From positions 62,001 through 126,000 of the forward strand of contig JAFYYW010000037.1 in assembly GCA_017548985.1 (NCBI GenBank): 64,000 nucleotides of DNA, read 5' to 3'. Positions 1-64,000 of the stretch are shown here, piece after piece. The first letter of the stretch is position 1. Every line of letters starts with the position of its first letter. Made by a program: the position numbers and the translations under genes. The notes beneath the pieces were generated by a model. It saw only the letters and a program-made list of their open reading frames with translations, ran no database searches and was not told the origin of the DNA. Source of the DNA: Bacteroidales bacterium. Its GTDB lineage: Bacteria > Bacteroidota > Bacteroidia > Bacteroidales > UBA932.

Positions 1-10
1 ATATATCCTG

Positions 11-1033
11 TTAATAATCAGCGATTCTGGAAACCGGGGCCACATCCAGTGGAGTCCTCTCCCCCGCCTTGTAACGGAACCAGCCGGCAACCGCTATCAT
101 CGCGGCATTGTCAGTTGTGAACTTGAATTCGGGGAGATAGGTGTTCCATCCCCTCTTTTTCCCTTCCGCCTCGATCCTTGCCCTAAGCCCGCTGTTGGCC
201 GACACTCCTCCTCCTATAGTTATCTCCTTGATCCCGGTCTGGCGGGCAGCCTTGACCAGTTTGACCATCAAAATGTCAATCAGGGTCTTCTGGAAACTGG
301 CGCAAAGATCCTCCTTGTTCTTCTCTATGAAATCCGGATCCTTGGCCATCTCATCCCTCACGAAATACAGGAGAGAGGTCTTGACCCCGCTGAAGCTATA
401 ATCAAGACCGGGAATCTGAGGTTTGGCGAACTGGAAACGTTTCGGATCCCCCTCTTTGGCGAGGCGGTCAATGATCGGGCCGCCGGGATAACCCAGTCCC
501 ATCATCTTGGAGCATTTGTCGAACGCCTCCCCGACGGCATCATCGATGGTCTGCCCGAGAATAGTGTATCCGATCGGGCTATCAACCCGCACGATCTGGG
601 AATTGCCACCGGAGACCAGGAGACAGAGGTAGGGGAAAGCTGGATGGCGGTTCTCCTTGCCTTCCTGGTCCACAAAGCCGGCCAGGATGTGTCCCTGGAG
701 ATGGTTGACCATTATTATGGGGATGTCAAGGGCTATGCCCATAGCTTTGGCGAAAGAAGTGCCGACCAGAAGAGATCCCAAAAGTCCCGGACCTCTGGTG
801 AATGCGATGGCGGTAAGGTCGGAAGCTTTTATACCGGCTTTATCAAGGGCCTGGCTCACTACAGGAACGATGTTCTGCTCATGTGCACGGGAGGCAAGCT
901 CAGGGACAACCCCGCCGAAATCCTTGTGGACTTGCTGGCTGGCTATGACATTGGAAAGGAGAACCCCGTCCCTCAACACAGCCGCGGAAGTGTCGTCACA
1001 ACTCGATTCGATTCCAAGGATGTAATCCGCCAT
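11..1033 (-). CDS. tsaD: tRNA N6-adenosine threonylcarbamoyltransferase TsaD
   Basis: TsaD transfers the threonylcarbamoyl group from threonylcarbamoyl-AMP to A37 of ANN-reading tRNAs, working with TsaB and TsaE in the cytoplasm. The product is 340 residues, normal for the family. It opens with the ASKHA motif GIESSCDDT, has the metal-binding HxxxH (H111, H115, in NHLQGH), YSFSGVKTSL in the middle and DNAAMIA near the end. I chose the ATG at 1033; the longer frame would need a TTG. It is divergent from the WYL regulator, with a 108-base gap. The family is certain. Confidence 0.97.
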   Translation of the reverse strand: MADYILGIESSCDDTSAAVLRDGVLLSNVIASQQVHKDFGGVVPELASRAHEQNIVPVVSQALDKAGIKASDLTAIAFTRGPGLLGSLLVGTSFAKAMGIALDIPIIMVNHLQGHILAGFVDQEGKENRHPAFPYLCLLVSGGNSQIVRVDSPIGYTILGQTIDDAVGEAFDKCSKMMGLGYPGGPIIDRLAKEGDPKRFQFAKPQIPGLDYSFSGVKTSLLYFVRDEMAKDPDFIEKNKEDLCASFQKTLIDILMVKLVKAARQTGIKEITIGGGVSANSGLRARIEAEGKKRGWNTYLPEFKFTTDNAAMIAVAGWFRYKAGERTPLDVAPVSRIADY

Positions 1034-1104
1034 AATACTCAAAGACTTTCACGAAGTGAACGCGAAGATAATCATTTTTATTTTTTCATAAGACAATAGT
1101 TTGT

Positions 1105-1134
1105 TATCTTTGATGTGCCTTGAAAAAGCACATC
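1105..1134 (+). promoter_or_regulatory. Candidate promoter and inverted repeat before the WYL regulator
   Basis: TATCTTTG at 1105-1112 matches the Bacteroidetes -7 element TAnnTTTG. The -33 region is only T-rich. Overlapping its 3' end is an inverted repeat, GATGTGC (1112-1118) and GCACATC (1128-1134), which covers the expected start of transcription. Such a repeat could be an autoregulatory operator or a small 5' hairpin. The promoter reading rests on consensus matching only. Confidence 0.4.
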
Positions 1135-1141
1135 AAGACGA

Positions 1142-2089
1142 ATGGTCTCCGAGCTAATAGGAAAATACATCTGGCTTATACAGACCCTCTCCTCCACTGG
1201 AGAAAGGGGTTTGACGCTTGTCGAGCTGTCTGACAAATACGAGAGGCATTATGGCCAGCCATATTCCAGGAGAACATTCAACAACCATAGGATAGCTGTA
1301 CAGGACATTTTCGGGATAGACATCGAGTGTGACCGCGGTACCAACCGCTATTCAATCCACTATAGCGACGAGGCGCTGGACAAGAACAAGAGTGTCAGCT
1401 GGCTAATCGACACATTCACTGTCAATAACTTGCTGACCCTTGGCAAAGAGCGCTTGAGCGGGAGGGTCGGAGTCGAGGAGATCCCTTCAGGGCGAAAGTA
1501 CCTTACTCCCATCATGCAGGCCATGGAGGACGGCATGGAGCTGGAGATTGTCTATGGAAAATACACTTCCTCCACCTCGGAAACCCTTCATGTCCAGCCT
1601 TTCGCGGTAAAGGAGCACGAGCGCAGATGGTATCTGGTCGGCTTTTGCCATGAAAGAGCCTTCGCGGATGGGACTGAGTTGAGGAACAATGACATGAGGG
1701 CTTGGAGAGTCTATGGTTTGGACAGGATCCTGTCGCTCTCAGAGACCGGAACGTCTTTCAAGATGCCCAAAGGCTTCGATGTCGAGGATCTTTTCCGCGA
1801 GAGTTTCGGGGTATTTTTCCCGAAAGAGGGGCAGAAGAGTGTGACGGTGAGGTTCAAGGCCACGGAAGAGGAGACCAGGTACCTACGTGACCTGCCTATT
1901 CACAGCAGCCAGATTGAGGAGGACACCACTACGGAAGGAGGGAGCGTTTTCCGGATCAGGCTCATCCCCGACGAGAATCTGATCATGGAATTCTGTCGGC
2001 GCTCAGGAAGGGTAGAAGTTCTGGAGCCGGAAGACGTAAGGTCAGCCGTAAGGGATTTGTTGACAATTGGTTATGAACAATATCAATAA
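1142..2089 (+). CDS. WYL-domain transcriptional regulator
   Basis: This 315-residue protein has an N-terminal winged-helix-like region (about residues 1-75, with LVELSDKY and YSRRTFNNHR) and a WYL ligand-binding domain (about 125-200) carrying the signature RRWYLVGF, followed by a C-terminal WCX-like region. WYL proteins are DNA-binding regulators that often sense nucleic-acid or nucleotide ligands; the ligand here is unknown. The stop is 4 bases before the start of the S9 peptidase, so the two may be co-transcribed, although no functional link is evident. The family call is firm; the regulon cannot be inferred. Confidence 0.85.
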   Translation: MVSELIGKYIWLIQTLSSTGERGLTLVELSDKYERHYGQPYSRRTFNNHRIAVQDIFGIDIECDRGTNRYSIHYSDEALDKNKSVSWLIDTFTVNNLLTLGKERLSGRVGVEEIPSGRKYLTPIMQAMEDGMELEIVYGKYTSSTSETLHVQPFAVKEHERRWYLVGFCHERAFADGTELRNNDMRAWRVYGLDRILSLSETGTSFKMPKGFDVEDLFRESFGVFFPKEGQKSVTVRFKATEEETRYLRDLPIHSSQIEEDTTTEGGSVFRIRLIPDENLIMEFCRRSGRVEVLEPEDVRSAVRDLLTIGYEQYQ

Positions 2090-2093
2090 CATT

Positions 2094-4349
2094 ATGAATA
2101 CAAGAAAACTCGCTATCTCATTAGCGGCAACTGTGATGATTATGGGTTGTACCAATCAGAAACCGGAGACGGGTGCCGGCTACATCGCTCCGTCCGACAT
2201 CAAGATCGAGAACGGGATCATGACCCCGGAGACTTTACTGTCTTTCGGAAGGTTGTCCGATCCACAGCTTTCCCCTGATGGCCGCTGGATCCTTTACGGA
2301 GTCAGTTACACCTCCATCGAGGAGAACCGTTCCTGCAGGAACCTGTTCATCCAGGAGGTGTCCAAGGGAGAAGAAGGTCTCGCTTTCGGAGACAAGATCC
2401 AACTTACCAAGGACGGGAAGAGCGTATCCAACGCCCGCTGGAGCCTGGATGGGAAGAATATCTATTTCGCCCAGGGAGGACAGATCTGGAAGGCCGCTTT
2501 CAATGTGACCGGAGGTAACCCCTCGCTTGGCGAGAGGACGAAGTTGAGCGATGTGGAGGCTGGAATAGGAGAGTTTTCATTGAGTCCTGACCAGGCCCAA
2601 GTCGTCTACACGAGTGAGATTCCCGGGAATGTCAAGACCCCGAAGGACTTCGACCCCGCGTTGGACAAAGCCAAGGCCTACGTCACTGAGGACCTGATGT
2701 ACAGGCACTGGGACCATTGGACAACCGAGCGTCCCCAGGCATATGTGGCCCCGCTTGTCGAAGGCCAGATGATAACGGCGGAGAACTCTCTCAATATCCT
2801 TGATGACGGGGCCGGGAAATATGAGTTCCCGCTTGAGCCGTACGGAGGCCTGGAGCAGCTCTCATGGAGCCCTGACGGAACTAAAGTGGCATATTCATGC
2901 AAGAAAACCGAGACTGGGAAGGAGTATGCCTTCTCGACTGATACTGAGATCTATATCTATAATATCGTAACAGGAGAGACCGTACGTGTCCCCATGGATG
3001 GCGGTTATGACACGGATCCTGTCTGGAGTCCCGACGGGGCTTATGTGGCATGGCTCAGCATGGCCAGGAACGGTTATGAGGCTGACCAGACCCGCCTGTT
3101 TATCGCGGCGGTTGGCGCCGGCTCCGGCCAGTCGGACGGCCAGGCTTCAATCAAGGTCTCGGATATTCGTGAGATCACAGCCGGATTCAAATACAACGTA
3201 GAGAGTCCCGTCTGGTCCGCCGACTCGAAATCCATCTATTTCTCCGCCCTCACAGAGGGCCTGAAGGCCATCTACAAGGTTGACTCCTCGACCGGTGGCT
3301 TGGTCCGGATCACTCCGGATGACGCCTGGTACGATTTCGGATCCCCGTTCGCCGTCGTTGAAGGCACCCTCCTTACAAGCTACACCTCGATGGAGTTCCC
3401 CACCGAGCTTGTGGCTGTCAACGAGGAGGATGGCTCATTCAGCAGGATCTCAGACGAGAACGGCCATATTCTCGGACAGTTGGAGGCCTGCAACATCGAG
3501 GAGCGCTGGATCAACACCGTGGACGGGAAGAAGATGCTGACCTGGGTTCTCTTCCCTCCCAAGTTTGACTCGACAAAGGTTTATCCCGCGATCGAGATAT
3601 TCCTCGGCGGGCCTCAAGGAACTCTCAGCCAAGGCTGGAGTTACCGTTGGAACTATCGTCTGATGGCCTCCCAGGGCTACATCGTCATACTCCCCAACCG
3701 CCGAGGCACGACCGCGTTCGGTCAGGAATGGTGCGAGGAAATAAGCGGCGATTACATCGGTCTCAATATGCAGGACTACCTTTGCGCCGCCAATGAACTG
3801 AAGAAAGAGCCCTATGTCGGCAAACTCGCCGGCTGCGGGGCATCATACGGTGGTTACAGTGTCTACTACCTTGCCGGAATCCATGGTGACACCTACGACT
3901 GCTTCATCGCCCACGCGGGAATCTTCGATGAGAGGTACATGTACTACGAGACCGAGGAGATGTGGTTCCCCAACTGGGACAACGGCGGTCTGACTGAATA
4001 TTCCTACACTCCAGGCCAGATGGGGCCGAAAGGCGACGGGAAGACTTTCGGAGGCATTCAGCAGGCCGGATCGCCTTGGAGCGACGCACCCAAGGCCAAG
4101 AGGCACTACTCCAACTCCCCCGCCGCGAATGTCACGAAGTGGCACACACCTATACTGTGCATCCACGGAATGAAGGATTTCCGTATCCCTTACGACCAGG
4201 GCATGGCCGCTTTCAACACAGCGCAGATGATGGGAGTCCCTTCAAAGCTCATCGTCTTCCCGGAGGAGAACCACTGGATCCTCCAGCCCCAGAACGCCCT
4301 GTTCTGGCACAGGAGTTACTTCGACTGGCTTGAGCGCTGGTGCAAATAG
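2094..4349 (+). CDS. Secreted S9-family prolyl oligopeptidase-type peptidase (lipoprotein)
   Basis: The product (751 residues) looks like a dipeptidyl-peptidase or acylaminoacyl-peptidase of clan SC. The N-terminus is a lipoprotein signal (MNTRKLAISLAA... ending in MGC), so it should sit on the cell envelope. Residues of about 40-480 form a beta-propeller with repeated SPDG/W-S-D motifs. The C-terminal alpha/beta hydrolase has catalytic Ser584 in GASYGG, Asp695 in KDFR and His727 in ENHW. The ATG at 2094 is preferred over an upstream TTG because it starts the lipoprotein signal and lies just after the preceding stop. It converges on a SusC/SusD pair, so supplying peptides to that importer is possible but unproven. 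Confidence 0.92.
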   Translation: MNTRKLAISLAATVMIMGCTNQKPETGAGYIAPSDIKIENGIMTPETLLSFGRLSDPQLSPDGRWILYGVSYTSIEENRSCRNLFIQEVSKGEEGLAFGDKIQLTKDGKSVSNARWSLDGKNIYFAQGGQIWKAAFNVTGGNPSLGERTKLSDVEAGIGEFSLSPDQAQVVYTSEIPGNVKTPKDFDPALDKAKAYVTEDLMYRHWDHWTTERPQAYVAPLVEGQMITAENSLNILDDGAGKYEFPLEPYGGLEQLSWSPDGTKVAYSCKKTETGKEYAFSTDTEIYIYNIVTGETVRVPMDGGYDTDPVWSPDGAYVAWLSMARNGYEADQTRLFIAAVGAGSGQSDGQASIKVSDIREITAGFKYNVESPVWSADSKSIYFSALTEGLKAIYKVDSSTGGLVRITPDDAWYDFGSPFAVVEGTLLTSYTSMEFPTELVAVNEEDGSFSRISDENGHILGQLEACNIEERWINTVDGKKMLTWVLFPPKFDSTKVYPAIEIFLGGPQGTLSQGWSYRWNYRLMASQGYIVILPNRRGTTAFGQEWCEEISGDYIGLNMQDYLCAANELKKEPYVGKLAGCGASYGGYSVYYLAGIHGDTYDCFIAHAGIFDERYMYYETEEMWFPNWDNGGLTEYSYTPGQMGPKGDGKTFGGIQQAGSPWSDAPKAKRHYSNSPAANVTKWHTPILCIHGMKDFRIPYDQGMAAFNTAQMMGVPSKLIVFPEENHWILQPQNALFWHRSYFDWLERWCK

Positions 4350-4364
4350 CTATAAATCAAATAC

Positions 4365-4399
4365 AAAAAGGAGGTGACCGGGCTTGTCACCTCCTTTTT
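4365..4399. terminator. Bidirectional terminator between S9 peptidase and SusD
   Basis: A perfect 14-bp stem (4365-4378 with 4386-4399) has a 7-base loop and an A5 tract on one side and T5 on the other. It sits between two convergent genes and should stop transcription from both sides. Confidence 0.9.
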
Positions 4400-4416
4400 C
4401 CTTGTTGAGCGAAGGG

Positions 4417-6030
4417 CTACAGGTTCTTCGGAGCCGTATTCTTCGCCTGAGTATTACCTTCCCCACCGAGGGCCCAGTAGAGATTGCTCTGCTGGTCACG
4501 CTCGCCGCCCTGGTATTTGGAAGGCATCATCGTGCTGTTGGTGTTGTACTCGTTGTCCGGGTACGGTATGCGCTGGACGATGTTGCCGCTGGCCACGAGT
4601 GAGCTCGGGTGGATTGTCGGATAAGTGAGCACACCGCTATAATAGTCCGGATAACCGGTACGGCGTTGGTCGCACCAGGATTCGGCGGAATTCGGGAACA
4701 GGGCGATCCACTTCTGGATCATCACGTTGCGAAGGGCCGTCTCACCACTTCCGAAGGACGGAAGGGCGTTGATGTAGTTGGTCTTCTCAGTCTCGGAGAT
4801 GGTGTTGGTACCACCTGACTGCTTGATCATATAGGCGACTTCATCCATCGAAGCCTTGATGCCTTCCTTGTAGAAAGCCTGGGCATCGCCGGAAATCCAT
4901 CCGCGGAGCACAGCCTCAGCCTTCAGGAAGCAGGTCTCGGAATATGAGGCCAGGCACCATGAGAGGTTCTCCTTGCGGGTGTTGTGGAAGTTGAAGAAGA
5001 AGAAACCATTCTTGTCATAGCAGTTCAGCTTGGCGAATGAGCCGCTTCCACCGTGGGCGTTCTTGACATCGGCACGGGTGTCGATCTCATAGTTGCCGTT
5101 CGGGAAACCGTCCCATCCATTATCACCGTCACCCTTGGCGAACCAGAATCCGCGGCGAGGATCCACGACGCCAGTGGCGTATCCGGGATTGTTGCCATTC
5201 ATCATTTTCATAAAGTCGGAGCTAGTGAAAGTGTTGGCCCAGTCGTAGAAGGTCCTGTCGTAGTAATCGCCCCAGACATAGGTGTCGCAATTCACCCTGG
5301 TGTAGTCACTGGGAGCGGACATAGCTCCGGCCACGGCACTGGAGAACGCTGATTTCATCGAGGCGGCCTCCGAGGTATTACACATCCTCATACTAAGACG
5401 CATAATAAGGGTGTTGGCCAATTTCTTCCACTTTGTCCAATCGTTGGCGTACACAAGGTCGTAGTCGCCAAAGGTCTTGGAGCCCGGGCTGCCCAGCAGG
5501 TTCACATCGTTCTGGAGGCGGGCCACCAGATCTGGATAAATCTCCTTGATGGAAGTGTAAGGCATTGTGAAGCCTTGTCCGGCATAGTTACCCTCGCTGT
5601 CCTTATAGGGAGCGTCGCCGTAACGGTCGATGACGCGGAGCCACAGGATGACGTTCCAGATGTCGTTTGCGGCCCTCATACCGTTGTAGTCGGTGTCATC
5701 GCCCAGGATCTGGTTGATAAGGTGATATTCCGGAAGACGCTCAGTGTAGAAATCGCGCCAGTAGATATTGCCCCAACCTTCGTTGTAACGCCAGTAGTCC
5801 GTCCAGCCCAGGCCTTCGGAGAAGTAGTGGGCGTACATATCGTCGTTGAGGTTGAAGTTACGCTGGTGGTCATTGCTCATACCGTGATACACGCAACGGG
5901 CAAACACCATATGGGCCTGCACGGAGCTGGCGGTCAGCGCGGTGCTGTCGGTATTCATCTCGTCAAACTTGGCGGTACAGGAAGCCAGGAGGGCGAGAGC
6001 GGCAAATACAGGTATTATATACTTTTTCAT
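4417..6030 (-). CDS. SusD/RagB-family nutrient-binding outer-membrane lipoprotein
   Basis: The 537-residue protein starts with a lipoprotein signal (MKKYIIPVFAALALLASC) and continues into the SusD-like alpha-helical fold of the type seen in SusD-like_2 proteins (FDEMNTDSTAL near the N-terminus). SusD-type proteins form the surface lid of the SusC channel and bind the imported ligand. The start at 6030 was chosen because it begins the lipoprotein signal; a longer frame overlaps the SusC end. The gene follows susC by 14 bases, forming an obvious pair. The ligand is unknown, and no carbohydrate enzyme is nearby. Confidence 0.92.
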   Translation of the reverse strand: MKKYIIPVFAALALLASCTAKFDEMNTDSTALTASSVQAHMVFARCVYHGMSNDHQRNFNLNDDMYAHYFSEGLGWTDYWRYNEGWGNIYWRDFYTERLPEYHLINQILGDDTDYNGMRAANDIWNVILWLRVIDRYGDAPYKDSEGNYAGQGFTMPYTSIKEIYPDLVARLQNDVNLLGSPGSKTFGDYDLVYANDWTKWKKLANTLIMRLSMRMCNTSEAASMKSAFSSAVAGAMSAPSDYTRVNCDTYVWGDYYDRTFYDWANTFTSSDFMKMMNGNNPGYATGVVDPRRGFWFAKGDGDNGWDGFPNGNYEIDTRADVKNAHGGSGSFAKLNCYDKNGFFFFNFHNTRKENLSWCLASYSETCFLKAEAVLRGWISGDAQAFYKEGIKASMDEVAYMIKQSGGTNTISETEKTNYINALPSFGSGETALRNVMIQKWIALFPNSAESWCDQRRTGYPDYYSGVLTYPTIHPSSLVASGNIVQRIPYPDNEYNTNSTMMPSKYQGGERDQQSNLYWALGGEGNTQAKNTAPKNL

Positions 6031-6044
6031 AATGCGGAATCCGT

Positions 6045-9000
6045 TTAGAAGCCAATGGTGATAGAAGCACCGTAATTGCGGGTGGTCGGGTACGGACACA
6101 TATCAAACGCCGAAGCGAAGATGGAGGTGTCGGTGGAAGATCCATCCGGCGTGGTGCCGGGAGTATGCGAGATCAAGTAGAGGAGATTGCTCCCGTAGAG
6201 GGAGAACTTGGCGCTCTTCACGATGCCGCCGAGGACACCGTTCAGGAACTTGCTGGAGAAGTTGTATCCGATGGAAGCCTCACCCAGTTTCAGGAAGGAG
6301 GCGTCATACATAAACTCCTCGGCAGGTGAACTGGTCCAGAATGTCTGAGCATCCACTTTGGTTCCCTGGAATGTGAAGTTGTCGCGCACCTCGGTACGAG
6401 CGGCCGTACCGGCGTGAGCGGCGGAATATTCAGTGACAGAGAAGAGCTTGCCACCCTTCTTGAAGGAGAACAAAGCGTTGGCGCTGAATCCCTTCCATCC
6501 AAGGTTCAGACCGAAGGATCCTGTGAAGTCGGGCTGTACGGAGCCGAGGTACTTGTCAGATTCGGCGACAGGCAGACCATCCTTGAACTGGATGTTACCG
6601 GACCCGTCGCGGGCATAACCGGTACCGTAGATGCTACCCATAGGCTGGCCTTCCTCAGCGCGGACTTCCACCTGGGCGTTGCCGCTCATCTTACCGAGGC
6701 TATACTGGTCGACATTGATGCCGGACTCGGTGTCGTGATAAAGTTCGACGACCTTGTTGACGTTGCGGGCGAGGTTGAGGGTCGCTCCGAGGGTGAGGTC
6801 GCGGGTGCGGATGATGTCACCATTGAGCTGGAGCTCAAGACCCTTGTTGTTGATGACACCGGCGTTGATCCACTTCCTTTGCACTCCGGAGGAGTAAGGA
6901 AGGTCGATACGCATAACCTGGTTGTTGGTCGTGGTGTTGTAGTAGGTAAGGTCGATGCCGAGGCGGTTCTTGAAGAAATGCCACTCGGTACCGATTTCCC
7001 AAGAATTGGCCATCTCAGGTTTCAGGTTGGCGTTGGCCTGTGTCGTGTTCTGGGTTATGGTGATCAGTCCGGTGGCGTCCGTGGTGCTGCCGTAGGTGGT
7101 GGCCAGCTGATAAGGTTCGGTGTCCTTACCCACGAGTGCCCAAGAGGCGCGGATCTTACCATAATCAATGATGTCCTTATTGTAGCTGACACCCATCTGG
7201 TCCATCATACCGGTAATCAGCCAGGAAAGGCTGACTGAAGGATAGAAGTAGGAGCGGTTGTCGGCAGGAAGTGTTGAAGACCAGTCGTTACGGGCGGTCA
7301 CATCCAAGAAGAGGAAGTTCTTGTAAGCCACGTTAGCGAAGGCATACAGGGACTGGATTTCCTTCTCGTACTGGGAATTGGACGCATACTGCGTACCGGC
7401 GGCGATGTACATAGCCCCAACGATGGGAATCTTCTTGCCGTCACCATGCAGGCCTTCGGACTTGATGTGCATCAAGTTGCCTCCCACGCTGACGCCGAAG
7501 TCGAAATCACCTACACTCTTGTTATAGGAGAGGAGGGCTTCGAGGTTGCTCTCAATACGGGTGGTCTTGCGCATGTCCACCTCGGGATAGGCGCTGGAGA
7601 ACACAGGATCTTTGTAAGGATACCAGTTCTTGGTCTGGTAATCGACCCAGTTGTAACCTTCCTTCAAGGTGAAGTGGAGGTCTTTTGTGAAGTCGATCGT
7701 CATCTTGCCCATACCAAAGAACTTATTCTGGACATCCTGGTTGTTGAACTGGCGCTGGATGAAGTACGGGTTCTGGTAGTCGGCGTTCGGGCCGTACCAG
7801 TTGATGTGAGCGACATCGCCAAGGGCGGCGGCGTTCTCATCAACAGCATATTTCTCAAGGTCAGCCATACGGATGCTTCGAGGCATCGTGGTGATATAAT
7901 AGGAGGTACCGTACAGACCGCGGGTCTGGCGGTTGTTACCTTCCGTACGCACATAGTTGGTCTTCACGTCGAAGTGCAGCCACTTGTTGGCTTCCAGGCG
8001 GGCGACGAGGTCCACACTGGACTTGTTGATGGTGGTGGGCTTGATCACGGACTGGTTGTCATCGCGACCAAGGGACAGACGCCAGGGATTCTCCTTGCCA
8101 CCACCGGCGATGGTGACATTGTGGCTCTGGGAGTTACCGGTGCGATAGTACTCCTTGTAAGGGTTGACATCGCCCTGGTAGATGGCGCGCTCGGAGGAAT
8201 TCCACCAGGCATCCTCGTTATGGCCGTCCATCTTCGCGCCCCAGGATCCGGTCGCGTTCTTATTGTATACTCCGCTGGAACCCTGTCCGTAAGTGTTCTG
8301 AAGATCGAGGAAGTAGGAGACAGGAGACCAGGAGAACTTGCCGTTGTAGGTGACTCCGATGGCCTCGTTGTCTTTTCCGCCCTTCTTGGTTGTGATGAGG
8401 ATGACACCATTACCGGCGCGGGATCCGTAAAGGGCAGCGGCGGTAGGGCCTTTAAGGACGGAGATGCTCTCGATGTCCTCAGGGTTGAGGTCGAAAGCGC
8501 CGCCGCTACGGTCGGTGCCGCCCCAGAGGCCGGCCTGTCCGTCGATGTCGTGGCCGCCAGTGTCATACGGGACACCATCCACAACATATAGAGGCTCATC
8601 GTTGTTGGAGAGAGAGGAGGAACCGCGGATGATGACGCGGGTGGAACCGCCCACTCCGGTACCGGAGTTGCTGATCTGCAGACCGGCCACCTTGCCCTGG
8701 AGGGCATCGGTAAGGTTGATTCCGCCACCTCTGGTGAGTTCCTCGGACTTGACGTCCTGGACGGCATAACCGAGGGATTTCTTCTCACGGGAGATACCGA
8801 GAGCGGTGACGACGACTTCGTCCAGCAACTCGCTGTCTTCCTTGAGGACAATGTTGGCGGGATTGCCGTCAAAGACGTACTCGACAGGTGTGTAGCCGAT
8901 GCAACTCACCTGAATCTTGGCACCTACCGGCACATTGTTGATAGTGAAGGTACCTGAGGCATCAGTGACGGTGCCGTTTGTGGTACCAGCTACAACCACT

Positions 9001-9128
9001 CCAGCTCCGACGACGGGACCGATATTGTCGCTGACGGTACCGGTTGCCGTACGGTTCTGGGCAGAGGCCATCCAGGAAACAGAAATGAGGATGGCCGTCA
9101 GTAGAACTGATTGAAGTTTTTTGAACAT
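6045..9128 (-). CDS. SusC/RagA-family TonB-linked outer-membrane transporter
   Basis: This 1027-residue protein is a TonB-dependent channel that works with the SusD protein encoded 14 bases downstream. It has a signal peptide (about 1-23, ending SAQN), a carboxypeptidase-regulatory-like beta-sandwich (about 27-105, with GTTNGTVTD), a plug with YVVDGVPYD and ISVLKGPTAAALYGSRAGNGV, and a beta-barrel ending in the aromatic ITIGF typical of outer-membrane proteins. It lacks the N-terminal STN signalling domain of the SusC at 44.6-47.9 kb, and no sigma/anti-sigma pair is nearby. A consensus promoter lies about 72 bases upstream. Confidence 0.95.
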   Translation of the reverse strand: MFKKLQSVLLTAILISVSWMASAQNRTATGTVSDNIGPVVGAGVVVAGTTNGTVTDASGTFTINNVPVGAKIQVSCIGYTPVEYVFDGNPANIVLKEDSELLDEVVVTALGISREKKSLGYAVQDVKSEELTRGGGINLTDALQGKVAGLQISNSGTGVGGSTRVIIRGSSSLSNNDEPLYVVDGVPYDTGGHDIDGQAGLWGGTDRSGGAFDLNPEDIESISVLKGPTAAALYGSRAGNGVILITTKKGGKDNEAIGVTYNGKFSWSPVSYFLDLQNTYGQGSSGVYNKNATGSWGAKMDGHNEDAWWNSSERAIYQGDVNPYKEYYRTGNSQSHNVTIAGGGKENPWRLSLGRDDNQSVIKPTTINKSSVDLVARLEANKWLHFDVKTNYVRTEGNNRQTRGLYGTSYYITTMPRSIRMADLEKYAVDENAAALGDVAHINWYGPNADYQNPYFIQRQFNNQDVQNKFFGMGKMTIDFTKDLHFTLKEGYNWVDYQTKNWYPYKDPVFSSAYPEVDMRKTTRIESNLEALLSYNKSVGDFDFGVSVGGNLMHIKSEGLHGDGKKIPIVGAMYIAAGTQYASNSQYEKEIQSLYAFANVAYKNFLFLDVTARNDWSSTLPADNRSYFYPSVSLSWLITGMMDQMGVSYNKDIIDYGKIRASWALVGKDTEPYQLATTYGSTTDATGLITITQNTTQANANLKPEMANSWEIGTEWHFFKNRLGIDLTYYNTTTNNQVMRIDLPYSSGVQRKWINAGVINNKGLELQLNGDIIRTRDLTLGATLNLARNVNKVVELYHDTESGINVDQYSLGKMSGNAQVEVRAEEGQPMGSIYGTGYARDGSGNIQFKDGLPVAESDKYLGSVQPDFTGSFGLNLGWKGFSANALFSFKKGGKLFSVTEYSAAHAGTAARTEVRDNFTFQGTKVDAQTFWTSSPAEEFMYDASFLKLGEASIGYNFSSKFLNGVLGGIVKSAKFSLYGSNLLYLISHTPGTTPDGSSTDTSIFASAFDMCPYPTTRNYGASITIGF

Positions 9129-9199
9129 AAAAAACAGTATTTGATTTATATGGTGTGTCCTATAGTTAAAACGCTTTGTTAAAAGGTTTTAATGAACGG

Positions 9200-9231
9200 C
9201 AAATGTAATAAGAAGTTACGAAATAACCAAA
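9200..9231 (-). promoter_or_regulatory. Consensus Bacteroidetes promoter for the first susC
   Basis: On the minus strand TTTG (9231-9228), a 20-base spacer and TACATTTG (9207-9200) match the known -33/-7 consensus of Bacteroides primary-sigma promoters. The predicted leader is about 65 bases. Confidence 0.65.
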
Positions 9232-9264
9232 AAAACGCCACTGTAGACACATGGAATAGAAACG

Positions 9265-9304
9265 ACGATGCCGGCTGATCACTGCGACCAGTCGGCATCG
9301 TTTT
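9265..9304. terminator. Hairpin terminator between susC leader and tRNA-Arg
   Basis: A 13-bp stem (9265-9277 with 9289-9301) encloses an 11-base loop. On the minus strand it follows the tRNA and has a short T tract (CGTTTC). On the plus strand it is followed by TTTT and its only imperfect pair is G-U, which would be an A-C mismatch on the minus strand. It therefore may act in either direction. Confidence 0.6.
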
Positions 9305-9306
9305 CG

Positions 9307-9378
9307 TACCCCCAAGGCGAATCGAACGCCTATCGTAGGAACCGGAATCCTAAATTCTATCCATTAAACTATGGGGGC
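9307..9378 (-). tRNA. tRNA-Arg, anticodon CCG
   Basis: Read on the minus strand, 72 bases fold as a tRNA. The acceptor stem is GCCCCCA with TGGGGGT, the anticodon stem TAGGA/TCCTA encloses loop TTCCGGT (anticodon CCG, reading CGG), and the T arm is GGCG-TTCGATT-CGCC with discriminator base A. CCA is not encoded. It stands alone, with a hairpin terminator just downstream. Confidence 0.95.
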
Positions 9379-9469
9379 AAATCCATTCCTATCCGGAAAC
9401 CGTCTGCAAAAATACGAAATTGAAATCAAAATAGGAATTATTCTTCTCGGATATTAAAATAATAAATCG

Positions 9470-9477
9470 TATTTTTG
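9470..9477 (+). promoter_or_regulatory. Candidate -7 element just before fabD
   Basis: TATTTTTG matches TAnnTTTG and ends only 6 bases before the fabD ATG. No clear TTTG is seen 19-21 bases upstream. If used, it would give a leaderless or nearly leaderless mRNA. Confidence 0.4.
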
Positions 9478-9483
9478 TCAGAT

Positions 9484-10377
9484 ATGAAAAGAGCGTATGT
9501 ATTTCCCGGTCAAGGGTCGCAGTTCCCCGGGATGGCCAAGGATCTCTATGATAGTGGAGTTAGAGGTAAAGAGCTGCTGGACAGGGCTGACGAAGTCCTT
9601 GGATTCAAGATAACCGATATAATGTTCAACGGCACGGCCGAGGACCTTAAAGCTACGAAGGTCACTCAGCCCGCCATATTCCTTCACTCTGTTGTTCTGG
9701 CAAAGTGCTACGATGGCTTCGCTCCCGACATGGTAGCGGGACATTCCCTCGGTGAGTTCTCCGCCCTGGCCGCCGCCGGTGCGATGAGTTTCGAGGATGC
9801 CCTGAGGCTTGTCTATATCCGGGCCACCGAGATGCAGAAATGCTGCGAGAAGGTTCCAGGAGGGATGGCAGCCATCATCGGTCTCTCCGACGATCAGGTT
9901 GAGAGTATTTGCGCTGACTGTGAGGGAATAGTCATTCCCGCCAATTACAATAGTCCTGGACAGATAGTGATCTCGGGCGAGAAGGACGCGATTGAGAGGG
10001 CTTGCGAAGCCGCCAAGGCGGCAGGAGCCAAGAGAGCTCTCCCCCTCCCAGTCGGAGGCGCTTTCCACTCCCCTCTTATGGAACCCGCCCGGGTTGAGCT
10101 CGGAAAGGCGATTGAAGCGACCGAGATCGTCGCCCCGATTTGCCCGGTCTACCAGAATGTCACCGCCAAACCCACGATTGATCCAACTGAGATCAAGGAG
10201 AATCTCCTCAAGCAGCTGACCTCCCCCGTCAGATGGACTTCCAGTGTTGAGAATATGATCGCCGACGGTGCCGGTTACTTTATGGAGATTGGACCCGGAA
10301 CAGTGTTGCAGGGCCTTGTGAAAAGAATCTCCGGTGGTGCGGAAGGCATTGTTATCGAAGGACTTACTACTCTATAA
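9484..10377 (+). CDS. fabD: Malonyl-CoA:ACP transacylase FabD
   Basis: FabD moves malonyl groups from CoA to acyl carrier protein for type II fatty-acid synthesis in the cytoplasm. The 297-residue product has the N-terminal GQGSQ motif, the nucleophile Ser88 in GHSLGE, and AFHSPLM near residue 198 carrying the catalytic histidine. The ATG at 9484 gives the usual start MKRAYVFPGQG; a TTG 9 bases upstream is less likely. It is followed 25 bases later by nifJ in the same direction, not by other fab genes. That neighbourhood may reflect a shared acetyl-CoA context. Confidence 0.97.
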   Translation: MKRAYVFPGQGSQFPGMAKDLYDSGVRGKELLDRADEVLGFKITDIMFNGTAEDLKATKVTQPAIFLHSVVLAKCYDGFAPDMVAGHSLGEFSALAAAGAMSFEDALRLVYIRATEMQKCCEKVPGGMAAIIGLSDDQVESICADCEGIVIPANYNSPGQIVISGEKDAIERACEAAKAAGAKRALPLPVGGAFHSPLMEPARVELGKAIEATEIVAPICPVYQNVTAKPTIDPTEIKENLLKQLTSPVRWTSSVENMIADGAGYFMEIGPGTVLQGLVKRISGGAEGIVIEGLTTL

Positions 10378-10402
10378 GAGATTATTCACATTTTTAAACG
10401 AT

Positions 10403-13400
10403 ATGGCAAAAGAAAAGAAATTCATCACCTGTGATGGTAACACCGCTGTAGCGAACATCGCTTACCTTTTCAGCGAGAACGCCTGCATTTACCCTATCAC
10501 TCCCTCTTCGCCCATGGCGGAGAACATCGACGAATGGGCTGCCCACGGTAAAAAGAACCTCTGGGGCGAGACTGTGAGTGTCACTGAGATGGAAAGTGAG
10601 GCCGGTGCCTCCGGAGCTGTCCACGGCTCCCTCCAGGCAGGTGTGCTCACCACCACCTACACCGCTTCCCAGGGTCTTCTTTTGATGATCCCGAACATGT
10701 ACAAGATCGCCGGAGAGCTTCTCCCGGGTGTCTTCCACGTGTCTGCCCGCGCCCTCGCGTCCCACGCTCTCTCCATCTTCGGAGACCACCAGGATGTCAT
10801 GGCTTGCCGTCAGACCGGCTTCGCCCTCATCGCCTCCGGCTCTGTCCAGGAGGCCCAGGACCTCGCCGCTGTCTCCCACCTCGCGGCCATCAAGTCCAGC
10901 ATCCCTTTCCTCCATTTCTTCGATGGATTCCGTACCTCACACGAGATCCAGAAGATCGAGGCCCTCGATGAGGAGGCTTTGAAGGGAATGGTCAGCGAGA
11001 AGTCGCTCAAGGCCTTCCGCGAGAGGGCTCTTAATCCCGACGCTCCAGTCACCAGGGGCACTGCCCAGAACGGTGACGTCTACTTCCAGGCTGTCGAGTC
11101 CAGGAACAACGTCTACGCCGGTGTTCCCGACATCGTCGCGCGCTATATGGGTGAGATCAGCGAGCTTACCGGACGCGAGTATCGTCCCTTCACATATTAC
11201 GGAGCCCCCGATGCCGAGAACATCATCGTGGCTATGGGTTCCGTCACCGAGACTATCAAGGAGACCATCGACTATCTCGCCGCCCAGGGCAGGAAGTACG
11301 GACTTATCACCGTCCACCTCTACAGGCCTTTCGCCGAGAAGTATTTCATGAAGGTTCTCCCCAAGACCGTCAAGAGAATCGCTGTCCTCGACAGGACCAA
11401 GGAGCCCGGCGCTCTCGGAGAGCCGCTCTTCCTCGATGTCAAGGCCCTCTTCCAGGGCAAGGAGGAAACCCCTCTCGTGATCGGTGGCCGTTATGGTCTC
11501 TCCTCAAAGGACACCACTCCCGCCCAGATTGTCGCTGTCTACGACAACCTCGAGCTCAAGGAGCCCAAGAGCGACTTCACTATCGGCATCGTGGATGACG
11601 TGACCTTCAAGTCCCTCATGCTCAAGGATGAGATCTCTATCGTCAAACCCGGCACCACCGAGTGCAAGTTCTACGGACTCGGCTCTGACGGTACCGTCGG
11701 CGCCAACAAGAACACCATCAAGATCATCGGAAGCCACACACCGAAGTACTGCCAGGCCTATTTCGACTATGACTCGAAGAAGTCCGGCGGCTACACTTGC
11801 TCCCACCTCCGTTTCGGCGACCTGCCCATCAAGGCTCCTTACCTTGTGAGCACCCCCGACTTCGTGGCCTGCCACGTGCCTTCTTACCTTTCCAAATATG
11901 ATGTCCTCAAGGGCATCAAGGATGGCGGCACCCTCCTGCTCAACTCCCTCTGGGACGAGGCTGAGACCGTGAAGAGGATCCCTGACAATGTCAAGGCTAT
12001 CATCGGCAAGAAGCACATCAAGCTCTATATCATCAACGCCACCAAGATCGCGTCCGAGATCGGTCTGGGCAACAGGACCAACACCATCCTCCAGTCCGCT
12101 TTCTTCAAGATCACCGGCATCATCCCTTACGAGGACGCCGTCAAGTACATGAAGGACGCCATCGTCAAGAGCTACGGCAAGAAGGGTGAGAATGTCGTGA
12201 ATATGAACTACGCGGCCGTTGACCGTGGTGGTGAATATACCGAGGTCACCATCCCCGCCGAGTGGGCCAATATCAGCGCGAAGTTTGAGACCCCAAACAA
12301 GGACCGTCTAGCTCCCGCCTTTGTCAAGGAGATCGCCGACGTGGTCAATTCCCAGAACGGTGACTCGCTGCCTGTCAGCGCCTTCCTGCCCTACATGGAC
12401 GGCACGATGCCCGCCGGGACCGCCGCTTATGAGAAGCGCGGTGTCGCCGTGATGGTGCCCAGCTGGGATCCTGAGAAGTGTATCCAGTGCAACACCTGCG
12501 CCTTCGTCTGCCCTCACGCCGCCATCCGTCCGTTCCTCCTCACCGCTGAGGAAGCCGATAAGGCTCCCGCGACGCTCAAGAAGGCTGCCGGAAAGGCTGT
12601 TCTGAAGGAATATTCCTACGCCCTCTCCATCTCTGTGGACGACTGCACCGGCTGCGGAAACTGCGCCGACGTGTGTCTCGCGAAGGACAAGGCCCTCGTT
12701 ATGGTCTCCGCCCTTGATCAGCATCAGGAGCAGGACAACTTCAACTGGCTGCATACCAAGGTCGGTTACAAGGAGAATGTCGTCAACAAGACCGCCAACC
12801 TCAAAAACTCACAGTTCGCGCAGCCGCTCTTCGAGTTCAGTGGCGCTTGCGCCGGTTGCGGTGAGACTCCTTACATCAAGAATATCACCCAGCTCTTCGG
12901 AGACAGGATGATGATCGCCAACGCCACAGGTTGCTCCTCAATCTACGGAGCCTCCTTCCCCGCCTCTCCTTACTGCACTGACGCACAGGGACATGGACCG
13001 GCATGGCAGAACTCCCTCTTCGAGGACAACGCCGAGTTCGGTCTCGGAATGAAGATCGGTTCGGACCGCGCCCGCGAGACCGTGGCCGGCATTATGGACA
13101 AGATCATCGCCTGCGAGTGCTGCGGTGAGGATCTCAAGGCTCTCGCCCAGCAGTGGCTGGACAACAAGGAGAACGGTCCTGTGACCCGTGAGGTCGCTGA
13201 CAAGATCGTTCCTCTCGCCGAGGCCTGCAAGTGCGACTGCTGCGCCAAACTGCTTGAGTACAAGCACTTTATCCCGGCTCGCAGCCAGTGGATCTTCGGT
13301 GGTGACGGTTGGGCCTATGACATCGGCTACGGTGGTCTGGATCACGTCCTCGCTTCCGGCAAGAACGTCAATGTCCTGGTTCTCGACACCGAGGTGTATT

Positions 13401-13930
13401 CCAACACCGGTGGACAGAGTTCCAAGTCCACTCCTGCTGGAGCTATCGCCAAGTTCGCCGCTTCCGGAAAGAAGATCCGCAAGAAGGATCTCGGAATGAT
13501 GGCCATCAGCTACGGCTATGTCTATGTGGCCCAGGTCGCTATGGGAGCATCTCCCGTCCAGTACCTCAACGCCATCAAGGAAGCCGAGGCTTATGACGGT
13601 CCTTCCCTCATCATCGCTTACGCCCCTTGTATCAACCACGGTCTGAAGGCCGGAATGGGACTGAGCCAGAAGGAGGAGAAGCTCGCTGTTGACTGCGGCT
13701 ACTGGCATCTCTACAGGTACAATCCTGATCTTGAGGCCCAGGGTAAGAATCCGTTCTCACTCGACTCAAAGGAGCCCGACTGGACCAAGTTCCAGGACTT
13801 CCTGAAAGGTGAGGTACGTTTCGCTTCCCTGTACAAGCTGTTCCCCGACAAGGCTCAGGAGCTCCTGACCCTGACTGAGGAATTCGCCAAGGTTCGTTAC
13901 GGCACCTACGCCCGCCTCGCCGGGAAGTAG
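10403..13930 (+). CDS. nifJ: Pyruvate:ferredoxin (flavodoxin) oxidoreductase
   Basis: This 1175-residue homodimeric enzyme oxidises pyruvate with CoA to acetyl-CoA and CO2, passing electrons to ferredoxin or flavodoxin, a hallmark of anaerobic metabolism. All domains are in one chain: pyrophosphate/pyrimidine-binding TPP domains (YPITPSSPMAE at the N-terminus, GGDGWAYDIGYGG and SNTGGQSSKST near residues 965-1010), a central gamma domain, a ferredoxin domain with clusters starting at C693 (CIQCNTCAFVCP) and C748 (CTGCGNCADVCL, where Leu replaces the usual Pro), and the proximal cluster starting at C816. The ATG at 10403 starts the conserved N-terminus. A 2[4Fe-4S] ferredoxin suitable as acceptor is encoded at 21.6 kb. 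Confidence 0.97.
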   Translation: MAKEKKFITCDGNTAVANIAYLFSENACIYPITPSSPMAENIDEWAAHGKKNLWGETVSVTEMESEAGASGAVHGSLQAGVLTTTYTASQGLLLMIPNMYKIAGELLPGVFHVSARALASHALSIFGDHQDVMACRQTGFALIASGSVQEAQDLAAVSHLAAIKSSIPFLHFFDGFRTSHEIQKIEALDEEALKGMVSEKSLKAFRERALNPDAPVTRGTAQNGDVYFQAVESRNNVYAGVPDIVARYMGEISELTGREYRPFTYYGAPDAENIIVAMGSVTETIKETIDYLAAQGRKYGLITVHLYRPFAEKYFMKVLPKTVKRIAVLDRTKEPGALGEPLFLDVKALFQGKEETPLVIGGRYGLSSKDTTPAQIVAVYDNLELKEPKSDFTIGIVDDVTFKSLMLKDEISIVKPGTTECKFYGLGSDGTVGANKNTIKIIGSHTPKYCQAYFDYDSKKSGGYTCSHLRFGDLPIKAPYLVSTPDFVACHVPSYLSKYDVLKGIKDGGTLLLNSLWDEAETVKRIPDNVKAIIGKKHIKLYIINATKIASEIGLGNRTNTILQSAFFKITGIIPYEDAVKYMKDAIVKSYGKKGENVVNMNYAAVDRGGEYTEVTIPAEWANISAKFETPNKDRLAPAFVKEIADVVNSQNGDSLPVSAFLPYMDGTMPAGTAAYEKRGVAVMVPSWDPEKCIQCNTCAFVCPHAAIRPFLLTAEEADKAPATLKKAAGKAVLKEYSYALSISVDDCTGCGNCADVCLAKDKALVMVSALDQHQEQDNFNWLHTKVGYKENVVNKTANLKNSQFAQPLFEFSGACAGCGETPYIKNITQLFGDRMMIANATGCSSIYGASFPASPYCTDAQGHGPAWQNSLFEDNAEFGLGMKIGSDRARETVAGIMDKIIACECCGEDLKALAQQWLDNKENGPVTREVADKIVPLAEACKCDCCAKLLEYKHFIPARSQWIFGGDGWAYDIGYGGLDHVLASGKNVNVLVLDTEVYSNTGGQSSKSTPAGAIAKFAASGKKIRKKDLGMMAISYGYVYVAQVAMGASPVQYLNAIKEAEAYDGPSLIIAYAPCINHGLKAGMGLSQKEEKLAVDCGYWHLYRYNPDLEAQGKNPFSLDSKEPDWTKFQDFLKGEVRFASLYKLFPDKAQELLTLTEEFAKVRYGTYARLAGK

Positions 13931-13951
13931 TTCCGCTTCAAACAAAAAGTG

Positions 13952-13978
13952 AAGGGCTGACCGTTAGGGTCAGCCCTT
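13952..13978. terminator. Terminator after nifJ
   Basis: A perfect 11-bp stem (13952-13962 with 13968-13978) with loop GTTAG is followed on the plus strand by TTCCTTTT. On the minus strand it is followed by CACTTTTT, so it may also serve the convergent gene ending at 14001. Confidence 0.85.
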
Positions 13979-14000
13979 TCCTTTTATCTTGCCAGGGGCT

Positions 14001-14951
14001 TTATTCTTCCCAGACGTATTCGTCGTGATCGGGATCGGCCTCGGCAGTCTTGATCATCTCGACGTTGAGTTGCTCGATGAAAGAGAGGGCTATGCCGGAA
14101 TCACTCTCGGCCGGCTTATACCAGGGCTGGCTCTCAAAATATTCCTTAAGGTCCTTAGACTGGAACACGTAGCCGTGACGGGCAAGTATCTCATTACGCA
14201 TTATACGAAGAGTGGAACGCTTGTATTTGCCCAGTATGCCAGTATTCAGCAACAAGGTGGAAGCGAATTCGAAACGGCCTTTCCATGGATCTGACTCAAC
14301 GAGGGAATATGGCTCTCCGGAACGCTGGAACATACCATATTCATCGAAGCTTCCCTGATAGACCTTGAATCCATTGAGAGTAGGGACCATCTCGAAGTAA
14401 CCGTTTACCCATTGGTGAGATATTTTCACTACCCCGTTGGCGATGTCATTGAAGGTTTGGACCTCATACTCGCCATCCATTCCTTCAACGTTCACCGTCA
14501 TATCATTGATCGTAATCTGGTAGCCATCGGGCTGAAGGGTGTAAACTCCTTTGAGCTGAGGAATCCACGTCCAGATGTTATTGTGACGGCTTTCATCAGG
14601 AGTCCAGTTGAAGGTTGTCTGAAGGTTGCCATCCAGATTATAAACACATAGCACTTTCATCCCATCCTGATGGCGATAACGGATCTTGTATCCCTCCGGA
14701 AATGGCATGTCAGCATACTCACTGGGGCCTTGGGCGACAACATAAGCGTTTTTCTTGTCCCCGTCCGGAACCATCTTGAACTGCATTTCCTGTCCTTCTG
14801 ACATCGAATCCATCAGGATCGTGCCATCCTCTTGCACCGTGGCGGTGTAGTTGTCCCCACCTTTGTACCACATTGTCCCGGACTTGATAACCTGGGCATA
14901 AGAGGAAACTGTCGGGATGAGGACAGCCAACAAAACTAATAACCTATTCAT
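14001..14951 (-). CDS. Exported YARHG-domain protein of unknown function
   Basis: The 316-residue product has a signal peptide (MNRLLVLLAVLIPTVSSYAQ) and, near its C-terminus (about residues 250-290), a YARHG domain with RNEILARHGYVF and a following W-Y-P, a small extracellular module of unknown role. The middle is beta-rich and unrecognised. The ATG at 14951 overlaps the end of the upstream lipoprotein gene by 8 bases, suggesting translational coupling. The two proteins probably act together at the envelope, but the sequence gives no function. Confidence 0.75.
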   Translation of the reverse strand: MNRLLVLLAVLIPTVSSYAQVIKSGTMWYKGGDNYTATVQEDGTILMDSMSEGQEMQFKMVPDGDKKNAYVVAQGPSEYADMPFPEGYKIRYRHQDGMKVLCVYNLDGNLQTTFNWTPDESRHNNIWTWIPQLKGVYTLQPDGYQITINDMTVNVEGMDGEYEVQTFNDIANGVVKISHQWVNGYFEMVPTLNGFKVYQGSFDEYGMFQRSGEPYSLVESDPWKGRFEFASTLLLNTGILGKYKRSTLRIMRNEILARHGYVFQSKDLKEYFESQPWYKPAESDSGIALSFIEQLNVEMIKTAEADPDHDEYVWEE

Positions 14952-16149
14952 CTCCAATTACTGTTTCTGATATAAATTTTCCATCAATATTATAGACCTG
15001 ATCGACCGAATATCGGCCTCCCTCAGGATGGTAGCGGTAAGCCCCAAGGTGGATTCTCTTGCCTGCCACATCGAATGACAGGAAGCCTTCGTTAGAAGGG
15101 AACTGGATAGCCTTGACATCGTCAGGGTCGCTGACATCAATTATGTAAGACCAGATGTTCCTGGCGTCCGGGCAGCCGTCAAGATAGAACTTGTCGGGAT
15201 CCCAAGGGACAGCCTGGACATTCTCGACAACCGCTATGTCTCCCCTTCCCACAGAGATAGCGTTCCCGTCAGTCATAGAGGCCCATTTAGGTTCAGAGTC
15301 AGGGGAAGTGACACAAATCTGTGTGACCACGTCATCCTCCTTGCTCATTACCCACAACACGGTAATCTCGGGATAATCATCAGAGGCAGGATCAGCGACA
15401 GACGTATATAACCAATAATTGTCAGACTCCGCTCTCAAGACCGCCTCCTCGGGCAAAAAATCATGCTCATCCTCATACTCGGGATAGATAAACTCATTGC
15501 TCCAATAATTGAACTCGTGTTTCTTTCCGTTGAAAGTATAATGATGGTAGGCGGTCGGGTAGCTGTCATCCGGCGATGTCTCGACTATGATTATATCCTG
15601 GTCATAATCACCCTCTGTCAACCAATATGTCAAGATGGAACCTTCATGCAAGGGCTTGAAATCGGCATACGGCACATCCTCCGGAGTCATCGCTCCTGTG
15701 GCAGGGTCATAATCGTAGAAGCAGCAGAATTGCTCTTCCTCCGGGTTGACCTGCTCCAGAAGGACGGCGAACAAAGTATGCCCGTTTTCCTTTGAATATG
15801 TCCGGGCCTCCGTCCTCTTGTCCGCGGTATTGCCTTGGTTGTAATATGCCACATTGAAGTCCTCGCAATCCACAAAGACTTTTCCGGACCCACCTTCCTC
15901 AACATCGTTTGACACGAACAGCCTGTCCCCCGCCTCAGTGATGATGGAATCGGCTCCGGCTGAAGGCCATACCTCATTAAAAGCCCTCAACAACTGCATC
16001 ACAGTGGGCTGGGCCCCAAGATTCTTAGTCTCAATTGTTTTCCTTTGCCATCCGTCACGGATAGCGGAAATATTGACTGTATCGTTCTTTGGCGTGCCAG
16101 TGCAACAAGCAAGCAGAAGGATTAAAGAAATGAATAGTGTTTTTCTCAT
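14944..16149 (-). CDS. Hypothetical lipoprotein coupled to the YARHG protein
   Basis: I do not recognise this 401-residue protein. It begins with a lipoprotein signal (MRKTLFISLILLLACC) and is rich in acidic residues and tryptophan/tyrosine. The stretch QPTVMQLLRAFNEVWPS near residue 45 and the repeated beta-type segments resemble no catalytic family known to me. The ATG at 16149 starts the signal peptide. It overlaps the downstream YARHG gene by 8 bases and has a TAnnTTTG element immediately upstream. Confidence 0.7.
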   Translation of the reverse strand: MRKTLFISLILLLACCTGTPKNDTVNISAIRDGWQRKTIETKNLGAQPTVMQLLRAFNEVWPSAGADSIITEAGDRLFVSNDVEEGGSGKVFVDCEDFNVAYYNQGNTADKRTEARTYSKENGHTLFAVLLEQVNPEEEQFCCFYDYDPATGAMTPEDVPYADFKPLHEGSILTYWLTEGDYDQDIIIVETSPDDSYPTAYHHYTFNGKKHEFNYWSNEFIYPEYEDEHDFLPEEAVLRAESDNYWLYTSVADPASDDYPEITVLWVMSKEDDVVTQICVTSPDSEPKWASMTDGNAISVGRGDIAVVENVQAVPWDPDKFYLDGCPDARNIWSYIIDVSDPDDVKAIQFPSNEGFLSFDVAGKRIHLGAYRYHPEGGRYSVDQVYNIDGKFISETVIGDE

Positions 16150-16155
16150 AATGCT

Positions 16156-16163
16156 CAAATATA
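16156..16163 (-). promoter_or_regulatory. Candidate -7 element abutting the lipoprotein start
   Basis: TATATTTG on the minus strand matches TAnnTTTG exactly and ends 6 bases before the ATG at 16149. This predicts a leaderless or very short-leader transcript. No clear -33 TTTG is seen. Confidence 0.45.
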
Positions 16164-16215
16164 CTAAAAAAAACTTGCCGTGTCGCAGAAACAGATGATT
16201 AACCGGACAATATAA

Positions 16216-16249
16216 AATCAGATGGCGCCAATTGAGGCACCATCTGATT
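16216..16249 (-). terminator. Terminator of the NfeD/flotillin/XRE operon
   Basis: A 14-bp stem (16216-16229 with 16236-16249, one G-U) with a 6-base loop is followed on the minus strand by TTTTATATT. It lies 35 bases after the stop of the XRE gene. Confidence 0.8.
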
Positions 16250-16284
16250 AAGCAAAAATATGATTCAGAACAACTTCTGTGTTA

Positions 16285-16518
16285 CTAATCCGTCTGTTCG
16301 GGGGCTCCTGGCTCAGGCGGTCGGTATTCCAGCAAGTCGCCGGGTTGGCAGTCAAGGGCTTTGCAGATGGCGTCGAGTGTCGAGAATCGGACACCTTTGG
16401 CTTTCCCGGTCTTGAGGATCGAGAGATTGACAGCCGAGATGCCTATCTTCTCCGCCAACTCAGCGGAAGTCATCTTCCGCTTGGCCAGCATCACATCGAC
16501 ATTGACAATTATCGGCAT
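16285..16518 (-). CDS. Small XRE-family helix-turn-helix regulator
   Basis: The 77-residue protein is almost entirely a Cro/CI-type helix-turn-helix: MTSAELAEKIGISAVNLSILKTG followed by FSTLDAICKALDCQPGDLLEY, typical of YozG-like regulators. Its start is 2 bases after the flotillin stop, so it is the last gene of that operon. Members of this family often accompany membrane-protein genes; the target here is unknown, but autoregulation of the flotillin operon would be reasonable. Confidence 0.85.
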   Translation of the reverse strand: MPIIVNVDVMLAKRKMTSAELAEKIGISAVNLSILKTGKAKGVRFSTLDAICKALDCQPGDLLEYRPPEPGAPEQTD

Positions 16519-16520
16519 AA

Positions 16521-17942
16521 CTACTTACCCTCCTTTTTGGCAGTTCCCTGGTCCTCGGGAACATCCTTACCCTTCATATATTCAGGAAGGCTCATACCAG
16601 CCATCTTGAACAAATCCTGAAGCGGAGGAACCGAACCCATAAGCCCTGAGATGAAGTTGGCGGTTGAAGTCTTGCCGTCCTTGCCTCCATTGCCGTCCCA
16701 AACGGTGACCTTGTCGATCTTGATACCCTTGACAGCCTCGACCTGAGTCTTGACGAGCTCGGGCAGACGGTCGGAGATCATCATCAGCACAGCCTTCTGG
16801 GCATCACCCTCGGCGGCTCCGACCAACTGGGCGAAACCGTCAGCCTGCTTTGTCAAGATCTCCAAAGTACCGCGGGCCTGGGCCTCCATCTTGGCGTAGA
16901 TGGCATCAGCCTCACCCTTGGCGGTCCTGCGGAGTTTCTCAGCCTGAGCCTCAGCCTCAATGATAAGGCGCTCTTTGTCAATCTGGGCAGGAACAACGAT
17001 GTTAGCCTGCTGGGTTGCCTTCTCCCTCTCGGCACGGGCAAGCTCAGCGTCACGCTCGCTCTGGTAGGCCTCTTGCAGAGCCTTAGCGGCCTGGACCTTC
17101 TCAGCGGCGACAGCCAAACGTGCGGCCTCAGCCTCCTTCTCACGACGGGCGGCGTCAGAATTGGCGATCTCGATCTTGGAGGTGTTCTCACCCTGGACAG
17201 CCAAAGCGTTGGCAGCGGCGGTCTTGATACGGGTGTCTCTCTGGGTCTCGGCGATACGGATGTCCTTATCCCTGTCGGCCTCAGCCTTACCGATCTCACC
17301 GAAACGGTTCTGCTCAGCCACACTCTTCTTAGCGTCGTTGATAGCCTTGGCGGCGGCTTCCTTACCGAGAGCCTCGATATAGCCGGACTCATCACGGATA
17401 TCGGTGACGTTGACGTTGATGAGCTTCAGACCGATCTTACGGAGCTCAGCCTCAACGTTCTGGCTGACAGCGGCGAGGAACTTGTCGCGGTCGGCGTTGA
17501 TCTCCTCGATGTCCATGGTCGCGATGACGAGACGGAGCTGACCGAAGAGGATATCGGTGGCAATATTCTGAATGCTATCGGTAGAGAGCCCGAGCAGACG
17601 CTCAGCGGCGTTGGTCATACTGTCAGCTTCTGTGGAAATACCAACGGTAAAGCGGCAAGGAACGTCGACTCGGATGTTCTGCTTCGAAAGGGCGTTGGTA
17701 AGGTTGCACTCGATTGAGATAGGCTTGAGATCGAGGAACGCGTAATCCTGGAACACAGGCCAGATGAAAGCCGCGCCACCATGGATGCACCTTGCGGAAG
17801 ATATTGAACCGCTCTTGTTCTTGCCGGTCTTACCATAGATGACCAAAATCTTGTCAGAAGGGCAGCGCTTGTAGCGCTTCAGAATGGCCGCAAACGTCAC
17901 AAAAAGGACGGCGACAATGATGAGAATGAGAGTAAAGTCCAT
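16521..17942 (-). CDS. Flotillin-family SPFH membrane protein
   Basis: Flotillins anchor in the inner membrane and organise ordered membrane domains. The 473-residue product has an N-terminal membrane helix (about 1-20, MDFTLILIIVAVLFVTFAAI), an SPFH/band-7 domain (about 25-200) and a long Ala/Glu/Lys-rich coiled coil (about 200-350), then a C-terminal tail (LPEYMKGKDVPED). Length and layout match YqiK/YuaG-type flotillins. It lies between an NfeD-like gene (12 bases upstream) and an XRE regulator (2 bases downstream), the first being the usual partner of flotillins. Confidence 0.92.
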   Translation of the reverse strand: MDFTLILIIVAVLFVTFAAILKRYKRCPSDKILVIYGKTGKNKSGSISSARCIHGGAAFIWPVFQDYAFLDLKPISIECNLTNALSKQNIRVDVPCRFTVGISTEADSMTNAAERLLGLSTDSIQNIATDILFGQLRLVIATMDIEEINADRDKFLAAVSQNVEAELRKIGLKLINVNVTDIRDESGYIEALGKEAAAKAINDAKKSVAEQNRFGEIGKAEADRDKDIRIAETQRDTRIKTAAANALAVQGENTSKIEIANSDAARREKEAEAARLAVAAEKVQAAKALQEAYQSERDAELARAEREKATQQANIVVPAQIDKERLIIEAEAQAEKLRRTAKGEADAIYAKMEAQARGTLEILTKQADGFAQLVGAAEGDAQKAVLMMISDRLPELVKTQVEAVKGIKIDKVTVWDGNGGKDGKTSTANFISGLMGSVPPLQDLFKMAGMSLPEYMKGKDVPEDQGTAKKEGK

Positions 17943-17954
17943 AATTATAGTTTG

Positions 17955-18566
17955 TTAGATGATTGTAGGATTGATTTCCTCCACAAGGAGGGTATGCTCA
18001 TTTATCACACCGACAACTTTGATCGGTGCGCCGGTGGGAATCGTGTCGCCCTCACAAAGGGCGTCATACTCACGCACCGCGTTATTGATGGTTATCTGGA
18101 CCTTCCCTTCCCCTTTACGCTCGCCGGGGATTGAGAGATAGGCTTTGCCTTCGCAACCGACAGCCGCTGTGTGGACATTGATGTTGCCGCTCTGCTGCAT
18201 GCCGCTAAGCCATTTGAACAGCCACATCACGGCAGCCACAAGGGCGACTCCGACGATAATGGCAAGAAGCACAAGAAGGAAATCGGAACCGATCCTGTCA
18301 CGCATCAGCACCGCGGTCCATCCGAAACCAAGGCAAAAGTTGACGAAATTACGGAATGTGAGAAGGTTCATGGAAGGGTCGGCATCAAACGAACCGTCCG
18401 CTCCTCCAAGATCCAAATCACCGCTGACATCGGCGTCAATTCCTCCTTCTCCTCCAACACCGAGGAAGGTGAGAATGGTCTGGATAACGAAGATAAGCGT
18501 GGCCGAGAGGGTTATTGCCCAAAGGACCTGCATCATACTGCTAAGTGAATTCCACCAAGTTATCAT
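17955..18566 (-). CDS. NfeD-like membrane protein, flotillin partner
   Basis: The 203-residue protein has hydrophobic helices at about 13-35, 73-90 and 95-117 and a C-terminal OB-fold-like region (about 130-203, ending in HTLLVEEI). This is the short NfeD/YuaF arrangement that is encoded beside flotillin and acts with it in the membrane. No serine-protease domain of the long NfeD type is present. It is the first gene of the operon and has a consensus promoter. Confidence 0.8.
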   Translation of the reverse strand: MITWWNSLSSMMQVLWAITLSATLIFVIQTILTFLGVGGEGGIDADVSGDLDLGGADGSFDADPSMNLLTFRNFVNFCLGFGWTAVLMRDRIGSDFLLVLLAIIVGVALVAAVMWLFKWLSGMQQSGNINVHTAAVGCEGKAYLSIPGERKGEGKVQITINNAVREYDALCEGDTIPTGAPIKVVGVINEHTLLVEEINPTII

Positions 18567-18591
18567 AACGAATAGTTTTATTTGTCTTGGG

Positions 18592-18621
18592 CAAATATAA
18601 ATATTTCTTTATGAAAAACAA
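18592..18621 (-). promoter_or_regulatory. Consensus promoter of the NfeD/flotillin operon
   Basis: On the minus strand TTG (18621-18619), 19 bases, then TATATTTG (18599-18592) match the Bacteroidetes -33/-7 pattern. The predicted leader is about 20 bases. Confidence 0.65.
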
Positions 18622-18644
18622 TAATTATTTCAAAAAAATCGTAT

Positions 18645-18678
18645 AAAAAAACCGGCGCCAACTTAAGCTGGCACCGGT
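18645..18678 (-). terminator. Terminator of the M16 protease gene
   Basis: A 10-bp stem (18651-18660 with 18669-18678, one G-U on the minus strand) with an 8-base loop is followed on the minus strand by T6, 22 bases after the M16 stop. Confidence 0.88.
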
Positions 18679-18699
18679 GACAATCCAACCTCGGAACTC

Positions 18700-21516
18700 C
18701 TATTCAGTGGTTTTTCCGGGCATCTGGGCGAACTCTAAGAAGTTGCCAGAGTTGTAAAGCTTGGCCGCAGCCTCTTTGATGGAATCCTTCGACAAGGCGG
18801 AGATAGCTTCCTCATACTCCTTGTCGTAGTCAAAACCATACTTGGAGTAACGGATGATATTGTTCAGCCAGTAGCTGTTGTTGATCCTATTCTCAGGAAT
18901 ATTCTTCTTGAAGTTCTCAAGCGTACGGGTGAACTGCTCATCAGTAGGGCCGTTCTCGGAGAGTTTACGGAACTCGTCCTTAGCGATCGCCTTGAGTTTT
19001 TCAGCCATATCAGGCTTGCACTCGAAAGCTACCTGCAGCATATACACGGGATCAGGCTCGATACCGGCACTCGCTATAGAAGAAGCTCCATAAGTACCTC
19101 CCTCATCCTCACGCATAGTGTCAACATAGATCTGATCCAGGATATAACTGACCGCTTTAGCCATGACCTCGTCCTTGACTGAATACGGGCGATAATCTGA
19201 ATAGGCCTGGAAGACAGTTGACTTAGGAGTCTCCATGTCAGTCGTTATAATCCTCTCATTCGTCCCCTTCACTATCCTCGGGGTCACATCAGGCACCTTG
19301 GGGGCCTTCTTGCCTTTTGGCAGTGAACCGACATATTTCTCGACAAGCGGCTTGAGGGTCTCGAGATCAACATCTCCCGCTATCACCATAGTGGCTCCGG
19401 CGACGTCAGCGAAAATCGAGCGATAGTTCTTCTCCACAGCGGCGAGATTGGCCTTTTCAAGAGTTTCCATAGAGATAAACTTCCTCCTGGGGTTACCGCC
19501 ATATAGGAAATCATTGAGTTCCTGCTGGAGTTTGAAAGCGGGGGTATTCAGAGCGTTAGGAAGCACGGCCTTCAACTGGGCGAGAGTGTTGTCCCACTCC
19601 TCCTGGTCAAAACGGGGATCCGTAAACTCCAAAAACAGAAGCTGGAAAGCGGTCTCAAGATCCTTCACGGAGGAGGACCCGGTGATACCGTTCTGAAGCT
19701 CATCAACAAAGGAGCCGACCCTGAGGTTCTTTCCGGAGAGCATCTTGGTGACCTCAGTTCCCTTGAACTTCGACACACCCTGCATATTCTCGAATGTACC
19801 GTAGATGTTGGCGTCAAATGAATCTATATCCTCGTTCGGAATCATGGCCTGGCCACCAGCCTTGTAGAGGGAGAAAAGTATCTGGTCTTTCTTATAGTCC
19901 GTGGGCAGCACGATGACCTTGACACCATTCTTCAACATCCATTCAGTGGAGCCATAAACCGAAGATTTGGTCTTCTTGACCTTGGCACCCTTGAGGACCG
20001 ATGGATCCATGAAGGGCTCAGAGGCTGTCTCCTCGGCAGGAGCCTCAATCTCAGAGGCCTTTACCTCGTCAAACACTTTCAAGAGATCCTCTTTGGAAGG
20101 AGTCGTAATCCCTGACTTCTCGGGACCACTATATATTATAACAAGGTTATCCTTTGATCCGGGAAGGACCTGGGCGAGAACCTGGTTCAGAACCTGGGCG
20201 CTGATCTGGTCCAGGAAAGCCTTAGCGACCTCAAGCTCCGTATTGGGCTCCATATAAGCCTGGTTGTCGAAGAAATTGAGGATCAGAGGACGGACGAACT
20301 CAGGGTTCTTGCGGCTCTCAGCCTCATTGGCGGCCTTCTCAAGCCCGGCGATAATATTATCCTTCGCCCTTGTCACCTCGGCGTCCGAGAAACCGTATCT
20401 CGCCATCTTCTCCAATTCGGTCAGATAGGCGCGGTAGCCCTCGAGTATATTTTCCTCCCGCAAAGACACCTGTCCAAAAACAGCCTCAAAGGCCTCGCAA
20501 AGCTTACCGATTCCAAATCCACCCGAGAGGAAAGGAGAGTCAGCCTTGGATGTGATGTCATTGAAACGCTCAGACATAACCGAGGTAATGAGGTTCTCGA
20601 TGAGATCCAGTGAATATCCGGCGGCGGTACTGTTGATAGCCTCATCTCGGGCGTCGCTTTCCCAAAGCAACTCAATCTCGGGGAGCGTGGTCTCAGGATC
20701 GGTTATGATACCGACCCTGGGCTCAGAGAACTCAACCAGGGTATACTTCTCCTTGGCCTTGGGATTCTCAGCGGCAGGGATATCCGCCCAAGTGGCCTTT
20801 ATCTTGGCCTCGACGGCATCCACATCAACGTCACCCACAACAACAACAGCCTGGTTACCGGGATGGTACCAAGTCTCATAGAAAGCCACAAGGCTTTCGG
20901 GCTTGAAGGTCTCCAGGTTCTCCTGGCTGCCGATAAGGGTGCAAGTGGAATACTTGTTGTCACCATAGAAATAAGGGAGGGAGCGCTCGAACGTCCTCCA
21001 TTGGGCGTTGCGGCGGCTTCTCCTCTCCTCGATGATGACAGGTCTCTCCTTGTCGATTTCCACAGGATCATTAGTCACGAAGTGGGAATAATCGTGGAGG
21101 ATAAGGAGGCAGGTGTCAATCACAGACTCCCTGACAAGGGGTATATTATTGAGCATATATTGGGTCTGGTCAATACCCGTGGAAGCGTTGACATTGCCGC
21201 CGAAAGAAGCGCCGATACTCTGGAGCCAATCAAGCAAGGCTTTGCCGGGGAAGTTCTTGGTCCCATTGAAACACATGTGCTCAAGGAAGTGTGCCAGACC
21301 ATCCTGGTCAGGGGTCTCCTGGATAGCACCGACATTGGTGGCCAGGTAGAACTCAGCCCTTTGGGCAGGTTTGTCATTGTGGCGGATGTAATAGGTCAAC
21401 CCGTTCTCCAAAGTCCCTTTACGGACCGCGGGATCATTCGGAAGCTGCTGGGCGCCGGCCAATGTCGAAAAGGCGTAAAGGGCGACGGCAGCCAGGAAGG
21501 TAAAAATCTTTCTCAT
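18700..21516 (-). CDS. Exported M16-family (pitrilysin/insulinase-like) zinc protease
   Basis: The 938-residue product carries a signal peptide (cleaved near GAQQ, residues 21-24) and two M16 halves. The N-terminal half has the inverted zinc motif HFLEH (H76, E79, H80) and a downstream conserved glutamate region; the second half (about 500-930) is the inactive-type M16 domain. Such periplasmic enzymes degrade peptides. It has its own terminator, and the ferredoxin terminator separates it from the gene upstream, so it is probably monocistronic. Substrate is unknown. Confidence 0.93.
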   Translation of the reverse strand: MRKIFTFLAAVALYAFSTLAGAQQLPNDPAVRKGTLENGLTYYIRHNDKPAQRAEFYLATNVGAIQETPDQDGLAHFLEHMCFNGTKNFPGKALLDWLQSIGASFGGNVNASTGIDQTQYMLNNIPLVRESVIDTCLLILHDYSHFVTNDPVEIDKERPVIIEERRSRRNAQWRTFERSLPYFYGDNKYSTCTLIGSQENLETFKPESLVAFYETWYHPGNQAVVVVGDVDVDAVEAKIKATWADIPAAENPKAKEKYTLVEFSEPRVGIITDPETTLPEIELLWESDARDEAINSTAAGYSLDLIENLITSVMSERFNDITSKADSPFLSGGFGIGKLCEAFEAVFGQVSLREENILEGYRAYLTELEKMARYGFSDAEVTRAKDNIIAGLEKAANEAESRKNPEFVRPLILNFFDNQAYMEPNTELEVAKAFLDQISAQVLNQVLAQVLPGSKDNLVIIYSGPEKSGITTPSKEDLLKVFDEVKASEIEAPAEETASEPFMDPSVLKGAKVKKTKSSVYGSTEWMLKNGVKVIVLPTDYKKDQILFSLYKAGGQAMIPNEDIDSFDANIYGTFENMQGVSKFKGTEVTKMLSGKNLRVGSFVDELQNGITGSSSVKDLETAFQLLFLEFTDPRFDQEEWDNTLAQLKAVLPNALNTPAFKLQQELNDFLYGGNPRRKFISMETLEKANLAAVEKNYRSIFADVAGATMVIAGDVDLETLKPLVEKYVGSLPKGKKAPKVPDVTPRIVKGTNERIITTDMETPKSTVFQAYSDYRPYSVKDEVMAKAVSYILDQIYVDTMREDEGGTYGASSIASAGIEPDPVYMLQVAFECKPDMAEKLKAIAKDEFRKLSENGPTDEQFTRTLENFKKNIPENRINNSYWLNNIIRYSKYGFDYDKEYEEAISALSKDSIKEAAAKLYNSGNFLEFAQMPGKTTE

Positions 21517-21542
21517 TTAAAATATCAAGTTATAATCCTAAT

Positions 21543-21569
21543 AAAAACTCCGCGCCAATGGCACGGAGT
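21543..21569 (-). terminator. Terminator of the ferredoxin gene
   Basis: A 10-bp stem (21547-21556 with 21560-21569, one G-U on the minus strand) with loop ATT is followed by T5 on the minus strand, 22 bases after the ferredoxin stop. Confidence 0.88.
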
Positions 21570-21590
21570 CCATACGACGTTTGACGGAAA

Positions 21591-21764
21591 CTACTCGGCG
21601 GGAGAGATAGCTCCCATGGGGCAAGCGTCAGCACAAGTTCCGCAGTCAATGCAGACATCAGGATCAATTGTGTAGAAGTCACCCTCGTGAATAGCGCCCT
21701 GAGGGCACTCTCCAGCGCAAGTTCCGCAAGCGATGCAGTCAGTTTCAGAAATCTTGTAAGCCAT
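21591..21764 (-). CDS. 2[4Fe-4S] ferredoxin
   Basis: This 57-residue protein is a clostridial-type low-potential electron carrier. It has two complete cluster motifs, CIACGTCAGECP and CIDCGTCADACP, separated by a short loop, and nothing else. It begins MAYKISETD and ends SPAE. It is flanked by its own consensus promoter and terminator, so it forms a single-gene unit. In this organism it is a natural electron acceptor for the pyruvate:ferredoxin oxidoreductase encoded at 10.4 kb; that partnership is inferred, not shown. Confidence 0.95.
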   Translation of the reverse strand: MAYKISETDCIACGTCAGECPQGAIHEGDFYTIDPDVCIDCGTCADACPMGAISPAE

Positions 21765-21783
21765 AATACCTTTTATTTTTTGA

Positions 21784-21813
21784 CAAATATACTAAAATTT
21801 TTAATCTATCCAA
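21784..21813 (-). promoter_or_regulatory. Consensus promoter of the ferredoxin gene
   Basis: On the minus strand TTG (21813-21811), 19 bases, then TATATTTG (21791-21784). The -33 element and part of the spacer lie inside the last codons of the DUF1573 gene. Confidence 0.65.
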
Positions 21814-22994
21814 CCGGTCAGAAACAGGTTCATGATCGGTCTCGAAGGAGAATTTGTTATCAGTGTCATGATCACGAGACACTCCCCTTTCGGGAACGAG
21901 GCGGTGTCCAGAGTGACATCCAGTGTACCTTTGGAACCCGGAGCCACGTCACCAAACGCCGACGCCACCAGTTTTGAGCTCTCTGAATCAACCTTATAGA
22001 CCTTGAAGGCGGTCTTGCCTTTATTTGAGATCTCAAACGATCCCTTAACCTTGGTCCCGGCCTTGACCTTCCCGAAGGAGAAGGTGCTCTCGGCGGATAC
22101 AGGTATGGGAGCAGAGTCCCGTTGTTCTTTAGTATATGACGAGAAATTCTCTTTAGTTATCGTGTAAATACCTATCCTGGACTTCCCGGCCCCAAGCTCG
22201 GGATTAGGGTCAGCGACAATCGCTTCCGTCCCCGCGGCTTCCTTGACGGCCTCCGCCGACGGCCTGACAACCGCCTTGTACGTTTTCCCGTCAACGACCG
22301 GGGTAGCATAGTAATAATTCTTCCCCCAATGGTTCCTGTCAGCGGTAATTGTATATGTCAACTTGGCTGTCCCACCAACCGGAATCGGATTCTCGGAGAG
22401 TTTGAGCGCCAGGCCGGAACTCACATCGGAGAACTTGACCTGGATGGGCTTGGATCCGAGATTCGCGACAAGGAACTCACCGCTCTTCTGCTGCTCCTGC
22501 GACAGGTTCCCGCCCTTGATGTCAACCTCCTTGAAACCAAGGTTGCCAAAACGGATAGTATACAACTCACTGAGGCTGAGTTTCTTCTTGTGACTCTCTC
22601 CCCTAAGGCGCAAAACAACCGGCTGCTTGGGCTCAGAGAAATACACAGTCAGGTTCTTGTCGAAAGGATAGCCTCCCTCATCGTTCTTGTACGTCGCCTT
22701 GATGGTTCCTTTCTCCCCGGGCTTCAGAGGCTGCCTGGTCCACTCGACGTCGGTGCAACCGCATGATGAGACCACGCTATATATAACAAGAGGCTTGTCC
22801 CCGACATTCGTGGCGGTGAACGTGGCCGTTACAGGCCCGTCCGTCACGAGGATATCCCCGAAGTCATGGACTATCTTGTCCAGTCGCACGACTCCCCCGA
22901 ATGTGTTGTCAGCTCCAGACCCCTGAGCGAGAGCCACCAGGGAGGAGCCCATCAGGAAGATGGAAGCCAATATATATGTGAGGATCTTTCTCAT
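21801..22994 (-). CDS. Exported DUF1573-domain protein
   Basis: The 397-residue product has a signal peptide (about 1-23, MRKILTYILASIFLMGSSLVALA) and an N-terminal DUF1573 Ig-like domain (about 35-130) with the family hallmarks HDFGDI, TNVGDKPL and SSCGCT. One or two further Ig-like repeats follow, each with a PI-V/NKGKTAFKV pattern. DUF1573 proteins are common in Bacteroidetes envelopes; their function is not established. A promoter with one mismatch lies upstream. Confidence 0.85.
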   Translation of the reverse strand: MRKILTYILASIFLMGSSLVALAQGSGADNTFGGVVRLDKIVHDFGDILVTDGPVTATFTATNVGDKPLVIYSVVSSCGCTDVEWTRQPLKPGEKGTIKATYKNDEGGYPFDKNLTVYFSEPKQPVVLRLRGESHKKKLSLSELYTIRFGNLGFKEVDIKGGNLSQEQQKSGEFLVANLGSKPIQVKFSDVSSGLALKLSENPIPVGGTAKLTYTITADRNHWGKNYYYATPVVDGKTYKAVVRPSAEAVKEAAGTEAIVADPNPELGAGKSRIGIYTITKENFSSYTKEQRDSAPIPVSAESTFSFGKVKAGTKVKGSFEISNKGKTAFKVYKVDSESSKLVASAFGDVAPGSKGTLDVTLDTASFPKGECLVIMTLITNSPSRPIMNLFLTGWID

Positions 22995-23041
22995 TATTCC
23001 AAACTTTCACGGAAGGCCTTTGCAAATACCTTTCCAAAACG

Positions 23042-23073
23042 CGAAATTAAGGTTAATAAGATACTTTTTCAAA
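23042..23073 (-). promoter_or_regulatory. Promoter for the DUF1573 gene
   Basis: On the minus strand TTTG (23073-23070), 20 bases, then TAATTTCG (23049-23042), one mismatch from TAnnTTTG. Confidence 0.5.
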
Positions 23074-23089
23074 TACCGCCAAAAATTCG

Positions 23090-23097
23090 TAATTTTG
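23090..23097 (+). promoter_or_regulatory. Candidate -7 element for the topoisomerase gene
   Basis: TAATTTTG matches TAnnTTTG, 26 bases before the ATG at 23124. The -33 region (about 23065) is T-rich without a G. Confidence 0.45.
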
Positions 23098-23123
23098 TAT
23101 GTTTTGATTGAAAGTGATCGAAG

Positions 23124-25061
23124 ATGGCAGAAAAACGGACATTTGAGGAATATACCGACGCCAACATAAAGACCCTGGAGGGAGTTGAGCACATCCGGCG
23201 CAGACCGGGAATGTACATCGGCCGCCTGGGCAACGGTTCCAACCCCGGAGACGGTATCTACGTTCTTCTTAAGGAGATCGTGGACAACTGTATCGATGAG
23301 TTCTCGGCCGGATACGGCAACAAAGTACTCATCGACATCGACGGGAAGCAGGTCAAAGTCAGGGACTTCGGCCGTGGAATTCCGCTCGGTTCCGTCGTCA
23401 AGGCGACGAGTGAGCTCAACACCGGAGGCAAGTTCGACGACAAGGTGTTCAAGAAGTCCGTCGGTCTGAATGGTGTAGGAACCAAGGCTGTCAACGCCTT
23501 GTCAGAGAGTTTCTACGTGGAGTCGTTCCGCGAGGGAGAGAGCTCATGGGCGACCTATGAGAGAGGAGAGCTGAAGGACAGCGGCAAGAAAGAGAAAGTC
23601 AACGAGAAGAACGGCACATTGGTTATCTTCACCCCGGACAACGAGATGTTCGGAGGTTTCGAGTTCAACATGGACTATGTCGAGACCATGGTGAAGAACT
23701 ATTCTTACCTCAAGAAAGGCCTCACCTTGACGTTGAACGGAGTGTCCTACAAGTCAGACAACGGACTGCTTGACCTCGTCAAGGAAAACATGTCCGAGAC
23801 ACCACTCTATGAGCCGATCCACCTGGAGGACGATGACATCGAAGTCGTGCTTACCCACGGCAACTCCTACGGCGAGAACATCTCCTCTTTCGTCAACGGC
23901 CAGAACACCCGTGACGGCGGCACCCACCTGGCGGCTTTCAGGGAAGCCATCGCAAAGACCCTCAAGGACTATTTCAAGAAAGATTACAAACCCGAGGACT
24001 GCCGTCAAGGCATTATCGGAGCCATAAGTATCCAGATCCAGGAGCCCAATTTCGAGGGCCAGACCAAGACCAAGCTCGGCTCCACATACATGTGGGAGAA
24101 ATATAAGACCGACGAGCACGGCAAGAAGATCCAGAATCCGGACGGCTCGCTGGAAATCGACAGGGGTCCCACAATCAGGTCATTTGTCAATGACTTTGTG
24201 GCGCGTCACCTGGACAATTATCTCAGGATCCATCTTGACCTTGTCCCCATCATCGAGAACAAGATCAAGGAGTCCCAGGCTGAGCGCGAGGAGATCGCCG
24301 GGATACAGAAAAAGACCCGCGAGAGGAACAAGAAGGCGAATGTCTACAACAAGAAACTCCGCGACTGCCGCTACCACTTCTGCGACAAGATGCCGAAGGA
24401 CAAGGAGGAGTTGGCTGAGAAGACCAGCATATTCATCACTGAGGGAGACTCCGCTTCCGGAACCATCACCAAGGTCAGGGACGCCAACTACCAGGCGGTT
24501 TTCAGCTTGAGAGGAAAACCTATCAACTGCTATAAGGAAAGCCGCAAGAGGGTGGCCGAGAACGAGGAGCTAAACCTGCTAATCTCCGCCCTCGGGGTCG
24601 AGGACGACCTTGACAACCTCCGTTACAACAACATCATAGTCGCCACCGATGCCGATGACGACGGGATGCACATCAGGATGCTGGTCCTGACTTTCTTCAT
24701 GAAATATTACCCGGACCTGATCAGGAGAGGACACGTGCATATCCTGCAGACTCCCCTATTCAGAGTCGCGAACAAAAAGGAGAGACGGTACTGCTACACA
24801 TCCGAGGAAAAGGAAAAGGCGATCAAGGCCTTGAAGACAGCCGTGCAGATCACACGCTTCAAAGGTCTCGGAGAGATCTCCCCGGACGAGTTTACCGGCT
24901 TTATCGGGGATGACATGAGGCTTGATCTGGTCAAGCTTTCGGACGAGGAGTCTATTTCGGACATCATGGAGTTCTATATGGGCGACAACACGATTGACCG
25001 CCAGAACTTCATCAGGGCTAACCTGAAATCCGAAGAGGAGTTGGAAGACGTTAACATCTAA
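23124..25061 (+). CDS. parE: Type IIA DNA topoisomerase B subunit (topoisomerase IV ParE-like)
   Basis: The 645-residue ATPase subunit has the GHKL domain (IVDNCIDEFSAG, then DFGRGIPLG and GLNGVGTKAVNAL), a transducer domain, and a TOPRIM region with TEGDSASGT and DADDDGMHI. It would pair with an A subunit to decatenate chromosomes using ATP. The length and lack of the GyrB insertion favour ParE over GyrB, but the two are hard to separate by eye. No parC is adjacent. It is followed 13 bases later by an acyltransferase and then an acyl-CoA ligase, probably one transcript. Confidence 0.88.
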   Translation: MAEKRTFEEYTDANIKTLEGVEHIRRRPGMYIGRLGNGSNPGDGIYVLLKEIVDNCIDEFSAGYGNKVLIDIDGKQVKVRDFGRGIPLGSVVKATSELNTGGKFDDKVFKKSVGLNGVGTKAVNALSESFYVESFREGESSWATYERGELKDSGKKEKVNEKNGTLVIFTPDNEMFGGFEFNMDYVETMVKNYSYLKKGLTLTLNGVSYKSDNGLLDLVKENMSETPLYEPIHLEDDDIEVVLTHGNSYGENISSFVNGQNTRDGGTHLAAFREAIAKTLKDYFKKDYKPEDCRQGIIGAISIQIQEPNFEGQTKTKLGSTYMWEKYKTDEHGKKIQNPDGSLEIDRGPTIRSFVNDFVARHLDNYLRIHLDLVPIIENKIKESQAEREEIAGIQKKTRERNKKANVYNKKLRDCRYHFCDKMPKDKEELAEKTSIFITEGDSASGTITKVRDANYQAVFSLRGKPINCYKESRKRVAENEELNLLISALGVEDDLDNLRYNNIIVATDADDDGMHIRMLVLTFFMKYYPDLIRRGHVHILQTPLFRVANKKERRYCYTSEEKEKAIKALKTAVQITRFKGLGEISPDEFTGFIGDDMRLDLVKLSDEESISDIMEFYMGDNTIDRQNFIRANLKSEEELEDVNI

Positions 25062-25074
25062 TGAGTTAAAGAAT

Positions 25075-25635
25075 ATGACACGTTGGGCTAGATTCTGCGG
25101 ATGGATACTCAAGAAGATGGGATGGACTGTTGTCGGAGGCCCTGTGCCCGAGAATAAGGCCATCATCCTGGGAGTGCCACACACCTCCGCGATGGATTTT
25201 GTCGTCTCATATTTGTTCTACACCCAGTTCGGCGCTCAGAAGGCTCACGTGATGATCAAGAAAGAGTTCTTTTTCTGGCCTGTCGGGCCGCTGATCAAGA
25301 AGATGGGAGCCATCCCGGTGGACCGCAGCAACGCCACCGCCCTCGTCAAGAGCTTGATTGAGCAGATGGAAGACAGGGATACCTTTATCCTGGCCATAGC
25401 CCCGGAAGGCACCCGCAAGGCCACAAAGAAATGGAAGACCGGCTATCATCTTATCGCTAAAACAGCCGACGTCCCGGTCTACCTCGGATATTTCGACTGG
25501 GGCCGCAAAAGGGTCAGCGTCGGGGAGAAAGTGGAGCTCACTGACGACGCCAGGGCCGACACGGACAGGATCCAGGCGATTTACGAGTCTATGGGACTTC
25601 AGGGCAAGAACCCCAAAGGCTACGTGACACATTAA
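25075..25635 (+). CDS. 1-acylglycerol-3-phosphate acyltransferase-like (PlsC family) protein
   Basis: The 186-residue protein belongs to the lysophospholipid acyltransferase superfamily. The catalytic HX4D motif is in PHTSAMDF near residues 35-40, and APEGTRK near residue 109 matches the acceptor-binding block. No clear membrane helix is visible beyond modest hydrophobic stretches. It lies between parE (13 bases) and an acyl-CoA ligase (10 bases), and the pairing with the ligase suggests lipid remodelling. Confidence 0.85.
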   Translation: MTRWARFCGWILKKMGWTVVGGPVPENKAIILGVPHTSAMDFVVSYLFYTQFGAQKAHVMIKKEFFFWPVGPLIKKMGAIPVDRSNATALVKSLIEQMEDRDTFILAIAPEGTRKATKKWKTGYHLIAKTADVPVYLGYFDWGRKRVSVGEKVELTDDARADTDRIQAIYESMGLQGKNPKGYVTH

Positions 25636-25645
25636 CGGAACGACG

Positions 25646-27334
25646 ATGGCAATCAACTTTTTCAAGCAAAGCAGGGAGAATTATGTTACCACCCTCTCGA
25701 AACTCTTCGAGATGGCCACCGACACATTTTCCAAAAGGCCGTTGTCCTGCTTCGTGGACGGAGGTCAGGAATATACCTATGAGAGTTTCAAGCACAAGTG
25801 CCTGGAACTCTCGCACCGTTTCAACCGCTTCGGGATAAGCGCCGGAGACAAAGTGGCTATCCTTTCGAACAACATGCCCAACTGGACGGTCGCCATGTTC
25901 TCATGCGTGCCGTTCGGACGTGTGACTGTGCCTATCCTTCCGGATTCTTCCGAGAGCGAGGTCACGAATATTCTCACACATTCGGAGTGCAAGGCCATAT
26001 TCGTATCTAAAAGGTTGCTGAAAAAGATCTCCGACGAGGCCCGGAAAAGGCTTACATTGGTGATAGACATAGAGACTTTCGAATTCATAGAGAAAGACGA
26101 CCACGCGTTCACCTGCGAGGGACATTCCTCGGAGCCCCAAGCGGATGATCTCGCATCAATTATCTATACCTCAGGTACTTCCGGCAATGCCAAGGGCGTC
26201 ATGCTAAGCCACCGCAATTTCTGCCAGAACATAATCGCGGCTTTCCACGCGCAGCCTGCCGGCAAAAAGGACCGCTGGCTTTCCATCCTTCCGATGTCGC
26301 ACACCTACGAGATGGCCTTCAGTGTCCTATATCCGCTATTCGTGGGCGGATGCGTGTATTACATCAAGAAACCGCCGACACCTTCCATCCTCATGGAAGC
26401 CATGAAAAAGGTACGTCCTACGATAATGTGTGCCGTTCCCTTGATCATTGAAAAGGTTTACAGGAACAGCGTGGCTCCAACTATCGAGCGCAGCCGCACC
26501 CTGTCATGGATGAAGGAAAAGATGCCCCGGACCCTGTACTGGATCGTGGGTAAAAAGATTTACAAGTCGTTCGGAGGCAAGCTGAAATTCTTCGGCGTGG
26601 GAGGATCGAAGCTAGACTCCACCGTGGAGGAATTCCTCCTGAAGGCACGCTTCCCTTACGCCATCGGCTACGGGCTTACCGAGACAGCCCCGCTGATAAC
26701 TAACGCGTGCGTCGGGAAGACCGTGGTCGGTTCGATAGGCGTTCCCGCCTACAATGTCGAAGTCAAGCTCCAGAACGTGGATCCGCAGACCGGCGAGGGA
26801 GAGATCATCACCAAGGGCGACCACGTGATGCTGGGTTATTACCGTGATCCTGAGCGCACCCGCGCGGCACTGACTGATGACGGCTGGTTCCGCACCAATG
26901 ACCTGGCCTGCATGGATGCCAAAGGCCGCTACTACATCAAGGGCCGGTTGGGCAACATGATCGTAGGCCCGTCTGGCGAGAACATTTACCCGGAGGAAAT
27001 CGAGCAGGTGATCAATAACATGAGGGGCGTGAATGAGTCCCTGGTCATAGAACGCGGAGGCAAACTCGTGGCTCTAGTCAAATTCGACGAGAATGTCATT
27101 GACTGGGATATGATCGAGAAGGAGGAGAAATTCTTCGAGAACCTTGAGGCCAAGAAAAAGGCCGTGATGGACTATGTCAACAAGAGGGTCGGCAAACAGT
27201 CCAATATCGGTGAGGTGGACGTGATGAAAGAAGACTTCGAGAAGACGGCCACTCAGAAGATCCGCCGCTTCAAGTACAAGTCCTTCGATTCGGAGAAGGA
27301 TAAAACTTCGGACGAATCCAAATCCGAAAAATAG
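25646..27334 (+). CDS. Long-chain acyl-CoA synthetase (AMP-binding)
   Basis: This 562-residue ANL-superfamily enzyme would activate a fatty acid with ATP and CoA. It has the P-loop-like YTSGTSGNAKGVMLSH near residue 172, GYGLTETAPL near 344, and the C-terminal GWFRTNDL and KGRLGNMI segments. A Lys-rich tail ends the protein (SDESKSEK). It follows a PlsC-like acyltransferase by 10 bases, consistent with supplying its acyl-CoA. It converges with the gene at 27337 with a 2-base gap and no visible terminator. Confidence 0.9.
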   Translation: MAINFFKQSRENYVTTLSKLFEMATDTFSKRPLSCFVDGGQEYTYESFKHKCLELSHRFNRFGISAGDKVAILSNNMPNWTVAMFSCVPFGRVTVPILPDSSESEVTNILTHSECKAIFVSKRLLKKISDEARKRLTLVIDIETFEFIEKDDHAFTCEGHSSEPQADDLASIIYTSGTSGNAKGVMLSHRNFCQNIIAAFHAQPAGKKDRWLSILPMSHTYEMAFSVLYPLFVGGCVYYIKKPPTPSILMEAMKKVRPTIMCAVPLIIEKVYRNSVAPTIERSRTLSWMKEKMPRTLYWIVGKKIYKSFGGKLKFFGVGGSKLDSTVEEFLLKARFPYAIGYGLTETAPLITNACVGKTVVGSIGVPAYNVEVKLQNVDPQTGEGEIITKGDHVMLGYYRDPERTRAALTDDGWFRTNDLACMDAKGRYYIKGRLGNMIVGPSGENIYPEEIEQVINNMRGVNESLVIERGGKLVALVKFDENVIDWDMIEKEEKFFENLEAKKKAVMDYVNKRVGKQSNIGEVDVMKEDFEKTATQKIRRFKYKSFDSEKDKTSDESKSEK

Positions 27335-27336
27335 CC

Positions 27337-29181
27337 CTATTCAGAGAAAAGCTTTATAAGAGTGTCCTTATGCAGGTCGGACAGATCAAGGTCCGGCCGC
27401 TCATAATCAGCGGCTTCCCTGAATCCGGCCTTGATCATAAGGGTCTTCAGATCCACGAAACACTTTGACTTGAGGGCGATAATGGCAGCCTTGTCACTGG
27501 CGTCCATACCTGAACTGACACGGGAATTCCCGACCCCGAGACTCATCAGGAATATCTTCCCGCCACTCACTGCGGCGATCATGGACTGGCGAAGGTCGGA
27601 GAACAAATCCTCGTTGACCACCATATTGTTCGGATCGACCATATATCCCCTCTTCAACTCGACAATCTCCTCCTGCCCGAAAAAGAAGCGGAAACGGCTT
27701 CCCTGTTCCCCGTTGTAACGGTTGCAGAATATGATGCCATCGTCACTGGTGCCTTTGCAATACAGGATCTCGCTGGCCTCGGGATCGGCATTGGTCATAT
27801 CACCTGAATAAACAGCATGCCCGGTGTTGTAAACGCTGTTCCAACCGACTTTGTGTCCTCCGAGATTGACAAAACTGATGTCAAAATCATTTGTCCCCCA
27901 CTCGTTTCTCCAATATATTCCGAAGAAATTATTCTCGCTTAGAGGATACCAGGAGCCGAACGGATAATTCCCTATACAGTTCTTCTCAGAGGAAGGGCAC
28001 GCCAGAACCACCTTGTCCGGGAACTTTACCGAACACGCCTTAGGGGCTAAAAGCCCAACCAACTTGTTCTCAAAAAGTGTGGCCAATGATGAATAATAAT
28101 CCTTCATGCCGGAGAACGCAGCTTCTTCCATAGGAGCCACAAAGGTTTTCCCGTTCCGGATGATGTACATGCGCTTGGTCGGGGAATCCATCATCGCGAT
28201 CCGCTCCCTGACAGTTTGGAGCAAGGATACGGTCTTGAACGCACTAAGGGTTCCAAGGCGTTGGGATATCTCCTCGTAAGGGTGTTCCGCTGAAAGGATA
28301 GTCTCCCAAAAACCTGGCTTCAAGGGCCTGTGAAGCCTCTCCGCTTTCCTGCGGATCTGGTTTATCACCTTTCGTGAGACGGAAGGTTCGGTAACCATCT
28401 CTTTCTTTTCCGTGTCATAGAACCTGGTCTCGTGAGTCCTGAACGCGAGGAACAGATCCTTGAAACGATAGAAAACGGACGCCAGAGCATCTCTTTCCTC
28501 CTCGGTCAACTTGTTGAAATCAAACTGGCAGGCGGTTTGCTTGATTCGCCTTATCAGATCCTTGTTCTTGATCAGAAGGGTCATCCCCGTCGATTCATAT
28601 ATAATGAGACGGAACAGAGCCACAGGATCATTTGGCCTTTGCCCGAGAGCGGAAGATAAGATGGAAAGTGCCTCCCTGTTGCGTACAGAGTCGATGTCAA
28701 GTTTGATCCCCGGACGTGATTTGTGATACTCGACAATGGCCCCGCAAATAGCCTTGACAGTGACTGGATTGAGAGCTATTCCAGAGGAAACGATGCCCAT
28801 ACAACGCCGGTAAAGCTCATCCTCGGTTATCTTCCCTATCAAGGTGTACTTGTTAAAATCCGGGGCCTCCGCACCTTCGTTCGGCACATAGCCGTTACCT
28901 TCCATGGTGTATCCGGTACCGTAAGTCGAGGCATAGTGCGCCACCTGGTCAAGGAAAAGTTCCCACCTGTCTTTGGAGACCACATCGTCCCATGTTTTGT
29001 AGAATGTGGAGTTCGGGTCTACAGCCTCAGTTTTGATAAAGGTCGCCACATCCTCGTTCAGAACATCCGGATGGATGATATACCCTCTTTTAAGAGCCTC
29101 TGTCTGAAGAGCTTCCGGATCACTCACCAACTTGGATGAAGTTGTGACCGCCTTGAAGAATTTTATAAGCGAAGGGTGCAT
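27337..29181 (-). CDS. Large protein of unknown function with a TerD-like region
   Basis: The 614-residue product has no signal peptide. I recognise only its last third (about residues 400-520): IYWRNEWGTNDFDISF followed by YSGDMTNADPEASEI resembles the TerD fold of tellurium/stress-resistance systems. The first 400 residues are mostly helical without a motif I know. The ATG at 29181 is preferred; the longer frame would start at a TTG and run through a strong hairpin. It stands alone between convergent and divergent genes, without other ter genes. A hairpin plus T9 lies immediately upstream, which could attenuate transcription. The TerD link is a visual resemblance. Confidence 0.6.
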   Translation of the reverse strand: MHPSLIKFFKAVTTSSKLVSDPEALQTEALKRGYIIHPDVLNEDVATFIKTEAVDPNSTFYKTWDDVVSKDRWELFLDQVAHYASTYGTGYTMEGNGYVPNEGAEAPDFNKYTLIGKITEDELYRRCMGIVSSGIALNPVTVKAICGAIVEYHKSRPGIKLDIDSVRNREALSILSSALGQRPNDPVALFRLIIYESTGMTLLIKNKDLIRRIKQTACQFDFNKLTEEERDALASVFYRFKDLFLAFRTHETRFYDTEKKEMVTEPSVSRKVINQIRRKAERLHRPLKPGFWETILSAEHPYEEISQRLGTLSAFKTVSLLQTVRERIAMMDSPTKRMYIIRNGKTFVAPMEEAAFSGMKDYYSSLATLFENKLVGLLAPKACSVKFPDKVVLACPSSEKNCIGNYPFGSWYPLSENNFFGIYWRNEWGTNDFDISFVNLGGHKVGWNSVYNTGHAVYSGDMTNADPEASEILYCKGTSDDGIIFCNRYNGEQGSRFRFFFGQEEIVELKRGYMVDPNNMVVNEDLFSDLRQSMIAAVSGGKIFLMSLGVGNSRVSSGMDASDKAAIIALKSKCFVDLKTLMIKAGFREAADYERPDLDLSDLHKDTLIKLFSE

Positions 29182-29185
29182 AATC

Positions 29186-29258
29186 AAAAAAAAAGGACCG
29201 CGGAAAGTAAAACGAAAGCCCGAAGGCTTCAAGCAAAAAGGAACTTTCTATGCGGTCC
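29186..29258 (-). other. Long hairpin plus T9 just before the TerD-like gene: attenuator or small-RNA terminator
   Basis: On the minus strand, GGACCGC (29258-29252) pairs with GCGGTCC (29201-29195), GAAAGT with ACTTTC inside it, and GAAGCC-TTCG-GGCTTT forms the apex with a C(UUCG)G tetraloop. T9 (29194-29186) follows directly, 4 bases before the ATG. The G-U pair in the apex favours the minus strand. It has the form of an intrinsic terminator, yet no gene precedes it on that strand. Confidence 0.65.
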
Positions 29259-29354
29259 AGGTCAACATTTGTCGCATGCAATATAGGCATTATTCCAAAG
29301 AATCGCAATAAAAAAGAAAAATGACTATATTAGTGCGATCTGAAACAAAAAGAG

Positions 29355-29993
29355 ATGAGAGTTATCTTGACAGGAGCCACCGGATATGTCGGGGAGGGGG
29401 TCTTGCTTGAATGCCTGGACAACCCCGAAATCACTAAGGTGTTGAGTGTGAGCCGCAGGCCCTGCGGTCACACGCATCCGAAGCTTAGGGAATATATAAT
29501 CAATGACTTCATGGACCTGAAAGAGGGCGATCCTGCTCTCCAGGGTTACGATGCTGTCTTTTTCTGCGCCGGAATCAGCAGCGTGGGTATGAAGGAGGAG
29601 AAATACAAGGTGATCAGCCACGACATCCCTTTACATCTCGCCGACATCGTGGGGCCTAAAGAGAAGATGACTTTCGTGTTTGTAAGCGGAGCCGGCAACT
29701 ATAACCACACTGACCAGATGTGGGTACGGGTCAAGAAAAGCACCGAGGACGCACTGGGACGCAAGGGATTCAAGGGAGCGTACAATTTCCGCCCGGCGAT
29801 CATGTGGCGCTACAAAGGCCAGATACATATCCAGAGAATACAATATGTGTTCTGGGCGCTGTATCCTCTTATGAAGCTCATGGGACTCTGGAACACGATG
29901 TCCGAGGTCGGCAGGGCGATGATCGCCGTCTCCCGGGACGGTTACAGGGTCCGGGAGATAGAAGTCAGGGACATCACTGAACTTGCCAAATGA
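29355..29993 (+). CDS. NAD(P)-binding SDR-like protein
   Basis: The 212-residue protein has an N-terminal Rossmann fold with GATGYVGEGV (residues 7-16), SVSRRP after beta-2 and an FFCAGISSVG segment, as in atypical short-chain dehydrogenases and NAD-dependent epimerase-like proteins. The catalytic YxxxK is not evident, so it may bind the cofactor without being a classical dehydrogenase. It is divergent from the TerD-like gene and stands alone. Its stop overlaps the start of the rplI terminator region. Substrate unknown. Confidence 0.75.
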   Translation: MRVILTGATGYVGEGVLLECLDNPEITKVLSVSRRPCGHTHPKLREYIINDFMDLKEGDPALQGYDAVFFCAGISSVGMKEEKYKVISHDIPLHLADIVGPKEKMTFVFVSGAGNYNHTDQMWVRVKKSTEDALGRKGFKGAYNFRPAIMWRYKGQIHIQRIQYVFWALYPLMKLMGLWNTMSEVGRAMIAVSRDGYRVREIEVRDITELAK

Positions 29994-30025
29994 AAAAGCG
30001 GCGTCGGAATATTTCCGGCGCCGCT
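29993..30025 (-). terminator. Terminator of the rpsF-rpsR-rplI operon
   Basis: A 13-bp stem with one mismatch (29997-30009 with 30013-30025) and loop of 3 is followed on the minus strand by TTTTTC, 21 bases after the rplI stop. It touches the stop of the convergent SDR gene. Confidence 0.85.
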
Positions 30026-30046
30026 AAGCGAATTCTCACGTTAATC

Positions 30047-30493
30047 TTAGGCCTCAGCCTCGACAACAAACTTGAGAGCGGCCTTGATGGCCTTGTAGAC
30101 CTTGACGGTACCCTCGTACTCTCCAAGAGCCTTGATGTCATCAGGGATGGTGATGTTCTTCTTGTCAACATCGATCCCGGCGGCTTTCAGAGCCTCTTCG
30201 ATCTGGGCGCTGGTGACAGAGCCGTAGATCTTACCAGCCTCGCTCACCTTGACGGCGACCTTTACAGGAGCGGCCTCGATCTTGGCGGCAATAGCCTCAG
30301 CGTCAGCGATAAGCTTAGCCTCTTTGTGAGCCCTCTGGCGCTTTGTCTCCTCAAGCTGCTTGATAGCGGAAGGAGTGGCGACAATCGCGAATCCCTGGGG
30401 AATAAGGTAGTTCAGTCCGTAACCACCCTTAACCTCTACCACATCACCGGCCTCGCCGAGATTGGCAACTTCTTTCTTAAGTATGATTTTCAT
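30047..30493 (-). CDS. rplI: 50S ribosomal protein L9
   Basis: The 148-residue product begins MKIILKKEVANLGEAGDVVEVK, the L9 N-terminal domain with the GYGLNYLIP segment, then the long connecting helix and C-terminal domain. Length is normal. It is the last gene of a rpsF-rpsR-rplI operon, 15 bases after rpsR, and is followed by a terminator. Confidence 0.98.
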   Translation of the reverse strand: MKIILKKEVANLGEAGDVVEVKGGYGLNYLIPQGFAIVATPSAIKQLEETKRQRAHKEAKLIADAEAIAAKIEAAPVKVAVKVSEAGKIYGSVTSAQIEEALKAAGIDVDKKNITIPDDIKALGEYEGTVKVYKAIKAALKFVVEAEA

Positions 30494-30508
30494 GATCGAG
30501 CTCTCCTA

Positions 30509-30787
30509 TTATTTAAGAAGGTCAGTGACATACGGAAGCAGAGCGAGGGAACGAGCCCTCTTAACGGCCTTGGCGACCTTCCTCTGGAACTTGAGGGAAG
30601 TACCGGTGATACGGCGGGGAAGGATCTTACCCTGCTCATTGAGGAACTTCTTGAGGAACTCAGGGTCCTTGTAATCGACATACTTGATACCAGCCTTCTT
30701 GAAACGGCAGTATTTCTTCTTCCTGACCTCGACTGTAGGAGGGTTCAGATAGCGGATTCCAGCATTCTGGGCTTCATTCTGTGCCAT
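30509..30787 (-). CDS. rpsR: 30S ribosomal protein S18
   Basis: The 92-residue product shows the S18 core: [18 protein letters not shown], then [32 protein letters not shown]. In the ribosome it pairs with S6, which is encoded 17 bases upstream. No ssb gene lies between them, as is usual in Bacteroidetes. Confidence 0.98.
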
Positions 30788-30804
30788 AGTGATTTCCTCC
30801 TTGA

Positions 30805-31257
30805 TTATTCGTTAACGGTTTCATTGGTTTCCTCAGCATCGGCGGGAGTCTCGATATCCTCAACATCCTCGACGACAGGCTCGACGGGAGCGACGGGCTC
30901 CTCAACCTTGGGAGCGGCAGCGGCCTTGGCCCTGTTCTGACGACGGCGCTCAGCGTATTCGACAGCGTCCTTGTCAAGAGCGACGGTCAGGAACCTGATG
31001 ATCCTCTCATCACGGAAATACTGGGTCTCGAGGACCTCGACGAAAGAGGGATCAGCCTGGAACTGGATAAGATAATAGAAGCCGGAGGTCTTGTGCTGGA
31101 TCGGATAAGCCAGCTGGCGGAGGCCCCAGTCTTCCTCGTACACGACCTCGCCACCATTGTCGGTGATGAGCTTGGTGTACTTGGCAACCGCTTCCTTCAT
31201 CTGTTGTTCAGACAAAACGGGAGTAGCGATGAAAACGGTCTCGTACTGTTTTAACAT
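30805..31257 (-). CDS. rpsF: 30S ribosomal protein S6
   Basis: The 150-residue product has the S6 fold (about 1-105: [19 protein letters not shown], then [13 protein letters not shown]-like [10 protein letters not shown] and [12 protein letters not shown]). A long acidic tail rich in Glu, Pro and Val (about 112-150) follows, as in many Bacteroidetes S6 proteins. It is the first gene of the operon and has a consensus promoter. Confidence 0.98.
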
Positions 31258-31289
31258 TTTGTTGTAAATTTTTGATAATTAATAAAATA

Positions 31290-31358
31290 CAGCCCTTTTG
31301 GGAACGTATGCCAACCCAAAAGGACTGCAAATTTAGCAATTATTTCCTAAAAAGCAAA
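31290..31358 (-). promoter_or_regulatory. rpsF promoter overlapping a hairpin after pepD
   Basis: On the minus strand TTTG (31358-31355), 19 bases, then TAAATTTG (31335-31328) is a full match to the Bacteroidetes promoter consensus. Immediately downstream, CAGTCCTTTTGGG (31327-31315) pairs with CCCAAAAGGGCTG (31302-31290) around a 12-base loop, followed by TATTTTATT. The hairpin could be the pepD terminator or a 5' leader structure. Confidence 0.7.
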
Positions 31359-31363
31359 AAGAA

Positions 31364-32824
31364 TTACTTCTCAGGAATATTCTCCAAGACATTGACAAGG
31401 AATTTCCAAGTCTGCGCGACGGTGTCGATCTTGACCCTCTCGTCCGGAGAATGAGGATGGACGATAGTAGGTCCTATCGAGACCATCTCCCAGTTGGGAT
31501 ACTTGGCTCCCATGATGGCGCACTCAAGGCCGCCGTGGGTCGCCGTGATCTTGAGATCCTTGCCGAAAAGCTTCTTGTAGGTATCCTCAAGCACTTTAAT
31601 CATCGGGGTGCCGAGCTTCGGTGTCCAGCCGCTGTAAGCTCCTGACATGGAATACTTGGCTCCGGCCAACTCAAAGGCATAGCGGATGGAGTCGGCAAGA
31701 TAGATCTTGGCGGAGTCGATCGAGCTCCTCGTCAGTGAATGGACTGTGAGATGACCCTTCTCCGTACGGATTATCGCCATGTTGGTTGAAGTCTCAGTAA
31801 GACCGGGGAGAGTGTCACTCATCCTGCCAACGCCATGATAGCAAGCAAGTATAGCCTTGAGCGCGTTACCTATGACCTTAGGGCTGATATAACGGGCCGC
31901 GGGAACGGACTGTTTCTCATAGAACATGACAGTGTCAGGATCGGAATACTGATACTCGAACTTGTTCTCCTCGAACTTTTTCTCCACCAATGCCTTAACC
32001 TTACGGGATGCCGCGGAAGGGATCAGAATGACCGCCTCTGCCTCGAAAGGAATGGCGTTACGGAGGGAACCACCCTTGATGTCGGCTACCTTGACCTCAG
32101 GGACCTCATCAATGACAGCCTTCAATATACGGCAGACAATCTTGTTGGCGTTACCCCTGAAAAGTGAGATGTCCATACCGGAGTGTCCGCCTTTAAGACC
32201 CTTGACTGTAAGCTTGTAACCCACATATCCTTCAGGAGTCTTATATGTCCTGTACGCGAAATCGGCGGAACCGTCGATTCCACCGGCGCAACCGGTGCAA
32301 AGCTCGCCCTCCTCCTCGGAATCGAGGTTGAGAAGGATGTCTCCCTTGAGGATACCCGGCTTGAGAGCGTTGGCTCCGGTCATACCCGTTTCCTCATCAT
32401 AAGTTATAAGGGCCTCCAGAGGACCATGCTTGAGGGTCTTGTCCTGGAACACGGAAAGCGCCAGGGCGACTCCGATACCGTTGTCGGCACCAAGGGTGGT
32501 TCCCTTCGCGGCGACCCACTCCCCTTTGATCTCGGTCTCGATCGGATCCTTGAGGAAGTCATGCTTGGTATCGGCGGTCTTTTGAGGGACCATATCCATG
32601 TGGGCCTGCATTATCACACCCTTACGGTTCTCGGACCCCGGAGTGGCGGGAGCGGAGAAAATGATGTTGCCCGTGTCGTCACGCTTCACATCGACTCCAT
32701 TGTCCTTGCCCCACTGGAGCAGGTATTCCTGTACTTTCCCCTCGTGCTTTGAGGGACGGGGGATCCTCGTCAGGCCATAGAAGTTCTCCCAAACGGCCTT
32801 TGGCTCTAAATCTCTAATTGTCAT
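31364..32824 (-). CDS. pepD: Aminoacyl-histidine dipeptidase (PepD-like, M20 family)
   Basis: The 486-residue cytosolic metallopeptidase would cleave Xaa-His dipeptides and related small peptides. The zinc-binding and catalytic residues are visible in HMDMVPQ, GADNGIG, TYDEETGMTG and NLDSEEEG, and the C-terminal histidine in ATHGGLECA. A dimerisation domain (about 205-390) lies between. It is the last gene of an acyltransferase-DUF4831-pepD run (15-base gap). Confidence 0.93.
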   Translation of the reverse strand: MTIRDLEPKAVWENFYGLTRIPRPSKHEGKVQEYLLQWGKDNGVDVKRDDTGNIIFSAPATPGSENRKGVIMQAHMDMVPQKTADTKHDFLKDPIETEIKGEWVAAKGTTLGADNGIGVALALSVFQDKTLKHGPLEALITYDEETGMTGANALKPGILKGDILLNLDSEEEGELCTGCAGGIDGSADFAYRTYKTPEGYVGYKLTVKGLKGGHSGMDISLFRGNANKIVCRILKAVIDEVPEVKVADIKGGSLRNAIPFEAEAVILIPSAASRKVKALVEKKFEENKFEYQYSDPDTVMFYEKQSVPAARYISPKVIGNALKAILACYHGVGRMSDTLPGLTETSTNMAIIRTEKGHLTVHSLTRSSIDSAKIYLADSIRYAFELAGAKYSMSGAYSGWTPKLGTPMIKVLEDTYKKLFGKDLKITATHGGLECAIMGAKYPNWEMVSIGPTIVHPHSPDERVKIDTVAQTWKFLVNVLENIPEK

Positions 32825-32839
32825 AGTGTTATAAATAGA

Positions 32840-33862
32840 TTATTTGGTTGAAATCGGGAAATAGCTCTCAACACCGAGCTGGTAGACGGCAACCCTGTCC
32901 TGGAGGATGGGGTTGACCCCGTCAGTGAGCTTGACGGCGCAGATAGCGGGAATCCTGTAGATAGCGACAGCACCCTTCGCCGAGGAACCCCTTCCGGATG
33001 CCGGAGAGACCGGCTGAGGGGTCAGCTCCAACAGGTAAGGCTTGCCGGAGACATTGTCAGCGGAGACTATACCATCCGCGTCAGACAGACGGAACGCCAC
33101 ATAAGTCTGGGATTTGCGGTCCTTCTCGGGAACCACGTCACATTTCATTCTCTGGGTCTGGAAGTCACTGTAGCCTATGAACATGGACATATACTCCTTC
33201 TCCAAGGCAGCGATCTCCGCCAGAGCGGCCCCCATGGCCTCACCGCTATAGGTGGCGTCAGTGTCGCCAGTCACGATCTGAACCCTCTTCTTACGCAGGT
33301 CGAAGATCATGTCAGCGGCCTCCTTTGCCCTTTGCTCAAGGGTCTTCTGGACGACCATATTCTGCTGTACGGCGACCCGGCTTCCATCCACACCGCGATA
33401 CAGGGTGGTAGCCTCCGAGGTCAGGTTCGAGCTCACTCCCCTGTCTGAGAAGTCGGCTCCCGCCTGGGAAGCGAACCTCCATTCCGAACCGTTCCCGAAA
33501 GATCCGTCATTGACGGCGATGAGGCCCTGTGAAGTCAAGGAAAGGAAAGACATCGCCCCCTTGTCAGGAGTGATGTAGAACCGGTTGCTCTGGTCCGCCT
33601 CGATCATTGGGGTCATACGCACCGCGCTGAGGGTGCATGTTTTCTGGTCTTCCTGACGCGCGGTGACACCCAGATACTTCTGGGCGAACTTGGCGTAAGG
33701 ACCGGCGTAGAAACTCTCCAGTACCGCCTCGACCTCCAGGGTGATGGTCGTCTGGGGAAGGGCGTAGGATACGGTCCCCATAGCGTCCTGGGCGCTCACC
33801 GTCACCGTCGGGATAAAAGCCGCGACGGCGAGGGCGATTGACAATATTCGTCTCATTTTCAT
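32840..33862 (-). CDS. DUF4831-family exported protein
   Basis: The 340-residue protein has a signal peptide (about 1-24, ending TVSAQ) and the beta-rich body of the DUF4831 family, starting with VSYALPQTTITLEVEAV, EFAQKYLG-like FAQKYLGVTAR and a long central segment with SVASNLTSEATTLYRG-like elements. Function is unknown. A second ATG two codons in (33856) is equally possible. It lies between a lipid-A-type acyltransferase (18 bases) and pepD (15 bases). Confidence 0.8.
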   Translation of the reverse strand: MKMRRILSIALAVAAFIPTVTVSAQDAMGTVSYALPQTTITLEVEAVLESFYAGPYAKFAQKYLGVTARQEDQKTCTLSAVRMTPMIEADQSNRFYITPDKGAMSFLSLTSQGLIAVNDGSFGNGSEWRFASQAGADFSDRGVSSNLTSEATTLYRGVDGSRVAVQQNMVVQKTLEQRAKEAADMIFDLRKKRVQIVTGDTDATYSGEAMGAALAEIAALEKEYMSMFIGYSDFQTQRMKCDVVPEKDRKSQTYVAFRLSDADGIVSADNVSGKPYLLELTPQPVSPASGRGSSAKGAVAIYRIPAICAVKLTDGVNPILQDRVAVYQLGVESYFPISTK

Positions 33863-33880
33863 CTCATTATGGTTTTATAA

Positions 33881-34798
33881 TTATCTTTTCCATCTCTTGT
33901 GGGACCATAGGTAACACCAAGGGACCGCCTCGATGTCTTTCTGGAGCAGTTTATAATACTCATCCATGATTTCCTGTGCGGAGACCTCGGAAGCGTCGGG
34001 GCATATCTCGGAGAACCTCCACTCGTAGTGTCCCTTCCCCATAGGGTAAAGGCTCGCATACAGCACACTCCAGCCAAGTTTCCTGGCCAGTGAAGCGCCC
34101 CCGAACATAGTCTTGGTCTCCTGGTTAAGGAAGCGCACATCGAGGTTTGCCAGAGAGTCCCGGTACGGGCACTGGTCGGAAAGCATGTTGACGACAAGCT
34201 TCCTGTCCTTATTCTCCAACACATGCCGGAGAATATTCTCAGTGCTGATGTAGCCTTTGTAATCAAGACGTCTCACAGGAGCGCAACGGTTGCTCCCCAT
34301 AATCTCATCCCACATCCTGCTCTTGAGGGGTTTGTATACGAATATCAAATCATCCGGCACAAGGCCCTCCGGCAGTTTCCCCTCTGGGCGGTAGTCGTAG
34401 TTAAGGCAGCCGCCAAGAAGCTCCCAATTGCCGAAATGAGAGGTCATCACCATCACCCCGGGGCTTTGGGAATACGCTTTTTCGAACACGTCAATATTGG
34501 AATATTCCACAATCCTTCTCTGCCTCAGGCGCTTTGGGTTCCGGCACCCGCCAAACCATACGGTCTCAGCGATTATCCTGCCGAAATGTCTGTAGAACTC
34601 GTCAGCTATCTCGCTGAGTTCCTTATATTTCTTGTCCGGGAACGAACGGGAAATATTAGTCATGACCACATCCCTCCTATAACGCAACACATCCTTCATC
34701 ACCCACGAGAAGAAGCGGCCAAAAGCGTAATGGAAGCCGAGCGGCAGCTTCCCGAGCGCCCGCATCAGACATAAGATTATGACGGTACCGACTATCAT
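33881..34798 (-). CDS. LpxL/HtrB-type lysophospholipid (lipid A) acyltransferase
   Basis: The 305-residue protein has an N-terminal membrane helix and the LPLAT fold of Kdo2-lipid A secondary acyltransferases. The catalytic block is MTSHFGNWELLGG near residue 118 (HX4E form), with PLKSRMWDEIM downstream. It would add an acyl chain to lipid A at the inner membrane. It heads a three-gene run with DUF4831 and pepD and has a -7 element 21 bases before its start. Confidence 0.88.
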   Translation of the reverse strand: MIVGTVIILCLMRALGKLPLGFHYAFGRFFSWVMKDVLRYRRDVVMTNISRSFPDKKYKELSEIADEFYRHFGRIIAETVWFGGCRNPKRLRQRRIVEYSNIDVFEKAYSQSPGVMVMTSHFGNWELLGGCLNYDYRPEGKLPEGLVPDDLIFVYKPLKSRMWDEIMGSNRCAPVRRLDYKGYISTENILRHVLENKDRKLVVNMLSDQCPYRDSLANLDVRFLNQETKTMFGGASLARKLGWSVLYASLYPMGKGHYEWRFSEICPDASEVSAQEIMDEYYKLLQKDIEAVPWCYLWSHKRWKR

Positions 34799-34819
34799 CT
34801 CATTTCCATTCGTAACTTA

Positions 34820-34827
34820 CAAATATA
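34820..34827 (-). promoter_or_regulatory. Candidate -7 element for the LpxL-type gene
   Basis: TATATTTG on the minus strand matches TAnnTTTG, 21 bases before the ATG at 34798. The -33 region has TTTT but no clear TTTG at the right distance. Confidence 0.45.
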
Positions 34828-34852
34828 ACAAAAGCCCATGAAATATCGAAAA

Positions 34853-34884
34853 TTTGGAGAATAGGCGGGGATTTCGTATTTTAG
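34853..34884 (+). promoter_or_regulatory. Promoter for the POT transporter gene
   Basis: TTTG (34853-34856), 20 bases, then TATTTTAG (34877-34884), one mismatch from TAnnTTTG. The leader to the ATG at 34920 is about 28 bases. Confidence 0.55.
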
Positions 34885-34919
34885 TAAATCCGTATGGAAT
34901 CAAACCAAAAATTAAAAAT

Positions 34920-36614
34920 ATGTTTAAGAACCAACCAAAAGGTCTATTTGCCCTGGCACTAGCCAACACTGGCGAGCGCTTCGGGTACTACACAATGCTG
35001 GCCATCTTCATGCTCTTCCTCCAGGCAAAGTTCGGTTGGGAGCAGGCGACGGCCAGCCAGGTCTATTCGATTTTCCTTGCCGCCGTATACTTCATGCCTG
35101 TCGTGGGCGGATGGCTCGCCGACAAGATCGGTTTCGGCAAATGCGTCGTCACCGGTATCTGCGTCATGTTCCTGGGTTACCTGGTGCTCGCCGTACCGAC
35201 AGCCGCAAACGGCTTCGGGGTGGCGGTGATGCTCGGAGCCCTGCTCCTGATCTCCGTGGGAACCGGCCTGTTCAAAGGCAACCTGCAGGTGCTCGTGGGC
35301 AATCTTTACGATGATCCCAAATACGCCTCGAAGAGAGACAGCGCTTTCAGCCTCTTCTACATGGCCATAAACATCGGCGCCATGTTCGCCCCTTCAGCCG
35401 CCACCGCAATCACCAACAAGTTCCTCGCCAAGGCCGGCCTCATCTACAAAGCCGCCATCCCCGCTCTCGCCCATCAGCACATGGCCGGGACCATCACTCC
35501 GGAGGGCACCACGGAATTGACCAACCTTATGGGCCAGATGCCCGGGACACAGATCGCCGGGATGGGTCTCGACCAGTTCTGCCCCTACTACATCGAGAAA
35601 CTCTCCTCTTCATATAACATGGGCTTTGCTGTCGCCTGCGTGTCCCTGATAGCGTCGATGGCCATCTACTTCGCCTGCAAGTCATGGTTCAAGCACGCCG
35701 ATGTCAACGCCAAGCAGGCCCAGGCCACCGGCAGCAACTATGTCGAGCTCACTCCCAAGCAGACCAAGGAAAGGGTTGTTGCCCTCTGCCTCGTGTTCGC
35801 CGTCGTGATCTTCTTCTGGATGGCCTTCCACCAGAACGGCCAGTCACTGACATGGTTCGCCCGCGATTACACCCAGAGCATCGCCACAGGCTGGACCAGG
35901 ATCGGGTTCAATATCTGGGCCCTCTTCCTGATCGCTGTCTCCATCTACACCCTTTTCGGAATATTCCAGTCCGAGAAGAACAGCGGAAAACTCTACTGCG
36001 GAATCGCCACGGCAGCCCTCTGGGCTGGAGCCTACGCCATCTATCATGGCCTTCCCAACCCTCTTGACATCCAGCCCCAGCTCTTCCAGCAGTTCAACCC
36101 CTTCTACGTGGTCGCCCTGACACCTGTCTCGATGGCCCTGTTCAGCGCCCTCGCCAACAAGAAGACCGACAAGTATCCCGATGGGATGGAACCCTCGGCT
36201 CCGAAGAAGATATGCCTCGGCATGTTCGTCGCCGCCCTGGGCTACCTCGTCATGATCTTCGCCTCCAAGGGACAAGCCTCCCCGGCCGCCCTCAACGGCA
36301 CGGTGTCCCCTGATCCGGTGGTTCCCACCTACCTTATGGGCACCTACCTCGTACTGACTTTCGCCGAGCTCCTGCTGAGTCCTATGGGAATATCTTTCGT
36401 CTCGAAGGTCGCCCCGCCCAAGTACAAGGGCCTCATGATGGGTCTCTGGTTCGCCGCCACGGCTATCGGCAATTACCTCAGCTCGATTCCCGGACTGCTC
36501 TGGAAGAAGGTCTCCCTGACCGCCAACTGGGGCATCCTGATGGCTCTTTGCGTAGCCGCAGGTCTTGTGATGTTCGCTATGCTGAAGAAACTCGAGGCTG
36601 CCACGAAAGACTAG
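34920..36614 (+). CDS. POT-family proton-coupled oligopeptide transporter
   Basis: The 564-residue inner-membrane protein belongs to the POT/PTR branch of the major facilitator superfamily, which imports di- and tripeptides with protons. The family motif starts near residue 15 as LANTGERFGYYTML, and about 12-14 hydrophobic helices follow, with GTGLFKGNLQVLVGNLY and FSLFYMAINIGA matching PTR signatures. The ATG at 34920 gives the usual short N-terminus. Its stop codon overlaps the stop of the convergent DUF2400 gene. Peptides could feed the dipeptidase PepD encoded nearby. Confidence 0.93.
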   Translation: MFKNQPKGLFALALANTGERFGYYTMLAIFMLFLQAKFGWEQATASQVYSIFLAAVYFMPVVGGWLADKIGFGKCVVTGICVMFLGYLVLAVPTAANGFGVAVMLGALLLISVGTGLFKGNLQVLVGNLYDDPKYASKRDSAFSLFYMAINIGAMFAPSAATAITNKFLAKAGLIYKAAIPALAHQHMAGTITPEGTTELTNLMGQMPGTQIAGMGLDQFCPYYIEKLSSSYNMGFAVACVSLIASMAIYFACKSWFKHADVNAKQAQATGSNYVELTPKQTKERVVALCLVFAVVIFFWMAFHQNGQSLTWFARDYTQSIATGWTRIGFNIWALFLIAVSIYTLFGIFQSEKNSGKLYCGIATAALWAGAYAIYHGLPNPLDIQPQLFQQFNPFYVVALTPVSMALFSALANKKTDKYPDGMEPSAPKKICLGMFVAALGYLVMIFASKGQASPAALNGTVSPDPVVPTYLMGTYLVLTFAELLLSPMGISFVSKVAPPKYKGLMMGLWFAATAIGNYLSSIPGLLWKKVSLTANWGILMALCVAAGLVMFAMLKKLEAATKD

Positions 36615-37327
36615 GCTGTCGTCCCTTTCGGATGGGTGACACCATAGCCGAAAAGGGAAAAATCACCCTTACAGGGATCACCGGGGAAGATGTCATCGAA
36701 CACCCCGGTGATTTCTTTTACAGTCACTATATCCTTCTGTTTGCGGGATGTGAGATCCAATGCCACCGCCTCGTCATACACATGGACATCCAATGGAATC
36801 AACAAGGTGGCGGGGTCGGTGTCTTTCCAAAGGCCGAGATCTACTTTCCCGTCATCCCTGACCAGCCAGCGGCGCATCATGTTGATCTTTTTGTTGGGCG
36901 CCTTCAGGTCGGGTTTCTGACCGAATATTCTTACCCTGATCTCGTCCTGAGACAGAGGCTCAAGACTCGGAAGTTCCTCATAAACAGCTTTTAAGCGGGC
37001 GCAAATCGCGGCCACCTCACTCCATTTGACCGTGCGGTGGATGCTGCATGGATCACATCTCCACTCCCCTCTCATCACATAATCATAAGGCTTCCATCCC
37101 ATCTCGTCGAAGAGACGTCCGCAATCCCGGACTATCATCGCCCTGCGGCCCCATGCGAAATGTGCGGCGAAAATCGAGGCTACCTCGACATCCTTCACCG
37201 ACCGCTCCTCGGAACGGACGAGGTCCGCGAAACGTCTGGGGAAAGCTATCGGATCTTCCTGGAAGTATTTGGGATCATTATATGTCTCAGCCCAAAGGAT
37301 GAGCAGTTCTCTTGTCTTATCGTTCAT
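36611..37327 (-). CDS. DUF2400 (TIGR02757) family protein
   Basis: The 238-residue protein matches the TIGR02757 family: the N-terminal YNDPKYFQEDPIAFPRRF, then VASIFAAHFAWGRRAMI and the C-terminal PLDVHVYDEAVAL segment. The family is widespread in Bacteroidetes and its function is unknown; the helix-hairpin-helix-like tail hints at nucleic-acid binding. It begins 11 bases inside the end of the anSME gene and so is probably co-transcribed with it. Confidence 0.85.
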   Translation of the reverse strand: MNDKTRELLILWAETYNDPKYFQEDPIAFPRRFADLVRSEERSVKDVEVASIFAAHFAWGRRAMIVRDCGRLFDEMGWKPYDYVMRGEWRCDPCSIHRTVKWSEVAAICARLKAVYEELPSLEPLSQDEIRVRIFGQKPDLKAPNKKINMMRRWLVRDDGKVDLGLWKDTDPATLLIPLDVHVYDEAVALDLTSRKQKDIVTVKEITGVFDDIFPGDPCKGDFSLFGYGVTHPKGTTA

Positions 37328-38582
37328 TTTCCAACATCTTTTTCCTGGCCCAAGGTATCACCCCGGACGGAGATTTTTTCAATATCAAAAGATCCCTCAT
37401 CCTCTCGAAATAGGGCTGCGTGTACCTGAAATAATCTTTGAGCCCGGCACAAAGGGAATTGCAAGCCTCCCCGGAGGCTCTCCTGTCGAAACGGTGTTTG
37501 GGGCACTCTCCCCTGCAGGCGAAATAGAAACGGCACCTCATGCATTCGGCCGGGAGGCTTGTCCTCTTCGCCACGCCAAAACGGAAACGTTTCGGGTCGT
37601 CATAAATCTCAACCAGAGGCTTCTCGAGGATATTCCCGAGCAGATATTCCGGATAGACGAAATGGTCGCAATTGTACACGTCGCCATTGTGCTCCACAAC
37701 GAGACAGTCTCCGCATGTCTCGCACATCGAGCATACCCCAGGTTGTACCTTGCAATACTGCGCGAGGGTGGCGTCGAACATCTGGACGAAATATTCACCG
37801 ACATCGCTGACAACCCACTCATCAAAAACGTCCTTGAGGAACTGCCCGTAACCCTTCGCGCTCACGCACCAAGGAGCCAGACGCGCGCCTTCCGTCTCAG
37901 GAGAAACTATCACAGGACGGTGGAAATCCGGCCGGTCAACGACATGTTCCACAGCCGGAAGGAATTGCATGTAATGGCTCCCGACAGATTTGAAGAAAGA
38001 ATATATCTCCTTTCCACGCCCCTCGCAGCGGGAGTTCACCACACTCAGGGTATTGAATTCCACTCCGTACCGCTTCAGCGTGTCGACCGAAGCCATCACC
38101 CTATCCCAGGTCGGCCGTCCCTGTTTGTCCAGCCGGAATCCGTCATGGATATCCTTGGGGCCATCGAGCGACACCCCGACCAGGAAATTATTCATCCTGA
38201 AGAACTTGCACCATTCATCATCTATCAGTGTGGCATTTGTCTGAATGGTGTTCATAATTCTCTTGCCAGATGCGAATTCCCTCTGGAACGCGATAGCCTT
38301 TCGATAGAAATCAAGTCCAAGAAGCAGCGGTTCCCCACCATGCCAACAGAAGGTCACGGTGTCCACGGCATTGGCGGTTATGTACTGACGGATATATTCC
38401 CGGAGAAGATCGTCGCTCATCACGGCTTCCTTGCCACCGTACCTGAGAGCCTTGTCAAGGTAGTAGCAGTATGTGCAGTCCAGGTTGCACGCCGATCCGG
38501 CAGGCTTCACCATCGTAGAGAAGGCCGTGGGGCGCATTTCCTTCCGGGCGTCCTCAAGCGTGACCGTCTTGGAATTATTCAT
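37317..38582 (-). CDS. Anaerobic sulfatase-maturating enzyme (radical SAM, anSME)
   Basis: The 421-residue enzyme oxidises the active-site Cys or Ser of sulfatases to formylglycine, using S-adenosylmethionine without oxygen. The radical-SAM cluster motif is C32-x3-C36-x2-C39 (CNLDCTYC), preceded by FSTMVKPAGS. Two auxiliary cluster regions lie in the C-terminal SPASM domain (CETCGDC and CMRCRFYFACRGEC). Length matches known anSMEs. It sits 64 bases after three sulfatase genes that need exactly this activity and has its own -7 element, so it may also serve sulfatases elsewhere in the genome. Confidence 0.95.
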   Translation of the reverse strand: MNNSKTVTLEDARKEMRPTAFSTMVKPAGSACNLDCTYCYYLDKALRYGGKEAVMSDDLLREYIRQYITANAVDTVTFCWHGGEPLLLGLDFYRKAIAFQREFASGKRIMNTIQTNATLIDDEWCKFFRMNNFLVGVSLDGPKDIHDGFRLDKQGRPTWDRVMASVDTLKRYGVEFNTLSVVNSRCEGRGKEIYSFFKSVGSHYMQFLPAVEHVVDRPDFHRPVIVSPETEGARLAPWCVSAKGYGQFLKDVFDEWVVSDVGEYFVQMFDATLAQYCKVQPGVCSMCETCGDCLVVEHNGDVYNCDHFVYPEYLLGNILEKPLVEIYDDPKRFRFGVAKRTSLPAECMRCRFYFACRGECPKHRFDRRASGEACNSLCAGLKDYFRYTQPYFERMRDLLILKKSPSGVIPWARKKMLENER

Positions 38583-38603
38583 CTGGATTTACGTCTGATG
38601 ACG

Positions 38604-38611
38604 CAAATTTA
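38604..38611 (-). promoter_or_regulatory. Candidate -7 element for anSME
   Basis: TAAATTTG on the minus strand matches TAnnTTTG exactly, 21 bases before the ATG at 38582. The TTTG at -33 is missing. It would let the maturase be expressed apart from the sulfatase operon. Confidence 0.45.
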
Positions 38612-38646
38612 ACAATTATTCCGACTTATCGGGACATCTTCCATAC

Positions 38647-40173
38647 TTAAGGCATCTTGTCACAATATGATTCCGCAAGTATGGCCAGACGTTCCTTCAA
38701 GACCTCTATGACATTCCTGTACTCTTTGTTATCGTAAACGTTGTGGTTCTCTGAAGGATCCTTCATCAGGTCATAGAATTCCCAGGATGGCTCTGTCGGC
38801 TTGGATTCCGACCCTGTCATAGTCAGAGGGTCTCCATACAGATACATCAACTTGTATCTTTCCGTCCTGATGCCAAGGTGCGCAGGACGGTTGTGATGGT
38901 GGGTCCAATAACGGTAATACATGTCTTTCCGCCAATTCTCCGGAGTTTTCCCCCTCAGGTTCTGACGGAAACTGTTTCCCTGCGACAATGCCGGTGGTTC
39001 CACTCCAGCATAATCAGCCAGCGATGAAGCGAAATCGATGTTAAGGATGATATCCTTGTTCCGGGATCCGGCCGGAATCTCCTTGGGATACCTGATGACA
39101 CAGGGCATCCTCAAAGACTCCTCATACATCATCCGCTTGTCAAAGAAACCATGCTCGCCAAGGAAGTATCCCTGGTCTGACATATACACGACTATGGTAT
39201 TATCAGCCACTCCCATTTCATCAAGGGCTCGCAGCAGCCTGCCGATATTATCGTCGATGGTCGCCCCGCACCGGAGATAATCCCGTATGAATTTTTGATA
39301 TGCCTCGCTTCTGGCCTGCCTGCGCTCCTTTCCTTCCAAAGAAAAAGGAAGTTCCGGATAACGGCACCACCATTCGTCAGGATCATTGGAACATCGCGCC
39401 CATCGGTCCGCAAGGATCTCAAGCGGTTGGCCGTCGAACGTCCTCCCGTTATCTCGGTTCCAGTCCTGAAGATTGTCCGGCTCCGGGAAAATGACCCCGT
39501 CATAAATATGGCGCATCCTTTCAGGGAAATCCCATGGCTCATGTGTGGCTTTGAAATGGCAGCAAATGATGAAAGGATTGTTCCGGTCAGCCTCTTTCAT
39601 CCATTTTATGGCCTTTCTGGTGACTATATCCGTTGAAAAGCCCTTCATCCTTTCTCCATAATTCCTGTTCTCCGGCCATGGGTCACCGGTGCTGATGAAA
39701 GTCGGGTCAACATACTCGCCTTGATCATAAAAGACAGAGTAGTAATCAAAGCCTTCCGGCCTGGTCTTCAAATGCCACTTCCCGAACAGGGCTGTCTGAT
39801 ATCCAGCTTTTCCCAATTGTTTCACAATATGGTCTGTACCGGGAGGGAAAGAATCCGAGAGTGTGTACAGGCCGTGGATATGACTATATGAACCTGTCAA
39901 GAGAGAAGCCCGGCTGGGAGAGGATATCGAATTGGTGCAGAAGCAGTTATCAAGTACACACCCCTCTTCTGCCAGTTTACTGATATTATCGTTTCGGACA
40001 TATTCCGCAAGGATTCCTCCATAAATACCCCAAGACTGAGAGGTATGGTCGTCTGATAGTACGAAGAGAATGTTAGGCCTCTGCGGATCTTTTTCACGAT
40101 CCGCAGAAAAACCTGGCTGCAATCCCCCCAGGAGAGGAATCGCAGCCAAGCCGAAATAACGTATGGGTTTCAT
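38647..40173 (-). CDS. Exported S1 sulfatase, serine type (first of three)
   Basis: The 508-residue protein has an N-terminal signal (MKPIRYFGLAAIPLLGG) and the alkaline-phosphatase-fold sulfatase domain. Metal ligands are in VLSDDH (D41, D42). The formylglycine motif is S84-S-P-S-R88, in SISSPSRASLLTG, so Ser84 must be matured. The later GKWHL block and the calcium-site region are present. The ATG at 40173 is one base after the stop of the next sulfatase upstream, so they are tightly coupled. Its subfamily and substrate cannot be assigned by eye. Confidence 0.92.
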   Translation of the reverse strand: MKPIRYFGLAAIPLLGGLQPGFSADREKDPQRPNILFVLSDDHTSQSWGIYGGILAEYVRNDNISKLAEEGCVLDNCFCTNSISSPSRASLLTGSYSHIHGLYTLSDSFPPGTDHIVKQLGKAGYQTALFGKWHLKTRPEGFDYYSVFYDQGEYVDPTFISTGDPWPENRNYGERMKGFSTDIVTRKAIKWMKEADRNNPFIICCHFKATHEPWDFPERMRHIYDGVIFPEPDNLQDWNRDNGRTFDGQPLEILADRWARCSNDPDEWWCRYPELPFSLEGKERRQARSEAYQKFIRDYLRCGATIDDNIGRLLRALDEMGVADNTIVVYMSDQGYFLGEHGFFDKRMMYEESLRMPCVIRYPKEIPAGSRNKDIILNIDFASSLADYAGVEPPALSQGNSFRQNLRGKTPENWRKDMYYRYWTHHHNRPAHLGIRTERYKLMYLYGDPLTMTGSESKPTEPSWEFYDLMKDPSENHNVYDNKEYRNVIEVLKERLAILAESYCDKMP

Positions 40174-40174
40174 C

Positions 40175-41587
40175 TTACTTGTTGTCAATCCAAGCGGGTT
40201 CCCTTCTCTCCGTACCCTTCATTCTACGAAGATTGTCCCCGAGCTCCAGCCTCTTCTCATCAGCGATACGCATCAGTTTCATGGCCTCTTCCGGATACAA
40301 TGTAATGACATTGTAACGCTCGCCAGGATCCCTCCGCAAGTCAAACATCTGCATATCAGTAAGTTCCAAATTAGTCAACTTACCAGGTTGGCCGTCGTTT
40401 CCAGGAGCGTACGCTCCGTACGTCACGTACCTGTGAGGGAATACAAGCTTGAACATTCCGTCAGTGACAGCCTCCAGGTCATTCTTGTTATAGTAATACA
40501 CAAACGATTCCCTGGGATTTGCTCCGGCCTCCCCTTTAATAAGAGAAAGTACGCTGACTCCGTCAATCTTGTTCTTCGGTAGAGGGGCTCCTGCGATCTC
40601 GGCGAATGTCGGCAGTAAGTCAATGTTGGAAGCCAATCTGTTACAAGTGGTTCCCGCATGCGTAACTCCTTTCCAATACATGATGCAAGGGACACGGTTC
40701 CCGCCGTCGAAGGTAGTCGCCTTGGCCTCCCTCAGACCTCCGGCGGACCCGGCGTGATTCCCGTAGTTGGTCCATGGACCGTTGTCCGAGGTCAGGATCA
40801 GTAGAGTGTTGTCTTCCAGACCGAGTTCCCTGATAGTACGCCAAATCTCCCCTACGCTCCAGTCGATTTCCATCATCACATCCCCATACAGTCCCTGCTC
40901 GCTCTTGCCACGGAACTTGTCTGAAACAGCAAGCGGGACGTGTGCCATATTATGCGCCAGATAGAGGAAGAACGGTTTCTTCCTGTTCTTCTTGATGAAC
41001 TTTATCGAACGCTCGGTGTAATCCGTAGTCATCTTGTTCTGGTCCAGATTGTATCCTACGACATCGTTTCCGTCGATCGTGGGCAGATCCGGAAAATTGA
41101 ATACCTCTCCCTGCTGGGGATGGTAAGGCCACATGTCGTTCGAATACGGTAACCCGTAGTATTCGTCAAAACCATTCTGCAAAGGAAGGAACTGCCTCTG
41201 GGAGCCAAGATGCCATTTGCCGAATATCGCTGTCGCGTAATCCTTCTGCTTAAGGACCTCGCCAATCGTCATCTCGTCAGGATTGATTCCATATTTGGAA
41301 TCAGGTCCAGGAGCGCCTGCGAAGCCGATTCGATTTGGATAGCAACCGGTCAGCAGACCGGCACGGGAGGCTCCGCTTATCGGCTGGGCGGCGAGGAAAT
41401 GAGTGAACCTGACACCCTCGGCGGCCAAGCGGTCGATATTCGGCGTCGTATAGCCGTAAGCCCCGTTATATGAAAAATCACCATATCCGACATCGTCCAA
41501 GTTGATCAGGACAATGTTCGTATAGTCTTGTGCAACTGCTCCGACAGGTATGGCGGCGGCAGCCAGTAACAATGCTTTTTTATTCAT
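40175..41587 (-). CDS. Exported S1 sulfatase, serine type (second of three)
   Basis: The 470-residue protein has a signal peptide (cleaved after VGAVAQ, about residue 20) and resembles arylsulfatase A-type enzymes (LINLDDVGYGDFS, then GLPYSNDMWPY). The formylglycine motif is S71-G-A-S-R75, in ISGASRAGLLTG, the S-x-A-S-R variant. The GKWHLG block and the calcium-site DDVGYGD are present. The ATG at 41587 is preferred over an upstream TTG. It lies 16 bases after the third sulfatase and 1 base before the first, in one operon. Confidence 0.92.
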   Translation of the reverse strand: MNKKALLLAAAAIPVGAVAQDYTNIVLINLDDVGYGDFSYNGAYGYTTPNIDRLAAEGVRFTHFLAAQPISGASRAGLLTGCYPNRIGFAGAPGPDSKYGINPDEMTIGEVLKQKDYATAIFGKWHLGSQRQFLPLQNGFDEYYGLPYSNDMWPYHPQQGEVFNFPDLPTIDGNDVVGYNLDQNKMTTDYTERSIKFIKKNRKKPFFLYLAHNMAHVPLAVSDKFRGKSEQGLYGDVMMEIDWSVGEIWRTIRELGLEDNTLLILTSDNGPWTNYGNHAGSAGGLREAKATTFDGGNRVPCIMYWKGVTHAGTTCNRLASNIDLLPTFAEIAGAPLPKNKIDGVSVLSLIKGEAGANPRESFVYYYNKNDLEAVTDGMFKLVFPHRYVTYGAYAPGNDGQPGKLTNLELTDMQMFDLRRDPGERYNVITLYPEEAMKLMRIADEKRLELGDNLRRMKGTERREPAWIDNK

Positions 41588-41603
41588 GATCAAACAGTTA
41601 GTG

Positions 41604-43073
41604 TTATTCTTTTATTGATGTGACATCCCACCACTCCTGACCGAGACGGTCGTATGATTCCCGGCCGTATTCATCACCCTCGAAAGATCCCTTGAAAGAG
41701 GCGAGCTCCTCAAAAAGAGCTTTCTTCATCTTCTCCAAGATATCCGGATGACTTGTGGAAACGTCCTCTTTCTCGAAAGGATCTTCTTGCAAATCATACA
41801 GTTCATATACCCCCTTCTCAAAATAGAGCTTATATCTTCCCTTGATATAAGCCCCTTGACGGGCTGAACAGAAAGCTAGAGGGCTGGTACGTGTAAATCG
41901 CTTTCCCTTAAGGAGTGGCAGTATCGACTGACCGTCAAGTTCACGATTGTCCGGATAAGATATGTCAAGGATGTCCAGGATGGTCGGGAGATAATCGCAG
42001 GTGGAACAGCAGACATCGTTTCTTGTACCGGAAGGCAATCCTCCTGGCCACAAGACGAAGGAAGGAACGCGCAGTCCGCCCTCATGGAGGGAGCGTTTCT
42101 TCCCTTTGAACGGGCCGGCTGACCCAGGTGTCTGCAACTCCGGACCGTTGTCACTGCAGAAGGCCAGCAGGGTGTTGTCATATATCCCTAGCCGCTTCAA
42201 CTCTTCAACAAGACGTCCGACTTGGGCATCCAAGGCAGAGATGCAACCATAATAGTTTCGGTCCTTAAGCGGCAGATCCCTGTACATATCCGCATATTCC
42301 GGTCCGGCCACACAAGGAAGATGCGGAGCATGGAACCACACAACCGCAAAGAATGGTTCCCCTTCCTTGACAGAATCATATATGAAGGGAATCACACGAT
42401 CCATTATCACTTTGCTGTCATCTCCTTCAAGGCCTTCCGTGACCTTGTTCCCGTCAATATCCCAATAAGCCGTCCCATACTGTACGGCATCATAATGGTC
42501 CGGCATATAATCCCAGAACCTGCCGTCACAATCAGCGGGACGCAACATCGGGTCATAGGTGGGTACCTTGGATTCGGTTACGAACGCGACATCATATCCG
42601 TGTTCGGATGGCGGATTATACAAAGCCGTATTGCCCGGACGGCCGCGGTTAGCATCGGTTTCGGTATATGTTAGCGTTCCGAGATGCCATTTCCCGAAAT
42701 GGCCGGTACGGTATCCGGCATCGCCAAGCAACTCTGGGAGAGCTATTTCCTCCGGACGCAGAATGCCGACATTTGCAGAATACACACCGGTACGGAAAGG
42801 ATTCCTTCCTGTCAGTACACTTGCCCTTGTCGGCGATGACAAGGGCGCTCCGGCATAGAAACGGTCCAGTCTTACACCTTCGGCAGAGAGGGCATCCAGA
42901 CACGGAGTCCGGACCACAGTGTTACCTGTGAACCCGACATCCCCATAACCCATATCATCAGCCATCACCAGAATCACATTGGGTCTGGGTGCTTCTGAAG
43001 AAGATTGGCAGGCCGGCAGGATGGCGGCCAAAGCCGCGCATCCCGTCAAACCTGCCATAAGATCCATCTTCAT
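41604..43073 (-). CDS. S1 sulfatase lipoprotein, serine type (third of three)
   Basis: The 489-residue protein starts with a lipoprotein signal (ending AILPACQ, C22) and has a sulfatase domain with MADDMGYGDVGF. The active-site motif is S79-S-P-T-R83, in LSSPTRASVLTG, with Thr in place of the usual Ser at the fourth position. GKWHLG follows. As a lipoprotein it would act at the cell surface, whereas its two partners have ordinary signal peptides. It lies 12 bases after the SusD gene. Confidence 0.92.
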   Translation of the reverse strand: MKMDLMAGLTGCAALAAILPACQSSSEAPRPNVILVMADDMGYGDVGFTGNTVVRTPCLDALSAEGVRLDRFYAGAPLSSPTRASVLTGRNPFRTGVYSANVGILRPEEIALPELLGDAGYRTGHFGKWHLGTLTYTETDANRGRPGNTALYNPPSEHGYDVAFVTESKVPTYDPMLRPADCDGRFWDYMPDHYDAVQYGTAYWDIDGNKVTEGLEGDDSKVIMDRVIPFIYDSVKEGEPFFAVVWFHAPHLPCVAGPEYADMYRDLPLKDRNYYGCISALDAQVGRLVEELKRLGIYDNTLLAFCSDNGPELQTPGSAGPFKGKKRSLHEGGLRVPSFVLWPGGLPSGTRNDVCCSTCDYLPTILDILDISYPDNRELDGQSILPLLKGKRFTRTSPLAFCSARQGAYIKGRYKLYFEKGVYELYDLQEDPFEKEDVSTSHPDILEKMKKALFEELASFKGSFEGDEYGRESYDRLGQEWWDVTSIKE

Positions 43074-43085
43074 ATCCAGGTGCTT

Positions 43086-44588
43086 TTATTCCCAACCGGG
43101 ATTCTGTTTCAAGTTCGGATTATGAAGAATCTGGTCGTACGGAATCGGCCAGAGATAATCCCTTGCGGGATTAAACTTACGCTCCTCAAGAGCTTCCCCT
43201 GAATAACGGTGAACAATCCCGTTATTCTCGATTTCAGCCGTCTTCCAACGCAGTATGTCAAAATAGTAAAGGCCTTCCATACATAGTTCCACACGGCGTT
43301 CGCGGCGGATAACTTCACGCATCTGAGCCTGATTCAATCCAGGTTCCACGTCCGGCATCTGGATGTCCGGGCGGCGGCGGAGCTGGTTGATTGCATCGTA
43401 GACCGAGGCATCCGGACCGGATGCTTCGTTCTGTGCCTCGGCATATGTCAAGAGGACTTCCGCATAACGAATAATGATAAAATTGTGCGCCGAACGAGTG
43501 AGTAGTGCCTGCGAGACATTATCCTCATAAGAGGTGTACTTCTTGCTGCCGAAACCGGTAAGAACGCAATTACTCGGTGTCATTATTTGTCCTAGGTAAG
43601 GGTAGCCGATACAGATAATCGATTTAAGCAAACGGGGATCCCTGTTCTCATAAGGATGCTCGGGATCATAAAGAGGAGACTTCTCTATGGGGAGACCGTC
43701 AGTGCAGAGATAAATATCTACAAGTTCCTTTAACGGAGCAGGGCGGTTGAGCTGCCATATCTGGGAATCATAATCAACTGTATGCTCGGGGATTATGGAT
43801 TCGAGATTGAATATCACTTCCTTATGATGCTTGTTAGACTCGCTCCAGAAATGCCTGTAATCGTTGAAAAGGGCATAGGTCTTAGAGTCCATAACTTGTT
43901 TTGCCATAGCGGCCGCCTCCGCCCACTTGCCATCATAAAGAAGCATTCTGGCCTTGTATGACTGGGCAGCCCCCTTGGTCGCCCTACCCAGGTTGGCAGC
44001 GTTCCAGGAAGCTGGCAGCACGGCGATCGCGTCATCAAGATCCTTGTAAATCTGCTCGGTGACAGCCTCCTTGGTGTCCCTGGGGAGAGATTCCTGCTCC
44101 GCGGCATCAGGTGCCGACGTGATGAGCGGTACGCCTCCGAAACGATGTACCAGATTACCGTAGAAGAAAGCCCGGAGGAATTTCGCCTCAGCTGTCATCG
44201 TAGCCTTGTCCGCATCACTTAGTTCATCCACATTACCGATATTGTCTATCAAGGTATTGACACGACCGATTCCGGCATAGCACCTTTTCCACGAATTGGA
44301 GACAAGCTCGCATGTCGAGAGCGCCTGACCGCGAGCCATACCTCTTGTGCCGTTAGCCTCGTTATAGGCCACCGCATTGGAAGTCAGCATATCAGTCTCG
44401 AAAGACATCAGAAAACGCCAAGGATACAAGGCGTTGTAGCATCCCATAAGGCCGGCATTGGCATTCACGGCCGTAGTCCAGAATGTATCCTTGGAATACT
44501 TGTCCGTGGGATTGACATTAAGCCATTCCTCGCAGGAAGCGAAGAGGAGGCATATGATCATGGAATATAGTATAGCTTTCGATTTCAT
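43086..44588 (-). CDS. SusD-family lipoprotein of the sulfatase locus
   Basis: The 500-residue SusD/RagB protein has a lipoprotein signal (MKSKAILYSMIICLLFASC) and typical SusD features: LNVNPTDKYSKDTFW, the TPR-like AEAKFLRAFFYGNLVHRFGGVPL, FIIIRYAEVLLTYAEAQNEA, and a C-terminal LYYFDILRWK, ending NPNLKQNPGWE. It forms the surface lid and binding partner of the SusC encoded 24 bases upstream and would capture the sulfated glycan. The ATG at 44588 begins the signal peptide. Confidence 0.95.
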   Translation of the reverse strand: MKSKAILYSMIICLLFASCEEWLNVNPTDKYSKDTFWTTAVNANAGLMGCYNALYPWRFLMSFETDMLTSNAVAYNEANGTRGMARGQALSTCELVSNSWKRCYAGIGRVNTLIDNIGNVDELSDADKATMTAEAKFLRAFFYGNLVHRFGGVPLITSAPDAAEQESLPRDTKEAVTEQIYKDLDDAIAVLPASWNAANLGRATKGAAQSYKARMLLYDGKWAEAAAMAKQVMDSKTYALFNDYRHFWSESNKHHKEVIFNLESIIPEHTVDYDSQIWQLNRPAPLKELVDIYLCTDGLPIEKSPLYDPEHPYENRDPRLLKSIICIGYPYLGQIMTPSNCVLTGFGSKKYTSYEDNVSQALLTRSAHNFIIIRYAEVLLTYAEAQNEASGPDASVYDAINQLRRRPDIQMPDVEPGLNQAQMREVIRRERRVELCMEGLYYFDILRWKTAEIENNGIVHRYSGEALEERKFNPARDYLWPIPYDQILHNPNLKQNPGWE

Positions 44589-44612
44589 ATTGGATATCAC
44601 TGTTTTAGGGAA

Positions 44613-47600
44613 TTAAAAAGAAACATTTACACCTGCGCTGAACATCCTCACAGAAGGATACTGGTAGTAAGTTCCGTTTTTGAGGTTCATCTCCGGATCA
44701 AAATCCTTCATCTTGGTGAATGTCAAGGCATTCTGAGCATTGGCAAATATCTTGACTCCCTTTACGGTATTATGGAAAAGCTTGACAGGGAGCCTATAAG
44801 AAAGTTGGATGTTCTTCAATCGCAAATAAGAAGCGTCCTTGAGCCAGAAATCATTGGTTCTGACATTGTCGTTGAGCGAATCCTCATAACAGGTTATGAT
44901 GGGCAGACGCGCGGACTCTCCCCTTTCGGGTGTCCATGAATCAGTCAGCCACTCATTGGTCAAGCCGCAACCGAACCAGAAAGGAGTAGAACCCATCTTA
45001 TCCGCATAGGCTTTGACTCCGGCGACACCCTGGAACATGGCCTCCAGATCGACGGGACCGTATCCCACTCGGATATTGAATGCATAATTCGCTTTCGGAA
45101 TCACGGTCCCTACTATCTTTCGATCCTCTTCAGTTATTGTACCGTCTTTATTGACATCTTCAAATTTCAAATAGCCTGGTCTTGTCGTTGATGTCTGGAA
45201 AGGACTGTTGTCAATCTCCTCTTGTGACTGGAATATCCCGATGTTATGGAGCATATAGTATGAGTCAATCGCTTCTCCCTCTTTAAGGATGAACATACCA
45301 TCGATGGTCGTATCTCCGTTGAGATTAGTAATACGGTTCTTGATCAAGGCCGCGCTTCCGGATATTCCGTAATGGAACTTTCCGATGTCATCGCGCCATC
45401 CTAGCATCACCTCGATACCCTTGTTGCTCACGTCTCCGATGTTGCGGATGGGGCCCCTCAGGTCACCTATTTGCGAAGGAAGAGTAACTGTTCTGAGAAT
45501 ATCCGAGGTCTTCTTGTCAAACAGGTCCAGACTGAAAGTGAGCCGTCCTGAATACAAACTTGCATCAAGGCCGATATCGGTCATTGTAGTGGTTTCCCAG
45601 GAAATATTTGGATCGTTGTAAGCATCCACCGCAGCACCGTTCTGTATCTTTCCGTTCAAAGCATAGGTATAATCCGCAATATTGACAAGGTCTACATACC
45701 TGAACATCTCAATATCCGAGTTACCAAGCTTTCCCCAGGATGCCCTAACTTTGAGGTTGTCAACCCAATCGACCTGCTTCATAAAAGGTTCTTCGCTGAT
45801 CCTCCAGCCAGCTGAGAAGGAAGGGAAGATACCCCAACGATGTCCCTTCGCAAAACGGGACGATCCGTCGTACCTGAGATTAGCCTCGAACAAATACCTG
45901 TCAAGGAAAGAGTAATTGAGCCTTCCGAAATAGGACATACGGACTGATTTCGAGGATGTTCCGGTTACCTGGGCATTGGCGGTTCCTGCATTCAGCTCAC
46001 GCAGGTCATTGCCAAGGAAACCTTCTATCTTTGCGGTAAAAACCTTGGTCTGATTGCTCTCGTAGCTATAACCTGCCATCGCTTTTACATCGTGCTTTCC
46101 GGAAAACTGATGAGCCCATGTCAATGTGTTGAAGATGGTCATCGCAAGGTCATTTTCGTCTTCCCGGTATGCCTGACGCGTATTCCAGTCATCGAAGTTT
46201 ACCCTTTCAGATGCATCAGTTTTGAGATTGTATGTATAAATATCCGGTGCGAAAATCGACATAAGATAATCATACTTGTTTACTCCGACATTCAAATTGT
46301 AAACAACGTCAAGCGGCAGGCGGTATTCGACGGAGAGATTGATTAGAGCGCGCTGTGCACTGCGCTTGCGCTCTCCTTCGTCAGCGAGTGCCAGTGGATG
46401 ACGGTATTTGTTGTGACCGGGAGTCCTGATGAAGGTATTGGCATATCTTCCGTCGGCTGTATATGTAGGATGGAAGGCTGTGGCCTTGAAGGTCATCTGC
46501 ATCAGGTTGGAAACCCCAGAAACCGGAGCGTCAATCAATTTGTATTGGGCGTTGACATTGGCTCCTATCTTCAGTCTTGGGGTAACTTGTGCCGTAGTGT
46601 TGACTGAGAAATTGAAAATATCCGACCCGGATCCACGCAGAACTCCATCTTGCTGTGTATAACCGCCTGATACCGAATAAGTGTACTTATCTGTACCACC
46701 GGAGAAGCGCAGGTTGTGCTCCATGATAAATGCATTGTTGAACATTATGTCCAGCCAGTTGTTGTTCTGGTAGGTAATGGGATCTGTCAACATACCTTGG
46801 CGATATTCCTCTATAATAGCATCGGAATAATCAACCGTAAGCTTACCCGCATTCCGCTGCGCCTGGTTGCGAGTTTCCATAAAAACGATAGGATCATACA
46901 CGAAATCAGGGAGATAGGTGGCTTGCTGGAATCCAAAGTAATCGCTGTATTCGATTGTAAACTTGCCGTTGTTGGACGCATTGCCGGCCTTGGTCTTGAC
47001 AAGGATGACACCGTTGGCAGCTCGCGAACCATAAATGGCGGAAGATGCCGCATCCTTCAGCACGGAAATGCTCTCAATATCATTAGGGTTTATGGCATCC
47101 AGGGGAAACTCGATACCATCCACGAGGATAAGAGGATTGTTGTTGTTCAATGTTCCCTGACCACGGACACGTATGGTCGCCCCGTCGAATCCCGGCTGAC
47201 CGCCGGCCTGGTTGACATACACACCAAGCATTCCCTGGAGTACCTGGGAAGAGCTGGTGATCGGGCGGTCCTCGATAGTCTTCGAATCTATCGTGGCTAT
47301 CGATCCGGTCAGGTTGACCTTCTTCTGGGTGCCATAACCGACCACGACCACTTCCTGCAATTCGTCCACATCTTCAGAGAGTGTGACGAGCATATTCTGG
47401 GCTGCCGCGACTTCAACGCCCTGGTAGCCTATGGAAGAAACCATCAGAGGAGCTCCTGGCTCGACACTGAGGACAAACCCTCCGTCCAAGTCTGATACCG
47501 TACCTACGGAAGAAGAACCCTTCAGTGTTATCCCAGCACCAATCACAGGTTCACCACCGGTTGAAACGACCCTGCCTCGAATCGGTTGTACGGGTTGCTG

Positions 47601-47930
47601 CTTCGAAAAAGTAATGTATCCTTTCGAATAATCATATTTCAGCCCTTTAGCAGCGGAAAACTCGTTCAATAACGTAACAAGACGAGCAGAAGCCGCAGAG
47701 AAAGTGACTGATTCTGAAGGATCCACCTGAGCCTGACTATAAACGACAAGGCATTTTGTCTGGGATTCGATCTCGGAGAAGAACTTCTCGATGGTAACAG
47801 TCCGCGAACCGAGATTAACTGTGGTTGTAGGCAGCGATTGAGCCGCCACAGGGAAATGGGCAAAAACGGATAGTATCAAAAAAAGGCTGATACAGGCCGC
47901 TTTGGAGAACAATTGACTGTTTTTTTTCAT
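44613..47930 (-). CDS. SusC-family TonB-dependent transducer with STN domain, sulfatase locus
   Basis: The 1105-residue protein has a signal peptide (about 1-31), then an STN domain (about 35-108, with NLGSRTVTIEKFFSEIESQTKCLVVY) that in this class contacts a FecR-type anti-sigma factor across the periplasm. A carboxypeptidase-regulatory domain (about 115-195), the plug with VVVVGYGTQKKVNLTGS and the beta-barrel follow. It ends in GVNVSF. The ATG at 47930 is the start of the signal peptide. A FecR and an ECF sigma factor are encoded upstream, so it should both import and sense the glycan. Confidence 0.95.
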   Translation of the reverse strand: MKKNSQLFSKAACISLFLILSVFAHFPVAAQSLPTTTVNLGSRTVTIEKFFSEIESQTKCLVVYSQAQVDPSESVTFSAASARLVTLLNEFSAAKGLKYDYSKGYITFSKQQPVQPIRGRVVSTGGEPVIGAGITLKGSSSVGTVSDLDGGFVLSVEPGAPLMVSSIGYQGVEVAAAQNMLVTLSEDVDELQEVVVVGYGTQKKVNLTGSIATIDSKTIEDRPITSSSQVLQGMLGVYVNQAGGQPGFDGATIRVRGQGTLNNNNPLILVDGIEFPLDAINPNDIESISVLKDAASSAIYGSRAANGVILVKTKAGNASNNGKFTIEYSDYFGFQQATYLPDFVYDPIVFMETRNQAQRNAGKLTVDYSDAIIEEYRQGMLTDPITYQNNNWLDIMFNNAFIMEHNLRFSGGTDKYTYSVSGGYTQQDGVLRGSGSDIFNFSVNTTAQVTPRLKIGANVNAQYKLIDAPVSGVSNLMQMTFKATAFHPTYTADGRYANTFIRTPGHNKYRHPLALADEGERKRSAQRALINLSVEYRLPLDVVYNLNVGVNKYDYLMSIFAPDIYTYNLKTDASERVNFDDWNTRQAYREDENDLAMTIFNTLTWAHQFSGKHDVKAMAGYSYESNQTKVFTAKIEGFLGNDLRELNAGTANAQVTGTSSKSVRMSYFGRLNYSFLDRYLFEANLRYDGSSRFAKGHRWGIFPSFSAGWRISEEPFMKQVDWVDNLKVRASWGKLGNSDIEMFRYVDLVNIADYTYALNGKIQNGAAVDAYNDPNISWETTTMTDIGLDASLYSGRLTFSLDLFDKKTSDILRTVTLPSQIGDLRGPIRNIGDVSNKGIEVMLGWRDDIGKFHYGISGSAALIKNRITNLNGDTTIDGMFILKEGEAIDSYYMLHNIGIFQSQEEIDNSPFQTSTTRPGYLKFEDVNKDGTITEEDRKIVGTVIPKANYAFNIRVGYGPVDLEAMFQGVAGVKAYADKMGSTPFWFGCGLTNEWLTDSWTPERGESARLPIITCYEDSLNDNVRTNDFWLKDASYLRLKNIQLSYRLPVKLFHNTVKGVKIFANAQNALTFTKMKDFDPEMNLKNGTYYQYPSVRMFSAGVNVSF

Positions 47931-48026
47931 AAATTTGAAATTTGTGGGTAGTATTTGTAATCTATCGAGGATTGACAATAAGACCTGCTTGACCGGTGGA
48001 TGTGGCAGCATTCGCCGGTCTTTTTT
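47930..48026 (+). ncRNA. Candidate cis-antisense RNA opposite the susC leader
   Basis: On the plus strand GACCGGTGGATG (47991-48002) pairs with CATTCGCCGGTC (48009-48020), followed by T6 (48021-48026), an intrinsic terminator. Two G-U pairs hold only on this strand; on the minus strand they become A-C mismatches. No plus-strand gene precedes it. TAAATTTG at 47930-47937 fits a -7 element; a TTTG lies 25 bases upstream (19-21 expected), so the promoter is weak. The predicted RNA is about 80 nt, opposite the susC leader, like the antisense RNAs known from other Bacteroides glycan loci. Confidence 0.5.
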
Positions 48027-48067
48027 ATGCTTTATACAATTCTGGTTTTAAAAACAAACAATGGTTA

Positions 48068-49042
48068 TTATCTGGTTATGTATATTATATTGGCTTCTTC
48101 GTCACGTGAAATCTTGAAAGGATATATCTTCTGAAGGATACGTAATATCTCCATCACTCCATCAGTCTGATGGAATTTGCCCGTGTAGCGATACTGCAGC
48201 AAGGACGGGTCTTTTACATCGATCTTGACATCGTAATACAATTCCAGTTTCTTAAGTATTTCCAACATGGATTTGTCTCGGAATGAATAGTAACCGTTCA
48301 CCCAGTCCAGAGGATAGCCAGGCATTTTCTGCTTGACGTATCTACTTGGCTCATGCTCTACAACTTGCTCGCCTTCAAAGAGAGTTATCCCCTTCTCGGG
48401 GTGTTCAGGGGCATATACCATCACAGAACCATTGATTAATGAAATCACAAGATTTTCCCCAACATAGTTGAATATGTTGAAGCTGGTACCCAAAGCCTTG
48501 ACGTCAAGTTTATCAGTAGCGACGATAAAGGGCCGGTCTGGATCCTTGGCGACCTCGAAATAAGCCTCTCCTGATATATGGACTCGCCTTTCTTCGTTGA
48601 ATACTGATGGATAATCCAATGTTGTTCCAGCGTTAAGCCACACTTTTGTTCCATCCGGCAGCGTCGTGAGCGCCCTGTGCCCTGCCGGAACAGATGTGCT
48701 GATCATCGGGATTTCAGACAGTGCTTTTTCTGCACCATTATCACGAGTTATAAACCAAGTTCCGAGAATACAGGCGGCAATGACAGCCGCATATTTCGCT
48801 GTCTGCAAGACAAAACGTCTTATCCTGGCGAAGCGACGCCCTCGCATAAACTCCTCATAGCTTTTCTCGCCCGATTCCGAATCAATCATCTCTGATGAAA
48901 GGGAAAACAAAGAACTGATGACCTTGATATCTTTTAGCTGGGCCAGAAGTTCTTCATCCTTCTGGACTTCCCGCAGGAACGCCTTGCGCTCCTGCGGGTC
49001 CAGGATCCCTTCAACCAATTTTACGATCCTACTATCCATCAT
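48068..49042 (-). CDS. FecR-family anti-sigma factor
   Basis: The 324-residue protein has a short cytoplasmic N-terminus (about 1-80, sigma-binding), one membrane helix (about 82-100, TAKYAAVIAACILGTWFI) and a periplasmic FecR domain (about 110-310). FecR proteins hold the ECF sigma factor inactive until the STN-bearing SusC binds its ligand. The gene follows the sigma factor by 64 bases and precedes susC by 137 bases. Confidence 0.93.
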   Translation of the reverse strand: MMDSRIVKLVEGILDPQERKAFLREVQKDEELLAQLKDIKVISSLFSLSSEMIDSESGEKSYEEFMRGRRFARIRRFVLQTAKYAAVIAACILGTWFITRDNGAEKALSEIPMISTSVPAGHRALTTLPDGTKVWLNAGTTLDYPSVFNEERRVHISGEAYFEVAKDPDRPFIVATDKLDVKALGTSFNIFNYVGENLVISLINGSVMVYAPEHPEKGITLFEGEQVVEHEPSRYVKQKMPGYPLDWVNGYYSFRDKSMLEILKKLELYYDVKIDVKDPSLLQYRYTGKFHQTDGVMEILRILQKIYPFKISRDEEANIIYITR

Positions 49043-49106
49043 TTATAAACCACTCTAATAGTATAACAACAAAACAAAAAAAACCGCCAAAAACTTGACG
49101 GAAAAA

Positions 49107-49670
49107 TCAAATAATATTTATCAAAAACAGTAGAATAGGAAGACAGTCACGCAATTCTTCTCGTAGTTTCTTATATGCGATAGCCATTTGGCTCTCTACT
49201 GTATTAACGGATAAACCAAGTGACGAAGCTATGTCTTTCTGTTTGATTCCATTGATCTTATTCATGACAAAAATCTGCCGACATCTGTCTGGAAGTTTGT
49301 CCAACGCTGTTTTCAGCCTAGCTTCGATAACATCCTGATCGGGGAAATCCGTGTCGAACTGTTCCAATGCCTGCAATGAAATCCTGTCTATAAAAACCTG
49401 TTCCTGGTCGTCAATATGCAGTACTTTTCGATTCAATCTGCTCTTCAGTAGGTTTAGGCAACGATTCTTTATGGAGGTCAGGAGATATGCGGTCAGATTG
49501 ATACCTCCGGACTCCAAGGACAAAAACTGACGTTTCTCGTAGATGCCAAGGAAAACTTCTTGGATAATCTCTTCCGCATCATGCTGATTCCCGACAAACT
49601 CCAAGGCAAAAGCCTTGGCACGAGAATACCAAGTGACATAAAAAGACTTGTAATCGAAAGGGTTCGCCAT
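49107..49670 (-). CDS. ECF RNA polymerase sigma factor
   Basis: The 187-residue protein has sigma region 2 (about 25-60, with FVGNQHDAEEIIQEVFLGIYEKR) and region 4 (about 125-180, with FVMNKINGIKQKDIASSLGLSVNTVESQ). It should drive the sulfatase locus and be controlled by the FecR protein encoded next to it. The ATG at 49670 (MANPFDYK) is preferred over upstream codons because region 2 then starts at the usual distance. A -7 element lies 19 bases upstream. Confidence 0.93.
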   Translation of the reverse strand: MANPFDYKSFYVTWYSRAKAFALEFVGNQHDAEEIIQEVFLGIYEKRQFLSLESGGINLTAYLLTSIKNRCLNLLKSRLNRKVLHIDDQEQVFIDRISLQALEQFDTDFPDQDVIEARLKTALDKLPDRCRQIFVMNKINGIKQKDIASSLGLSVNTVESQMAIAYKKLREELRDCLPILLFLINII

Positions 49671-49689
49671 CACAAGACACAGTTCAAGG

Positions 49690-49697
49690 CAAATATA
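49690..49697 (-). promoter_or_regulatory. -7 element for the ECF sigma factor gene
   Basis: TATATTTG on the minus strand matches TAnnTTTG, 19 bases before the ATG at 49670. It lies 10 bases from the opposite-strand -7 element of the zeta-like gene. Confidence 0.5.
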
Positions 49698-49707
49698 GTG
49701 TTTTTTG

Positions 49708-49715
49708 TATATTTG
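49708..49715 (+). promoter_or_regulatory. -7 element for the zeta-like gene
   Basis: TATATTTG on the plus strand matches TAnnTTTG and ends 8 bases before the ATG at 49724, predicting a very short leader. Confidence 0.5.
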
Positions 49716-49723
49716 CAGATACA

Positions 49724-50344
49724 ATGCCACGACTCTTCATCATATCTGGTTGCAACGGTTCCGGGAAAACCACGGCATCCTATGCCGTGCTGCCAGGACT
49801 TCTCGGATGCAGCGAGTTCGTCAACTCTGACGAGTTCGCCAAGAGTTTCTCGCCATTCAGCCCTGAGAAGGCTTCCGTCGCCGCCAGCCGCTTCATGTTG
49901 ATGAAGATGAGGCGCCTGCTGGACAGGAAGGAGGATTTCGCCATCGAGACCACCTTGGCCACAAGGTCTATGATCAAGATGATCAAAGACGCGCAAAAAG
50001 AGGGCTATTATGTCACTATCCTTTACCTATGGCTGAACTCTCCTGACCTGGCGGTGGCGAGGGTCAAGGCGAGAGTGGCCGCAGGTGGCCACAACATTAA
50101 GGAGGAGACTGTCCGGAGGCGCTACAGTGTTGGCCTGCATTACCTTTTCAGGGATTTCATGCCAATCTGCGACAGGTGGATCCTTTGTGACAACTCTGAG
50201 GATAAGCTCCGGTTGGTCGCCGAGAGTTCCGGGAACGGGATCACAGTGCGTGACCCCGAGACTTTCGGGAAAATCAAGACGATGAATTCGATTTATGAGA
50301 AAGAGTTGAAAGAAGAGGAAAAGAGGAAGAATGCCCAACAATGA
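49724..50344 (+). CDS. Zeta-toxin-like P-loop kinase
   Basis: The 206-residue protein begins with a Walker A motif, GCNGSGKTT (residues 9-17), and has VNSDEFAKSFSPFSPEKAS and FAIETTLATRSMIKMI typical of zeta-toxin-family kinases. Zeta toxins phosphorylate UDP-N-acetylglucosamine, but many chromosomal members have no known toxic role. No epsilon-like antitoxin gene is beside it. It overlaps tldD by 14 bases, so translation is coupled. It could instead be a small-molecule kinase unrelated to toxicity. Confidence 0.8.
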   Translation: MPRLFIISGCNGSGKTTASYAVLPGLLGCSEFVNSDEFAKSFSPFSPEKASVAASRFMLMKMRRLLDRKEDFAIETTLATRSMIKMIKDAQKEGYYVTILYLWLNSPDLAVARVKARVAAGGHNIKEETVRRRYSVGLHYLFRDFMPICDRWILCDNSEDKLRLVAESSGNGITVRDPETFGKIKTMNSIYEKELKEEEKRKNAQQ

Positions 50345-51803
50345 GAACTATTACCTGGACTTATTCCAGGTCACACGGCCACAACTTGAGAGTCTGGTGG
50401 CCGCCGGTATAAAGGAAGGTGGCAGTTACAGCGACCTATTCTTTGAGAACACCACTTACCAGGACCTGCTACTGAGAGACGGGATCGTCTCTTCGGGAGG
50501 TTTCCATATCGACTATGGTGTCGGAATACGGGTCCTCAAAGGTGACCGTACCGGATACGCCTACTCCGAGAGCACCGACACCAAATCGATGACCGAGGCC
50601 GCCAAAGCCGCGGCTTTGATAGCGACCGGGCAAGGTAATCTTGCGGGAGCCGACCTTGGCCACCAGCCGTACCCGGCCGCGGCGAGGCGAGGACAGACTC
50701 GGCCGGGGCCAGAGGGCGGTCCGGCCATAAATTATTACCCATTTGTAGGAGATTGGCGGATGGCGGAGGCGAAGGTTTTCGTGCCGTTCATGGAGCGGAT
50801 TCAGAAAGAGATAAGCGCCAGGGACAACCGGGTACTGAAAGTCATTATATCTTTATCGAACCAGATCAGCGACATCCTGATGTTCAACTCCTTCGGTGAG
50901 CTCACTCATGACACCCGCCCGATGGGCACCGTCGCCGCCTCGATCGTATTCACCCAAAACGGCAAGATAGAGAACAAGACTGTCTCCAGAAGCTACCGCA
51001 CAGGCACTGAGATGCTCACAGACACACTTCTCGAGGAGATAGTCTCCGAAGCCGTGAAAGGCATCGACGAGAGGTTCGCGGCGAGGAGGCCAAAAGGCGG
51101 GAAGATGAGTGTCGTGATGGGAGCGGGAGCCTCCGGAATATTGCTTCACGAGGCCATGGGACATGCTTTTGAGGCCGATTTCAACCGTAAAGGCCAGTCC
51201 ATATTCAGTGACAGGATCGGCGAGAAGGTTTGCTCGGAGGATATCTCAATCGTCGATGACGGAACAATCCCAGGAAACCGTGGAGCCGTGAACTTTGATG
51301 ACGAGGGAGTCCCCGGACAAAAGACTTTCATGGTCAGGAACGGAGTCCTTGAGTCCTATCTCCATGACCGTATCAGCGCCACCCATTTTGGCGTCTCCCC
51401 TACCGGCAACGGCCGCAGGGAGAGTTTCCGTTACGCCCCGATCCCCAGGATGAGAGCTACTTACATGCTCGGAGGGAAGACCTCTAAGGAAGACATCATC
51501 GCATCTGTGAGAAAAGGCGTGTATGTGGATCAGTTCAGCAACGGGCAGGTCCAGATCGGAGAGGGTGACTTCACCTTCTTCGTGAAAAGCGGTTTCCTGA
51601 TTGAGGAAGGCAAGTTGACAATGCCGGTGAAAGACATCAACATAATAGGCAACGGTCCCCAGGCCTTGGCCGACATCACGGCGGTCGGGAATGACCCGAA
51701 AGTTGACGAGGGGGCATGGACATGCGGCAAGGGACAGAGCTGCCCAGTGTCCTGCGGGATACCGACAGTCTTGGTGAATAATCTGACAGTGGGAGGAGAA
51801 TAG
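50331..51803 (+). CDS. tldD: TldD metalloprotease subunit
   Basis: The 490-residue protein is the catalytic subunit of the TldD/TldE zinc protease, which in E. coli processes microcin B17 and degrades the CcdA antitoxin. Its metal motif is HEAMGH (H273, E274, H278) followed by AFEAD. A short Pro/Arg/Gly-rich insert (about residues 108-132) precedes NYYPF. It starts 14 bases inside the zeta-like gene and is followed one base later by tldE. Confidence 0.95.
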   Translation: MPNNENYYLDLFQVTRPQLESLVAAGIKEGGSYSDLFFENTTYQDLLLRDGIVSSGGFHIDYGVGIRVLKGDRTGYAYSESTDTKSMTEAAKAAALIATGQGNLAGADLGHQPYPAAARRGQTRPGPEGGPAINYYPFVGDWRMAEAKVFVPFMERIQKEISARDNRVLKVIISLSNQISDILMFNSFGELTHDTRPMGTVAASIVFTQNGKIENKTVSRSYRTGTEMLTDTLLEEIVSEAVKGIDERFAARRPKGGKMSVVMGAGASGILLHEAMGHAFEADFNRKGQSIFSDRIGEKVCSEDISIVDDGTIPGNRGAVNFDDEGVPGQKTFMVRNGVLESYLHDRISATHFGVSPTGNGRRESFRYAPIPRMRATYMLGGKTSKEDIIASVRKGVYVDQFSNGQVQIGEGDFTFFVKSGFLIEEGKLTMPVKDINIIGNGPQALADITAVGNDPKVDEGAWTCGKGQSCPVSCGIPTVLVNNLTVGGE

Positions 51804-51804
51804 A

Positions 51805-53172
51805 ATGGAAGAGATAACCGGAATGCTGACTGAAAGTGAGATAAGGATGGCCGAGCTATGCCTGGACAAGGCTTTGGAGCTCGGAGCCGATAAGGCCAGG
51901 GTCACCTTAAACAAAAGCCTGATGGAACTCTTCGGGATTTTGAACGGAGAGCTGGACAAGGTTAACCATTGCCTTGACCGATCATTAAGCGTCTGCCTTT
52001 TCGTGGACGGAAAGTACGGGACCTTCTCGACCAACAGATTAGTTGATAGTGAGTTGGACAGTTTCTTGAGAAAGTCCGTAGCGACAGTCAGGATGTTGGC
52101 CGAGGATCCTTGCCGGGATCTGCCGGATCCCGGAAGAACCGTGAAGGACGCCCTCTCAGGCAAGGAATTGGGCCTTTACGATCCCTCCTATCCTTCCCTG
52201 ACCTCAGATGAGAGACTGAAAATGGCCTTGGACGCGTCGATATTCAAAAAGCATGAAGAAGATGGGCTCATCTCTGAGGAGGGGGAATATTCAGACTCGA
52301 TTTTCGACACTTTCGTCCTGGACTCCAACGGCCTCCGATGCCGCCACATTGAGACTTCCTTTGAATATGGGGTTGAGATGACGGTTAAGGACCCGGAAGG
52401 CAACCGGTTCAGCGGCTACTGGTGGGACTCGACCCCAAGACTCGCCGACTTGAAGATAAGTGACTGCGGAGAGACGGCCTTCCAGCGGGCGATGGCCCAG
52501 ATCGGCCCCAAGAAGGTTCCAAGTGGCAAATATACATTAGTTGTTGACAGCGAGAACTCCTCAAGACTTGTCACTCCGCTTACTTCAGCCCTCGGCGCCT
52601 TCGCTCTACAGCAGAAGAATTCCTTCTTGCTGGACACCCTCGGGAAGAAGGTATTTCCTGAATGGCTGGACCTGATAGACATGCCACACGCCAAGGGTCA
52701 GACCGGATCAAGGCTGTTCGACTCGGAGGGAGTCGCCACCAAGGAGACACCGGTGATAGAAAAAGGTGTAGTGAAGGAATATTTCGTCAATACTTACATG
52801 TCCAACAAGATGGGAATCGCTCCTACCATCGAGGACGTGACCAGGCCTGTGATTCCGCCTTGTGTATCGCCGGAGCTCACCAAACCCGGGAAGATGGACA
52901 GGCAGGCCATAATGGATCTCGTCAAGGACGGAATCCTTGTCACCGGCTTCAACGGAGGCAACAGCAATTCCGCCACGGGTGATTTTTCTTTCGGTGTGGA
53001 AGGATTTTTGTTCAAGGACGGACGCGTCGTCCATCCTGTCAGGGAGATGCTGATCACAGGCAACCTGCTAACCTTGTGGAACAACCTCCTGGCGGCTGGA
53101 GATGATGCCAGAACATGCAAGTCAAAAGTGATCCCGACCCTGGCGTTCAAGAACGTTGACTTTAGTGCGTAA
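51805..53172 (+). CDS. tldE: TldE/PmbA subunit
   Basis: The 455-residue partner of TldD lacks the metal motif, as TldE does. The C-terminus has EGFLFKDGRVVHPVREMLITGNLLTLWNNL, diagnostic for the TldD/PmbA family. The heterodimer unfolds and threads peptides to the TldD active site. The ATG at 51805 follows the tldD stop by one base. It is followed 21 bases later by slyD. Confidence 0.93.
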   Translation: MEEITGMLTESEIRMAELCLDKALELGADKARVTLNKSLMELFGILNGELDKVNHCLDRSLSVCLFVDGKYGTFSTNRLVDSELDSFLRKSVATVRMLAEDPCRDLPDPGRTVKDALSGKELGLYDPSYPSLTSDERLKMALDASIFKKHEEDGLISEEGEYSDSIFDTFVLDSNGLRCRHIETSFEYGVEMTVKDPEGNRFSGYWWDSTPRLADLKISDCGETAFQRAMAQIGPKKVPSGKYTLVVDSENSSRLVTPLTSALGAFALQQKNSFLLDTLGKKVFPEWLDLIDMPHAKGQTGSRLFDSEGVATKETPVIEKGVVKEYFVNTYMSNKMGIAPTIEDVTRPVIPPCVSPELTKPGKMDRQAIMDLVKDGILVTGFNGGNSNSATGDFSFGVEGFLFKDGRVVHPVREMLITGNLLTLWNNLLAAGDDARTCKSKVIPTLAFKNVDFSA

Positions 53173-53193
53173 ACAATTAAAAAACAGATAAAT

Positions 53194-53727
53194 ATGAAAG
53201 CAGAAAAGAACAAGGTGGTCAGCTTGACCTATGAGCTGGTCGTTGACGGGGCCCTGGCGGACAAAGCCGATGAGACCCGCCCCCTCGATTACATCCATGG
53301 CACCGGAATGCTCCTTCCCAAGTTTGAGAGCGAGGTGGAAGGTAAAGAGCCCGGCGAGGAATTCGCTTTTACCCTGACTCCTGAGGAGGGCTACGGCACC
53401 TTCGACGAGACCAGGCTCATCGACCTCCCGATGGAGGCATTCATGATGGACGGGAAGGTCAGGGACGACCTCCTTGTCGTAGGCAGGATGATCCCGATGA
53501 TGAGCGATACCGGCCAGGTGGTCAACGGCATCGTCCATGAGGTCACAGACAACAAGGTCACAATGAATTTCAACCACCCTATGGCTGGCAAGACCTTGAA
53601 TTTCACAGGAAAGGTTATCGCTGTCCGCGACGCGACTGAGAAAGAACTACAGAAAGGCCACCCTTGCAAGCATCACAGTGACGGCGACTGCTGTCATCAC
53701 GGCGACTGCCACAAAGACTCAGAATAG
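53194..53727 (+). CDS. slyD: SlyD-type FKBP peptidyl-prolyl isomerase
   Basis: The 177-residue protein has an FKBP domain with the IF insert (DYIHGTGMLLPKFESEVEG, then GEEFAFTLTPEEGYG) and a C-terminal His/Cys-rich tail (HPCKHHSDGDCCHHGDCHKD) that binds nickel or zinc in SlyD. It acts as a folding helper and metal carrier. It follows tldE by 21 bases, where a zinc-loading role for TldD would be plausible but is only an inference. Its stop abuts the stop of the convergent phosphatase fusion. Confidence 0.93.
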   Translation: MKAEKNKVVSLTYELVVDGALADKADETRPLDYIHGTGMLLPKFESEVEGKEPGEEFAFTLTPEEGYGTFDETRLIDLPMEAFMMDGKVRDDLLVVGRMIPMMSDTGQVVNGIVHEVTDNKVTMNFNHPMAGKTLNFTGKVIAVRDATEKELQKGHPCKHHSDGDCCHHGDCHKDSE

Positions 53728-55854
53728 TCAATTACTCGAATCCAGGATGTGTATGTGGGTCACGACCCGCCTTTCATTGTCATGCTTGAAAGTCCTGGAG
53801 CCGGAAGGATAATTCACCACGTTGGTCTGATCCGAGCCTTGACCTTTGACGCATAGGGTTGTCGATCCCCCTCCGTCGAGGTTCATGGCATCTTTCGCGT
53901 GGAAGTGATTCTCGATGAATGAGGTAAGCTCAAACGCGCTCATCCCCTCGGCGATTCCAGGACGTCGTCCGTCGACCGTTATGAGAAGCAGATGGTTGTC
54001 TTCCGTCAAAGCGACAGCCGAGCGAGGATGACGGACAGCCTGGTGACGATACGGATCCTCCCGATATAATCCCTCGATCTCTTCTTTTGATAATGTGCTG
54101 GTAGCGAAGTACTTCCCTACAGGAATATAATTATCGATAAGCATCGGGGCGCATCCGAACACATTCGGGGAATCAATGGAAGCGAAAGCCTCCCGTCTCT
54201 CCTGAAGGTTTTTGTCCTTGCCTGTATATTCAATCTTGACATTCCTGCCGTCAGTGCTGACAGTGCAGTCACTCTTCCATTGCGGAACGGCGCCGGCATA
54301 AGGAACGACATCACTGTTGACGTTGTCATAAATCTTCCCGTCAACCTTGATGAACGAGGACTCCCTCTCATAGGTGGCGTTGATGGTGGCGACAGCCCCA
54401 GCCTTCTTGAAAGCGTCAGAAGTGGTGATCCTGTCCTCGTCAAGAGTGAATTTCACGGAATATCTCGGATTATTCAAGTCCACATCCACGACAGATACGA
54501 TCTGCCGCGCTCTCGAGACGGGCTCCATACCGCTATAACGCATGTAGATAAGGCCATCCTGTATCGTTTCTTTCTGCCATCCTCCCCTGTTGAAATCAGG
54601 CCGTTTCTCAAGCGATTCCATGTAATGCTCCCTGAGGTCAGACCAATGGTAGAAAGGCCACTTGTCAGTCTTCACCCCAGCTATGCGGGATTCATTCTCA
54701 TTCAGGAGAACCTTCACAAGAATATCCTTCGAGCCCTTTTTCTTGAAAAACACCATCTGGATATTCGCTCCCATAGGGCAGGTGTTCTCAAGAATCCAGG
54801 AAGCCTCAGGATGATCCGTGTCAGCGACCGGAGAGCAACTTCCCTCGATGTCCATCTCGACCGCCAGAGGAGCCAATTGGGAATCATGACCGTACCTCAA
54901 AGTGGCTTTATACTTCCCGCCGGCAAGCGCCTTATCGGCATGCTCAATCATGTGCCGCAGCGTGGTGGACGCCTCATTGCGGACAATCTCACCGAACTCC
55001 TCGGAGGGGCCGACGATAAAGTACTCCTTCCAGTTATTCACCCTCCAAGCGCCATAGAAATCATTGTAATCGAAGTACTTGTACAAATCCACACCCAACT
55101 CGTCGTTAAGGGCGTTGTCTATGGTAAGCTCCCAGAGCCACCTTACCAGACGCTTGCGCTCAACCGGGTCGAGCAGACTCGCCTTCTGGGCATCACTATA
55201 AGTGAATATCTTATTGAGGACAGCCTCGTTGGCGGTCTCATCCAAAACTCTCTGGTCATAGTCCCGTCCGTATTCACGGGATACAGCCGAGACAGGGAAT
55301 GAGTTGAACACCTCGGCCTGCACCTTCGGACCACAATGGCGGTCATACCTGACCTTCGGATTCTTGGCTGTGATCGCGTCAAGGCTATATGCCATACTCA
55401 TTATACAACGTTGGCTCGTCGACGCGTAAACATCTATCGCACAATCGTTTCCTGAGAATATTTCAGGATATCTCGCGATAGTCCTCTCCATTATGTGGCG
55501 ATGCTCCCTGCCACCTCTAGGAAGAAGCATCCCGGAAAGGCCTATCGCGTCGTCCGCTATCTTCCTCACATCTTCAAGGAGCTCTTTCCCAGCAGGAGTC
55601 AAATATCCGCCCCTGCCCGCCGTCTCAAGTATCTCAAGAGGCTTGGAATAATTGTCATCTGAGAGCAGGTAGCGACTCCCATGCCTGGAGAAGGCGCTGA
55701 TATACACGGGTTTATATCCCGCAGGAGCCTTTGTCCAAGGGGTCTCCACATCAGGATAAGGCTTGTACGACCAAGCTAGTGACTTGACATCCTGGGCGGA
55801 TAAGCAAACCGGGAACGATAAGCAAACCGCGATAAATAAAACGAATCTTCTCAT
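53728..55854 (-). CDS. Secreted histidine-phosphatase/phosphodiester-glycosidase fusion
   Basis: The 708-residue protein has a signal peptide (about 1-20) and two enzyme domains. The first (about 45-440) is a histidine acid phosphatase of the phytase/MINPP kind: RHGSR (R57, H58, R61) and GHDSQLAPL (about 322). The second (about 450-705) is a NAGPA-type phosphodiester glycosidase with RSAVALTEDNHLLLITVDGR and NLDGGGSTT (about 655-663). Together they could strip phosphate and glycosyl-phosphodiesters from extracellular substrates. It lies 3 bases after a nuclease/phosphatase-like lipoprotein gene, probably as one operon. Confidence 0.88.
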   Translation of the reverse strand: MRRFVLFIAVCLSFPVCLSAQDVKSLAWSYKPYPDVETPWTKAPAGYKPVYISAFSRHGSRYLLSDDNYSKPLEILETAGRGGYLTPAGKELLEDVRKIADDAIGLSGMLLPRGGREHRHIMERTIARYPEIFSGNDCAIDVYASTSQRCIMSMAYSLDAITAKNPKVRYDRHCGPKVQAEVFNSFPVSAVSREYGRDYDQRVLDETANEAVLNKIFTYSDAQKASLLDPVERKRLVRWLWELTIDNALNDELGVDLYKYFDYNDFYGAWRVNNWKEYFIVGPSEEFGEIVRNEASTTLRHMIEHADKALAGGKYKATLRYGHDSQLAPLAVEMDIEGSCSPVADTDHPEASWILENTCPMGANIQMVFFKKKGSKDILVKVLLNENESRIAGVKTDKWPFYHWSDLREHYMESLEKRPDFNRGGWQKETIQDGLIYMRYSGMEPVSRARQIVSVVDVDLNNPRYSVKFTLDEDRITTSDAFKKAGAVATINATYERESSFIKVDGKIYDNVNSDVVPYAGAVPQWKSDCTVSTDGRNVKIEYTGKDKNLQERREAFASIDSPNVFGCAPMLIDNYIPVGKYFATSTLSKEEIEGLYREDPYRHQAVRHPRSAVALTEDNHLLLITVDGRRPGIAEGMSAFELTSFIENHFHAKDAMNLDGGGSTTLCVKGQGSDQTNVVNYPSGSRTFKHDNERRVVTHIHILDSSN

Positions 55855-55857
55855 TGG

Positions 55858-56784
55858 TCAGAATGTGAATATGGCGTAAATTGGATAATGATCGGATATG
55901 AAATCTATATTCTTCCACCCGTCCCGGACGGTTTTGTATTCCTTTACATTAAGTCCTCCGCTATAAAAGATATGGTCAATTATGGAGCCGCTTCCTTTGG
56001 CTGAGCTGGTGAAAGCGTTATAAGTGGCGTAGCTATCCGAGACCGGGGCGGTCTTCCGGGCGCTTTTCATCACCAACTGAAGAGGAGCGAAGATAGAGTC
56101 GTCCTCTGTAGAGTTGAAATCAGCGGTGAGAACGCAAGGAAGCCCGTTCGGGTTAAGCTCACCCATCTTCCTGACTATCAGTTTGACACTCTCCGAGCGA
56201 GCCACCGTTCCTTTATGGTCGAGGTGGGTATTGAAATATAACAGCTCCCTGCCAAGGCGATTAACGCGAACCCTTGCCCAAGTGCAAGTACGGTTACAGG
56301 CGGCATCCCACCCTCTGGAGACCCTATCAGGTGAGTCACTCAGCCAGAATGTACCCCAATTCACAACGGTCACAGAATCTTTCAGATAGAAGATAGCCAT
56401 CATCTCCCCTTTCTCATTGCCATCATCCCTTCCGACACCGACGGCCTCGTATCCGGGCACATTAACCACAATGTCGTGACGCTGCTCCGCAAGACACTCC
56501 TGGACACCCATTAACAAGGGCCGTTCTGTTTTCATCATCTCATAAACACCTTCACGACGTTTAGCCCAGCCATTGCCGGATGAATTGTCGGAAGAGTTCT
56601 GGTATCGGACATTGAATGACATCAGTTTGAAACCGTCGCGAGGGACAGTGGAAACGTAGTCTGTGCCAAATTCAATGTCACTGATGTAATCTGACAGATC
56701 TGTCTCCCCCCTATTCTTCCCACAACCGGCCGCAAGGAAAACAACCGTCGCGAAAGACATTACCAACTTCAGAAAAACACGCAT
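55858..56784 (-). CDS. Endonuclease/exonuclease/phosphatase-family lipoprotein
   Basis: The 308-residue protein starts with a lipoprotein signal (ending FLAAGC) and has the EEP fold with its catalytic blocks: SFNVRYQNSSD, MGVQECL, YFNTHLDHKG, TADFNSTEDD and SDHYPIYAIF. It would hydrolyse phosphodiesters or phosphomonoesters at the cell surface; DNA, sphingomyelin or inositol phosphates are all possible. The ATG at 56784 starts the signal peptide. It is 3 bases upstream of the phosphatase/glycosidase fusion. Confidence 0.9.
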   Translation of the reverse strand: MRVFLKLVMSFATVVFLAAGCGKNRGETDLSDYISDIEFGTDYVSTVPRDGFKLMSFNVRYQNSSDNSSGNGWAKRREGVYEMMKTERPLLMGVQECLAEQRHDIVVNVPGYEAVGVGRDDGNEKGEMMAIFYLKDSVTVVNWGTFWLSDSPDRVSRGWDAACNRTCTWARVRVNRLGRELLYFNTHLDHKGTVARSESVKLIVRKMGELNPNGLPCVLTADFNSTEDDSIFAPLQLVMKSARKTAPVSDSYATYNAFTSSAKGSGSIIDHIFYSGGLNVKEYKTVRDGWKNIDFISDHYPIYAIFTF

Positions 56785-56794
56785 CGGATAATGA

Positions 56795-56816
56795 TTGATC
56801 ATTGATCACAAAGATA
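56795..56816 (-). promoter_or_regulatory. Promoter with tandem TTGATCA repeat before the EEP gene
   Basis: On the minus strand TATCTTTG (56816-56809) matches TAnnTTTG. Immediately downstream lies a tandem repeat read on the plus strand as TTGATCA TTGATCA (56795-56808); each copy contains the palindrome TGATCA. The repeat covers the expected transcription start and could bind a repressor. Confidence 0.4.
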
Positions 56817-56829
56817 ATAATAAAAAAAA

Positions 56830-56869
56830 GAAGAAGTTCCGCCAAAGGAACATTTGACGGAACTTCTTC
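56830..56869 (-). terminator. Strong terminator after susC/susD unit A
   Basis: A 17-bp stem (56830-56846 with 56853-56869, one G-U on the minus strand) with a 6-base loop is followed by T8 on the minus strand, 15 bases after the SusD stop. Confidence 0.93.
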
Positions 56870-56884
56870 ATATTCATAGAAATA

Positions 56885-58714
56885 CTACCAGCCGGGATTC
56901 TGCTTCAGATTAGGGTTCTTCTGCATAACGGTCTTAGGTATCGGATAGAGATACTGGCGCTGAGGCCATTCCCTGTCCTTGATATATTTCATGATGTAAC
57001 CACCTTCCGGTTGGGCGATCAGGTTGACATCGTTCTTGGAATTACCATTACCAACCTTGACTCCGATGCCTTTGAACTCACTGGGGATGTCTCCGTAAGT
57101 GAAATAGACATCATCGACGCCATCTTCGTTGATATCAAGAGGCTCATCCAGAGCGGGAACGAATATACCCTCCCAAGGATCGTCAACCCAAAGGTTGCAG
57201 CATGCCCAGCGCTTGAGGTCGGTCATACGGAGACCCTCGTAGGCGAGCTCAATCGCCCTCTCACGGCGAATCTCAAGGATAACCGGATCGGTAACACCAG
57301 GATAGTAGCTGGCGATGTAAGGCTCGACCTCAGTCGGCTTGGTAGTAAGGGTTCCTGTCTGAGGAGTACCTCCGGTGATACCGGCCCTCTTGCGGAGGGT
57401 ACCGATTGTCTGGGCCCAATCACCATCTGAGAGAGTACCCAACTCGGCCTTGGCCTCCGCATAGTTGAGAAGCATCTCAGCGTAGCGGATAAGAGGCTCG
57501 TCGTTACCGTTCGAGCTATGGTCATCATAAAGGATATCGTCGATAACCCATTTGGTGACCTGATAGCCGGACAGGGTATGGCCGGTGAAGTTAGCGGCAG
57601 TGGCCTCATAGGCTCCAAGCGAGTTCTTGCGGGTATAGTCCCAAGCGCGGATAGTCTCGTTCAGACGGGTGTCGCGGCCGGTCGTCTCCTGCTTGAAAGT
57701 CTTGAAGGTGCCATCCTCATTCTTCTCGTTGTACGGGGTTCCGTCGATGTTAAGGTAGCTCTTCGCGAACTTGCGGGACATACCAAGGTGCGGGCCGTAG
57801 GTCGAGGAATTGTACCACCAGTTCTGCTCGCCTATGCAAAGGGTCTCATCCGCAACGATGGCGAGTATAACCTCCTGGGTAACAGTGTTATCAGCTATGA
57901 ACAGCTGACGATAAGCGCCACGTCCGTTAGAGTACTTGGTGCCAGTGTAAATGCTGTACACACCGGAATCCATAACCTTCTTCGCGGCGTCGGCGGCCAT
58001 GGTGTAGAGATCGTTGGCGCTGAACTGGGTGCAGCCAGTGCGGGCGATGTCAAGCTGGTCGCCGGCGTGGTATTTCCTCCATGCGGCCTCGAAGAGGCAG
58101 ATCCTGGACTTGAAGGCCATCGCTGTCCACTTGTTCACCAACGAGGAGTTCAAGGTAGCCTTGCTCTCGATGATATTGTTGAAAGCGTAATCGAGATCCT
58201 CGATAATATGCCCGATAATGACGTCACGAGTGTCCTGGGTGTTCATCAGGCGCTCGTCCTCAGGTGAGTTGAAAACCCAGTCAATCCACGGAACGGGTCC
58301 GTACTTGACCAGTTTATCATAATAGAAGTAGGCCCTGAAGAGGCGCGCGATACCGTTATAATTATTACGCACCTTCTCAGAAAGACTCTCGTTGACATTC
58401 TTCTCAAGGAAGAAGTTGATGTTCCTAAGGTTGCTCCACGACCAGCTGGTCTCAGACTCGTCCGTGAAAGCTCCGACTTCGACGCCACCGACAGAGTTCT
58501 TCGGGCCATAATCCGTAGTGGAATCAAGGGTGTAGACTCCAGTCCTGCTCGGAAGGGCCTCGTAGAAACCATACATATAGGTCTGCAATCCTCCCTCGGA
58601 TGAGAACATCATATCCACGGAAGCGGACGATTTCGGATCCTCGTTGAAATCGCAGGACACTGAAAACGCGCCGACAGCCAATGCCAAAGTAATATAAGTC
58701 AATATCTTTTTCAT
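56885..58714 (-). CDS. SusD-family lipoprotein, unit A
   Basis: The 609-residue SusD has a lipoprotein signal (MKKILTYITLALAVGAFSVSC) and the usual features (YNGIARLFRAYFYYDKLVKYG, PLIRYAEMLLNYAEAKAEL, EIRRERAIELAYEGLRMTDLKRW, ending NPNLKQNPGW). It follows susC by 13 bases. It is about 91% identical in protein to the SusD at 62251 (roughly 50 differences by eye), so the two arose by recent duplication. The ligand is unknown, and no carbohydrate enzyme is in the unit. Confidence 0.95.
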   Translation of the reverse strand: MKKILTYITLALAVGAFSVSCDFNEDPKSSASVDMMFSSEGGLQTYMYGFYEALPSRTGVYTLDSTTDYGPKNSVGGVEVGAFTDESETSWSWSNLRNINFFLEKNVNESLSEKVRNNYNGIARLFRAYFYYDKLVKYGPVPWIDWVFNSPEDERLMNTQDTRDVIIGHIIEDLDYAFNNIIESKATLNSSLVNKWTAMAFKSRICLFEAAWRKYHAGDQLDIARTGCTQFSANDLYTMAADAAKKVMDSGVYSIYTGTKYSNGRGAYRQLFIADNTVTQEVILAIVADETLCIGEQNWWYNSSTYGPHLGMSRKFAKSYLNIDGTPYNEKNEDGTFKTFKQETTGRDTRLNETIRAWDYTRKNSLGAYEATAANFTGHTLSGYQVTKWVIDDILYDDHSSNGNDEPLIRYAEMLLNYAEAKAELGTLSDGDWAQTIGTLRKRAGITGGTPQTGTLTTKPTEVEPYIASYYPGVTDPVILEIRRERAIELAYEGLRMTDLKRWACCNLWVDDPWEGIFVPALDEPLDINEDGVDDVYFTYGDIPSEFKGIGVKVGNGNSKNDVNLIAQPEGGYIMKYIKDREWPQRQYLYPIPKTVMQKNPNLKQNPGW

Positions 58715-58727
58715 AATGCCTGCATTT

Positions 58728-61700
58728 TTAGAAGGTTATGTTGATACCGAAGGTGTAGGTCTTCAACATAGGATAGTTGTAGGCATCACCTGAACCGGTG
58801 GTAAGATCGGGATCGGAGGTGCCGATGTTGGAGACGTTGATGTCTTTGGTAAGCTTGTAAAGAGGAGACCAGGTGAAGAGGTTCTCACCGGAGAAATAGA
58901 CGCTGACACCTTTCATGCCAACCGACTCCACCCAATTCTTAGGAAGCCTGTATCCGAGCTGGACGTTCTTCAGACGACAATAAGCGACACTCTGGAGGTA
59001 ACGTGTGCTGGCGTTATTGGTACCCTTATAGAACGGGGCGTAGTAACCAGCGTAACGGGGCAGGTACGCATCGGGGTTATCCTCGGTCCAGTAATTTCCG
59101 AGATGCCACTTGGGTAAGTTGTTGTAAGGACGGTTGTACTGTCCCCAGAACATGGAGGCCTCGTTTGAAGGGAACCAGTCCTGCTTGCCAACGCCCTGGA
59201 AGAAGGCGTTAGCCCAGATGCCGTTCCAATCCAACGAGAGGTTGAAACTGTACAAGAACCTAGGATCCTCGTTACCGATAATCCTACGGTCACCCGGGTC
59301 ACCAACCTGGTTCTTACCGCGGTCGATGTAACCGTTGCCGTTGAGGTCCTCGAACTTGATGTCACCGGGATAGATGGTGTAAGACTTGGAAGTCTGCATC
59401 AGAGGATTGTAGTACTTCTGGCCAGCGGCCTTAGCGCCTGCTATGGCAGCGTCAACCTCGGCTTGGGTCTGCCAGAGACCGTTGGAGGTAAAGCCCCACA
59501 GCTCGCCGATCCTCATGCCTTCGTAGTAGTTGCCGGCTAGGGACTGGTTGGCATTGTTGACAAGGTCTTTGTTGGCGTTGTTGTACTTGTCTATGATTGA
59601 ATAATAATCATGCAGGGAAGCCTTGACGCTGTAAGTGAGAGGTTTACCGCCAAGGTCGATATCATCATGCCATGCGACGCTGACCTCGAAACCACGGGTG
59701 GACATGTCGGCGTAGTTGCCCTTAGGAGAAGAAGCGCCAAACACATCCGGCACAGTCGGGCCGGCGACAATCATGTTGACGGTCTTACGAAGGTAAGAGT
59801 CAGCGGTAACGGTAAGACGGCTGTTAAAGAAGCCCACGTCAACACCTACGTCATAAGTGGTCGCGGTCTCCCAAGTCAAATCATCAGGAAGGGCACCAGG
59901 AGCGGTTGTGTAGCGCTGCTTGACACCATTGAGAAGACGTCCGGAAGTGGATACGCTCATCGTCTGCTTGTACTGGTAGTTGCCAAGACCATTGGCATTA
60001 CCCAAAGAACCATAGGACGCGCGGAGCTTGAGGTTGGAGATGAAAGCGGGGCTTACGTGCCACCAAGGCTCCTGTGAGACCCTCCAACCGGCGGAAACCG
60101 ACGGGAAGAAAGCCCAACGGTGATTCGCGGGGAACCTGGAGGAACCGTCATAACGGCCGTTGAACTCGAGCAGATACCTCTCGTCGAAGATGTAGTTGAA
60201 CCTGAAGAACGCACCGCCGAACTGATAGGCGGACCAGCTGGAAGTCGTTGATTTGTTGTCAGTTCCTAGGGTAAGGTTAAGGTTCTCGATGTCAGGGGTA
60301 AGGAAGTCTGTGTTGGACGCGTAGACCTCTTTGTTATTACTGTTCTCGTAATTCCATCCGACCATTCCCTTGACATAGTGCTTGCCGAAGGTGTTCTCAT
60401 ACTCGGTGTAAATGTTGGTAGCGATATATCTTCTCCAAGTGTTAGTCTCGGAGAACTTGTTACCGGCAGGATCCTTGATGTACTCGATGATGCTGTTGCC
60501 GTCGGCATCGACCGACTTGGCATAAGGAGTACGGGCCTCTTTCTTTGTCCTCTCGTAAGTGGTCTTCCTGTATGTGAAGTCTCCCTTTAGACGAAGAGTG
60601 TTGTCCAGCCACTGGGCAACGAAGCCGGTCGTGTTCTTCAGAACCTCGTTCACCGTATTGATACCACTCTGGCCATAAATAAGGTCAGCGGTCGAATAAA
60701 CTCCGGAGTAAGTAAGAGTTCCGTCAGGGTTGAGCAGAGGCTCGGAAGGATGGCCCTCATCAGCGATATTACGATAAACCACACCTGAGCCCTCTGAATA
60801 AGTGATAGGATTATAGTACTTGTTGAATCCGTAGTCAAGATTATTCGTGATCTTCAACCAAGGAAGAGCCTGGTAACCCATCTTCGCCCTGAGGTTGTAT
60901 GAGTTGTAGCGGTCGGTCTGCTTGTCGCTGTTGAAGAGTCCGTCAAAATGATGGTAACGACCGGAGAGATAATAATCGAACTTACCGTCACTTCCCGAGA
61001 TGGAGATATTGTGGTTCATGCTAGGGACAATATCCTTGTAGAGGGCGGCGAAATAATCGACCTCTTCAGGGAAATAAACATAACGTCCCTTTGTTGTTCC
61101 CATCGAGCCATCAGAGATAATGGTGCCGAAGTTTCCGGAATCATGCCTTCTCTTGTATTCCTCGAGCCAGGCCAGAGAGAACTGCTGGGTCTTGTTGATA
61201 CCTGAAGGTTTCGCTCCCTCATTGTATGTCGAGTAAGCCTTGTAGAAATGCTCCGCCCAGATATAACCGTCAGTCACGACATCGGGCTTGTTCTGGGGGG
61301 CCTCAATTGAGAAGTTGGCGGTGTAATTGATCTGGGGCTTGCCCTGGGAAGCTTCCTTTGTGGTAATGAGGACAACTCCATAAGGGGCTCGGGCTCCATA
61401 AATCGCGGCCGCCGCGGCATCCTTCAGCACGGACACCGTCTCAATGTCGTTAGGGTTCAGCATCGAAGGGTCACCCTCAACGCCGTCGATAAGAACGAGA
61501 GCGCTACCACCGTTGATTGAACCGGTACCACGGACATTGAAGGCAGCGGTACGTCCCGGTTTACCGTCAGCCAGGGTAATGTTCAAGTTCGGGACAGCGC
61601 CTTCCAACATCTGGGTCACGTTGGTGGCCGCTCGGCCCTCGAATACCTCACTTGTCACCTGCTCAACGGCACCGGTCAGGTTGACCTTCTTCTGTGTACC

Positions 61701-62039
61701 GTAACCGACGACGACCGTCTCGGTCAGGGAGAACGAGTCATCCTTCAGGACGACCACGATAGTCCCTTGTGAGGCAGGGACATTCACCCGTTCCGTCTGA
61801 TAGCCGAGACAGCTTACCTCGAGAATCACATCCTGAGCGGGGACATTGATTGAGAATTCTCCGTTAACCCCGGTGGTGTTACCGTTCCGGGTCCCCTCTT
61901 GGATGACCGCGGCACCGACTACCGGAGCTTTACCGGAGTCGACAACCTTTCCGGAGATGGTCCTGGTCTGGGCCAAAGCTCCGAACTCAGCCATCAGGAG
62001 GAGCGACAGAGTCAATGCGCATAATTTGAAAAATCTCAT
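58728..62039 (-). CDS. SusC-family TonB-dependent transporter, unit A
   Basis: The 1103-residue protein has a signal peptide (about 1-23, ending ALAQT), a carboxypeptidase-regulatory domain (about 27-105), the TonB-box-like VVVGYGTQKKVNLTGA, a plug with VLIDGVEGD and VLKDAAAAAIYGARAPYGV, and a beta-barrel ending GINITF. It has no STN domain, and no sigma/anti-sigma pair is nearby. Its SusD follows 13 bases downstream. It is preceded by a terminator that separates it from the SusD of unit B. Confidence 0.95.
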   Translation of the reverse strand: MRFFKLCALTLSLLLMAEFGALAQTRTISGKVVDSGKAPVVGAAVIQEGTRNGNTTGVNGEFSINVPAQDVILEVSCLGYQTERVNVPASQGTIVVVLKDDSFSLTETVVVGYGTQKKVNLTGAVEQVTSEVFEGRAATNVTQMLEGAVPNLNITLADGKPGRTAAFNVRGTGSINGGSALVLIDGVEGDPSMLNPNDIETVSVLKDAAAAAIYGARAPYGVVLITTKEASQGKPQINYTANFSIEAPQNKPDVVTDGYIWAEHFYKAYSTYNEGAKPSGINKTQQFSLAWLEEYKRRHDSGNFGTIISDGSMGTTKGRYVYFPEEVDYFAALYKDIVPSMNHNISISGSDGKFDYYLSGRYHHFDGLFNSDKQTDRYNSYNLRAKMGYQALPWLKITNNLDYGFNKYYNPITYSEGSGVVYRNIADEGHPSEPLLNPDGTLTYSGVYSTADLIYGQSGINTVNEVLKNTTGFVAQWLDNTLRLKGDFTYRKTTYERTKKEARTPYAKSVDADGNSIIEYIKDPAGNKFSETNTWRRYIATNIYTEYENTFGKHYVKGMVGWNYENSNNKEVYASNTDFLTPDIENLNLTLGTDNKSTTSSWSAYQFGGAFFRFNYIFDERYLLEFNGRYDGSSRFPANHRWAFFPSVSAGWRVSQEPWWHVSPAFISNLKLRASYGSLGNANGLGNYQYKQTMSVSTSGRLLNGVKQRYTTAPGALPDDLTWETATTYDVGVDVGFFNSRLTVTADSYLRKTVNMIVAGPTVPDVFGASSPKGNYADMSTRGFEVSVAWHDDIDLGGKPLTYSVKASLHDYYSIIDKYNNANKDLVNNANQSLAGNYYEGMRIGELWGFTSNGLWQTQAEVDAAIAGAKAAGQKYYNPLMQTSKSYTIYPGDIKFEDLNGNGYIDRGKNQVGDPGDRRIIGNEDPRFLYSFNLSLDWNGIWANAFFQGVGKQDWFPSNEASMFWGQYNRPYNNLPKWHLGNYWTEDNPDAYLPRYAGYYAPFYKGTNNASTRYLQSVAYCRLKNVQLGYRLPKNWVESVGMKGVSVYFSGENLFTWSPLYKLTKDINVSNIGTSDPDLTTGSGDAYNYPMLKTYTFGINITF

Positions 62040-62194
62040 GATGGGTAGATTTTTGATTAATAAATAGTGTTATATAATAGGTTATTCCATATCCAAAAAC
62101 TCACATAAAATTAACGGATAATTCAAAACTTGATAACGGCATTCAATCGTTTTAGACCTTTTGACGAGAAATTTCGACCTTTGCACAACAAAAA

Positions 62195-62218
62195 GAGGCA
62201 GGGCGCTTGCCCTGCCTC
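62195..62218 (-). terminator. Terminator after SusD of unit B
   Basis: A perfect 10-bp stem (62195-62204 with 62209-62218) with loop AAGC is followed by T5 on the minus strand. It ends the unit-B transcript 32 bases after its stop, ahead of the susC of unit A. Confidence 0.9.
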
Positions 62219-62250
62219 CGTCAAAAGCAGAATTAGATGATGCCTAACCG

Positions 62251-64000
62251 CTACCAGCCTGGATTCTGTTTCAGGTTCGGGTTCTTCTGCATAACGGTCT
62301 GAGGTATCGGATAGAGATACTGGCGCTGAGGCCAATCCCTGTCCTTGAGATACTTCATGATGTAACCGCCTTCCGGCTGGGCGACAAGGTTGACATCGTT
62401 CTTGGAATCGCCCTTACCAACCTTGACTCCTATACCCTTGAATTCATCGGGAATGGTGCCGTATGTGAAGTACACATCGTTGGAGCCGTCCCCGTTGATA
62501 TCCAGAGGCTCGTCCATAGCAGGGACAAAAATACCCTCCCAAGGATCGTCGACCCAGAGGTTGCAGCAGGCCCAACGCTTAAGGTCGGTCATACGCAGAC
62601 CCTCATAAGCGAGCTCGATGGCCCTCTCACGGCGGATCTCAAGGAGAACCGGATCGGTCACGCCAGGATAATAGCTGGCGATGTAAGGCTCGGCCTCAGT
62701 CGGCTTGGAGGTGAGAGTACCTGTCTGAGGAGTGCCACCCGTGATACCGGCCCTCGCGCGGAGGGTACCGATCGTCTGGGCCCACTCAGCGTCGGAGAGG
62801 GTTCCCAACTCGGCCTTGGCCTCGGCGTAGTTCAAAAGCATCTCGGCGTAGCGGATCAGAGGCTCGTCGTTGCCGTTCGAGCTGTGGTCATCGTAGAGGA
62901 TATCATCGATAACCCACTTCGTCACCTGATAGCCGGAAAGAGTGTGGCCAGTGAAGTTCGCCGCGGTGGCCTCATAGGCGCCCAGAGCGTTCTTGCGGGT
63001 ATAGTCCCAGCCGCGGATGGTCTCATTCAGACGGGTGTCCCTGCCGGTGGTCTCCTCCACGAAGGTCTTGTAGGTGCCATCCTCGTGCTTCTCGTTGTAC
63101 GGGGTACCGTCGCTGTTCAGATAGCTCTTCGCGAACTTGCGGGACATACCGAGGTGGGGACCGTAAGTCGAGGAATTGTACCACCAGTTCTGCTCACCGA
63201 TGCAGAGAGTCTCGTCAGCCACGATGGCGAACATAACCTCCTGGGTGACAGCGTTGTCAGCGATGAAAAGCTGACGGTAAGCGCCGCGGCCATTGGCGTA
63301 CTTAGTGCCGGTGTAAATGCTGTATTTGCCCGAATCCATAATCTTCTTGGCGGCGTCCGCGGCCAGGTTGAAGAGGTCGTTGGCGCTGAACTGGGTGCAG
63401 CCAGTGCGGGCGATGTCAAGCTGGTCGTTGGCATGGTACTTACGCCAGGAAGCCTCGAAGAGGCAGATCCTGGACTTGAAGGCCAGCGCCGTCCATCTGT
63501 TCACCAGGGATGAATTGAGGGTAGGACTGTTCTCAATAATATTATCGAAAGCGAAGTCAAGATCCTCGATTATATGCCCGATTATGACGTCACGGGTGTC
63601 CTGAGTGTTCATCAAGCGCTCGTCCTCGGGTGAGTTGAAGACCCAGTCAATCCACGGAACGGGTCCGTACTTGACAAGTTTGTCGTAGTAGAAATATGCC
63701 CTGAAGAGACGCGCGATACCGTTATAGTTATTGCGCACTTTCTCAGAAATGTTCTCGTTGACATTCTTCTCAAGGAAGAAGTTGATGTTCCTCAGGTTGC
63801 TCCAGGACCAGCTGCTCTCACTCACGTCAGTGAAAGCGCCAACTTCCATACCACCCACAGAGTTCTTGGGACCGTAGTCAGTTGTTGAGTCGAGAGCATA
63901 GACACCAGTCCTGCTCGGAAGGGCCTCATAGAAACCGTACATATAGGTCTGCAAACCGCCTTCGGAAGAGAACATCATATCCACGGAAGCGGACGATTTC
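62251..64000 (-). CDS. SusD-family lipoprotein, unit B (5' end outside the window)
   Basis: About 583 residues of a SusD protein are visible; the first 25 or so, with the lipoprotein signal, lie beyond the edge. The visible start, KSSASVDMMFSS, matches unit A from residue 28 and alignment continues without gaps to NPNLKQNPGW. Around 50 residues differ, clustered in surface-type stretches, for example near ENSPTLNSS and AEWAQTIG. The frame is intact, so it is a paralogue and not a pseudogene. Its SusC partner should lie just to the right. Confidence 0.95.
   Translation of the reverse strand, partial: KSSASVDMMFSSEGGLQTYMYGFYEALPSRTGVYALDSTTDYGPKNSVGGMEVGAFTDVSESSWSWSNLRNINFFLEKNVNENISEKVRNNYNGIARLFRAYFYYDKLVKYGPVPWIDWVFNSPEDERLMNTQDTRDVIIGHIIEDLDFAFDNIIENSPTLNSSLVNRWTALAFKSRICLFEASWRKYHANDQLDIARTGCTQFSANDLFNLAADAAKKIMDSGKYSIYTGTKYANGRGAYRQLFIADNAVTQEVMFAIVADETLCIGEQNWWYNSSTYGPHLGMSRKFAKSYLNSDGTPYNEKHEDGTYKTFVEETTGRDTRLNETIRGWDYTRKNALGAYEATAANFTGHTLSGYQVTKWVIDDILYDDHSSNGNDEPLIRYAEMLLNYAEAKAELGTLSDAEWAQTIGTLRARAGITGGTPQTGTLTSKPTEAEPYIASYYPGVTDPVLLEIRRERAIELAYEGLRMTDLKRWACCNLWVDDPWEGIFVPAMDEPLDINGDGSNDVYFTYGTIPDEFKGIGVKVGKGDSKNDVNLVAQPEGGYIMKYLKDRDWPQRQYLYPIPQTVMQKNPNLKQNPGW

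Follow-up and report, generated by a model that had tools for sequence, protein, structure and literature searches.

The start of a susC homologue in the analysed window (the whole stretch of DNA under study, 64,000 nt) is faced on the opposite strand by the elements of a short cis-antisense RNA; the reading we favour, with a probability of about 0.8, is that this RNA, issuing from a promoter on the susC start codon, represses leaky or residual susC message. A plus-strand sigma-ABfr promoter with its -7 box on the start codon would drive an RNA of about 80-85 nt, which would run back through the susC leader and, before reaching the end of the anti-sigma gene, stop at an intrinsic terminator. 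As long as the ECF sigma factor stays inactive, the RNA, or its transcription, would silence leaky susC message; pairing with the leader beside the translation start would block ribosome loading or bring about decay of the message, and the silencing may be divided between such pairing and interference by transcription. Once a glycan activates the ECF factor, the sense message would outnumber the antisense RNA. Read from the DNA itself, the case is built from the promoter box, the terminator, their strand, a conserved register and covariation (Table 1).

The minus strand of the window carries an ECF sigma gene, a FecR-type anti-sigma gene, susC, susD and three sulfatase genes, with 137 nt separating the anti-sigma stop from the susC start; on the plus strand no gene lies upstream of the putative antisense RNA, as the preliminary description had stated. 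A susC reading frame from 48011 was rejected as a mechanical extension; the start at 47930 gives a signal peptide and is for this reason taken as the right one. FecR_C genes number one in this genome (42 contigs) and 12 in a relative of the same genus. Between the ECF sigma and anti-sigma genes, the coding strand has a terminator-like hairpin of its own, CCGTCAAGTTTTTGGCGG followed by T8 (49101-49074, minus strand), which could uncouple the two genes in part.

Table 1. Features of the susC leader and its surroundings, in window coordinates.
Feature	Position	Strand	Basis
susC homologue (TonB-dependent receptor), presumed target of the antisense RNA	44613..47930	-	Plug, beta-barrel and CarbopepD_reg_2 domains
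-7 box TAAATTTG of the predicted antisense promoter, overlapping the susC start codon	47930..47937	+	same register in relatives
susC leader, stretch able to pair with the antisense RNA	47931..48067	-	
Predicted cis-antisense RNA, about 80-85 nt, 5' end placed to within a few nt	47942..48026	+	box, T-tract, model R1 match, fold (z -5.3)
Predicted 5' stem-loop of the antisense RNA, weaker	47944..47988	+	fold
Terminator stem-loop, 13 bp, apex TGTGGCAGCA	47991..48020	+	fold; covariation in relatives
T6 tract of the terminator	48021..48026	+	
FecR-type anti-sigma gene	48068..49042	-	PF04773, PF16344
ECF sigma factor gene	49107..49730	-	Sigma70_r2, Sigma70_r4_2

On the plus strand the hairpin reads GACCGGTGGATGT-GGCA-GCATTCGCCGGTC, followed by T6, and folds at -21.3 kcal/mol (z -5.5; 0 of 200 shuffles equal it), as against -11.7 kcal/mol when read on the susC strand; the difference arises from three G-U pairs that exist on the plus strand only and turn into A-C mismatches on the other. 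The form of an intrinsic terminator on the strand opposite susC, first proposed on sight of the hairpin, is thus confirmed by the fold energies and the T6 tract, with a correction to the number of strand-specific G-U pairs, which had been given as two. The plus-strand segment 47938-48026 as a whole folds at z -5.3, and the leader as read on the susC strand is unremarkable (z -1.0). The hairpin and its T6 form the sole strong plus-strand terminator-like site within 44-52 kb; a generic promoter and terminator scan of the 8-kb region returned 7 sites where shuffles lead one to expect 7.8, that is, no enrichment, so that the case had to rest on comparison.

The box TAAATTTG fits TAnnTTTG, the -7 consensus of promoters served by sigma-ABfr, the housekeeping sigma factor, and begins with the base complementary to the A of the susC ATG. 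A -33 TTTG at standard spacing was not found; the nearest TTTG lies 25 nt upstream of the box. An RNA started here would have its 5' end about 12 nt from the AUG, covering most of the adjoining leader and not the AUG itself.

Of 28 CarbopepD_reg_2 matches in this genome, mostly to susC-like genes, this susC alone has a strong antisense terminator at most 100 nt from its start, and the TAnnTTTG box is missing from the other susC leaders inspected there. A nucleotide search with the leader in 60 relatives found nothing in the genus and two weak matches (26-49 nt) in other families: one, L031, is a member of the antisense family, and the other, L030, was rejected as a different gene. A plasmid search gave no match, and Rfam, both at the gathering score and at E 10, gave chance matches only, the best named being Phe_leader (18.8 bits, E 2.2).

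The element recurs at FecR-susC junctions of the order, gathered both in the genus and in other families; 134 are readable, among them 54 whose gap is below 60 nt and 77 whose gap is 60-399 nt. The antisense strand of these 77 long-gap junctions has TAnnTTTG 41 times, and 32 of the junctions have it in the one register CATAnnTTTG, CAT being complementary to the start codon; 33 have an antisense terminator 40-160 nt away, and box and terminator occur together in 24 (Fisher P 1.9e-6 with relatedness ignored, a guide only since the loci are related). At the short-gap junctions neither is found (0/54 for the box, 0/54 for the antisense terminator). Terminators inside the long-gap leader stretch lie on the antisense strand in 32 leaders and on the sense strand in 8, with 0-2 in dinucleotide shuffles. 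A one-mismatch box is present in 10 of 57 leaders with gaps of 120-399 nt, and several box loci that have no called terminator carry a hairpin with an imperfect T-tract. The antisense RNA appears from these junctions to be a recurrent partner of ECF/anti-sigma loci where susC has its own leader; the preliminary description had it as a layer of RNA control added to an ECF/anti-sigma locus, and the setting is as described, but the RNA is a regular companion of such loci rather than an odd extra. Loss of the element from close homologues, which had been put forward as evidence against the RNA, is seen in part: it is missing from those three FecR homologues of the genus that are nearest (G180, G073 and G017, at 43%, 47% and 45% identity, with gaps of 34-99 nt), while many more distant ones retain it. 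The module is thus gained or lost between loci.

The sense leaders of long-gap loci also show a recurrent GCYTATGR / ATG-codon-stop motif (for example in L073, L092 and L140), mostly 27-48 nt upstream of the hairpin; ATG-codon-stop is present in 16 of 31 sense leaders, where shuffles lead one to expect 1.9, and the present locus is without the motif. It may be a minimal leader reading frame or, equally likely, an ECF promoter element.

Covariation in the stem, to which the preliminary description had looked as a check on the hairpin, is borne out in relatives: two-sided changes are seen at all 12 pairs of 36 aligned hairpins, and the covariation score is 0.640, against 0.255 for shuffled and 0.15-0.22 for slid alignments. 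The hairpin might instead work in the susC message, for instance as a 5' stabilising stem-loop, with CAAAnnTATG as a translation-start signal, and in 8 of 37 relatives the sense fold is equal to the antisense fold or stabler. This is nonetheless very improbable: in box-locus hairpins chosen strand-neutrally, the T-rich flank lies on the antisense side in 30 loci and on the sense side in 2, G-U pairs number 55 in the antisense reading and 27 in the sense reading, and the box is missing at all 54 short-gap susC starts and in the other leaders inspected in this genome. The hairpins also share their apex, which is exactly TGTTGCNGCA in 6 of 37 unselected hairpins, where shuffling gives an expectation of 0.01; the apex of the present locus, TGTGGCAGCA, differs from it by one mismatch.

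A search of 84,980 bacterial and archaeal genomes for the pattern TTTTCATANNTTTG-N48-78-TGTTGCNGCA-N6-16-TTTTT finds at least 80 loci. Among the matches listed, 78 are titled Bacteroidota (Bacteroides, Parabacteroides, Dysgonomonas, Butyricimonas, Prolixibacteraceae, Flavobacteriaceae, Chitinophaga, Algoriphagus and others), and the other two titles are Chlorobiota (yet with SusC) and Riflebacteria. Seventy of these listed loci have SusC exactly at the predicted ATG and/or FecR just upstream, and 58 have both; the pattern places no condition on the stem arms, and these pair at eight positions in 63-69 of the 70, through many pair types. Over 622 kb of listed loci, all 68 occurrences of the apex hairpin have a box upstream; the loci were selected for having the apex hairpin, and the informative part is thus its absence elsewhere. 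Eight further listed matches, with near-perfect stems, sit on isocitrate lyase genes of Flavobacteriaceae, outside the FecR-susC context, and two listed matches without a stem are set aside as chance.

Isocitrate lyase (PF00463) loci with CATAnnTTTG on the start codon, a hairpin with the TGTTGCNGCA apex and a T-tract are L202, L217, L222, L231, L237, L248, L249, L246 and L301; the identity of the gene comes from Pfam for L248 and L246, and from a shared N-terminus for the remaining loci.

A covariance model, R1, built from 56 of the scan loci with the present genome excluded, has a single match in the window, at 47928-48025 on the plus strand (51.3 bits, E 1.1e-5). At E<=0.01 the whole genome has no second match, and of the 27 loci of this genome that were searched only this one matches. 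The model also matches 38 of 55 junction loci, at the positions predicted from box and terminator. Whole-genome matches inspected (n=19) fall on FecR-SusC junctions by HMM in 16 cases and on isocitrate lyase in one; the other two, near contig ends, coincide with the known junctions L038 and L093. At least 12 of 198 genomes of the phylum have a match, a lower bound because 21 of thousands of first-look candidates were scored per genome. The cis-antisense RNA of about 80 nt proposed in the preliminary description, reaching from TAAATTTG to the T-tract, is supported at the level of sequence by box register, co-occurrence of the terminator, covariation, strand asymmetry and recovery by R1. It is hardly credible that the hairpin is a simple terminator, halting pervasive antisense transcription from susC with no dedicated RNA or promoter: B. 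thetaiotaomicron commonly transcribes antisense strands, in part perhaps without function (PMC7366714), but TAnnTTTG stands in one fixed register and co-occurs with the terminator, and the R1 matches are full-length.

By its architecture, the RNA predicted here belongs to a known kind, the DonS-type antisense RNAs of PULs. DonS-like RNAs of Bacteroides fragilis and B. thetaiotaomicron lie opposite the 5' end of susC in PULs, measure 78-128 nt and often have a sigma-ABfr promoter (PMC7366714, PMC10994844); ten, and later 32, have been mapped in B. thetaiotaomicron (PMC7366714, PMC10994844). For cis-antisense RNAs of that species in general, a sigma-ABfr promoter is reported for 52%. The present locus has in common with them the plus-strand position opposite the 5' region of susC, between anti-sigma stop and susC start, and a predicted length (about 80-85 nt) within their range; its box fits the sigma-ABfr -7 element, but TTTG is off the standard -33 spacing. 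The likeness is drawn from published descriptions of these RNAs, and the same architecture is found in Bacteroides records, for example in B. cellulosilyticus DSM 14838 (L223). What differs is the setting in another genus and the spread across the phylum; the start-codon-locked promoter, the ECF/FecR link and the conserved loop are features that this analysis reads from sequence. The FopS/GibS sRNAs of Bacteroides likewise have an intrinsic terminator and target PUL genes, FopS blocking a susC near its start codon (PMC11697453), but their action is in trans, by way of a conserved 5' seed, and they are mostly not antisense. Flavo-1 RNA (RF01705), of Flavobacteriaceae, is likewise short and structured; a search for it in 18 loci gave one match, in L237 (6603-6685), away from the antisense element.

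The preliminary description had named DonS as an example, and the anatomy agrees with this as far as sequence goes; repression is argued by analogy. DonS, the sole pair tested genetically, is described as lowering the expression of its susC (PMC7366714, PMC10994844), which favours repression here. Repression is not assured, since antisense-PUL pairs in B. thetaiotaomicron show some positive correlations beside the negative ones (PMC7366714, PMC10994844); these would suit an RNA that activates or buffers susC, for instance by masking a decay site (PMC10994844 for the positive pairs), which the repressing role described for DonS renders improbable.

A further account, doubtful but to be taken seriously, is that repression is due to transcriptional interference, in which polymerase seated at the susC start or moving away from it collides with sense transcription, the RNA being a by-product and the terminator serving only to keep antisense read-through out of the anti-sigma gene and the susC promoter. 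Because the box is fixed on the start codon, a polymerase at this site would cover the first codons, and the terminator of every member is near the end of the anti-sigma gene or upstream of it. Interference, however, has no need of a conserved terminator apex, and DonS-like RNAs accumulate as discrete RNAs (PMC7366714). Repression of leaky message by the antisense RNA, or by its transcription, remains the preferred reading. The recurrent loop suggests a shared partner, for which RbpB is a candidate protein, or a structure for fast pairing; because pairing in cis needs no particular sequence, conservation of the loop would point to a common partner.

In the literature consulted on PUL antisense RNAs, we found no description of phylum-wide spread, of a start-codon-locked promoter, of the recurrent TGTTGCNGCA apex or of occurrence on isocitrate lyase genes. 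We advance tentatively, as a conjecture with the odds against it, that these RNAs are an undescribed family spread across Bacteroidota, with a start-codon-locked promoter and with the loop GUUGCNGC as a shared site for an RNA-binding protein or for targets in trans, and that they form one network. If this is true, the RNAs, including those on isocitrate lyase genes, would constitute a single network between glycan uptake and central metabolism rather than many independent cis repressors; the idea of a common partner for the conserved loop is directly testable, and such RNAs can now be looked for with a covariance model or by a simple DNA signature. For the antisense RNAs of PULs, these considerations would turn a trait of Bacteroides into a conserved module of ECF/FecR-controlled susC genes across Bacteroidota.
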